Assembly (NCBI GenBank): GCA_963169255.1
Contig: CAUJEJ010000067.1
Span: forward strand, 1 to 45,908
DNA from: Actinomycetota bacterium
GTDB lineage: Bacteria > Actinomycetota > Actinomycetes > S36-B12 > UBA10799
Reading direction: 5' to 3'
DNA length: 45,908 bases
The position numbers and the translations under genes are program-made. Below are positions 1-45,908 of this stretch, piece after piece (position 1 is the first letter of the stretch; every line of letters begins with the position of its first letter). The notes beneath the pieces were generated by a model, which was not told the origin of the DNA, searched no databases, and saw only the letters and a program-made list of their open reading frames with translations.

Positions 1-110
1 AAGGTAGAGGCAGCGACTCGCACTCGATAGCCCGCGCTGATATCTGAGCGAAGTTCGTCGCCAAGAAGCTCATTCACGTTGTCGATGATTCGCATTCGAA
101 ACTCCGCCAT
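1..110 (-). CDS. N-terminus of a helicase with probable PLD-like N-terminal domain (SNF2/DEAD type), runs off left edge
   Basis: Reverse complement of 110..1 reads MAEFRMRIIDNVNELLGDELRSDISAGYRVRVAAST..., resembling the 'MRIIDNxNxLLGDDLKxxLxxGxxLxIAAS' N-terminus of PLD-containing helicases. Only ~36 codons visible. Start could be 110 or 95. Confidence 0.5.
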   Translation of the reverse strand, partial: MAEFRMRIIDNVNELLGDELRSDISAGYRVRVAAST

Positions 111-347
111 ACAAGGCGGACCGCCCTGCGCCGCCGAACTCATTGAGGACAACATCAACAATAGCTGCGATGTCTGACCGAAGTAACGCCAGCAACAGCG
201 GCATTAGATCGAAGGGGTGTCGCCGCCCGCAGTATCGTCCGTTGGGCTGCGGAGTCGACCTGAAACGGCCACGTACCACCGGTTGTGGACGGTAGCCAGA
301 CCGTAGCGGAAGGTGTCAACCAGGTTGAGACAGGTTGGGTTTGAGTT

Positions 348-1355
348 CTAGGTAGGCGTGGCGGGCTCCGTTTCGGGTTTGTTGATCCAGACGGCATTGC
401 TGATCTTCGGTGGCGTGGGCGGTTTGGTGACGAAGCGTTCCGGGTGTGCTGCGTAGGCGGCGTCGAGGGTGCTGGCTCGTTGCCGCCGGATCTGGTCGGC
501 GGTGCCGTAGTGGACGCTTGCCGGGGTGTGCCAGCCGATGCCGCAGTGGCGGTGATCGTGGTTGTACCAAGTGAAGAATTTCTGGCAGAACCCGCGCGCG
601 GCCTCGATGGTCGCGAACGTTCCGGGAAAGTCCGGCCGGTACTTCATCGTTTTGAACTGTGATTCAGAAAATGGGTTGTCATTCGGGACATGCGGGCGGC
701 TGTGAGATTTGGTGACACCGAGGTCAGCGAGGAGAAGCGCAACCGGTTTCGATGCCATCGATGAACCCCGGTCGGCATGCAGGGTGAGCTGTCCGCGATC
801 GATGTTCTGTTTCGCGGCGGTCTCCGCGATCAGTACCTCGGCCAGGGTCGCACGCTCGTGTGGCGCGAGCATCCAGCCCACGACATAGCGCGAGTGAATA
901 TCCAAGATCACATACAGGTAGAAGTACGTCCATTTTGCTGGCCCGTGCAGTTTCGTGATGTCCCATGACCACACCTGGTTTGGTGCCTCGGCGATCAGTT
1001 CAGGTTTCACCGATGCCGGATGAACGGCCTGCGCCCGGCGTTCCCCGTTCTGCCCCGCAGCGCGCAGCAGCCGGTGCATCGTGGACACCGAACACAGATA
1101 CCGGCCCTCGTCGAGCAGGACGGCGTAGACGCTCGCTGGTGCCATCTCAGCGAAACGTTCACTGTTGAGGGCACCGAGCACCGCGGCACGTTCGTCCTCA
1201 CTCAACGCCCGCGGTTGCCGCTTGCGCGGGCATGGGACCCGCGCTGGTGGGGTGGTTCTGCCACGGTAATGCGACGCGCGGGAACGGCCCGTGACCTCAC
1301 ACGCCCGCACCCGTGAAACACCAGCGTCAACGAGTTCACTGATCGCAGTTTCCAT
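348..1355 (-). CDS. IS3-family transposase OrfB (rve integrase core)
   Basis: WSWDITKLHG..., DIHSRYVVGW, HADRGSSM, NPFSESQFKTMKYRPDFP: DDE catalytic motifs present. ATG at 1355 overlaps OrfA stop; TTG 3 nt upstream is an alternative. Confidence 0.92.
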   Translation of the reverse strand: METAISELVDAGVSRVRACEVTGRSRASHYRGRTTPPARVPCPRKRQPRALSEDERAAVLGALNSERFAEMAPASVYAVLLDEGRYLCSVSTMHRLLRAAGQNGERRAQAVHPASVKPELIAEAPNQVWSWDITKLHGPAKWTYFYLYVILDIHSRYVVGWMLAPHERATLAEVLIAETAAKQNIDRGQLTLHADRGSSMASKPVALLLADLGVTKSHSRPHVPNDNPFSESQFKTMKYRPDFPGTFATIEAARGFCQKFFTWYNHDHRHCGIGWHTPASVHYGTADQIRRQRASTLDAAYAAHPERFVTKPPTPPKISNAVWINKPETEPATPT

Positions 1356-1816
1356 CAAGGCTTCAGCGTCGAGTCGGTGTCCGCGCTCTTGGAAAGATCT
1401 TCCAAAAGCGCGGAGAGTTTTGCTTGAACGTCAATCACCTTCCGCGACTGCGCGAGCTCGGCTTCTAGCCGCGTGTTCGCCGCCTTCAACGCCGCGAGCT
1501 CCTTGCCTGCCGTATCCGGTTTCGGGCCCGGACGTTTAGCCGCGAACGGTTCGCCCTGGCTGGCAGCGGCCTGGGCCTTCCACTTACCGACCAGCGAGGA
1601 ATACAGCTTCTCCCTGCGCAACAGCGCACTGCGATCACCACGAGGTGTCGCCTCATACTCAGCCAAAATCTTCTTCTTGTACGCGGCAGTGAACGTTCGT
1701 TTCACGGCCCGCGCCGCGACCTCAGGGTCAGGTGAATCTTCCATCCTGCCAGCATCGTGCACACCAGCAACAGCAGTCATTTCCAACGACATGATCATCA
1801 ACTCCCATGCCCTCAA
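1355..1816 (-). CDS. IS3-family transposase OrfA (HTH + coiled coil)
   Basis: KRTFTAAYKKKILAEYEA... followed by a leucine-rich coiled coil; directly upstream of OrfB. Start codon uncertain. Confidence 0.85.
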   Translation of the reverse strand: MRAWELMIMSLEMTAVAGVHDAGRMEDSPDPEVAARAVKRTFTAAYKKKILAEYEATPRGDRSALLRREKLYSSLVGKWKAQAAASQGEPFAAKRPGPKPDTAGKELAALKAANTRLEAELAQSRKVIDVQAKLSALLEDLSKSADTDSTLKP

Positions 1817-1819
1817 AAC

Positions 1820-2062
1820 TCACACATCAGAACAGCAACGCTGTCTCACCTGACGTTGACACAGAGGGTGCCCCCTTGCCGTCGCTTCCAGCGGTGTTCG
1901 TTGTTTGAGTTCCCATTCTTCGACTTCCTTTTCTATCCATTCAGGAGATCCGCTCAGTCCGCTGAGGCGGAGAGGCATAGGGAAACCGGGCTGGCGCACG
2001 CGCCTGTCTACGGTTCGCAGGTTGCGGTTCCACCGCTCTGCGAGACCCTGACGACCGATCAT
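1820..2062 (-). CDS. AlpA/excisionase-like small HTH protein, C-terminus interrupted by the IS
   Basis: In-frame part of ORF 1820..2335 reads MIGRQGLAERWNRNLRTVDRRVRQPGFPMPLRLSGLSGSPEWIEKEVEEWELKQR..., an AlpA-like pattern (LAxRW..RTVxRRV..PGFPxPxRLSG..W...EVExW). The IS end at 1862 lies in the last codons. Confidence 0.5.
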   Translation of the reverse strand: MIGRQGLAERWNRNLRTVDRRVRQPGFPMPLRLSGLSGSPEWIEKEVEEWELKQRTPLEATARGHPLCQRQVRQRCCSDV

Positions 2063-2291
2063 CTTTGCCACGTTCGTCGATATCGGCTGTGGATGAAACC
2101 CAACCCAACCAAGATTCAACGAGCGTCGCAGGCGCGCTGCAGCTACCCACATCGGAGCAGGTTGGACGCCATAAACGGAGATGGAAAGCGCTCCCTCGTG
2201 GCTGTCCGTCGACCCGCGTGCGTACCGAACGTGCGTAGTAGATCTGTAGTAAAGACTGAGGGGGTAGCTCAATTCCCTCGTGAAATCGTCA

Positions 2292-2347
2292 TAGAGCGAC
2301 CCCCTCCTAAGGGGTAGGCCGGGTGTTCGATTCACCCTCGGGGCACC
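2292..2347 (+). pseudogene. tRNA-Arg(CCT) 3'-half remnant (candidate att scar)
   Basis: Anticodon stem-loop ACCCC-CTCCTAA-GGGGT (2299-2315), variable loop AGGCC, T arm GGGTG-TTCGATT-CACCC (2321-2337), 3' acceptor TCGGGGC-ACC. Upstream sequence does not supply a pairing 5' acceptor and the D region is aberrant. Confidence 0.65.
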
Positions 2348-2418
2348 TCACCACGTGTTTGGTGCGCACGCATCCGCGCCAGCGCCTTCCCGTCAACATC
2401 GACCTCAGGTAGTCACAT

Positions 2419-3249
2419 TCACATTGACATGTCCGTCGACTCCCCAAGGTGCGTCGCGGATTGGCACGTGGGGCACCACCATGTTCGCCGCTGCTCCGGG
2501 GCAGTGCCTTGCGCAGCGACTCTGATCGCTGTCCCACACACTCGGCACGGTTGGCCGTGGCGCCCATAGACCCACAACGGATGCCGCGGATCACCCGTCG
2601 TCACACGCTTCGGCCCCTGCCGATTTGCCATCAGCAACTGATGCGCGTTCGCGACGATCGACGATAGTTCAGGCACCGCTGACACCGGCACCCATGGGTT
2701 CGTTCGTGCCAGGAAGCACAGCTCGCTCTTGTAGACATTTCCGATACCGGCGAGCACACGTTGGTCGAGCAACACTGAACCAATTTGGGCGGCAGGTCTT
2801 GCTTCAAGGTTCGCCAGTGCACGTGCTGGATCCCAGTCCGCACCCAGCAAGTCTGGTCCCAAGTGTGCGAGGCGCTTGGACGCTTCGGCTGGGCTGAACA
2901 CATCAACATGGGGCAGCCGGTACCCGACCGCTGCGGCGGTTGGCGTCTTGATGACGGCACGTATCTGGTGTCCGGGGCCACCGCTCCATCGGTCTGACAT
3001 TTGGTAGATCCGCCACGCGCCATCCATGCCGAGAGTGCTGTGGACAATCACCGACGGCGGTGAATCCCCGCCGTCCGCGACGTCAATGAGTAAGTGCTTG
3101 CCGCGGGATCGAACGCCGAGCACGTGCTTGGACGCAAGGCTGACTGTAGCGAAGCGTGGGACCCGGAAGTCGGTAGCGACAAGTTGGTGGTCGCGCAACT
3201 GTTCATCGAGCTGCCGGGCAACGCGCCAAATCGTGTCGCCCTCCGGCAT
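2419..3249 (-). CDS. Fpg/Nei family DNA glycosylase (endonuclease VIII-like)
   Basis: Starts MPEGDTIWRVARQLDEQL; C-terminal zinc finger CRVCGTAIR...WWCPTCQ. The ORF track extends further upstream but MPEGDT is the catalytic N-terminus. Confidence 0.93.
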   Translation of the reverse strand: MPEGDTIWRVARQLDEQLRDHQLVATDFRVPRFATVSLASKHVLGVRSRGKHLLIDVADGGDSPPSVIVHSTLGMDGAWRIYQMSDRWSGGPGHQIRAVIKTPTAAAVGYRLPHVDVFSPAEASKRLAHLGPDLLGADWDPARALANLEARPAAQIGSVLLDQRVLAGIGNVYKSELCFLARTNPWVPVSAVPELSSIVANAHQLLMANRQGPKRVTTGDPRHPLWVYGRHGQPCRVCGTAIRVAAQGTAPEQRRTWWCPTCQSATHLGESTDMSM

Positions 3250-3400
3250 GTGATTCAGGGTAGTCGCAGGGCCGATGATTGCTGCGTCGCACCAGCCTGA
3301 CCCGTCGCAGAACGTCATCACGGCACCAGCGGAAGCGCACCGATACGCTGCGGGTTGTCGGCAGAGAAAGTAAGGCTGCAGCGCGAAGGATGGAGACGTC

Positions 3401-4747
3401 ATGGCGAATGTCCACGTCACGAGCTCGGGCCCTGATAACGCGCCCGACTCCACGGTTGACGTGGTGGTCGTTGGTGCAGGGCTCGCTGGACTCGCTGCCG
3501 CCCGAACCCTGACCAAAGCCGGTCTAACCGTTCAAGTTCTCGAAGCGGCCACAATAGTCGGTGGTCGGGTACGCACCGATGTCGTCGACGACTTTCGACT
3601 CGATCATGGGTTTCAGCTCTACAACCCCGCCTACCCCGAAGGTCGACGTGTGTTCGACTACGCAAACCTTGACCTGTTGACGTTCACTCGTGGTGCACTG
3701 ATTGGGCTCCCGGATCGAAGCTGGTTGCTAGCCGATCCCCGGAAGGAACCGTTCGCGGCGGGAGAGGCGATCCGGGCACCGGTCGGGTCACTGCGGTCGA
3801 AGCTGCGGTTCGTCCAGTACGCGCTTTCCCGCGAGCACATGAAGCCGGAATCGCTGATCGATCAAAGTGACTGCAGCTCACTTGAGGCTTTGCGGGCAGC
3901 AGGCATCTCCGACTCATTCATCGATACCGTGTTGCAGCCGTTCCTCGCGGGGGTCTTTCTCGAGGCTGACCTAGCGACTTCGCGGCGCTTCATGGACCTG
4001 GTTCTGCGTTCGTTTGTGCGGGGCACCCCCAGCGTCCCGGCCCGAGGCATGCAGGCCCTGCCAGACCAACTCGCTGCTGGACTCCCAGCGGGCACGGTGC
4101 GGACCTCGGTCTCGGTCGCTGGCATCAGCGGCCCGGATTCGCCGACCGGCTCGAATCCGGTTCGCATCGGCACGAATGCCGGAACGGTGAGGGCACACGC
4201 GGTGGTCATCGCCGTTAACCCGAGTGCGGTCGGCACACTGGTCGACGGTTTCACTGCACCTCAGATGAACTCCGTGACGACGTGGTACCACCGTGCGAGC
4301 CAGTCGCCAGCGGAACTGACTCGGGGCAAGCCCGTGTTGGTTGTTGATGGTCGCGGCGCGCAGCATGGCCCGCTCGTGAACTCGGTCGTCGTGAGCCACG
4401 CGGCGCCGGCGTATGCCCCGATGGGCTCCGCGCTAGTGTCCAGCAGCGCGCTCGGCGTTCACGACGACGTCGCCTCGGATGAATCAGCTCTGCGCCACGC
4501 GGAGTTCCTGCACCGGGTTCCAACGGCTCGCTGGGAACTTGTGGGTAAGTACGTGATTCCCGAAGCCCTGCCTGCAACCGCTGCCCCATTGAATGTCCGC
4601 AAGGAGGTGCGCCTTGGTAACGGCCGATACCTGGCCGGGGACCATCGCGACACTCCAAGTATTCAAGGAGCGCTCGTCAGCGGTCGGCGTGCGGCACAGG
4701 CCGTGATCGCCGACCTCCGCGACCGAAATGCGAGTAGTCAACCCTAG
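3401..4747 (+). CDS. FAD-dependent amine oxidase / protoporphyrinogen-oxidase-like
   Basis: VDVVVVGAGLAGLAAARTLTKAGLTVQVLEA Rossmann motif; C-terminal YLAGDHRDTPSIQGALVSGRRAA. Confidence 0.9.
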   Translation: MANVHVTSSGPDNAPDSTVDVVVVGAGLAGLAAARTLTKAGLTVQVLEAATIVGGRVRTDVVDDFRLDHGFQLYNPAYPEGRRVFDYANLDLLTFTRGALIGLPDRSWLLADPRKEPFAAGEAIRAPVGSLRSKLRFVQYALSREHMKPESLIDQSDCSSLEALRAAGISDSFIDTVLQPFLAGVFLEADLATSRRFMDLVLRSFVRGTPSVPARGMQALPDQLAAGLPAGTVRTSVSVAGISGPDSPTGSNPVRIGTNAGTVRAHAVVIAVNPSAVGTLVDGFTAPQMNSVTTWYHRASQSPAELTRGKPVLVVDGRGAQHGPLVNSVVVSHAAPAYAPMGSALVSSSALGVHDDVASDESALRHAEFLHRVPTARWELVGKYVIPEALPATAAPLNVRKEVRLGNGRYLAGDHRDTPSIQGALVSGRRAAQAVIADLRDRNASSQP

Positions 4748-4820
4748 TCACCAGCCGCGCGGATTCGACAGGCTCGGTCGGTGATGCGCCAGTGGCCGGC
4801 GATGCTGCGAAGATTCCGGC

Positions 4821-5921
4821 ATGCGGACTGTTGCTGGAATGTGGACGTGGACTGAGGACGTCACCATCAACGAGTCCTGGCCGATGGTGCTCTTCGGGGT
4901 CCTTGGCGTGCTTGTGCTGGTGTGGTGCTGGCGCCGACGCCGCAACCACAAGCGTTGGTACTTCTGGCCACTGCCGTTGTTGTTGCCCTGCTTACTCCTG
5001 ATCGCAGGTTCCGCCGCAAACAACCACTTCGGGCTGTACGTCCGCCTCGGCGACCTCTTTGATCAATACCCATTCCCGACGGCGTCGGCCTCGACGCTGT
5101 CCGAAACCGCGGGCAGCTTCCCGCAGGGTGTCTCAGTCGCGACCCAGATCCCCGGTACCCAAAGCGGTGTCGGGATGCACCCTGCGTTCATCTGGCTGCC
5201 ACCGCAGTACTTCGAGGAGCCAACCAAACGCTTCCCCGTGGTGTACCTGCTGCCCGGCTCACCTGGCACCTCCGCAGACTGGTCGACTGGAGGAAACGCA
5301 CCCACAACCGGGCTAACGAACGCGCAGGCAGGGAACCCGGCCATACTCGTGTCCGCGAGTGTCGGGGAGAACCAACTCTCAGACACCGAATGCGTCAACG
5401 GCGCTCAGGGCAACTGGCAAACCTACCTGGCCGTGGACGTCCCGGCGTACGTCAATGCGAACGCGCGAACCCTCACCGGCAAGCAGAACCAGGCAGTCGC
5501 TGGCCTGTCGATGGGCGGCTACTGCGCGCAGGCACTGAGCTTGCGGAACCCCACCACTTTCGGTCTGTTCGGGAACTTCTCCGGAACCACGATGCCGACG
5601 TATGACGGTGGAATGCAGGCACTCTTCGGTGATCAAGATGACCTCACAGCAACGGTCAACAGCTACACGTCTGACTGGATCATCACGAATCAACCGGCCT
5701 CCCGATCCGTCATTGGCAAGGTAGTAACCGGCGCGCAAGATGACCCGGCGCTACTGCAGGACGAGTCCCAATTCGTGGCGAAGGCACAGGGGTTTGGGAT
5801 GAACGTCTCGATGGTGCAGCCACCTGGTGACCACAGCTTCTACTTGTGGACCACTGCTCTCCAAATCTGGCTGCCGTGGGCACTCGAGCAGATGGGCAAA
5901 CCCACAGTCATTGCTCCATAG
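4821..5921 (+). CDS. membrane-anchored esterase of the antigen-85/EstD alpha/beta-hydrolase family
   Basis: N-terminal TM helices, nucleophile elbow GLSMGGYCAQ, terminal GDHSFYLWTTALQIWLPW. Confidence 0.85.
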   Translation: MRTVAGMWTWTEDVTINESWPMVLFGVLGVLVLVWCWRRRRNHKRWYFWPLPLLLPCLLLIAGSAANNHFGLYVRLGDLFDQYPFPTASASTLSETAGSFPQGVSVATQIPGTQSGVGMHPAFIWLPPQYFEEPTKRFPVVYLLPGSPGTSADWSTGGNAPTTGLTNAQAGNPAILVSASVGENQLSDTECVNGAQGNWQTYLAVDVPAYVNANARTLTGKQNQAVAGLSMGGYCAQALSLRNPTTFGLFGNFSGTTMPTYDGGMQALFGDQDDLTATVNSYTSDWIITNQPASRSVIGKVVTGAQDDPALLQDESQFVAKAQGFGMNVSMVQPPGDHSFYLWTTALQIWLPWALEQMGKPTVIAP

Positions 5922-5975
5922 CCCGCAGGGACGGAACGAATTGCGAACACCCAGCCCAGCGACGAAGGTTGCCCT

Positions 5976-6365
5976 ATGGCGATCGCAACAAGCACTGACA
6001 GCGCGTACGTAACTCAGATCTCGTCCGGAGGATTCGACTTCACCTCCGACACCACATGGGCCGACCGTGGTGGTGAAACCGCACCTACACCCCATGACCT
6101 GTTGGACGCCTCGCTCGCCGCGTGCATCGCGATGACGGTAAGGATCGCGGCTGATGCACGGCAGACTGCGCTAGATCGCGTGACGGTAGAGGTCATCAAC
6201 GACGACGAGAACCCGGCCTCGAGTTCGTTCCACTGCACGGTCACCCTCGAAGGCGACCTTTCCGAGAAGGAACGCGCGGGCCTACTCCGGGTCGCTCACG
6301 CGTGCCCGATCAGCAAGTTGCTCAGCAAGACGATCGAGATCGGAATCTCTGAGGCGAGCAGCTAG
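5976..6365 (+). CDS. OsmC family protein
   Basis: PTPHDLLDASLAACIAMTVRIAADARQ and HACPISKLLSKTIEI motifs. Confidence 0.9.
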   Translation: MAIATSTDSAYVTQISSGGFDFTSDTTWADRGGETAPTPHDLLDASLAACIAMTVRIAADARQTALDRVTVEVINDDENPASSSFHCTVTLEGDLSEKERAGLLRVAHACPISKLLSKTIEIGISEASS

Positions 6366-6370
6366 TCAGG

Positions 6371-7987
6371 TCACTCCATCGGCACTGCGGCATCGTCAGC
6401 TAGTGAATCGGCGACGTCCTGTCGCTTGCGCAGCGGCACTTCCTTGAGGAAGAACGACAGCACGAATGCGAACGCCATAAATGGCACCGCGAAGAGGAAC
6501 GTGTTGTCGATCGCGTGGGACATCGCGGTCAAGACGTGGTCCTGCACATCTGGCGGCAACGCAGTGATATTGCTAATTGACGATGTGAGCTCGCCACCAT
6601 TCGCGCCAACAAGCGGAACCCCGGGCAGTTCCAACGCGAGTTGCGCTGCCAGTTGCGCAGTCCACACTGCTCCGAACACGGCAGTTCCAAAGGAACCACC
6701 GATCGACCTGAAGAACGTCGACGTACTCGTTGCGGCTCCGAGCTGGCGCTGTTCGACGTTGTTCTGGACCGCGATAATCAAGACCTGCATCACGTTTCCG
6801 AGGCCCGCGCCGAGAATCAACATCGCCGCGGAGAGGTACCAGAGGCTCGTGAACTGATCCACCCTGGACAACATCAGGAGACCGATGGTTGCCAGCCCGG
6901 TGCCGATGATCGGAAAGATCTTGTACTTGCCCGTTCGAGTGATCAACCGGCCGCTGAGGATCGAGGTGAAGAGCAGCCCGACCATCAACGGGAGAAGCTG
7001 CAATCCCGCAACTGTCGGGCTTGCCCCGCGCACAACCTGCATGTAGATCGACAAGTAGACGATCGCGCCAAACAGTGAGAACCCAACAACGAACCCGATG
7101 GCCGACGACACCCGCATCACTGGCAGGCGGAACATATTCATCGGAATCATCGGCTCGGGATGGCGCAACTCCTGCAAGACGAACAAGACCAGCACCAGCG
7201 TGCCGCCAACTGCAAGTCCGACGATCTGCGGCGAACCCCAGTCGTAGCGCTGCCCTCCCCAGACAGTGACCAACAGCAACAACACCACACCAAGTACCAA
7301 GAGACATGCCCCGAGCCAGTCAATCTTGTGTTTGCGTTTGTGAACCGGCAGGTGCAGGACCGCACCGAGGACGAGGAAAGCCGCAACGCCGATTGGCACG
7401 TTGATGTAGAACACCCACCGCCACGACAGATGCTCGGTGAACAACCCGCCCAGCAGCGGGCCGATCACACTCGCGACGCCGAACACCGCGCCAAACAGTC
7501 CGCTGTATTTACCGCGTTCACGAGGCGGCACGATGTCCGCTATCACCGCGAGCACCAACACCATGAGTCCACCCGCACCCAGACCTTGCAGCGCGCGAGT
7601 GGCGATGAGCTCCCACATGTTCTGCGACAGCCCGGCCAGCATCGAGCCAATCACGAAGACAACGACTGACGACTGAAGCATGAGCTTGCGGCCGTAGAGG
7701 TCGCTGAGCTTGCCCCAGATCGGCGTGCTCGCGGTTGATGCCAACAAGTAGGCAGTGACGACCCATGACAGTTCGTCTAGACCACCGAGCTCGCTGGTGA
7801 TTGTTGGAAGCGCGGTCGAGACGATCGTCTGATCGAGCGCGGCCAGCAACATCGTCAGCATCAACGCTGACAAGATCCACCACAGTCGGCGCGAGTTCTC
7901 GCTAATCGCTTCGTTCTGCAGCGTTACGTCTAATTGCTCCGCCTGCGCACCTTCACTCACAGCCGAATGATCGCACTCACGCCCCAC
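6371..7987 (-). CDS. MFS drug-exporter, DHA2/EmrB-QacA family
   Basis: [13 protein letters not shown], 14-TM-like hydrophobicity, [14 protein letters not shown]. Confidence 0.93.
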
Positions 7988-8041
7988 GACATGTCGCGTC
8001 GATATTGCCGCTGTGACGAAGGGAACGAACCAAGCCGCCTA

Positions 8042-8056
8042 GCCTCGCGCCGAGGC
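8042..8056. terminator. short hairpin downstream of amidohydrolase
   Basis: GCCTCG-CGC-CGAGGC perfect inverted repeat just after the minus-strand stop at 8069. Confidence 0.4.
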
Positions 8057-8068
8057 AAAGCGGTCGAG

Positions 8069-9664
8069 CTACGCGCTCCAGGCGACGGTGCCGTCAATTC
8101 GCGTTTCGTGCACAGTGATGTCTGCCCAGGTCGACGGGTCGGCTTCCCACGGATTCGCCGACAGCAACGCATAGTCGGCCTTCTTCCCGACTTCGAGGGT
8201 TCCGCGATCGTCACCGTGTACCTGCCACGCCGCGTCACTGGTCACAGCACGTAGTGCAGCTTCCGGGCTGACGCGTTCTGCTTCGTTCAATACGTCGCCA
8301 CCATCGCGCAGCTTTCGTTCGACTGCCGTGCGCGCTGAGAGCAGCGGCTGCATCGGGCTCACCGAATAGTCGCTGTGAAGCGATGGCCGAAGCCCCGCTG
8401 CCAATGCGCTCGCAACGCTGTCCAACTCGTTTGCCCGCTCGGCACCAATGATGTAGTCGCGGAACACGCGACCCCAGTAGTAGACGTGGTTCATCAGGAA
8501 GCTCGGCTGCACCCCGATCCGCGCCATACGCTCGAAGTGCTCGGACGTCGCGAGCGAGCAGTGTTCGATGCGGTGGCGGTGATCACCGGCGTCAGCGGTA
8601 TCTCCGAGTGCTTGCTCGTACGCGCTCACCACCATGTCGATTGCCGCGTCACCATTGGCGTGGGTCATCACTTGCCAGCCGGCGTTGTGGCCTTCTTTGA
8701 TGAGCTCAATGCACTTCTCGATATCCATGTTTGCGTGACCCCGGTTGTCGGGCTGGCCGACGTAGGCGTCGCGCATGTAGCCGCTGCGGCCTTGGTTTGA
8801 TCCGTCCGACAGCACCTTCCATGCGACAGCGCGCACCATGTCGTCGCCCGCGCCTGGGGTCACGCCAGCCGATGCCCATGCTTCGTTGCCCAGCATCGCG
8901 TGTTGGGCCGTCGAGATCCGCACCGGCAAACGGTTAGCCGCATTGAGTTGGGTCAGCAGGGAAAACTCACCCGGCCCCATCACTGCACCCGTCAGGCCTT
9001 CGCGCATCGAGGTGACGCCGACCGAAGCAGCCTTGTTCATGATGTCGATCAACCCGGCCGCCAATTGTGCTTGGCTCCGTTGCGGGATGACCGCCATAAA
9101 CTTCAGGATCGCGCCGGATTCGCCAACGATTCCGTTCAGCTTGCCGTCAGTTTTGCCGAAGAATCCGCCCGGCGGATCTGGTGTTTCTTCCGTGACACCC
9201 GCAAGCTCGAGCGCTTTGGAGTTCACGTACAAGTAGTGCATCGATGCGTTCAGAACACCGACTGGGTGCTCGGTGCTCACCTGGTCAAGAATCGCCCGCG
9301 TCAATTCAGGCTCACCCGGGTAGAGGCTTGGATCGAACAGTTGGCCCTGGACCCAGTCGCCTGCTGCAGTGTTCGCGGCTTCAGCTTTGAGCTTCGCGAC
9401 CACATCATCAAAGGTGGGGTTCTCGATCGCCGAACAGTTCAGCCAACTGTCTGCCAGCACCGTCGACCAGAGATGCATGTGCGGCTCAACAAAGCCGGGG
9501 ACGATGAAACCGTCGCCGCCGTCGACGATTTGAGTTGTCGGATCCTTGAGGCCCTCAACGTCACTCGCCGAACCAATACCGATGATGTTGCCACCCTTGA
9601 TCGCCATCGCGTCGGCGGTGGGATTGCTGGCATCACCCGTTGCAATCTTCCCGTAGACGATCAT
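8069..9664 (-). CDS. amidohydrolase family protein (YtcJ-like)
   Basis: MIVYGKIATG...GGNIIGIG, GFVEPHMHLWS, HRIEHCSL, LHSDYSVSPMQPL. Start at 9664 chosen; ORF open to 9988. Confidence 0.88.
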   Translation of the reverse strand: MIVYGKIATGDASNPTADAMAIKGGNIIGIGSASDVEGLKDPTTQIVDGGDGFIVPGFVEPHMHLWSTVLADSWLNCSAIENPTFDDVVAKLKAEAANTAAGDWVQGQLFDPSLYPGEPELTRAILDQVSTEHPVGVLNASMHYLYVNSKALELAGVTEETPDPPGGFFGKTDGKLNGIVGESGAILKFMAVIPQRSQAQLAAGLIDIMNKAASVGVTSMREGLTGAVMGPGEFSLLTQLNAANRLPVRISTAQHAMLGNEAWASAGVTPGAGDDMVRAVAWKVLSDGSNQGRSGYMRDAYVGQPDNRGHANMDIEKCIELIKEGHNAGWQVMTHANGDAAIDMVVSAYEQALGDTADAGDHRHRIEHCSLATSEHFERMARIGVQPSFLMNHVYYWGRVFRDYIIGAERANELDSVASALAAGLRPSLHSDYSVSPMQPLLSARTAVERKLRDGGDVLNEAERVSPEAALRAVTSDAAWQVHGDDRGTLEVGKKADYALLSANPWEADPSTWADITVHETRIDGTVAWSA

Positions 9665-10022
9665 GTCGGCAGCCGCGCGTTGAGCGCGCTGAACGGGCAA
9701 CCCTGAGCGGCCCATCGGGGTGACCAACGCTTGCTGGAGGGGCCCGAACGCGGCGTGCGAGAGCGTTCGGGTGATCTCTAGGCGATCCGGCGTGCAGCAC
9801 CCATCGATGATTGACGAGTGACGGACAGGCGTAATCAGCGACATACAAGCTCCCGTATGGAACACACCCCGGCGGTGTGGCGGACGTTTTCTGGCAACGT
9901 ACTCCCGAACCACCCCGCGTTGCAGCGGAGCAAGCCGCGCAATCCCCCGGACCGGTGCACTTGCAAGATCGCGCGCCGATCCGGCCACCGCTTAGGCGTC
10001 TGAGCTCAGATCCCTGCGAGTA

Positions 10023-11282
10023 CTAGCGCTTGCGGGAGAAGTCAGGCCGTAGCGGCATACCCGAAATGCCGTCAACGGTGTTCGTGCCAAGGAACTGATG
10101 CAACTGAATGATGTTATGCGCGAAGCCGTACTCCGATGCCGCCATGTACAGCCGCCACACCCGGGCCTTGCGCTCGCCAACCTCAGCGACGGCGGCATCC
10201 CAGTTGTCTTCCAGATTCATGCGCCAATGGTGGAGAGTCTTTGCATAGTGCACACGAATGTTCTCTTCGTGCTGCAGTTCCCAGCCCTCATTCGTCAACG
10301 CGGTGACGATCTTTGCCGGACCGGTCAATTCCCCGTCAGGGAAGATGTACCGGTTCACGAAGCTGTTGCGGTAGCGGACCTTTTGCTGATCATCGAAGCG
10401 GGTGATCGAGTGGTTCAACAAGCGACCTTCTGCCTTAACCTTGCTGCGCAAGAACGAGAAGTACGCCGGGTAGTTCTTTTCGCCGATGTGCTCGGTAAGT
10501 CCGATCGACGAGATCGCATCGAAGTCGCTTTCAGGGACATCGCGGTAGTCGCTGAAACGAACTGCCGCTCGACTTTCCAGGCCCGCCTTGACCACTGCTT
10601 CTTGACCCCAGTCTGCCTGAGCCTTTGACAGCGTCACACCGATGATCTCGACGCCGTAGTGCTGCGCGGCATGCAGAACCATTCCGCCCCAGCCGCAACC
10701 CACGTCGAGCACTCGCATGCCGGGTTTGAGGTCGAGCTTGCGGCAGACGAGGTCGAACTTCTCCTCCTGCGCTTGTTCCAAGGTCGCATCTGCAGTCGGG
10801 AAGACCGCGCAGGTATAGGCCATCGACGGACCCAACACGTAGCGATAGAACTCATTTGAGACGTCGTAGTGATGGGCGATTGCCTCGGCGTCACGGCCCT
10901 TTGAGTGGCGACCACCCCGGAGCTTCTTTTCTTCCGGTGGAAGCTCTCCACGGTTGAACACCTTGCCGGCTTTGACAAACGTCGGCCCGTAGTCGCGAAC
11001 CAAGCGCAGCTTCTCCGACGTCGGCATCTGCTTTGGGCGTACGTCGCTGAGCGCCTCGAAGAGTTCGACGACGTCGCCAACGATCTCCACTTCACCCGCA
11101 ACGTAAGCGCGGGCAAGACCAACCTGACCGGGGTGCGACATGAACAGCTCAAGCGCGCGAGGCGAGCGAACCTCGATCCGAACGGGCGAACCGGGCGCAC
11201 CGGTCTTACTGCCGTCGTAGGCCACAAATTCAACGGGTGCATCCGCACCGGCGACGCTATCGAACACCTCGGCTAGCTTCAC
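10023..11282 (-). CDS. SAM-dependent methyltransferase, cyclopropane-fatty-acid synthase family (TmsB/BfaB-like candidate)
   Basis: YDVSNEFYRYVLGPSMAYTCA, LDVGCGWGGMVLHAA, GVTLSKAQ, SIGLTEHIGEKNY. Confidence 0.92.
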   Translation of the reverse strand: MKLAEVFDSVAGADAPVEFVAYDGSKTGAPGSPVRIEVRSPRALELFMSHPGQVGLARAYVAGEVEIVGDVVELFEALSDVRPKQMPTSEKLRLVRDYGPTFVKAGKVFNRGELPPEEKKLRGGRHSKGRDAEAIAHHYDVSNEFYRYVLGPSMAYTCAVFPTADATLEQAQEEKFDLVCRKLDLKPGMRVLDVGCGWGGMVLHAAQHYGVEIIGVTLSKAQADWGQEAVVKAGLESRAAVRFSDYRDVPESDFDAISSIGLTEHIGEKNYPAYFSFLRSKVKAEGRLLNHSITRFDDQQKVRYRNSFVNRYIFPDGELTGPAKIVTALTNEGWELQHEENIRVHYAKTLHHWRMNLEDNWDAAVAEVGERKARVWRLYMAASEYGFAHNIIQLHQFLGTNTVDGISGMPLRPDFSRKR

Positions 11283-11337
11283 GGTTCCTCCATTGGTCCG
11301 CGCCGCACACCTGCACGTGCGGCGACGGAAACTCAGC

Positions 11338-12747
11338 CTAGCGACGCTGGACGACCTTTGCGAAGAGATCGGTCAACCGATTTTGCGGGTCATATCTGGA
11401 CTTGACCTGCTCGTAGTGTTCGCCGCCATACAAACGGTCGAATTCATCCTTGGAATAGTAGGCGCTCGAATACAGAGACTTGTGGCCGTCGAGCCTCGTC
11501 ACTTCGGCCTCAATAAGTCGGTTCAAAGCCCCATCAGCTGGGTTGGATCCAGGCTCTCGTGCGACGGTGGACCAGAAGCCAACGTTCACGTACGTCGCCG
11601 ACGTGTCCATCTCGTACAGCGGCCACTTTGTGACCCCATCGCGCGAGCGCAGCGGGCACACCCAGACCGGCTCTATGCCAATCTCTTTGTGGAAGAAATC
11701 GAGGAACTCGGGCAGACGGTCAACGGGGATCTCGATGTCTTGAATCACTTCTTCTTTTGGTGGCTTGCCGAACAATTTGAACTGGCGGTCGCTAAATCTG
11801 TATTTGCGATCGGCCGCAATGATCTTCCAGTACACATCGGACCGGAGTTTGTCCTTTGGCCAGAGCCGACGGATCGCCGGCTTCTGCGCCCCAAACGCGC
11901 GTGAACACCAGAACCAATCGGTATCCCAGCGCCAGATGTAGTCCCGGGCAGTCAATACGTCGAATGATCGTTGCTGAATGGACCGGTAGTAGATGTTCAT
12001 TCCGGTGTAGTCGCTCGGTTTGGTGTAACCCACTGGCAATGTATTCGACCAGCGCCCGATCGTGAGGTACTGCTCCTCAGGCGAGAAGACCGTCCCGTCC
12101 AGGAAATCGATTCGGTTGCCGTGGTGCGTTCGACTAACCGTGAACTCCGCGATCGCGTCAGCCATCGCGGAGGCACTCGGATAACGAAGGTGTTCGAGCA
12201 CGACATACGCCTGGATTGGGGCAAGCTCTATCTTCAGGCGAAGCGCGTAGCCCAACGACCCGTACGAGTTGGGGAACGATAGGTAGAGGTCACGGTTGGG
12301 ATCGTCGACCGCGCCGCTAGCGGTGACAATCTCGCCGCTGCCGGTCAACACGTCCATCTCGATGACGGATTCATGCGGAAGTCCTTCGCGGAACGACGAC
12401 GACTCAATTCCGAGTCCTGTCACCGCGCCACCAAGAGTGATCGTTTTGAGTTGCGGAACAACTAGCGGCATCAATCCATAGGGCAACGTCGCGTCCACGA
12501 GGTGCTCATACGTGGTCATGCCGAGGACGTCCGCAGTCCGGGCGGCCGGATCGACGTGGAGGACACCATCGAATGCAGCGACGTCTAAACCCGGCGTATC
12601 AATAGCAGTACGCGTACGGAAGAGGTTCGACGTCTTCTTTGCCAAGCGCACCGGGCTTCCGGTGGGAATCGCAGCGTATTGCTGCTTCAGGCGTTCAACG
12701 AGTTGCTGGTAGCGCGCATCGGCATCAACGTCACCCATGGTGGACAC
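11338..12747 (-). CDS. FAD-binding oxidoreductase (DHCR24-like; TmsA/BfaA-like candidate)
   Basis: GLDVAAFDGVLHVDPAARTADVLGMTTYEHLVDATLPYGLMPLVVPQLKTITLGGAVTGLGIESSS (FAD_binding_4). GTG start; upstream of the CFA-like methyltransferase on the same strand. Confidence 0.9.
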   Translation of the reverse strand: MSTMGDVDADARYQQLVERLKQQYAAIPTGSPVRLAKKTSNLFRTRTAIDTPGLDVAAFDGVLHVDPAARTADVLGMTTYEHLVDATLPYGLMPLVVPQLKTITLGGAVTGLGIESSSFREGLPHESVIEMDVLTGSGEIVTASGAVDDPNRDLYLSFPNSYGSLGYALRLKIELAPIQAYVVLEHLRYPSASAMADAIAEFTVSRTHHGNRIDFLDGTVFSPEEQYLTIGRWSNTLPVGYTKPSDYTGMNIYYRSIQQRSFDVLTARDYIWRWDTDWFWCSRAFGAQKPAIRRLWPKDKLRSDVYWKIIAADRKYRFSDRQFKLFGKPPKEEVIQDIEIPVDRLPEFLDFFHKEIGIEPVWVCPLRSRDGVTKWPLYEMDTSATYVNVGFWSTVAREPGSNPADGALNRLIEAEVTRLDGHKSLYSSAYYSKDEFDRLYGGEHYEQVKSRYDPQNRLTDLFAKVVQRR

Positions 12748-12840
12748 CCTAGGGGTCGCGCAAGCGCAATTGCGACCCGCGAGGAGTCGTCGCCAACGGG
12801 CTTGGCGAACTAGGCCATTCGAGTCGCGTACCGTTGCGGT

Positions 12841-14019
12841 GTGACTCCACCCGCCGGTGGGTGGGGCTCTCTCGCCTCGGCGACGAGTCCACCGCCTCGC
12901 AGTGCTTCACGGCCTGCGCACCCACATGACGGGCTTCGTGCGCTGCTTTGCATGTTGGTCATCGTCGGACACCTCGAACTTGCACCCTTCCTGGCCGGGG
13001 GGCAATCGCGCGTCATTGCCTTCTTTGCGCTTTCCGGATTCCTCATCACGGCGGTGCTGCTCAAACGCTACGAAGCACACGGATCGATTTCATTTAGCGA
13101 CTTCTACCTGGCGCGTCTGGCACGATTTGTACCGGCCTTACTCGTGGTCTCTGTGCTCGGTTTGGTCTGCGCAACTGCCGCCGCAAACGAGTGGTGGGCA
13201 GCGGCGTCAGTCGGCTCCAGTGAACTTGCCGCTGGGTTGCCCCGGCTATGGAGCCAGACGCTCAACTTCTCGTTGATGAACGGCGCGACCGACCTGCCGT
13301 ACGAGTTTGTGCCCGGGTGGTCACTCGGAATCGAGTGGCAGTTCTACCTCGTTTGGCCAGTCGTCGTGCTTGGCGTCTTGTGGGCATTCGGACTTCGAGC
13401 GCTGTGCTGGCTCGCTTTGGCTGTGGCCATCACCGGATTCTCTTGGTCGTTCTGGTTGGCGCTGTCAGTTGGCATCGAGGAGCCCCGAGTGATGTACGGC
13501 ACGGACACTCGTGGCGCTGCAATTCTGTTGGGGTGCGCAGCTGCGATGTTCGCCTTGCGCCCAGCGGCTTCCGCCTGGTTGACACGCAATGCTTCACGAA
13601 TTGCACTCATCGTTGGGATCACCCTTGCGGTGATGTTCACGCAACTCTTCTTTGATTCAGGCCCACACATGACATCTTGGGGACAGGTAGTCGTCGCGTC
13701 AGCGGTCAGCTTGCTTGCCGCGAGCCTGTGGGTACACCCAGATGCAGTCAGCTTTCTCGTGTTGCCATGGCTCGCGTGGCTTGGCCAACGATCGCTCGGC
13801 CTATTCCTCTTCCACGTACCGGTCATGCAACTCTTTGGCGGCCCAGGCGACGCGATCCGCACGTTGTCAGTGCTTGCCATGACATTGGCTTTGACTGCAG
13901 CGTGCTATCGATGGTTCGAACAACCGTTAGCTCGTGCCACCAAACGCTGGCAGAAACGACGTGCAGCAATGTCGTCGCGAACGGGTGGGCGTGCCGCTGC
14001 CGTAGGCCCGGCTGCCTGA
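12841..14019 (+). CDS. acyltransferase 3 family membrane protein
   Basis: GLRALLCMLVIVGH, FFALSGFLITAVLL, SLGIEWQFYLVWPV, LGLFLFHVPV. Confidence 0.9.
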   Translation: MTPPAGGWGSLASATSPPPRSASRPAHPHDGLRALLCMLVIVGHLELAPFLAGGQSRVIAFFALSGFLITAVLLKRYEAHGSISFSDFYLARLARFVPALLVVSVLGLVCATAAANEWWAAASVGSSELAAGLPRLWSQTLNFSLMNGATDLPYEFVPGWSLGIEWQFYLVWPVVVLGVLWAFGLRALCWLALAVAITGFSWSFWLALSVGIEEPRVMYGTDTRGAAILLGCAAAMFALRPAASAWLTRNASRIALIVGITLAVMFTQLFFDSGPHMTSWGQVVVASAVSLLAASLWVHPDAVSFLVLPWLAWLGQRSLGLFLFHVPVMQLFGGPGDAIRTLSVLAMTLALTAACYRWFEQPLARATKRWQKRRAAMSSRTGGRAAAVGPAA

Positions 14020-14179
14020 CCCCGCCGCAGGCCTCATTCCGCAAGAACTCGCGAGTCCGGCCGATTTCAGCGCACCTTTAGGTACTCAATTCGACCAGGC
14101 GCAGCGCTACACTCCCAACTGATAGAGGCAGGATCTGTCGCGGCAATCCCACACTTCGGCTCGATGAATTGGACTCACG

Positions 14180-15163
14180 ATGGCTCGATGGCTACTAACC
14201 GGCGGCGCCGGGTATATCGGGTCTCATGTGCTGCGGGAATTGGCCGCTAGCGGACGCGAAGTTGTCGTCGTCGACGACCTGTCGACAGGTATTGCATCGC
14301 GAGTGCCTGATGGTGTCCCACTGGTCGAAATGAACCTGTCGGACAGCAACCTCGTGACCGTCATGCGCGACTATCAAATTTCCGGAGTTGTGCACCTCGC
14401 CGCCAAGAAAGCAGTCGGCGAATCAGTCGAGCGACCACTGCACTACTACCGCGAGAACGTTGATGGCATTGCCTCGCTACTAGAGGCGATCAACGAGGTC
14501 GGCATCGGGAATCTTGTTTACTCCTCCTCAGCGGCCGTCTATGGGGAGCCCGTGAACGGCGAGGTTGGCGAGGACGAGCCGACTGTTCCCACATCGCCGT
14601 ACGGTGAAACGAAGCTGGTTGGGGAGTGGGCAGCACGCGCCGTCGCGAAGGCCCGGCGTCTCGAAGGGGGCGGGTTGTCTAACGTAAGCCTGCGCTACTT
14701 CAACGTTGCTGGCGCCGGAGCCGCCAACCTCGGCGACACGAGCGTCGCAAACCTGATCCCGCTTGCCTTGCGAGCAGTCACCAATGGCGAACGGCCGCAG
14801 ATCTTCGGTTCCGATTACCCCACGCCCGACGGCACGTGCATCCGCGACTACATCCATGTCGTCGATCTGGCGAAGGCCCATGTTGTCGCCGCAGCATTGT
14901 GTGAAAGCGACAACCCAGGTGAGCTAAGCGAGGTCTTTAACGTTGGCCGTGGTCAAGGAAGTTCGGTGCGCGAAGTGCTAGATACCGTCTCGCGGGCTAT
15001 CGGTCGCGACGTCGATCCACGTGACGTAGAGCGCCGACCCGGTGATCCTGCGGTGCTCGTTGCCCGGACCGAGAAGATCAACGCAGACCTCGGGTGGGAG
15101 GCGGAACTCGACCTAACAGCGATGGTCGAGTCAGCCTGGTCCGCCTGGTCTCCCAAGCCGTAG
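14180..15163 (+). CDS. galE: UDP-glucose 4-epimerase
   Basis: LLTGGAGYIGSHVLREL, VYSSSAAVYGEP, SPYGETKLVGE, CIRDYIHVVDLAKAHV. Confidence 0.93.
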   Translation: MARWLLTGGAGYIGSHVLRELAASGREVVVVDDLSTGIASRVPDGVPLVEMNLSDSNLVTVMRDYQISGVVHLAAKKAVGESVERPLHYYRENVDGIASLLEAINEVGIGNLVYSSSAAVYGEPVNGEVGEDEPTVPTSPYGETKLVGEWAARAVAKARRLEGGGLSNVSLRYFNVAGAGAANLGDTSVANLIPLALRAVTNGERPQIFGSDYPTPDGTCIRDYIHVVDLAKAHVVAAALCESDNPGELSEVFNVGRGQGSSVREVLDTVSRAIGRDVDPRDVERRPGDPAVLVARTEKINADLGWEAELDLTAMVESAWSAWSPKP

Positions 15164-15174
15164 CGCTAGGTCGT

Positions 15175-15981
15175 TTACGGCCCAATCGGGTACAAATTCG
15201 AAAAGCCGCCGTCGGCCTCGATTGTTGCTCCAGAGATGTAGTCGCCGCCGGGCGACACCAGGAACCCAACCAGGCTCGCGACGTCATCAGCCGACTGCAA
15301 CCGACCCGTGGGCATTTTGGAACCCATCATGTCGGGGTCGAGGCCATAGTTCTCCCAAGCTGCGGTGTGGACGATGCCCGGTGCGATTGCAGCTGTTCGG
15401 ATTCCGTACTTGCCCCATTCGACCGACAACGTTCGGGTCAACGATTCGACACCGGCACGGGCAGCGGAGGAGTGAGACATGCCAGGCAAACCGCGGCGGG
15501 GCGTCATCGTGATGGACACGATCTTGCCGTAGCCACGTTCAATCATGGACCGGCTCGCGACCTGCGTCGTGACGTACCAAGTCGCGTCCAGGTTGAGGCG
15601 GGTCACTGCCCTGAACCCGTTGTAGCTGATCGACTCCGCGGGTGCCATGAACTGCCCGCCAGCGTTGTTCACCAGAACATCTACGAACTCATGTTCAGCA
15701 AAGACCGCATCGAGCATCACGTCGACGTTCTCTGGTTCGCGGACGTCGCACGCAACAGCCAGAACCGGATGCACCGAATTTGCTTCGGCAGCGAGCTGCA
15801 CGGTCTGCGCGAGTTCCTCCTCGCGCCTACCCGTCACTGCCACTCGCGCACCCAAGCGAGCCAACAACAGCGCGGTCGCCCGACCAATCCCGCTGCCGCC
15901 TCCCGTCACGAGCGCGCTACGTCCTTCAAGGCAACCGTCAGCCAAAACAGAAAGGGCAGCCGGGTTCGTAGGAATCGTCAT
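15175..15981 (-). CDS. SDR family oxidoreductase
   Basis: ALVTGGGSGIGRATALLLA, NNAGG, AIAPGIVHT. Confidence 0.92.
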   Translation of the reverse strand: MTIPTNPAALSVLADGCLEGRSALVTGGGSGIGRATALLLARLGARVAVTGRREEELAQTVQLAAEANSVHPVLAVACDVREPENVDVMLDAVFAEHEFVDVLVNNAGGQFMAPAESISYNGFRAVTRLNLDATWYVTTQVASRSMIERGYGKIVSITMTPRRGLPGMSHSSAARAGVESLTRTLSVEWGKYGIRTAAIAPGIVHTAAWENYGLDPDMMGSKMPTGRLQSADDVASLVGFLVSPGGDYISGATIEADGGFSNLYPIGP

Positions 15982-16080
15982 GCGGAAACCCTAACGCCCA
16001 TCCCAGGCACCCACCCCGCACTTGACCAACCCGCTCCCCCACGTCAACCACGGCCGAACCGTCACCCCACCGCCGCAACC

Positions 16081-16142
16081 GTCGAGTGTGAAGTTGTTGG
16101 GGCAATCTCGCGCCGGAGCACCCCAACAACTCCACACTCGAC
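16081..16142. repeat. 22-bp inverted repeat (terminator/REP-like)
   Basis: GTCGAGTGTGAAGTTGTTGGGG (16081-16102) and CCCCAACAACTCCACACTCGAC (16121-16142), one mismatch, 18-nt loop. Confidence 0.9.
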
Positions 16143-16184
16143 GAAAGAACGCGCGCGGAACGCGGGGCGATGAGGCAGGTGGGG

Positions 16185-17153
16185 CTAGAGGACTCGGGCG
16201 TAGAGGACCTTGTCGGAGTAGACGGCGTCTAGTGAGACGACGCGGCCCGTACGCGGCGCATGCCACATCTTTCCGTTGCCGGCGTAGATTCCGACGTGGC
16301 CAATGAAGTTGTTCGGGTAGTTGTGGAAGAACACCAAGTCGCCTGGCTTTGCCTGAGCCTTCGTGATCTTCTGCGCACGCGAGTACTGCGTCACGGTGTA
16401 CGCCCCGCCGAGGTCGATGCCCGCCTGCTGGTACACCCATTGGGTGTAGCTGCTGCAGTTGAATCCTTGGGCAGGGGTGTAGCCATTCGCAACATAGGGA
16501 ATGCCTTGATATGACGCCGCGATCTGCATAATCCGCGCACGAACGCCACTGGCAGCGGGCGTCGGAGCCGCACTCGCCGTCGGCACAGACGAAACAGTGA
16601 CGCGGATCTTTCCGACCTTCTTCCACGTCTTCTTGTTGACGACACCGCTCTGCTTGAGCTTTGCCTTCTTCTGCAACGCGCGAACGTAGGTATCGGTCAT
16701 TGACCCGAAGTAGCCAGTAACAGTCGGCATTGGCAGGCGGCGCTGAAGATCGGTAACCGCCGCACCCGTCGAGCCCATGCGCAGGACGGGACGCTTGGCG
16801 GCCTTCGTCTTGGCGGCCTTACCGAAGAGCTTCTTCCACGTCGCCGGGGTGACCGTGCCAGTCGCGGGCATACCCTGCGAAGTCTGGAAGTTCGCCACGG
16901 CGGCTGCCGTCAAGGTGCCGAAATAGCTGGTCTGGCTGACCCCGAGGCGTGCCTGAATCTGCTGCACCTCTGGGCCTGTTGAGCCGATCTGAAGCGTTGG
17001 GCGCTTGACCACGGGATGAATAGCTGGGTTCACTGCGGGCGCTTCGCTGGCAGTCACGATCGTGCCGGTAGCGGCCAATCCCATGACTACGGCTGCTGTG
17101 ATCGCACGATGCCCGGCCAAGCGCTGAGCGCCTGTTGCGTGCCGTACTGACAT
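16185..17153 (-). CDS. peptidoglycan-binding NlpC/P60 endopeptidase
   Basis: Two PG_binding_1 repeats (LQIGSTGPEVQQIQARLGV, LRMGSTGAAVTDLQRRL) and NlpC/P60 core GFNCSSYTQWVYQQAG...GDLVFFHNYPNNFIGHVGIYAGNGKMWHAPRTG. Confidence 0.95.
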   Translation of the reverse strand: MSVRHATGAQRLAGHRAITAAVVMGLAATGTIVTASEAPAVNPAIHPVVKRPTLQIGSTGPEVQQIQARLGVSQTSYFGTLTAAAVANFQTSQGMPATGTVTPATWKKLFGKAAKTKAAKRPVLRMGSTGAAVTDLQRRLPMPTVTGYFGSMTDTYVRALQKKAKLKQSGVVNKKTWKKVGKIRVTVSSVPTASAAPTPAASGVRARIMQIAASYQGIPYVANGYTPAQGFNCSSYTQWVYQQAGIDLGGAYTVTQYSRAQKITKAQAKPGDLVFFHNYPNNFIGHVGIYAGNGKMWHAPRTGRVVSLDAVYSDKVLYARVL

Positions 17154-17486
17154 CTTCGATCCTCCAATCTGTCCTGGGTAAAACCGCCGTGTTCACGACG
17201 ATTAGAGGCGTCAACGAATGCTCCGCCCCCGTCGTGAAGACAAACGAGAAGCTAGCGAGGTTGAACACTGCTCCGCACGGTGTATCGCCAAATAAGTTCA
17301 AAACTGAAGCGCAGAACCCGGAAATCCGCCTAAATCACGATAAAAATTCACTTTTCCCGGTGACTTACAGTAGCCAAATTACGGTCCTGTAATACGTTCC
17401 GTGATCTCGGATGAGCGCTGAGAGGGTGCGACCTCAGCAATACGATGCCCGTATCGGCACAATGAGGTGATGAATGGAGCACATCG

Positions 17487-18176
17487 ATGAGCGATCTGAT
17501 CGACACGACCGAGATGTACCTGCGCACGATCTTCGAACTTGAGGAAGAAGGCGTTGTTCCATTGCGCGCCCGAATCGCCGAACGCCTCGGCCAAAGCGGG
17601 CCAACCGTGTCACAAACGGTGTCTCGCATGGAACGCGATGGCCTCCTCACTGTTGAGGGTGATCGCCACCTCGAGCTCTCCGAGCAAGGCCGCGCGATGG
17701 CGACCCGCGTCATGCGCAAGCACCGCTTGTCGGAGTGCTTGTTGATCGAGGTCATTGGCGTCCCCTGGGAAGACGTCCACGCGGAAGCGTGCCGTTGGGA
17801 ACACGTGATGAGCGAATCCGTTGAACGCCGCTTGCTTGAAATCCTCGACCATCCGACTGTGTCGCCGTTTGGTAACCCGATCCCTGGCCTCGCGGAACTC
17901 GGTGAGGCAGCCACCAGTACGGACACGATGCCGACAACGTTGACGGCATTGCTTTCAACAAAGAAGCAGGACCAGGTGCGGACCACTATCCGGCGGATCG
18001 GCGAGCCACTGCAGACCAACTCCGAGCTGATGTCCAGCTTGCGACGCTCAGGGATTCGCCCTGGCGAGACAGTAAAGGTCACTCGTTCACCTGGCGGCGT
18101 GCTCGTTGGCAGCGCTGGGGAATATGTCGAACTCGACGACGCTACGGCTGCATTGATCTTCGTCGACGCAAGCTAG
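17487..18176 (+). CDS. DtxR/IdeR-family metal-dependent transcriptional regulator
   Basis: MSDLIDTTEMYLRTIFELEEEGVVPLRARIAERLGQSGPTVSQTVSRMERDGL; CRWEHVMSESVERRL; SH3-like C-terminus. Confidence 0.94.
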   Translation: MSDLIDTTEMYLRTIFELEEEGVVPLRARIAERLGQSGPTVSQTVSRMERDGLLTVEGDRHLELSEQGRAMATRVMRKHRLSECLLIEVIGVPWEDVHAEACRWEHVMSESVERRLLEILDHPTVSPFGNPIPGLAELGEAATSTDTMPTTLTALLSTKKQDQVRTTIRRIGEPLQTNSELMSSLRRSGIRPGETVKVTRSPGGVLVGSAGEYVELDDATAALIFVDAS

Positions 18177-18180
18177 CCCG

Positions 18181-19584
18181 ATGCCAGCAGTCCTCTGGTT
18201 CCGGCGAGACCTGCGGTTACGCGATAACCCCGCTCTGGTTGCTGCGGCAAACGGCGACGGCAATCTAGTCCCGCTATTCGTCATAGATCCCAGGCTCTGG
18301 TCGACAAGCGGGCACGTTCGTCGCGAATGGCTACGCCGCTCGTTACACAGCCTCAACCAACAACTCGAGGGGCGACTCTGGGTCGCGGCAGGGGACCCAG
18401 CCGTCGTACTACCCGAGGTGACCCGTATCGCCGGCGCAACTTCAGTACACCTGAGTCGCGACTTCGGCGCATACGGCCAAACGCGCGACACGCTCGTCAC
18501 AACCGCCCTCAGAGCGGACGGAGTTGAGGTCATCAACACCGGCTCCCCATACGCCGTCGAACCTGGAATGGTCCGGACCGGCGGTGGCACTCGATACCGG
18601 GTGTATACGCCCTATTACCGGCAATGGGTTCAGTACGCATTCGTCGCGCCGGCACCCACGGCATCCGCCAACTGGATCGATCCCCCTGCCTCCCATCGAC
18701 TTGACGCCCACCGCGAACTAGCCGAGCAACAGAGCGATGTCCAGTTGCCTGATGTCGGCGAAGAAGCGGCCTGGCGACGGTGGGACCGATTCAAGGCCAA
18801 CGCTCTCACCGAATACGACACCGCCCGGAACCGACCAGATATCGACGGCACGAGCAGCCTGTCTGCTCACCTGCGGTGGGGCGAAATACACCCGCGGTCC
18901 CTGCTGGCAGACCTCACTGCGTACCTCAACGACCCTGCGACCGCAGCCGGTGCAACGACCTTCGCAAAAGAGATCGCCTGGCGTGAGTTCTACGCCGACG
19001 TGTGGGACGCAAACCCCACGAGCACGCACCACTCGTTGGATCCCCGATTCGACCAAGCGCTTGCCTTAGACGCCGGATCCGCGGCGGACCAGAAGTTCAT
19101 GGCGTGGCAGAACGGGCTCACTGGCTTCCCCTTCGTCGACGCTGGAATGCGGCAACTTCGCGCAACCGGATGGATGCACAACCGGGTTCGGATGGTCACC
19201 GCGTCATTCCTTGTCAAGGGACTGCACCTACCGTGGCAACGAGGGGCGGCGCATTTCATGGAATGGCTGCGTGATGGTGACGCTGCGAGCAACCAACAGG
19301 GGTGGCAGTGGGTCGCCGGTTGCGGCACCGACGCTGCACCTTTCCACCGCATCTTCAATCCGGTCAAACAAGGCCTGACGTTCGACCCGTCCGGCGACTA
19401 CGTCCGCCGTTGGGTTCCGGAGTTGGCGCAGATCGGTGGCGGCGCCGCACACGAACCGTGGCGGGTGAGAGGAACGCTGGCCGAACCCGCGGACCTGACG
19501 TACCCCGAGCCGATCATTGACCACGCAGCTGAGCGCCAAGAGGCACTGCGGCGTTTCGCCGTGTTGCCGCCGAGGAATCAATAA
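18181..19584 (+). CDS. deoxyribodipyrimidine photolyase / cryptochrome family
   Basis: VLWFRRDLRLRDNPAL; WREFYADV; WQNGLTGFPFVDAGMRQLRATGWMHNRVRMVTASFLVKGL. Confidence 0.95.
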   Translation: MPAVLWFRRDLRLRDNPALVAAANGDGNLVPLFVIDPRLWSTSGHVRREWLRRSLHSLNQQLEGRLWVAAGDPAVVLPEVTRIAGATSVHLSRDFGAYGQTRDTLVTTALRADGVEVINTGSPYAVEPGMVRTGGGTRYRVYTPYYRQWVQYAFVAPAPTASANWIDPPASHRLDAHRELAEQQSDVQLPDVGEEAAWRRWDRFKANALTEYDTARNRPDIDGTSSLSAHLRWGEIHPRSLLADLTAYLNDPATAAGATTFAKEIAWREFYADVWDANPTSTHHSLDPRFDQALALDAGSAADQKFMAWQNGLTGFPFVDAGMRQLRATGWMHNRVRMVTASFLVKGLHLPWQRGAAHFMEWLRDGDAASNQQGWQWVAGCGTDAAPFHRIFNPVKQGLTFDPSGDYVRRWVPELAQIGGGAAHEPWRVRGTLAEPADLTYPEPIIDHAAERQEALRRFAVLPPRNQ

Positions 19585-19603
19585 CGACTGCGACAATTGC
19601 GCG

Positions 19604-20440
19604 GTGACCCAAATCATCGCCGCGCTCTCACTTAAGGGTGGAGTCGGAAAGACCAGCGTCGTGCTTGGCCTTGCCGGGGCTGCCGCGGAACGTGGGCTGC
19701 GCGTCCTCGTTGTTGACCTCGATCCGCAGGCAAACTCGACCGCCTCACTCGACCCTCACCACACCCCGTTCACCAGCTCGGATGTGCTGTTTGACGCACG
19801 TCCCGGGATCGCGAGCGAGGCCATCGTCAGCTCTGGCTGGGACTCACAGATCCAGCTACTTCCGAGCGAACGTGCGTTGGAGCACCGTGCGACGCCGGAT
19901 GGACCGGACTCCTCTCAGAGGCTCAAACGCGCACTCACTGGGGTCACCGAGGCGTTCGACCTCGTCCTCATTGACTGCCCGCCTTCGCTCGGCGAGCTCA
20001 CCCGCAATGCCCTGTACGCAGCTACTGATGCGCTCGTCGTCACCGAGCCGTCATTCTTTGCCGTCAATGGCGCTGAACAAGCACTCGAAGCGGTCTCGAT
20101 CGTCAGCACGCACGGCAATCCGCAATTGCGCCCGATCGGGATCGTGGCGAACCGCGTTCGCCCGACCCTGCCTGAGCACAACTACCGAATGGACGAGCTC
20201 CGATCCGCATTCGGCGACCTCGTGCTCGGCGGGCTCCCCGACCGCGCGGCGATCCAACAGGCCCAGGGCGCCTGCGTTCCCGTCCAGCAGTGGACAAGCA
20301 ACGGCGCTGCCGACATCAACAACGCACTAGGCCGGCTGCTCGATGAGCTCCGACCCACCATCGAAACCGCAGACCTCAGGCAGGCGTCCGCTCGACCTGC
20401 CCTCGTGACCACAAGCACGAACGAAGGACCACGTTCATGA
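19604..20440 (+). CDS. ParA family ATPase
   Basis: Deviant Walker A LKGGVGKTSVVLGLA; DLDPQANST; LVLIDCPPSLGELTRNAL. GTG start at 19604 preferred over the ORF start at 19517. Confidence 0.93.
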   Translation: MTQIIAALSLKGGVGKTSVVLGLAGAAAERGLRVLVVDLDPQANSTASLDPHHTPFTSSDVLFDARPGIASEAIVSSGWDSQIQLLPSERALEHRATPDGPDSSQRLKRALTGVTEAFDLVLIDCPPSLGELTRNALYAATDALVVTEPSFFAVNGAEQALEAVSIVSTHGNPQLRPIGIVANRVRPTLPEHNYRMDELRSAFGDLVLGGLPDRAAIQQAQGACVPVQQWTSNGAADINNALGRLLDELRPTIETADLRQASARPALVTTSTNEGPRS

Positions 20441-20967
20441 CGAATCCAGCTCCACGCCCAGCGCTGCGCAAGGCACCCGATGCCGACGTCCATCCGGCAG
20501 CGGGCCAGCCTCAGACAACACAGCCGTTAAAGCGCGCCACGGGGCAAACCGCTGCGTCAAACGATCGGAATACCACCCAGATTGACCTACGAAATCGCGT
20601 ATCTGCCGAGGTTGCTGATCACCCGGTAGTAGCGTCCAATCTGACCGTCAACCCCGGCGGCTCCGACACCGAAGGGCTAGAAGCGGTGGCAAAGAAGTCA
20701 AAGAAGTCGAACAAGGGCTCGAGCAAGGCAAAGAGCTCCAGCAAGAAGAGCAGCAAGAAGAACGACAAGAAAAAGAAGAAGAGCGGTAAGGGCAAGAAGA
20801 AAAAAGGCAAGGGAGCCCAACCCGGCGCACGGACGGATATGCGGATCAGCGTTGCGACGCAGGTGCCCACGTCCGTGCGCCGCGCCTTGCGCACAAGCGC
20901 CAAGGCCCGCGGAACCAGCGTTGAAGACCGGGTTGATTCGTTCGTCACGTCGTTGCGCGAGAGCTAA
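20437..20967 (+). CDS. Lys-rich protein with C-terminal ribbon-helix-helix-like segment, coupled to ParA
   Basis: ATGA overlap with parA stop; low-complexity KKSKKSNKGSSKAKSSSKKSSKKNDKKKKKSGKGKKKKGKG; tail RISVATQVPTSVRRALRTSAKARGTSVEDRVDSFVTSLRES. Confidence 0.75.
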   Translation: MTNPAPRPALRKAPDADVHPAAGQPQTTQPLKRATGQTAASNDRNTTQIDLRNRVSAEVADHPVVASNLTVNPGGSDTEGLEAVAKKSKKSNKGSSKAKSSSKKSSKKNDKKKKKSGKGKKKKGKGAQPGARTDMRISVATQVPTSVRRALRTSAKARGTSVEDRVDSFVTSLRES

Positions 20968-21109
20968 CCCGCGACCTCACTGAACTCCCGTGAATTCGAT
21001 ACGCAAAGATTGCCCGGAGAATCGCCGGGGCCACCGCCTCGAATTCGACACGGGTGTGCGGCTGCTAGACCAGCAGATCGGCACCCGCGCATGAAGTGGG
21101 AGTCAACGT

Positions 21110-22231
21110 ATGTCAGATTTTGTCCCCGGCCTTGAGGGCGTTATCGCATTCGAGACCGAGATCGCTGAACCCGACAAAGAGGGCAGCTCGCTGCGATACC
21201 GCGGCGTCGATATCGAAGACCTAGTTGGTCGCGTCTCATTCGGTCACATCTGGGGCCTGCTCGTTGACGCAGAGTTCAACCCAGGACTGCCCCCCGCGCA
21301 GCCATTCCCGATCCCTGTTCACTCTGGCGATGTGCGCGTCGACGTGCAATCCGCGATCGCGATGCTTGCACCTGCATGGGGGCTTCGCCCACTGCTGGAC
21401 ATCGAAGACCAGACAGCTCGCGACAACCTCGCGAACGTATCCGTGATGGCGATGTCGTTCGTCGCCCAATCAGCGCGCGGACTCGGTCAGCCGATGGTTC
21501 CCGAAACCCGCATCGATGAGGCAAAGTCAGTCGTTGAGCGCTTTATGGTCCGTTGGCGCGGCGAGCCAGATCCACGCCACGTTCAGGCCGTAGATGCCTA
21601 CTTCGTGTCGGCGGCTGAGCACGGGATGAACGCGTCAACGTTCACGTCCCGAGTGATTGCATCAACGGGTGCCGACGTCGCTGCAGCAATCTCCGGCGCA
21701 ATCGGCGCCATGAGTGGCCCGCTCCACGGCGGGGCCCCGAGCCGGGTGCTCGGAATGATCGAAGAAATCGAACGCACCGGCGATGCCCGCGCGTACGTCA
21801 AGAACGTGCTCGACAGCGGCGATCGCCTCATGGGCTTCGGTCACCGTGTGTACCGCGCGGAGGATCCGCGTGCGCGCGTCCTCCGCCGCACCGCGAAGGA
21901 ACTCGACGCACCCCGCTATGAAGTTGCCGAAGCGCTCGAGCAAGCGGCACTGGCCGAACTTCGGGAACGACGCCCCGATCGCGTCCTGGAGACGAACGTG
22001 GAGTTCTGGGCGGCGATCGTCCTGGACTTCGCCGAGGTGCCGAGCCACATGTTCACATCGATGTTCACCTGTGCCCGACTCGCTGGCTGGAGCGCGCACG
22101 TCATGGAACAGAAGAAGACCGGCCGCCTCATCCGCCCGTCAGCGCGCTACGTGGGACCAGCACCCCGCAAGCCCGAAGACGTCAAGGGCTGGAACCCGGA
22201 GACCATGGCACCGACCGGATACACCGCGTAG
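21110..22231 (+). CDS. citrate synthase (citrate synthase 2 type)
   Basis: GPLHGGAPSRVLGMIEEI, GFGHRVYRAEDPRARVLR, WSAHVMEQKKTGRLIRP. Confidence 0.94.
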   Translation: MSDFVPGLEGVIAFETEIAEPDKEGSSLRYRGVDIEDLVGRVSFGHIWGLLVDAEFNPGLPPAQPFPIPVHSGDVRVDVQSAIAMLAPAWGLRPLLDIEDQTARDNLANVSVMAMSFVAQSARGLGQPMVPETRIDEAKSVVERFMVRWRGEPDPRHVQAVDAYFVSAAEHGMNASTFTSRVIASTGADVAAAISGAIGAMSGPLHGGAPSRVLGMIEEIERTGDARAYVKNVLDSGDRLMGFGHRVYRAEDPRARVLRRTAKELDAPRYEVAEALEQAALAELRERRPDRVLETNVEFWAAIVLDFAEVPSHMFTSMFTCARLAGWSAHVMEQKKTGRLIRPSARYVGPAPRKPEDVKGWNPETMAPTGYTA

Positions 22232-22255
22232 CCACCCGCTATTTCACTCGACCGC

Positions 22256-22321
22256 AACCCTCGCCGCACCACATCAGATCCAAGCTCTGACGCTTAGATC
22301 TGACGGTGCCGCGGGGGTTTT
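22256..22321 (+). terminator. nested stem-loop terminator downstream of citrate synthase
   Basis: Outer AACCCTCGCCGCAC / GTGCCGCGGGGGTT (imperfect), inner CAGATCcAAGC-TCTGAC-GCTTaGATCTG, followed by TTTT. Confidence 0.65.
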
Positions 22322-22373
22322 GCGTCACATTTGGCGGACCCCGGCGCGAACGGGCGGGGAAGGCGCGGCCTAG

Positions 22374-24437
<2,064 letters not shown>

Positions 24438-24456
24438 AGGGCATAGCCTGTCAGGT

Positions 24457-25035
24457 ATGTCGAATCCCATCGGTCCGGGTGACCCCACCGAACCCCATGG
24501 CATCCCAGCAGTCAACCCGCCGCCGGCGGGACCACCGACTGCAGAGCAGCCAGCGGTCGATCCGACACAGGTCATGCCGCCACCCGGCGCGTACCCGGCC
24601 GCTGGCGGATACCCGCCCGCTGGTTACCCGCCAGTCCCACCTGTGCCTGGCGGCCCGGGCGGCCCCGGTGACCCCTACGGCGACGAGCCCAAGCGCTCGA
24701 TCATGGGGTGGGTGATCGGCGGCATAGTGCTTGCCGCACTCCTGGGCCTCGTCGGCGGAGCAGTCTGGGCAGCAAACGCCAACAAATCTCCAACACCAAC
24801 ACCGAGCGCGACGACGAGCAGCGCAACCGCATCGCCAACTCGAACCACCGCCGCGCCAACGACCCGGCCCCCGACACCCACACCGACACGAACGACGAGC
24901 ACCCCAACGCCGACTCCAACCAAGTCGACTGCAACCCCACCGCCGCCAGAGCAGACCAAGCCTCCAGTCCAGAACGGTGCAGTCAGCACACCCACTCTGC
25001 AGGGTCCACCGCTAGGCGAGGCCGGGCCGAACTAA
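24457..25035 (+). CDS. single-TM protein with Pro-rich cytosolic and Thr/Pro-rich external region
   Basis: Pro/Gly-rich N-terminus, TM IMGWVIGGIVLAALLGLVGGAVWAA, TPTP-rich tail. Confidence 0.75.
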   Translation: MSNPIGPGDPTEPHGIPAVNPPPAGPPTAEQPAVDPTQVMPPPGAYPAAGGYPPAGYPPVPPVPGGPGGPGDPYGDEPKRSIMGWVIGGIVLAALLGLVGGAVWAANANKSPTPTPSATTSSATASPTRTTAAPTTRPPTPTPTRTTSTPTPTPTKSTATPPPPEQTKPPVQNGAVSTPTLQGPPLGEAGPN

Positions 25036-25128
25036 AGCAACACAACAAAGCCGCCACGCAATGGAATAGGCGCGTATCTACTCGGGTTTCGAGTCCATTC
25101 ACACCCACCTGAGTAGATCGGACACACA

Positions 25129-25425
25129 ATGAATCGACCTGTACGCGTTCTTGCCGCCGCAATGCTGACGGGCGGGATGGCCGTCGGAGTTGGCGCGCTC
25201 GCTGCCCCAGCAAGTCCGGCATCCGCGGAATCGATGGCTCGCGGAGTGTCGACCTGCGGACAACTTCGGGCACAACACCCAGAAGGAATCGCAAAGACGA
25301 AGAAGGCTGCAAAGCGTGCAGTGAAGGCGGGATACCAAAAGCCATTCGTCTGCAAGCACGTGTATCTGCAGCTCAAGCACCTTGACCGCAACCGCAACAA
25401 GTCAGTGTGCGAAGTCCCGCGCTAG
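25129..25425 (+). CDS. small secreted excalibur-like protein
   Basis: Signal peptide; STCGQLRAQHPEGIA...VCKHVYLQLKHLDRNRNKSVCEV resembles excalibur, with DRNRNKSVCE in place of DxDxDGxxCE. Confidence 0.75.
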   Translation: MNRPVRVLAAAMLTGGMAVGVGALAAPASPASAESMARGVSTCGQLRAQHPEGIAKTKKAAKRAVKAGYQKPFVCKHVYLQLKHLDRNRNKSVCEVPR

Positions 25426-25438
25426 CGGCCCGTTGGGC

Positions 25439-25537
25439 CTACCTGAAGAACGCAGCGATCACCACTACCGCGACAAGGCCAAAGAGAACGAGCAAGGTTG
25501 CTAGTCGACGCGATCGGGGATCCACACGCGTAACCAT
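25439..25537 (-). CDS. 32-aa single-TM small protein (not in ORF track)
   Basis: Reverse strand reads MVTRVDPRSRRLATLLVLFGLVAVVVIAAFFR*. Confidence 0.55.
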   Translation of the reverse strand: MVTRVDPRSRRLATLLVLFGLVAVVVIAAFFR

Positions 25538-25560
25538 ACGCCCGGCGTTAGCCTTGGGGT

Positions 25561-25827
25561 GTGGCCACCGATTCTGAACAAATCAATTCCCTCGTCGCGT
25601 CAACCAAACCACTCGATGTGGATGGCGTGACGGCTGCGATCGCGGGAACCGCTTGTTTCGCCCTCGCGTTTGTCGTCCTCCTCTTCTTCCGTTCCGCCCT
25701 CGAAGAAAGCGGAAGCACCTGGTGGCTGTGGACCTGCTTGGCTGGCGCGGTTATGGGGATCTTGGGTATTGCCTACACAACCCGCCGCCGTGCGGCCTAC
25801 CGGGCTGCCGGACGGACAGCACGGTAG
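25561..25827 (+). CDS. DUF2530-like membrane protein
   Basis: KPLDVDGVTAAIAGTACFALAFVVLLFF...WWLWTCLAGAVMGILGIAYTTRRR; GTG start. Confidence 0.8.
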   Translation: MATDSEQINSLVASTKPLDVDGVTAAIAGTACFALAFVVLLFFRSALEESGSTWWLWTCLAGAVMGILGIAYTTRRRAAYRAAGRTAR

Positions 25828-25830
25828 GGG

Positions 25831-26928
25831 ATGATGGCGCCCGTGACTGAATCCGCCGAACTCGTCGTCGACCCGCAGCTTGCCGCAGCTGTCGAGCTCG
25901 CACGCGAAGTCCTCGCCCAGGACATTCCGAACGATGCGATCGGCGAACACCTAGAGGTCGTCGCTGAGGCTGAACTCGTCGCGACCCACCTGTTCGCGTG
26001 CAACAACCCTGGCTACGTCGGTTGGCGCTGGGCAGTCAACGTGACCCGAGTCCCCGACAGTGACGTCGTAACCGTCAACGAGACGGTCCTGCTCCCCGGC
26101 AACGGATCCCTGCTCTCGCCGCAGTGGCTGCCATGGGATGAGCGCGTAGAGGCTGGCGACCTGGGTGTTGGCGATGTGCTCCCGACCGCGCCTGACGACC
26201 CTCGGCTTCTGCCTGGCTATACCGGCGCAGACCTTGACGACACCGAAGATGATGACCTCAAGCCATTGGGCTGGGAACTCGGTTTGGGTCGCGTCCGCGT
26301 ACTTTCCGTGGAGGGTCGCGAGGCGGCTGCGGACCGCTGGGCAGCAGGGGACAACGGCCCCGATTCGCCGATCGCGAAGTCCGCGACAGACCAGTGCTCG
26401 ACCTGCGGATTCCTCATTGCGATGACGGGGCCGCTTGGTCGGGCATTCGGACTGTGCGCCAACGAGTTCTCCCCGTCCGACGGCAGCGTCGTTTCGCTCG
26501 ACCACGGATGTGGTGCGCACAGCGAGGCTGAACCAGAACCGCCGCCCATCGTTGTTATCGACCTTGTCGTTGACGATCTTTCCCCTGACGGCCTCGACAC
26601 TGAAGAACTCACCGATGCAGAGTTGGAGGCGCCAGACGAGGCGCTCATCGACTCGATCGAGGACGAGGCGGCAGAATTGGTCGCGGCTGTCAGCGACGAA
26701 TCTGCCGACGCGGAAGTTGAGGCCGTGGAAGCCGAGGCAGTTGTGGCCGAGGCTGTCGTGGCCGAACTCATCGATGAAGCTGCAGCGGGCACCGACGATG
26801 CACCTTTAGTCGTAGACGAGGCGGAAGCGGCCCCTAGCCCAACTGTCGCGGTTGCCGAGGCCGAAGCTTCTGCCACCACCGACGAATCAAACGAAACCTC
26901 GAACGATGGAGTGGAGACGACAACGTGA
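25831..26928 (+). CDS. DUF3027 family protein with long acidic tail
   Basis: GYVGWRWAVNVTRVPDSDVVTVNETVLLPGNGSLLSPQWLPWDERVEAGDLGVGD; CSTCGFLI...DHGCGAHSE. Confidence 0.88.
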   Translation: MMAPVTESAELVVDPQLAAAVELAREVLAQDIPNDAIGEHLEVVAEAELVATHLFACNNPGYVGWRWAVNVTRVPDSDVVTVNETVLLPGNGSLLSPQWLPWDERVEAGDLGVGDVLPTAPDDPRLLPGYTGADLDDTEDDDLKPLGWELGLGRVRVLSVEGREAAADRWAAGDNGPDSPIAKSATDQCSTCGFLIAMTGPLGRAFGLCANEFSPSDGSVVSLDHGCGAHSEAEPEPPPIVVIDLVVDDLSPDGLDTEELTDAELEAPDEALIDSIEDEAAELVAAVSDESADAEVEAVEAEAVVAEAVVAELIDEAAAGTDDAPLVVDEAEAAPSPTVAVAEAEASATTDESNETSNDGVETTT

Positions 26929-27386
26929 AGCTGCAGGTTCTCGCCGCAGGAGTTGCTGGCGTCGCGGTCTTAGCGCTTGCTGGCTGCACCAAACCGACCC
27001 CCGAAGTCACCGTTTGGTCCGGCACATCGAGTGTCGTTCGCCCCGCTACGTGTTGGGCACCCGACACCACGGTCACGCAAGCTGTGCGCGACTGCATCGC
27101 GCAAGCAACGAGTCAGCCCACCGACAGCATTCCCACGCTTGAAGTCACACCGGGCGACGTGGTTGGTATCAACGTCGACGAGCCCCTCGTAGAGGCAACC
27201 TGGTTGCCGTCTGTGGGCGGGCAGGCATTGTCACAGGGTCCGATCGATGAGTCGTACTTCCGCTTCACCTACCCCAACGTCGAGACCCCGCCGGAAGGAT
27301 TCCTGCTCGCGGTGACCGCTCGTGGGACAGCGGCGGATCAAGACCGAGGCCTCTGGCTCTTCCGCCTCGTACCCGCGACCAACTAG
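26925..27386 (+). CDS. DUF2771-like lipoprotein
   Basis: Lipobox ALAGC; ATG overlaps the DUF3027 stop; small secreted protein in DUF3027 context. Confidence 0.7.
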   Translation: MKLQVLAAGVAGVAVLALAGCTKPTPEVTVWSGTSSVVRPATCWAPDTTVTQAVRDCIAQATSQPTDSIPTLEVTPGDVVGINVDEPLVEATWLPSVGGQALSQGPIDESYFRFTYPNVETPPEGFLLAVTARGTAADQDRGLWLFRLVPATN

Positions 27387-27467
27387 CTGCGCAAGTCGCG
27401 AAACCGACGAGCGACGCGTCAGGCCCGTCCGCTGAAGGGGAGATCTGGCGCTTACTGAAGTAGTCGC

Positions 27468-29108
27468 TCAGGAATCAAGATCTTCTGCATCGAGGATGCG
27501 GTACGGGTAGCCCTGTTCGGCAAGGAAACGTTGCCGGTTCGCCGCGAACTCCGCGTCGACCGTATCGCGCACCACGATCGTGTAGAAATGGGCGGTCCGA
27601 CCGTCTGACTTGGGCCGCAAGATTCGTCCGAGTCGCTGCGCTTCCTCTTGCCGTGATCCAAACGAACCCGACACCTGAATGGCTACCGAGGCATCCGGCA
27701 AGTCGATCGAGAAGTTCGCCACCTTCGACACGATCAGCACCGGCAGATCCCCGTGACGGAATTGATCGTAGAGCGACTGGCGTTCCTTGAGCTTTGTCTC
27801 GCCAGTGATGACCGGGCACTGCAACTCTTCAGCGAGGTCTGCCAACTGATCGAGATACTGACCAATGACCAGGGTTGGTTCCCCCTGGTGCTTAGCGAGC
27901 AACCGCTTGACGACCGGCACCTTCTCCTTCGCAGTGGCCGCAAGTCGGTAGCGATCCTGCTGTTCGGCGGTCGCGTAGGCCAGACGATCGCTGTCCGGCA
28001 TGCTGACCCGAACCTCAACACAATCGGCAGGCGCGATCCAGCCTTGCGCCTCGATCTCGCGCCAGGGTGCGTCGTAACGCTTCGGCCCGATCAGGCTGAA
28101 GACCTCGGTCTCGTTACCGTCTTCGCGGACGAGCGTGGCGGTCAATCCGAGTCGGCGGCGGGCCTGCAGGTCTGCCGTGAATCGGAATACCGGCGCCGGT
28201 AGCAAGTGCACCTCGTCGTAGATGATCAAACCCCAGTCGCGGGTGTCGAAGAGGTCGAGGTGCGGGTAGACGCCCTTGCGGCGCGACGTCAGAACTTGGT
28301 ACGTCGCGATCGTGACTGGCCGCACGTCCTTGCGCGCGCCTGAGTATTCGCCGATCTCGTCATCGGTGAGCGACGTCCGTCGGATCAACTCGTCGCGCCA
28401 CTGCCGCGCCGACACCGTACTGGTGACCAGGATCAACGTGGTTGCCTTCGCCATCGACATTGCTGCCGCGCCGACGATCGTCTTGCCAGCTCCACACGGC
28501 AGAACGACCACGCCGGAACCGCCGTGCCAGAAGCCCTCGGCAGCTTGACGCTGGTAGTCGCGCAGCGTCCACCCGTCTTCTGCCAGATCGATGTCGTGAG
28601 CCTCGCCATCGACGTAACCAGCCAAGTCCTCTGCTGGCCACCCGATCTTCAACAGCGCCTGCTTCAGGTGACCGCGTTCGCTCGGGTGAACCGCAATCGT
28701 CAGATCGTCGATCCGGTCACCGAACATGCCGGCTGTCCGCTTCGAACGCAACACCTCTTCAAGGATCGACAGATCGTTGGACACCATGACGAGACCGTTC
28801 ACCGGATCATCGACGAGTCGCAGTCGCCCGTACTTTTCCATCGTGTCCGCGATGTCGACGAGCAGCGCGTGTGGCACCGCGTAGCGGGAGTACCGCAGCA
28901 GGGTGTCGATCACACCCTCGGCATCGTGCCCGGCCGCGCGGGCGTTCCACAGCCCGAGCGGAGTGAGGCGGTAGGTGTGAATGTGTTCGGGGGCTCGCTC
29001 AAGCTCGGCGAAGGGCGCGATCTCCTTGCGAGCATCTTCAGCGAGTTCGTGGTCGATCTCCAGCAGGAGGGTTTTGTCGCTTTGAACAATCAGGGGGCCA
29101 TCAGTCAT
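27468..29108 (-). CDS. XPB/ERCC3-type DNA repair helicase
   Basis: LRDYQRQAAEGFWHGGSGVVVLPCGAGKTIVGAAAM; IYDEVHLLPAPVFR; SFGSRQEEAQRLGRILRPK. Confidence 0.95.
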   Translation of the reverse strand: MTDGPLIVQSDKTLLLEIDHELAEDARKEIAPFAELERAPEHIHTYRLTPLGLWNARAAGHDAEGVIDTLLRYSRYAVPHALLVDIADTMEKYGRLRLVDDPVNGLVMVSNDLSILEEVLRSKRTAGMFGDRIDDLTIAVHPSERGHLKQALLKIGWPAEDLAGYVDGEAHDIDLAEDGWTLRDYQRQAAEGFWHGGSGVVVLPCGAGKTIVGAAAMSMAKATTLILVTSTVSARQWRDELIRRTSLTDDEIGEYSGARKDVRPVTIATYQVLTSRRKGVYPHLDLFDTRDWGLIIYDEVHLLPAPVFRFTADLQARRRLGLTATLVREDGNETEVFSLIGPKRYDAPWREIEAQGWIAPADCVEVRVSMPDSDRLAYATAEQQDRYRLAATAKEKVPVVKRLLAKHQGEPTLVIGQYLDQLADLAEELQCPVITGETKLKERQSLYDQFRHGDLPVLIVSKVANFSIDLPDASVAIQVSGSFGSRQEEAQRLGRILRPKSDGRTAHFYTIVVRDTVDAEFAANRQRFLAEQGYPYRILDAEDLDS

Positions 29109-31198
29109 TGCCGCTCCTTCGCTGTGTCGTAGTCCTCGTCAATCGGGGGAAGGTTCACGTCATCAGCCAACACCGCACCGGTGATGCGCGAGAGCACGAG
29201 CGTACGGATCCGACCGTGACTGTGATCGAAAGCGCTAATCGCTCCACCATCGGCTGCCACAACGTCGACAAGTCGGCGGCTCATCGAACCCGCGTTGTCG
29301 GCGTAGCCGACCCACACCGGTGTCTGTGTCGTTTGCGCTCGCCGAAGCACCTGGGCGGTCGCCGCGGTCGGCATCCGCGGAAGTTCATGGGGTGCGGCGA
29401 TTGAGATTCCCGGTGGCTCGTCAAGTTCGCTACGACGCAGCGCGGTTGCCAAGGCAACGACAAAGACCTCGTCAATCCCCGCCTCGACGGTTTGCATCGG
29501 GTCAGGCGCCCGGTGCGCCGGACGCGTTACGGCGATGGACTCGCCGCCGTCGCCGACCAACGTTGGGATGTGTCCCAAGGATGCCGCAAAGGAGAGCAGC
29601 GCGTCGCCGCCGGCAGTGCTCACGATGACTGATGGTGCGATCCGAGTCAGGCCAAGCTCAGTAGCTTGCGGGTGCGTCAACATCGCGGCGATCAGCGCTT
29701 CGTCGTCAGAAGAAATCCACGCGTTCGCTGCGCCCACCCGCACACCACCATGACGGCGAGCAGCATCGTTGATCAAGTATTCAAGCGGCTGGGGTAGTGG
29801 GGTGGCGCTCTTAGTCTTCAGTTCGGTGATGAGGTCCGCCGGACTCAGGCCACCGGCAAGAGCACGTGCGGCGCTCTCTGGAGTAACCCGGAACACGGCC
29901 GCACCTCCCGTAGATTCCACGTCAGCAACGAGGTTCAACAGCTGACGCAGTGCAGGGCTCGGCGGCCCTGGTACCACCAGGGTGAGGTCTGCTTGAGCAA
30001 CAAACTCCTCGGCCACCGGCGGCAGGATCGAACTCGCAACCGCGGCTAGCTGTTCCTCACGAACCCGGTGATCGATGAGTGCGCGACCAAGGCCTGTCAT
30101 CGCTCCCCGAGCGACGATCCCGAGCAGATCAGCTTCCCGAATCGTCGCTTCCGCCATGAACCGCACACGGTCCACTTGGGCTCGAGGTCGTCTGACTGCT
30201 AGTGCTGCCAAGAGTTCAGGGAACTCACAGACTTCGCCAACTGGCACCTCGTCCAACAGTTGCAGCACTGCTGCACGCAATTCGGGACGCCACGCATGCG
30301 CGGGAACCTCGCCAAGAACCGAGAGCCGCTCACCGACGCCGCTGGTCATGCCGTCAACATCGCGGTCCATCCGCAACCACGCTGCCGCAATGGGTGCCCA
30401 TTGATGCCCAGGATCAAGCAGGCGCCAGGTGTCGTAGTAGACGGTCGGCGCGAAGAACGCGTTCTGCGAATCTTCCCGGCCGATCAAGCGAGCTTGGGCG
30501 GCGAGTTCAATCCAGAACGCTGCAGTGAGTTCGTCCGTGCCGATGAGTTCCGAAACCGAGTTCAAGTCGCGGACGGCGAGCCCTCCCGCCTTCAGACAAC
30601 TTGGCGGGTTCACCGACCAGTGTTCGGCGATCGCGGCCACCGTGGTCACCGCGGCCAGCGCATGCTGCCCACCTTGGCCATCGAGTGTTTTGGAAAGCGA
30701 CAAAGGGACCGACGTAATCGGAACCATCGCGAGGTCCAATGGCGTGCCGTCACCGGGATCACCGGCCTCGGCGAGTGCGTCACGGGCCGCGGTCACAATG
30801 TTCACTTCACATTCAGCTGACGTCGGGCGCGTACCCCACGCGAGGCCTGCGTCCCACAACTGCTGCACGATCTCAAGGGCCTGCGCTTGTTGGTCCGCGG
30901 CGACCGGGACTGCCGCGCATGTCGCCGGTTGACTCGCACGCGACAGCATGGTGAGCATGCGCAAATGGGGTGCGGCGAGCCCGTCAATCGCCCGCCGGGC
31001 TGAACCAGCCGACGACGCATGGGAGGCAAGCTCGGCAATATCGGCCGGAATCGGGTCGACGGTGTCGGGCCGCAAGCGAATGAATTCGCGGAGTTCTGCG
31101 TCGCTACGACGGCGCAAATCGTCGGCAAGACTGCGCATCTTTGCGGTCGGGCTCTTGGTGGACATCAGACCAACGGTACGCGCACCTGGTTGGTCCAC
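29105..31198 (-). CDS. helicase-associated domain protein (Helicase_C_3-like), partner of XPB
   Basis: 697-aa ORF overlapping the XPB start; conserved XPB neighbour in actinobacteria; FRVTPESAARALAGGLSPADLI...PLPQPLEYLINDAARRHGGVRVG. Confidence 0.85.
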   Translation of the reverse strand: MDQPGARTVGLMSTKSPTAKMRSLADDLRRRSDAELREFIRLRPDTVDPIPADIAELASHASSAGSARRAIDGLAAPHLRMLTMLSRASQPATCAAVPVAADQQAQALEIVQQLWDAGLAWGTRPTSAECEVNIVTAARDALAEAGDPGDGTPLDLAMVPITSVPLSLSKTLDGQGGQHALAAVTTVAAIAEHWSVNPPSCLKAGGLAVRDLNSVSELIGTDELTAAFWIELAAQARLIGREDSQNAFFAPTVYYDTWRLLDPGHQWAPIAAAWLRMDRDVDGMTSGVGERLSVLGEVPAHAWRPELRAAVLQLLDEVPVGEVCEFPELLAALAVRRPRAQVDRVRFMAEATIREADLLGIVARGAMTGLGRALIDHRVREEQLAAVASSILPPVAEEFVAQADLTLVVPGPPSPALRQLLNLVADVESTGGAAVFRVTPESAARALAGGLSPADLITELKTKSATPLPQPLEYLINDAARRHGGVRVGAANAWISSDDEALIAAMLTHPQATELGLTRIAPSVIVSTAGGDALLSFAASLGHIPTLVGDGGESIAVTRPAHRAPDPMQTVEAGIDEVFVVALATALRRSELDEPPGISIAAPHELPRMPTAATAQVLRRAQTTQTPVWVGYADNAGSMSRRLVDVVAADGGAISAFDHSHGRIRTLVLSRITGAVLADDVNLPPIDEDYDTAKERQ

Positions 31199-31287
31199 TA
31201 GTGGCGGAGTGCGCAGAAACGAACATCATGGGAGTCGCACAGCCGTGAACGTCGCATCCGCATGCCAAGGTTTACTACCCTCTGCCC

Positions 31288-31578
31288 ATGAGCACACCAC
31301 AACCACCGGCTTCGCCAAACGACGATGCACTGCGCAAAGCGGCTGAAAAGCGCATTGGTTCACAGCGAGCGTTCTACCGGTACCTAGGGACTTGGGCCGT
31401 TGTCTCGATCATCCTCATTGGCGTGTGGGCGCTCAGCGGACGCGGCTACTTCTGGCCGATCTGGGCGATCGGCGGCATGGGAATCGCAGCGCTGTTCATG
31501 GCACTGAGTTCATTTGGCCCTCGCTCTGGGCCGCCAAGCGAAGAGCGGATTCAACAAGAGATGCGGAAGATGCAGTAG
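31288..31578 (+). CDS. 2TM-domain protein
   Basis: RKAAEKRIGSQRAFYRYLGTWAVVSIILIGVWALSGRGYFWPIWAIGGMGIAAL. Confidence 0.8.
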   Translation: MSTPQPPASPNDDALRKAAEKRIGSQRAFYRYLGTWAVVSIILIGVWALSGRGYFWPIWAIGGMGIAALFMALSSFGPRSGPPSEERIQQEMRKMQ

Positions 31579-31877
31579 GTCGGACGCTCCGCAGCTTCAG
31601 GCCAGCGGTGCTTGGCATCGATTCCCGACCACAGATTGATCTTTCGAAATTCCAAAGCCTGCACCGGTGTGAGCCTGTAACCTCGTAATTCACTGTGCGT
31701 TGGGTGCATTTCTTGATCCCGGTTGACGGTATAGCTTCCGCCTATTTGCATTGGTGGCCACTTCATGTTCGCGGTCACAGCGCATTGCCGGTGCCAGCAT
31801 CTCGCTGAACGTCACAGTCAGATCCGCATAGCGCAACACTGCGAACGCAACGTTGCGATACCGAAAGGGACACGAAC

Positions 31878-32261
31878 GTGCCAACAGGCAAGGTCAAGTT
31901 CTATGACACCGAAAAGGGTTTCGGGTTCCTCGCGACCGACGACGGCGAGGACGTGTTTGTCCATGCCAGTGCACTCCCCGCCGGTGTCGACGCGCTAACC
32001 CCTGGGTCTCGTGTGGACTTCGGAATCGTCGACGGCAAGCGCGGAAAGCAAGCCCTTTCCGTCAAGGTCATCGAACAGGCGCCTAGCGTCGTCAAAGCGA
32101 TGCGCAAACCAGCCGAGACGATGGCACCTGTCGTCGAAGACCTCATCAAGTTGCTCGATGACGTCTCCAACAGTCTGCGCCGCGGTCGGTACCCCGACGA
32201 CCAGAAGGCTCGAGCAATCGCGAAGGTCATGCGTGCCGTGGCGAACGACCTCGACGCGTAA
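31878..32261 (+). CDS. cold shock protein with C-terminal extension
   Basis: GKVKFYDTEKGFGFLATDDGEDVFVHASALPAG. Confidence 0.95.
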   Translation: MPTGKVKFYDTEKGFGFLATDDGEDVFVHASALPAGVDALTPGSRVDFGIVDGKRGKQALSVKVIEQAPSVVKAMRKPAETMAPVVEDLIKLLDDVSNSLRRGRYPDDQKARAIAKVMRAVANDLDA

Positions 32262-32299
32262 CCAGCTAGACGCATCGTTCGAGGCGAGGCTGACTCCCG

Positions 32300-32797
32300 C
32301 TATCGGGACAGGCTCAACATTCCGACGACCTCAATGTCGATGGAGTTCACCTTGCCGAACCCAGGCAACGGAATTTTGACATTGTCGAATGTCGCCGTTC
32401 CGGAAATCTGAAGTTCCCGAGTTTCGTCGTCAACGTCGACCGGCGCATCGCACTTGACGACCATTGCGACATTGACGTCGCCGGCCCAGGCATGGCCGTC
32501 CAGCGTCACGGCGCCGCCGGTCGCATCACCTGAACCCTCGAACGTCAGCACGCCATCAGACCCGCTACTCACGAGTCGCCGCGCTGCCGAATCGAGCAGC
32601 GCATTACCGGCCTTCACCTCGTTGATCGCCAACTTGAGCACCAGGCTGACCTGCTCTGCGCCCCAGCTCGCCTGCCCGCCAACAATCGGAGCCGATGCAT
32701 CGATCGAACCGATCAGTCCGATCCGGCCCGTCTTGAGTCGCACGTGACCCTCGCGCTCGGACACTTGCCAATCTTGTTCGTCTGAACTTGTCGCCAT
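32300..32797 (-). CDS. YceI-like domain protein
   Basis: LKLAINEVKAGNALLDSAARRLVSSGSDGVLTFEGSG...SGTATFDNVKIPLPGFGKVNSIDIEVVGMLSLSR. Start at MATSSDEQ preferred. Confidence 0.6.
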   Translation of the reverse strand: MATSSDEQDWQVSEREGHVRLKTGRIGLIGSIDASAPIVGGQASWGAEQVSLVLKLAINEVKAGNALLDSAARRLVSSGSDGVLTFEGSGDATGGAVTLDGHAWAGDVNVAMVVKCDAPVDVDDETRELQISGTATFDNVKIPLPGFGKVNSIDIEVVGMLSLSR

Positions 32798-32920
32798 TCG
32801 CAGAGCAAACCATGTCTTAGACAATTCTTCTCCATTTGGCCCTTGCTATTAATCCAAGCCGGGCGTAGCAAGGTGGTGTGAGTAGTTTTCGATACGACGA
32901 AGTTGAGGCGGTGAGCGGTA

Positions 32921-33307
32921 ATGCAACAGACAAAATCTCGATCCGAGTACGCCGCTGGGCTGTCAGAGACGGCCTTCAGGCTCACGCGTGACGTCCACCA
33001 CGCGGTGGCAGACGGTGGATGGGCAGCGGCGGAGGCCGGGCGATTGCATTCTTGGGTGCGTGCCGAACTGGTTCCATGGGCACGCTCGGCGGTTCGTGAT
33101 TTGGACGCGCGGCAACGCAGCGCGATCAATCCTTATCTGGTCCAGCTAGACAATCTTGATGCGCAGATGTTGGGCACAGCCGGCGCTTCAGCGGCTGAAC
33201 TTGCGTACCAGCTCAGAGTCGTTGCAGACCGACTCGTCGCGCGGGTGAGCACCGCCCCTATGACGGGGGCAAAGCTCGTCCCGCAACAGCGCGACAACCC
33301 GGCCTGA
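32921..33307 (+). CDS. hypothetical helical protein
   Basis: 128-aa ORF in a clean intergenic slot, no recognised motif. Confidence 0.55.
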   Translation: MQQTKSRSEYAAGLSETAFRLTRDVHHAVADGGWAAAEAGRLHSWVRAELVPWARSAVRDLDARQRSAINPYLVQLDNLDAQMLGTAGASAAELAYQLRVVADRLVARVSTAPMTGAKLVPQQRDNPA

Positions 33308-33327
33308 AACCTGCCAACATCGCCCCC

Positions 33328-34569
33328 ATGGCGGTGACGGACAGCACGGGTAGTGACGGTGTCGACTCAAAGGTGGCAGCGCCTAGCGAGGTCGCTGCTG
33401 AGCCGATGCGGCCCAAGACGATCCCCATGCAGGCCTTCAGCGACATCGGAGTGCCGCAGGGTTTGAAGAACACCGCTGGCACTGTCTGGCGAGTTCTTGT
33501 AGTTCTTGTTGGGCTCTTTGTCGCTGTGCGCGCTGTTGGCTACCTTGGTGGAGTCGCGATCGCGCTGTTCTTCTCGATGGTGATGGCAGCACTCGGCGGG
33601 CCGGTCCAGCGCTGGTTCGCCAAAGCGATGCCCCGCGCACTCGCAACCGTGCTGACACTGGTCGGCATGATCGTGGTGGTCATGCTCGTGTTGACCTTCG
33701 TGGTCGAGGCAGTGATTAGCGAATCCGCTGCGATGATCAAAGCTGCGCAAACTGGAATTGTTCAGATCGAGGACTGGCTGCGAACTGGTCCACTCCAGAT
33801 GGACGACACCGCCATCAACAGCTTGATCGAAAATGCTCAGAAATGGTTGGCTGGCGAAGGAACATCCATCGCGACCCAGGTTCCCAGCGTGCTGGGCAGC
33901 TTCGCTGACTTCATCACCGCAGCCTCGGTCGCGGCGTTCGGGTCGTTCTTCTTCCTCAATAACGGAAAGGAGATCTGGGGCTGGGCGATGTCCTGGGTCC
34001 CCGAGCATGTGCGAACCGAGGTCGACGACTGCGGCCAAGCAGGCTGGCAGACCCTCTCGGGCTACACCCGCGGCATCATCCTCATTGCGATAGCTGACGG
34101 CCTACTGGTGGGCATCGGGCTCACAATCCTTCAGGTTCCACTCGCACCTGCACTTGCAGTGGTCGTTATGTTCGGCGCATTGATTCCAGTCATCGGTGCT
34201 CCTATCGCAACACTGTTCGCGGCTGTAGTGGCGCTAGCGAGCCAAGGGCCCGGGACAGCACTTCTCGTCGTTCTCTTGACCGTTGTGGTCGGATCGTTCG
34301 ACGGAGACATCCTGCAGCCGTTGATCATGGGTTACGCAGTGCAACTGCACCCGCTGGCGATCGTCTCGATGATTGCCTTCGGAACACTCACCTTCGGCAT
34401 CATGGGTGCGCTGCTCGCCGTCCCGATCGGTGGCACGATCTACGCCGTCGCGAAGTACCTGACTGGGCGATCGCTGCCACCTAGGTTGCAGCCTCCACGT
34501 GAGAAGCGCCGACTACATCTGCCCGGCTTCCTCAAGCGAAAGAAGGAAGCCGAACCGACGCCTGCCTAA
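33328..34569 (+). CDS. AI-2E family transporter
   Basis: PVIGAPIATLFAAVVALASQGPGTALLVVLLTVVVGSFDGDILQPLIMGYAVQLHPLAI. Confidence 0.93.
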   Translation: MAVTDSTGSDGVDSKVAAPSEVAAEPMRPKTIPMQAFSDIGVPQGLKNTAGTVWRVLVVLVGLFVAVRAVGYLGGVAIALFFSMVMAALGGPVQRWFAKAMPRALATVLTLVGMIVVVMLVLTFVVEAVISESAAMIKAAQTGIVQIEDWLRTGPLQMDDTAINSLIENAQKWLAGEGTSIATQVPSVLGSFADFITAASVAAFGSFFFLNNGKEIWGWAMSWVPEHVRTEVDDCGQAGWQTLSGYTRGIILIAIADGLLVGIGLTILQVPLAPALAVVVMFGALIPVIGAPIATLFAAVVALASQGPGTALLVVLLTVVVGSFDGDILQPLIMGYAVQLHPLAIVSMIAFGTLTFGIMGALLAVPIGGTIYAVAKYLTGRSLPPRLQPPREKRRLHLPGFLKRKKEAEPTPA

Positions 34570-35237
34570 GCGATCGCACGGTAGAGCAGGTAGGCGCTAC
34601 CAACGAAGGCGGCGCCAACCTCGATCAATTTGGCGTGATCCGATAGCCACTCTTTCGCGGGATTGAGTCGACTGTGCAACGTGTCCGTTGCCCGAATCGG
34701 AAGCAACATCGGCAGCCAGATCGAGGACACCATGATGGCGATCGTGACTGCAGTCAAGGTGAGCGCTTGCCACATCGCCAGTGGCGCGATGTCGATGTGC
34801 TGTTGCGCAGCGCAGAAAAGGAGGACCGACGTGACGTTTCGGCCTTGCATGATTGCGCCAAAGGCCACCTGGTAGCGAAGCGGCCCATCCGAGAGGTTCG
34901 CTAGGTACGGCTTTGACTTCGTCCGCGGATCAGGCGAGCGCACGAGCCGCCAGAATCCAAATGCGAAGAGCAGCACCCCGACAACCAGATCGATACCGCG
35001 GCCATACCGCTCGATGTCGCGTTCAGTGGCGGTTACCAGCCCCCAGACCGCGCTTGACACAAGCAGCGCCCAGAAGAGCATGGAGAGAACCGCGCCGAGC
35101 AGGAACGCCATCGCACGCGTGCGTGGCTTATCTGGCTGCATGAGGATTGCAAGGACGATCACCGTGATCGTCGGACTCAGCGCACCCGCAACAGCCATCG
35201 GCCAGATCTCACCCCACACACTGAGCATGCGCATCAT
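34566..35237 (-). CDS. GAP/Sap-family membrane protein
   Basis: AVAGALSPTITVIVLAILMQPDKPRTRAMAFLLGAVLSMLFW; six-TM-like. Confidence 0.8.
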   Translation of the reverse strand: MMRMLSVWGEIWPMAVAGALSPTITVIVLAILMQPDKPRTRAMAFLLGAVLSMLFWALLVSSAVWGLVTATERDIERYGRGIDLVVGVLLFAFGFWRLVRSPDPRTKSKPYLANLSDGPLRYQVAFGAIMQGRNVTSVLLFCAAQQHIDIAPLAMWQALTLTAVTIAIMVSSIWLPMLLPIRATDTLHSRLNPAKEWLSDHAKLIEVGAAFVGSAYLLYRAIA

Positions 35238-35254
35238 TCTGTCAATGCAGCTGC

Positions 35255-35298
35255 AGACGTGTCATTTACATCGGCGCAGTCATGTAGATGACACGTCT
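35255..35298. terminator. 17-bp inverted repeat overlapping the 3' end of the DUF559 gene
   Basis: AGACGTGTCATTTACAT (35255-35271) / ATGTAGATGACACGTCT (35282-35298), one mismatch. Confidence 0.75.
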
Positions 35299-36203
35299 AC
35301 CGCGCGGTTGATCTGGGAGATGACCGATAGTGGAGAATCGGTGAGGTCCGTCCAAGTGAACCGGAGCACTCGGCACCCGGAATTGATCAGGCGGTTCTGC
35401 CGGGTGCGGTCCCGTTGGAAACGTTCATAGTCGGAATGCCAGGCTCGACCGTCCACCTCGACGACAAGACGGAGGGCGGGGAAGACAATGTCACCAATCC
35501 CAATGAGGCCTTGCTCGTCGAAGAGCGGCATGTTCGCCTGCCAACCTTGAACCTTGTGCAGCCGTAACAGCCTGACCAAGAGCCGTTCCGATTCCGCGTG
35601 GGTTCCCTGTCGGGCATCTTTCAGATGCGCCCTGAGCACGTCCACTCCCCGACGATTCCGAAGTGCCTCACACCAACGCTCAAGTTGCTTGTCGTCAATC
35701 CAGCGCAGCTGGAGTGCGCGATAGAGAACAGGCCGCCCAACCTCGTTTGGCAAAAGCCGCAGACTGTCGACAACGGCCCGGTCCCGAGTCACGGTGTCAA
35801 TTCCGGCAACCGTTCGAAGTTCGATCTCGCTGTCGCGCAAGAGTTCAACGCCTGGAACACGCAGCTTGCGCCCCGGTGGCAACATCACGTAGCTCACTCT
35901 GCTGTTGGACCAAGGCCCTGGCTGAGCATCGAAGCTCCACAGCTGTAGGGCACTTGGTCCCGTCGCGCACGACCCGGGGCCGGTGCGTGTAAGAACTGCG
36001 CGCAGGCGCGAACGCTCAGTGTCCGGTGCGCCTGAGAGTTGGTAGACACCATGAAAGCGATGCCACGCACCGGTATTCAGCCCATTGGCGATTTCGTACT
36101 GGCTGAGTCCGAACTCGCTCGCTTGCGACCAACTGAAGACACCATCACGCTCGGAAATATTGGCGAAGAAGCGCCGCAGGCGTTCCTCTCGATCGACAGT
36201 CAT
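35280..36203 (-). CDS. AbiEi-like N-terminus plus DUF559 (Vsr-like) endonuclease-fold protein
   Basis: HRFHGVYQLSGAP winged helix; VVEVDGRAWHSDYERFQRDRTRQNRLINSGCRVLRFTWTDL. Confidence 0.88.
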   Translation of the reverse strand: MTVDREERLRRFFANISERDGVFSWSQASEFGLSQYEIANGLNTGAWHRFHGVYQLSGAPDTERSRLRAVLTRTGPGSCATGPSALQLWSFDAQPGPWSNSRVSYVMLPPGRKLRVPGVELLRDSEIELRTVAGIDTVTRDRAVVDSLRLLPNEVGRPVLYRALQLRWIDDKQLERWCEALRNRRGVDVLRAHLKDARQGTHAESERLLVRLLRLHKVQGWQANMPLFDEQGLIGIGDIVFPALRLVVEVDGRAWHSDYERFQRDRTRQNRLINSGCRVLRFTWTDLTDSPLSVISQINRAVDVSST

Positions 36204-36321
36204 CTACCGATGACACCGCGCCCCGCCGAAACGCCGCTGAGTTCAAGCCGCCAGGTGTGGATGCGGCGGCTCGATGGCGCCTTGTGCACAAAGGAGTTCG
36301 CCTTGAGCACGAGCACGGGTT

Positions 36322-36376
36322 AACGCAACGTGGGTGGGACCCGGCCAGTTAATGACGAGTTCCACCCACGTGCGTT
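36322..36376. terminator. hairpin downstream of groEL repeat block
   Basis: AACGCAACGTGGGTGGGA ... TCCACCCACGTGCGTT, near-palindromic. Confidence 0.65.
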
Positions 36377-36406
36377 GGTCTCGGTTTAAGACCTGTGCTT
36401 ATTGAT

Positions 36407-38307
<1,901 letters not shown>

Positions 38308-38334
38308 TTAGCGCTCTCACATGGAGAGTGCTAA
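38308..38334 (-). promoter_or_regulatory. CIRCE element 1 (HrcA operator)
   Basis: TTAGCGCTC-N9-GAGTGCTAA. Confidence 0.9.
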
Positions 38335-38343
38335 TCCCCATTA

Positions 38344-38370
38344 TTGGCACTCTCACCCCGAGAGTGCAAG
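38344..38370 (-). promoter_or_regulatory. CIRCE element 2 (HrcA operator)
   Basis: TTGGCACTC-N9-GAGTGCAAG. Confidence 0.85.
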
Positions 38371-38459
38371 TAGGACCCTCAATCGGTATCGGAATTTTCG
38401 GCGTAGTTGGCCGCCTGAGTGCGATTCCGTCCATGCGTGAGAAGAATCGAGCCAGCGGC

Positions 38460-38954
38460 CTACTTGACCTTCACCTGCATCTGTGACTGCTGCTTGGCAG
38501 AGGTCAGCAGGTAGACAGTGATCTCACCGCCGGGGTCTATCACCGTATTCACACCAGTCAATTCAATGTTGTAACCCGAAGGACTCAACGTGACCGACGG
38601 CTTCGCGCCATTTGGCGGCGCTGGGATTCCGCTGACCTTCGATGTCCCGTTGCGAAGTACGAACCCCGTCGCAACCGGCGAGGTAACTGAAACGATTTCG
38701 CTGTCGATGCCGTTGTTGAGCAGAGTTCCAGTGATGATTCCCTTGCCGTTCTTAGGTTTAGTCATCACCAGGTCAGTCGACGTGAGTCCGCCAGGGGCGT
38801 GGCTCTTCGTCGGGCTCGCAGACTCTGTGGGCGCGAGGTTGTCTGCAGGGTTTGCTTTGTTGCACCCGGCCAGTCCGACGCTAAGTGCCGCCGCACCCAC
38901 GATTAGAGCGGTCACCAAGGTTCGTCGGGCCATCACAGGTACCTCATCAGTCAT
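38460..38954 (-). CDS. lipoprotein, PCuAC-like fold possible
   Basis: Lipobox ALSVGLAGC; SGIPAPPNGAKPSVTLSPSGYNIELTGVNTVIDPGGEITVYLLT. Confidence 0.7.
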   Translation of the reverse strand: MTDEVPVMARRTLVTALIVGAAALSVGLAGCNKANPADNLAPTESASPTKSHAPGGLTSTDLVMTKPKNGKGIITGTLLNNGIDSEIVSVTSPVATGFVLRNGTSKVSGIPAPPNGAKPSVTLSPSGYNIELTGVNTVIDPGGEITVYLLTSAKQQSQMQVKVK

Positions 38955-39011
38955 CGGAGATCAGATGAGGTGAAAGTACAAGCATTGCGGCAGCCACGTT
39001 GGGCCGAGCGC

Positions 39012-39049
39012 AGTACAGGAGACCGGTGCACCGGTCTCCTGTCGATACT
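39012..39049. terminator. perfect 26-nt palindrome downstream of cysO-like gene
   Basis: CAGGAGACCGGTGCACCGGTCTCCTG (39016-39041), flanked by AGTA/TACT. Confidence 0.75.
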
Positions 39050-39051
39050 GC

Positions 39052-39351
39052 CTAGCCGCCAGCTACAGCCGGGATCACGGAGATCTGCGTGCCGGCAGGG
39101 GTTGCGGTAGCAAGCCCTTCAGCGAATCGCACATCTTCGTCGCCCACATACACGTTGACGAATCGGCGCAAAGCACCGTTGTCGTCGAGGATCCGGGTCT
39201 GGATTCCCGCGTAGTTCGCTTCGAGCGCCTCAAGCACACCGGACAGGGTGGCACCGGCGGCCGTGGTCGACGGATCAACCGTCACCTCAGCCTCGCCCCC
39301 TGTGTAGGTGCGCAGGATCGTCGGAATTCGAACAGTTACTTGCCCACTCAT
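39052..39351 (-). CDS. cysO: MoaD/ThiS-family sulfur carrier, CysO-like
   Basis: RIPTILRTYTGG...LEANYAGI...RFVNVYVGDEDVRFAEGLATATPAGTQISVIPAVAGG, C-terminal GG. Confidence 0.9.
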   Translation of the reverse strand: MSGQVTVRIPTILRTYTGGEAEVTVDPSTTAAGATLSGVLEALEANYAGIQTRILDDNGALRRFVNVYVGDEDVRFAEGLATATPAGTQISVIPAVAGG

Positions 39352-40622
39352 GCCAAAGCCTCTCGTACGTCAGAAACCTGTGGTCGAATCGTCGCAGTTG
39401 GCCCAACGTGATCGATCACCGCGTCCAGGGTTTTCAAGCCATCACCAGTATTGAGGATGACGGTCTCAGCAGTCGGGTCGAGTTTTCCGCTTGCCAACAG
39501 TTGTTCCAGCGTCGCAAGAACGACGCCGCCTGCGGTCTCCGCGAAGACACCTTCGGTGCGCGCAAGCCGACGGATTCCATCGACAACCTCGTCATCGGAC
39601 ACCGAGCCGATTGCGCCACCCGTTCGACGGATCACGTCGATTGCGTAGGGCCCATCCGCTGGATTTCCGATCGCGAGTGACTTCGCGATCGTGTTGGGAC
39701 GAACGGGGCGAACGACATCAAACCCTGCCTCGAACGCCTGGTAGACCGGCGAGCATCCCGTGGCCTGTGCCCCGAAGATCTTGTACGGCTTATCTTCGAC
39801 CAACCCGAGCGCAATCAGCTCGCGGAACGCTTTGTCGACCTTGACGAGCAGCGCGCCTGAAGCAATCGGGATCACGACCTGATCAGGCAATCGCCAGCCA
39901 AGCTGCTCCGCGATCTCGAACCCCATGGTCTTGGAGCCCTCCGCGTAGTACGGGCGAAGGTTGACGTTGACGAATCCCCAGTCATTTGTGAGCGGGTCGC
40001 CGATAAGTTCCGAGCAGAGGCGATTCACGTCGTCGTAGTTACCCTCGACGGCGAGAAGTTTGCCGCCATAGGTTGCGGTCGTGACGGTCTTTCCATCTTC
40101 CAAATCGTGAGGAACGATGACGACCGAGTTTTGCCCGGCGCGTGCAGCTGCGGCCGCCACGGCGTGGGCCAAGTTGCCAGTGCTCGCGCACGAAAGGGTC
40201 CCGAGCCCGAGGCGCCGCGCTGCACTCTGTGCGACGGCAACGACGCGGTCTTTGAAGGAGTGTGTGGGGTTGCCGCTGTCATCTTTGATCCACAGCGACG
40301 TCATGCCGAGTTCCTCGGCGAGGTTGTGGGCGTGAACGATGCGCGTCCAACCTGGCTGCAGGTTGGGTTCGTCAACGGCGTGCTTGCTGACCGGCAAGAG
40401 CGGGGCGTAGCGCCACAACGAACTAGGGCCCGCCTCAATTTGTTCGCGAGTCACCTCGCCGTAGCTGTAGGTGACCTCAAGCGGGCCAAAGCACTCCATG
40501 CACGCGTATGCCGCACCGAGGCCGTAGTGAGCGCCGCACTCCCGACACACAAGGCCGGTGGCCGGTCCAAAATCGAACTCATCAACCGCCACAACGGGGG
40601 CTGAGAGGTTATCTACTGTCAT
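39348..40622 (-). CDS. thrC: threonine synthase
   Basis: LVCRECGAHYGLGAAYACMECFGPLEVTYSY; SLWIKDDSGNPTHSFKDRVVAVA; SCASTGNLAHAVAAAAA. Start at 40622; the longer ORF is the riboswitch region. Confidence 0.95.
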   Translation of the reverse strand: MTVDNLSAPVVAVDEFDFGPATGLVCRECGAHYGLGAAYACMECFGPLEVTYSYGEVTREQIEAGPSSLWRYAPLLPVSKHAVDEPNLQPGWTRIVHAHNLAEELGMTSLWIKDDSGNPTHSFKDRVVAVAQSAARRLGLGTLSCASTGNLAHAVAAAAARAGQNSVVIVPHDLEDGKTVTTATYGGKLLAVEGNYDDVNRLCSELIGDPLTNDWGFVNVNLRPYYAEGSKTMGFEIAEQLGWRLPDQVVIPIASGALLVKVDKAFRELIALGLVEDKPYKIFGAQATGCSPVYQAFEAGFDVVRPVRPNTIAKSLAIGNPADGPYAIDVIRRTGGAIGSVSDDEVVDGIRRLARTEGVFAETAGGVVLATLEQLLASGKLDPTAETVILNTGDGLKTLDAVIDHVGPTATIRPQVSDVREALA

Positions 40623-40635
40623 CTTGAGGCCTTCC

Positions 40636-40777
40636 CTCATCTGTCCCGGTCGCCGCACTTTGCGGTCCGGGTCGGAATTGGCACCTCTCGTTACTGCGCG
40701 GGTATTGCTACCGCTATGCGCAATGCGGATGGTTGCCGGGGCTTCTTCGGGCCGGTCCCTCTGCCCCTCTGGATGAG
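40636..40777 (-). ncRNA. SAM-I (S-box) riboswitch
   Basis: Minus strand CTCATCCAGAGGGGCAGAGGGACCGGCCCGAAGAAGCCCCGGCAACC...GGTAGCAATACC...GAGAGGTGCCAATTCC...GACAGATGAG. Confidence 0.95.
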
Positions 40778-40955
40778 CTGTATTCAGTTGTCGAGCAAGT
40801 ACTTTCTTCGATTCGTTCCTATTGTGCCCTTGACGTGGTGCGAACGCCTGTGACTTAGCCAAGAATCGTGACTGAGGTCACCAGCGCCTTGCCTCACGTA
40901 AGTTGGCTGCAACGATAGCGCGAATAACGGTCCATCTGCCAAGGGGGTTTCTCAA

Positions 40956-41954
40956 TTGGATGCGCAAGCGATGCAGTTGCTGCACGAGCGCACCAGCCTG
41001 GCTTTGGACTGGCTGGTCGCGGATCTGGTCGAACTCAAGCGAGCCTCGAACACCTCAGTGTCAGTGATTTTGCCCGCGCTCAATGAAGAGGCCACCGTCG
41101 CGACAATCGTTCGACAGATTCGCCGCGAATTGATGGTGCCCAATGGCGTTGCCCTAGTCGACGAGTTGGTCGTTCTGGATTCCGGCTCGACCGATCGGAC
41201 TGCGAAGGTTGCTGCCGCCGCAGGTGCGACTGTGATTCACCGCGATGACGTGTTCCCGAGCCTGCCGACCGTTACCGGCAAAGGTGAGGCGATGTGGCGC
41301 GGAGTCGGTGCTACGACCGGCGAACTGGTGGTGTTTATCGATGCGGACCTCCGATCGTTCTCCACGTCGTATGTCGTGGGGCTGCTTGGTCCGCTTCTGA
41401 CCGATCCCGACGTTCACCTCGTCAAGGCCGTCTATGAGCGCCCACTCGTCGGGGATCGCCAGATCATGCCGGCCGGGGGTGGACGGGTCACAGAACTCGT
41501 CGCCAGGCCCCTGCTCAACCTTCACTGGCCACAACTGGCAGGTGTAATCCAACCGTTGGCCGGGGAGTACGCAGCGCGACGGTCGCTACTGGAACAACTG
41601 CCCTTCTCGTGTGGGTACGGCGTGGACTTTGCCCTACTCATCGACACCGCAGCGATGCACGGGGTGCGAGCGATCGCACAAGTTGACCTCGGCGTGCGAG
41701 TTCACCGGCACCATGACACCGCGCGCCTCGGACGCATGGCTGCGGAGATCATGCACACGGCGTGGACTCGAATCCCGGCACAGTCGCCGGATGGTCTGAC
41801 TGGGCTGGGCAACAGCCTCACGCAATTCGAGCGTGATGCTGACGGTTACCACGTCGCCAAGCACGATATTCCTGATCAGGAACGACCGCCGCTAGCGAAC
41901 CTGCCGGAGTACACCGCGGTAGCGGCGGCGCGCGCGCTGCCGCGTGGATCGTAG
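40956..41954 (+). CDS. gpgS: glucosyl-3-phosphoglycerate synthase
   Basis: VILPALNEEATVATIVRQIRREL, LDSGSTDRT, GKGEAMWRGVGATTGELVVFIDADL. TTG start with GGGGG upstream. Confidence 0.92.
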   Translation: MDAQAMQLLHERTSLALDWLVADLVELKRASNTSVSVILPALNEEATVATIVRQIRRELMVPNGVALVDELVVLDSGSTDRTAKVAAAAGATVIHRDDVFPSLPTVTGKGEAMWRGVGATTGELVVFIDADLRSFSTSYVVGLLGPLLTDPDVHLVKAVYERPLVGDRQIMPAGGGRVTELVARPLLNLHWPQLAGVIQPLAGEYAARRSLLEQLPFSCGYGVDFALLIDTAAMHGVRAIAQVDLGVRVHRHHDTARLGRMAAEIMHTAWTRIPAQSPDGLTGLGNSLTQFERDADGYHVAKHDIPDQERPPLANLPEYTAVAAARALPRGS

Positions 41955-42296
41955 GCGCCTCAACCGCGCGACGACCTGCGGTGACTCGTGCATTGCGCGT
42001 GGATCGTCGAGTAACCCGTTCAGAATCTGAAAGTACCGCGTGGGCGTGATACCGAACTGCCGCGTAATCGCGGCTTCCTTCGCACCGGGGTTTGAAAACC
42101 ACTGACGTTCGAAGGCCAAGATTCGTCGGTCGCGGTTGCAGAGGAACTCGGCGCTAGCGTCTGCGCGCACGACTGGGGTGCACCCATGACTCTGTTCAAG
42201 CGATTCCGACTGGTCCCCAGCGGCTTGCTCAGGGACTAGCGGGAGGTCGGTCAGCGAGAGCTGCTGCATCGTCATCTTCGGCCGCCTTCGTTGCAC
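41892..42296 (-). CDS. DUF3263 family protein
   Basis: LCNRDRRILAFERQWFSNPGAKEAAITRQFGITPTRYFQILNGLLDDPRAM...VARLRRLRSTRQRARR. Confidence 0.9.
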   Translation of the reverse strand: MQRRRPKMTMQQLSLTDLPLVPEQAAGDQSESLEQSHGCTPVVRADASAEFLCNRDRRILAFERQWFSNPGAKEAAITRQFGITPTRYFQILNGLLDDPRAMHESPQVVARLRRLRSTRQRARRRYRGVLRQVR

Positions 42297-43047
42297 TGGA
42301 CGTTACGTCCACGAGTTGGGATAGCTGGCGCTCGATGTTCGCGAGTCGATGGTGCAGATCTCCGAGGCCCACCTCGGTGTCTTCGCCAGTTTCGTCGTCG
42401 TAGTCGAGCACCTTTGCGGCGATAGTCGCAGTCACGGCAGACAAAAGCGCAATTCCGTTGACGAACAGCGCTACCGCGACGAGTCGGCCGAGCGTCGTCA
42501 CGGGGTAGAAGTCGCCGTAGCCGACGGTCGATACGGTCTCTGTTGTCCACCACAGCGCATCCCCAAGGGAGCGAATATTGGCGCCGGGAGCATCACGTTC
42601 GAAGATCGTCACCAAGACAGCTGCGACAACAATCGTCAGCGTCGTCAAGTACAACGCGTAGATCCTCACGCGGCCGCGGAACTTGCGCTGCGCACCCGTG
42701 GTCATCGTCTTGATGACCTTGCCCAAGAGCAGAATGCGCAGCGGCGGGACCAAGACCGCCAAACCTTGCATCACATTGTGAGTAACGAAGTAGAAGCGGC
42801 GAGTCTCCAAACTGAACCGAACGATGTAGTCGGCAAGGAATGCCATCCAGCTCAGCGTCATCAATTTTTGGCCGATGGCAACGTACTCCGGGGTGCTTGC
42901 TGCGTCGACGACCATGATGAGTCCAACGAGGAACGCCAGGCTCAGCACAAACATCGGGTATTCGGTTAGTCGGTCATACTGCGCGAGCCAGTGTTCGCGC
43001 TTCGTGACCGTCACTGCATCGCTGCCCGCGGGAACTCCCTCACCCAT
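42229..43047 (-). CDS. voltage-gated-type potassium channel
   Basis: Selectivity filter STVGYGDFYPVTTLGR; S1-S4-like helices. Start at MGEGVPAG preferred. Confidence 0.9.
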   Translation of the reverse strand: MGEGVPAGSDAVTVTKREHWLAQYDRLTEYPMFVLSLAFLVGLIMVVDAASTPEYVAIGQKLMTLSWMAFLADYIVRFSLETRRFYFVTHNVMQGLAVLVPPLRILLLGKVIKTMTTGAQRKFRGRVRIYALYLTTLTIVVAAVLVTIFERDAPGANIRSLGDALWWTTETVSTVGYGDFYPVTTLGRLVAVALFVNGIALLSAVTATIAAKVLDYDDETGEDTEVGLGDLHHRLANIERQLSQLVDVTSSATKAAEDDDAAALADRPPASP

Positions 43048-43258
43048 CCCCCAAGCATCGCGCGGATGGCGGCGAAACCTCCGCATTGCCCACAATGGCG
43101 GCACGTTGCCGCCGAACAGCAACGGTCGAGAAGGAAAGTTCATGCCCCGTGACCAAGGGGCATCTAGGGCATCGGGTGAGCAAACCTGCACGGGGTGCGG
43201 AAATCAGTCGTACAGTGAATGGCCAGGTTTACCCCGGACTTCCCTAGGACGCAGCCCC

Positions 43259-43894
43259 ATGAAGTCGATCGCGCTAGTTGAAGATCACAACCTCGTGCGT
43301 GACGGTTTTGAGCGCCTATTCGCGGGCCAACCCGATCGCACAGTTTCGTGGAGTGGTGCCTGTTTAGACGAATTCATCGCCGCCCTCGACACCGCCGAAG
43401 TGACGGCCGATGTCGCGTTGGTCGACGTCGATCTCAACGGCACAATGGTTGACACCCGTCAGGTCCGGCAGCTGTGTGAACGCGGCGTCGACATCATCAT
43501 CGTCAGCGCCCTCGCGCAGCGGTCGTCAGTTCGCGCGCTGGTTCGCGCAGGCGCTGTTGGCCTGGTAGCGAAGAACGACTCGCAAGACCAACTCGTCGAA
43601 GCTGTTGACACGGTGCTCTCCGGACACCCGTGGATCCCCCATGATCTGGCTGTTGCGCTCGCAGATGCCCCGGAGTCGGAGCGGCCTATGCTCTCGGCAC
43701 GCGAAGAGGAGGTACTCACTCTTTACGCGTCGGGGGCGAAGATCGCCACGGTCGCGCGGCGCCTGAATCTCTCACCGCACACGGTGCAGGACTACCTCAA
43801 GCGAATTCGTGCGAAATTCGCGTCAGTGGGCTCTCCCGCACCCACCCAACTCGATCTACACATACATGCAAGCCGACTCGGACTCCTTGAGTGA
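43259..43894 (+). CDS. NarL/LuxR-family response regulator
   Basis: MKSIALVEDHNLVRDGFERLF, ALVDVDLNG, LSAREEEVLTLYASGAKIATVARRLNLSPHTVQDYLKRI. Confidence 0.93.
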   Translation: MKSIALVEDHNLVRDGFERLFAGQPDRTVSWSGACLDEFIAALDTAEVTADVALVDVDLNGTMVDTRQVRQLCERGVDIIIVSALAQRSSVRALVRAGAVGLVAKNDSQDQLVEAVDTVLSGHPWIPHDLAVALADAPESERPMLSAREEEVLTLYASGAKIATVARRLNLSPHTVQDYLKRIRAKFASVGSPAPTQLDLHIHASRLGLLE

Positions 43895-43909
43895 ACGTCC
43901 GGAACCACT

Positions 43910-45908
43910 GTGAGTGACTTGCGGACCGCGGTGCCATCGTCGAATCCGCGGGGTCAACACACCGCGAGTCGACTGCTGCGGAATGCCCGAAGAATCGCGG
44001 CAGCATTTCTCATTGTCGAGCTGATCCTTGCGGTCATCACCGGGCCCAATGACTTCCGGAACCTGCCATTCGCATACGTCATCCTGGGCCTCGCGATCTG
44101 TGTGTTGTCCTACGTGATTGTCAGGCCCACGCCCAGGCGAGAGATCTGGGTCATGTGCGCAGTGCTTTGCGGCCTTCAACTCGCGAACCTCGCGCCCACG
44201 GATGCCGAACTCGCGGTGTCCACCCTCATCGGATGGGCACGGCTGTCGGGCTGGATGATTGCGCTGAGCTTCAACCTTCGGGAATCGAGCATCGGACTAG
44301 CAATCTCTGGGCTGCTCAATACCGCGATCATGCTGGTGAGCGCGGCGCTAGTAAACGATCTCGGCGACCAATGGAGATCGATTCTCTTAATCTTCGCGGC
44401 CGGGTTTGCGAGCGCGATGGGTTTGGCGAGTGTGTGTGCTGCTGTCGGTCGCGCGGCAAGGTACGAGGATGCAGCGGCGCAAGCCCGGCTTGACTCGCAA
44501 CGATCAATCGTGGCAACCAGAACGCGCCGCGATGAGATCAACCGCATCAGTTGGGCTCTACACGACACCGTGGTCAATACCTTGTACGCGCTAGCAAACG
44601 GGGTGCACTCCAGCCAAGTCGAAGCCCTCAAGCAGCGCTGCGCCAACGATGTTCGTGCTGTTCGGCGATGGCTCGCAGCACCTGCGGTCCCTGACAACGC
44701 GACGTATACCTCTGCCGGCATCGCGCGTTGGCTGCAGATCGAAGGTGAGACCCGGGGCCTCACGATGAACGTCCACCACGATGGTGGCAACGGCGTGGTT
44801 AACCAGGATGCGCTAGAGGCGACGTTGGGAGCTGGCAGGGAAGCCCTGGTGAACGCCACCAAACATGCGACCACAGCAACCGTCACCGTCACTGTCGCCT
44901 TGTCTGCAGCACGACTCAACATCGTGATTCGCGACGACGGGCCCGGGTTCGACGTCGCGTCGACTCGGATGCGTGGCATTGAAACATCCATCTCCGAACG
45001 CTGCCAACGAGCCAATGTGGACGCACGGCTCACGTCGAGGCCAGGTGCTGGCACCACCTTGACAATGAACTGGGCATCCGAGTTCCCGACGTCGCAGCGC
45101 GCTTCCAGTTCGGCCTGGTCTGCTGACGCGTCGCGTCTTCGCGCGGGAGTCCGAACCGCGACCACCGCCACTGTCTACTGGCTGCTCGCGCTCAGCTTTG
45201 CCCCGATTCTCGCGAGCGATGGCAGGGAGGAGTTCTTCCTCCGGCTCGCGGGCTGGCTTCCGCTCGCAGCACTCAGCCTCGTGACGGCGAGGTCCATGCG
45301 ACGTGGCACTGCCGCTTGGCCACCGACGTACGCCCTGATCGGTGCCACATCTGCGTGGGCGACTTACACCTACGCCGCTGCCCCGGGCGAGACCCTCGGC
45401 ACAATCGACGGATGGGCCTACACGCCCGGGCTTGTGGCGATGGCGGTGGTTGCAGCGACGGCACAAAGGCTGATCTGGCTCATGTTCGTATGGGCATGTG
45501 GCGTCGTGGGTCTCCTCATCGCGATGGGTCCACGCGCAGCCGATCTCCTATCGGCTGACCCCACAACAGCCATCACGTTGTTGAACATCGCGCCAGTCTT
45601 GGTGCTGTTCTGGTCAATACACCGATTTGCTGGCGGAAGTATCGCTGCCCGGGAGTTCCACGAACACGCGGAGAGCGTGCTCCTACTCGACGAGGAACAA
45701 GTCCGCGCGGCTTCACGCATCGAGCGGTTGCAGTTCGCGGACTCGCTCATCCTGCCGTTCCTATCAAAGGTGGCTGACGGGACACTCGACTCACAAACCG
45801 CGGAATGCCGCGAAGCCGCCCGTGACCTTGAGAGTTTGGCGCGATCGATTCTGTCGATTCCAGAGTCAGGGCCACGCCTCGAGGCGATGCTTGCGCGACT
45901 GAGCCACC
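43910..45908 (+). CDS. sensor histidine kinase (HisKA_3/HATPase) continuing into a second membrane/kinase-like module, truncated by window end
   Basis: Continuous open frame from GTG 43910: WALHDTVVNTLYALANG, REALVNATKHA, RDDGPGFDV, GAGTTLTMNW, then further TM helices and a second coiled segment. Absent from ORF track because it has no stop in window. Confidence 0.88.
   Translation, partial: MSDLRTAVPSSNPRGQHTASRLLRNARRIAAAFLIVELILAVITGPNDFRNLPFAYVILGLAICVLSYVIVRPTPRREIWVMCAVLCGLQLANLAPTDAELAVSTLIGWARLSGWMIALSFNLRESSIGLAISGLLNTAIMLVSAALVNDLGDQWRSILLIFAAGFASAMGLASVCAAVGRAARYEDAAAQARLDSQRSIVATRTRRDEINRISWALHDTVVNTLYALANGVHSSQVEALKQRCANDVRAVRRWLAAPAVPDNATYTSAGIARWLQIEGETRGLTMNVHHDGGNGVVNQDALEATLGAGREALVNATKHATTATVTVTVALSAARLNIVIRDDGPGFDVASTRMRGIETSISERCQRANVDARLTSRPGAGTTLTMNWASEFPTSQRASSSAWSADASRLRAGVRTATTATVYWLLALSFAPILASDGREEFFLRLAGWLPLAALSLVTARSMRRGTAAWPPTYALIGATSAWATYTYAAAPGETLGTIDGWAYTPGLVAMAVVAATAQRLIWLMFVWACGVVGLLIAMGPRAADLLSADPTTAITLLNIAPVLVLFWSIHRFAGGSIAAREFHEHAESVLLLDEEQVRAASRIERLQFADSLILPFLSKVADGTLDSQTAECREAARDLESLARSILSIPESGPRLEAMLARLSH

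What the first reader, a model, noticed from the sequence alone, without database searches (positions are those of the whole stretch)
2292..2347. tRNA-Arg(CCT) 3'-half remnant as candidate attachment scar of an integrative element
The sequence has a clean anticodon arm (CCT), T arm and 3' acceptor strand, but the upstream 5' sequence cannot form the acceptor stem and the D region is disrupted. Tyrosine-recombinase elements integrating at a tRNA 3' end leave such a partial copy at the distal boundary. Everything to the left is mobile-type content and everything to the right is core-type, so this looks like the exact boundary.
Basis: partly seen in the sequence, partly recalled or inferred. Interest (0 to 1): 0.7.

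Follow-up and report, generated by a model that had tools for sequence, protein, structure and literature searches.

The report
Broken tRNA copy marks mobile-island edge
The odd tRNA fragment is the leftover 3' half of a tRNA-Arg gene that a mobile DNA island displaced when it inserted; the same genome holds the repaired intact copy at the island's other end, a well-known arrangement newly found here.

Summary
Confirmed. Window 2291-2346 is a 3'-half tRNA-Arg(CCT): Rfam aligns only model positions 6-65 (32.8 bits) and ARAGORN finds no tRNA. The same genome has one intact tRNA-Arg(CCT), C190:13384-13458, sharing an identical 30-nt block (D-loop end to variable loop).

In relative G002, one intact tRNA-Arg(CCT) lies between homologues of genes left of the C190 tRNA and homologues of genes right of the window remnant. 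Here those flanks are split by private DNA. So the C190 tRNA is attL and the window remnant attR of an island in tRNA-Arg(CCT).

A bipartite repeat, GTAGTA-N5-GTAGTA, occurs exactly twice in the 2.78-Mb genome, once just inside each island end: probable integrase arm-type sites. An excisionase-like gene (2062-1862, -) lies beside attR, with an IS3-family element (314-1862) inserted next to it.

Joining C190's 5' half to the remnant's 3' half gives a complete tRNA closer to G002's (71/75) than today's intact copy is (69/75), so the island probably replaced the T arm.

Not shown: the integrase and most of the island, which lie on unlinked contigs. Mechanism known; a new example of a known kind.

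The parts
2291..2346 (+). tRNA-Arg(CCT) 3'-half remnant: attR of the island (host-derived 3' half)
   Evidence: 56 nt at 89% to intact tRNA at C190:13384-13458; tRNA model positions 6-65 only; not a tRNA by ARAGORN
2291..2320 (+). 30-nt block identical between remnant and intact tRNA; the strand exchange must lie inside it
2258..2270 (+). GAGGGGGTAGCTC, inverted copy (12/13) of 2294-2306 in the remnant; possible extra core-type site on the element side
   Evidence: 0 of 1000 shuffles reach 12/13
2235..2251 (+). GTAGTA-N5-GTAGTA, putative arm-type integrase site; the only other copy in the genome is beside the intact tRNA at C190:13560-13576
1862..2062 (-). excisionase-like helix-turn-helix protein, C-terminus cut by the IS3 element
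   Evidence: PHROG 66 excisionase E = 1.1e-4; below the Pfam limit; coordinates
314..1862 (.). IS3-family insertion sequence (two transposase frames, 348-1358 and 1355-1816, - strand) with TGTCAAC...GTTGACA ends
   Evidence: NF033516 transpos_IS3 172 bits, cut-off 160; PF00665; ends
1..313 (.). private island DNA running off the contig, no recognisable gene
4821..9988 (.). right flank conserved with G002: esterase, OsmC, MFS, amidohydrolase

Best explanation
A mobile element integrated by site-specific recombination into the single tRNA-Arg(CCT) gene, with the exchange inside the 30-nt block covering the D-loop end, anticodon arm and variable loop. The element carried its own 3' half of the tRNA, so the upstream junction (attL, C190:13384-13458) kept a working tRNA. 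The original 3' half was pushed to the far end and survives as window 2291-2346 (attR). GTAGTA-N5-GTAGTA pairs just inside each end are probably the arm-type sites an integrase binds; the excisionase-like gene beside attR would direct excision. An IS3-family element later inserted next to that gene. Shown: the two copies, the joined flanks in relatives, the private DNA between, the paired repeats, and that the two host halves rejoin into a full tRNA. Inferred: that the enzyme is a tyrosine recombinase, the role of the repeats, that one element (not several) fills the gap, and whether it is a prophage, an integrative conjugative element or a frozen relic.
For: Intact tRNA-Arg(CCT) in the same genome, 30 nt identical to the remnant. 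G002:C97 carries one tRNA-Arg(CCT) between homologues of C190's left genes (Rrf2-like, MMPL 84%) and of the window's right genes (esterase 75%, MFS 88%, amidohydrolase 81%); G003 and G010 agree in part. DNA inside both junctions is private: no long match in 395 genomes of the class. GTAGTA-N5-GTAGTA occurs exactly twice in the genome, once inside each junction; reversed-pattern control none; 1 of 5000 shuffles gives a shared pair. Rebuilt empty site is a tRNA by ARAGORN, attR is not, and it is nearer to G002 (71/75) than the present intact copy is (69/75). Excisionase-like gene.
Against: No integrase could be assigned; five PF00589 proteins over the cut-off exist in the genome but none is linked. 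The two ends are on different contigs, so length and single-element origin are unproven. The genes touching the tRNA differ: ThrE and an MFS gene lie left of it in G002 and are not at C190 (ThrE absent from G000), Nei and amine oxidase right of the remnant are elsewhere in G002, and G002 has a 100-N gap one base after its tRNA.
Confidence: 0.93

Rival explanations
1. Layered island: the remnant bounds one element, but Nei and amine oxidase (2419-4747) are remains of an older insertion at the same tRNA, so the true edge of foreign DNA lies near 4.8 kb. The remnant would still be an attachment site.
For: Both genes are at other loci in G002 and not at this locus in G003. What follows the tRNA differs between G002, G003 and G010.
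Against: No second tRNA fragment in the genome. GC of the right part equals that of C190's left part, 0.615. The G002 gap could hide genes.
Confidence: 0.2
2. Decayed second tRNA gene: an ancient tandem or dispersed duplicate of tRNA-Arg(CCT) that lost its 5' half, without any island.
For: The sequence TAGCTCA of a D arm also occurs just upstream of the shared block.
Against: Relatives have one copy, at the place where the two contigs would join. DNA inside both junctions is private and shares a unique repeat pair. The T stem is still fully paired, unlike a decaying duplicate.
Confidence: 0.04
3. Unusual functional tRNA with an enlarged D loop, or with an intron.
For: D-stem halves GCTC and GAGC are present, with a 23-nt loop.
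Against: The acceptor stem cannot form (GAGGGGG against TCGGGGC), ARAGORN rejects it, the fold is a different hairpin, and an intact tRNA-Arg(CCT) exists.
Confidence: 0.01

Closest known systems
Genomic islands in tRNA 3' ends with a displaced tRNA fragment (Islander-type islands; PMC6917214)
   Same: Intact tRNA at one end, displaced 3' fragment at the other, private DNA between, island-free relatives
   Different: Integrase not located; the shared block is only 30 nt identical, with a swapped but paired T arm
Actinobacterial integrative conjugative elements with tyrosine recombinases (pSAM2-type; PMC3218068)
   Same: [quoted passage not shown] a tRNA-Arg example exists (Fean6303)
   Different: Integrase, replication and transfer genes not seen on the available ends
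Prophage attachment sites with paired arm-type sites (lambda, mycobacteriophage L5; general knowledge)
   Same: Short direct repeats on both arms outside a core with inverted symmetry, 11-bp phasing
   Different: GTAGTA-N5-GTAGTA cannot be assigned to a known integrase; binding untested

Membership tests
tRNA-targeting integrated island (Islander type) | intact target tRNA in the same genome | tested here: met
   C190:13384-13458, tRNA-Arg(CCT)
tRNA-targeting integrated island (Islander type) | displaced tRNA 3' fragment at the distal end | tested here: met
   window 2291-2346
tRNA-targeting integrated island (Islander type) | island-free locus in relatives with flanks joined at the tRNA | tested here: met
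   G002:C97, by gene order; a 100-N gap and variable adjacent genes prevent base-level proof
tRNA-targeting integrated island (Islander type) | DNA between the two ends absent from relatives | tested here: met
   only the available ends: 1,028 bp and about 0.4 kb, no long match in 395 genomes
tRNA-targeting integrated island (Islander type) | tyrosine-recombinase integrase inside the island | tested here: inconclusive
   none on the available ends; five candidates elsewhere in the draft genome, unlinked
Actinobacterial integrative conjugative element | replication and FtsK-like transfer genes on the element | not tested
   island interior not assembled with the ends
functional tRNA | complete cloverleaf with paired acceptor stem | tested here: not met
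IS3 family (element at 314-1862) | IS3 transposase above the curated cut-off | tested here: met
   NF033516, 172.1 bits against 160

The most novel reading that the evidence does not exclude
The element re-wrote the T arm of the host's only tRNA-Arg(CCT) with a different but fully paired version (AGCGG/CCGCT for GGGTG/CACCC), so elements that rebuild their tRNA target spread tRNA alleles between species; and its integrase uses an undescribed arm-site motif, GTAGTA-N5-GTAGTA, with an extra inverted core-like site at attR.
Probability: 0.45. Interest if true: 0.35.

Novelty: new member of a known kind. Interest (0 to 1): 0.25.

Why it matters
It fixes one boundary of a mobile island in a draft genome and links two contigs that the assembly left apart. 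It is a worked case of how an integrating element keeps a single-copy tRNA working while swapping part of its sequence, and it supplies a genome-unique arm-site motif with which to find the matching integrase. The underlying biology is textbook.

Tried and rejected
Functional tRNA: rejected. Integrase on the window's left end or C190's right end: six-frame readings show none. Assigning one of the genome's integrases to the island: C20 and C105 have their own tRNA beside them (Pro-GGG, Met), the others show no link. Overlap of the window's left end with other contigs: only a 26-nt match to C196 at the IS end. Relatives of the excisionase-like protein in phages and plasmids: none. Viral contigs with the anticodon core: two hits, with other tRNA sequences.

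Full report
Observation. Window 2291-2346 carries the anticodon arm with CCT, variable loop, T arm and 3' acceptor strand of a tRNA-Arg. The upstream GAGGGGG cannot pair with TCGGGGC, and the D region holds about 13-14 extra bases. Rfam reports tRNA at 2263-2339 with 32.8 bits over model positions 6-65 only, ARAGORN reports none, and the RNA fold is a hairpin between GAGGGGGTAGCTC and GAGCGACCCCCTC rather than a cloverleaf.

Intact copy. The window is contig C67 of a 2.78-Mb draft genome in 258 contigs. The genome has one intact tRNA-Arg(CCT), C190:13384-13458 (+), 70 bits. It matches the remnant over 56 nt at 89%: 30 nt are identical (C190:13403-13432, window 2291-2320), after which the T stem differs by paired changes (AGCGG/CCGCT against GGGTG/CACCC).

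Empty site in relatives. G002:C97 (19,348 bp) carries a single tRNA-Arg(CCT) at 5566-5640. On one side lie homologues of window genes 4785-9991 (esterase 75%, OsmC 61%, MFS 88%, amidohydrolase 81%); on the other, homologues of C190's left part (an Rrf2-like protein 86%, a large secreted protein about 70%, MMPL 84%, and C190 1283-2287 at 82%). G003:C9 shows the same neighbours around its tRNA with different genes in between, and in G010 the tRNA adjoins homologues of window 10026-12747. So the two G000 contigs were one locus, now separated by DNA that begins at the tRNA 3' end in C190 and ends at the remnant in the window.

Limits of the synteny. The genes that touch the tRNA vary. G002 has a ThrE-like and an MFS gene between tRNA and Rrf2; G000 lacks ThrE and has a 669-aa protein there. 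Nei and amine oxidase, right of the remnant, are at other loci in G002. A 100-N scaffold gap follows the tRNA of G002 by one base. The empty site is therefore shown by gene order, not base by base.

Island ends. The 1,028 bp after the C190 tRNA and window 1874-2290 match only stretches of about 30-50 nt outside this genome among 395 genomes of the class. GTAGTA-N5-GTAGTA is present at window 2235-2251 and C190:13560-13576 and nowhere else in the genome; the reversed-pattern control has none. A shared spaced hexamer of this kind arose in 1 of 5000 shuffles. A third, degenerate copy lies at C190:13622. The sites lie 39 nt from the identical block at attR and 127 and 189 nt at attL, within the range of arm-type integrase sites (general knowledge; role inferred). 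An excisionase-like protein, 2062-1862 (-), matches PHROG 66 at 1.1e-4 but no Pfam family, and an IS3-family element occupies 314-1862.

Exchange. The two copies diverge on both sides of the 30-nt block, so the crossover is inside it. Joining C190's 5' half with the remnant's 3' half rebuilds a tRNA that ARAGORN accepts; attR and the reciprocal junction are not accepted. The rebuilt tRNA is nearer to G002 (71/75) than the present intact copy is (69/75), whereas the present copy is nearer to G003 (72/75 against 66/75). G007 also has the AGCGG T stem. The simplest reading is that the lineage of G000 and G002 had the GGTG-type T arm and the element brought back an AGCGG-type arm. This rests on few differences and is inferred.

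What remains open. The integrase and most of the island are unassigned; five PF00589 proteins over the cut-off exist in the genome without linkage. The inverted copy GAGGGGGTAGCTC at 2258-2270 (0 of 1000 shuffles) may be an extra core-type site; its role is unknown. Phage, conjugative element or relic cannot be told apart.

Known kind. Islands in tRNA 3' ends with a displaced fragment are catalogued (Islander, cited in PMC6917214), and the vast majority of actinobacterial integrative conjugative elements with tyrosine recombinases sit in tRNA 3' ends (PMC3218068). This is a new member of that kind.

Noticed in passing
window 40634-40779 (-): SAM riboswitch (RF00162, 71.1 bits).
   Followed up: no
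L069 (G000:C20) 1222-4475: A second likely island: tRNA-Pro(GGG) followed by a PIN-domain protein with a small partner frame, an integrase (3312-4475, -) and an HTH_17-like protein.
   Followed up: partly
L070 (G000:C105) 1-478: 3' end of an integrase gene facing a tRNA-Met gene, another likely integration site.
   Followed up: partly
L054 (G001:C422) 1-2330: In relative G001 the DNA upstream of the tRNA-Arg(CCT) site is kept almost up to the tRNA start, but the tRNA is missing and a long secreted repeat protein frame takes its place.
   Followed up: partly
L078 1300-1520 (IMGVR_UViG_3300035523_000130): A viral contig carries a near-complete tRNA-Arg(CCT) directly after what looks like an integrase C-terminus: the same target tRNA in another setting.
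   Followed up: no
L010 2296-2603 (G000:C190 right end): Island left end: a 43-aa Cys/His-rich frame without family match, and a sigma-70 region 4-like frame cut by the contig end.
   Followed up: partly
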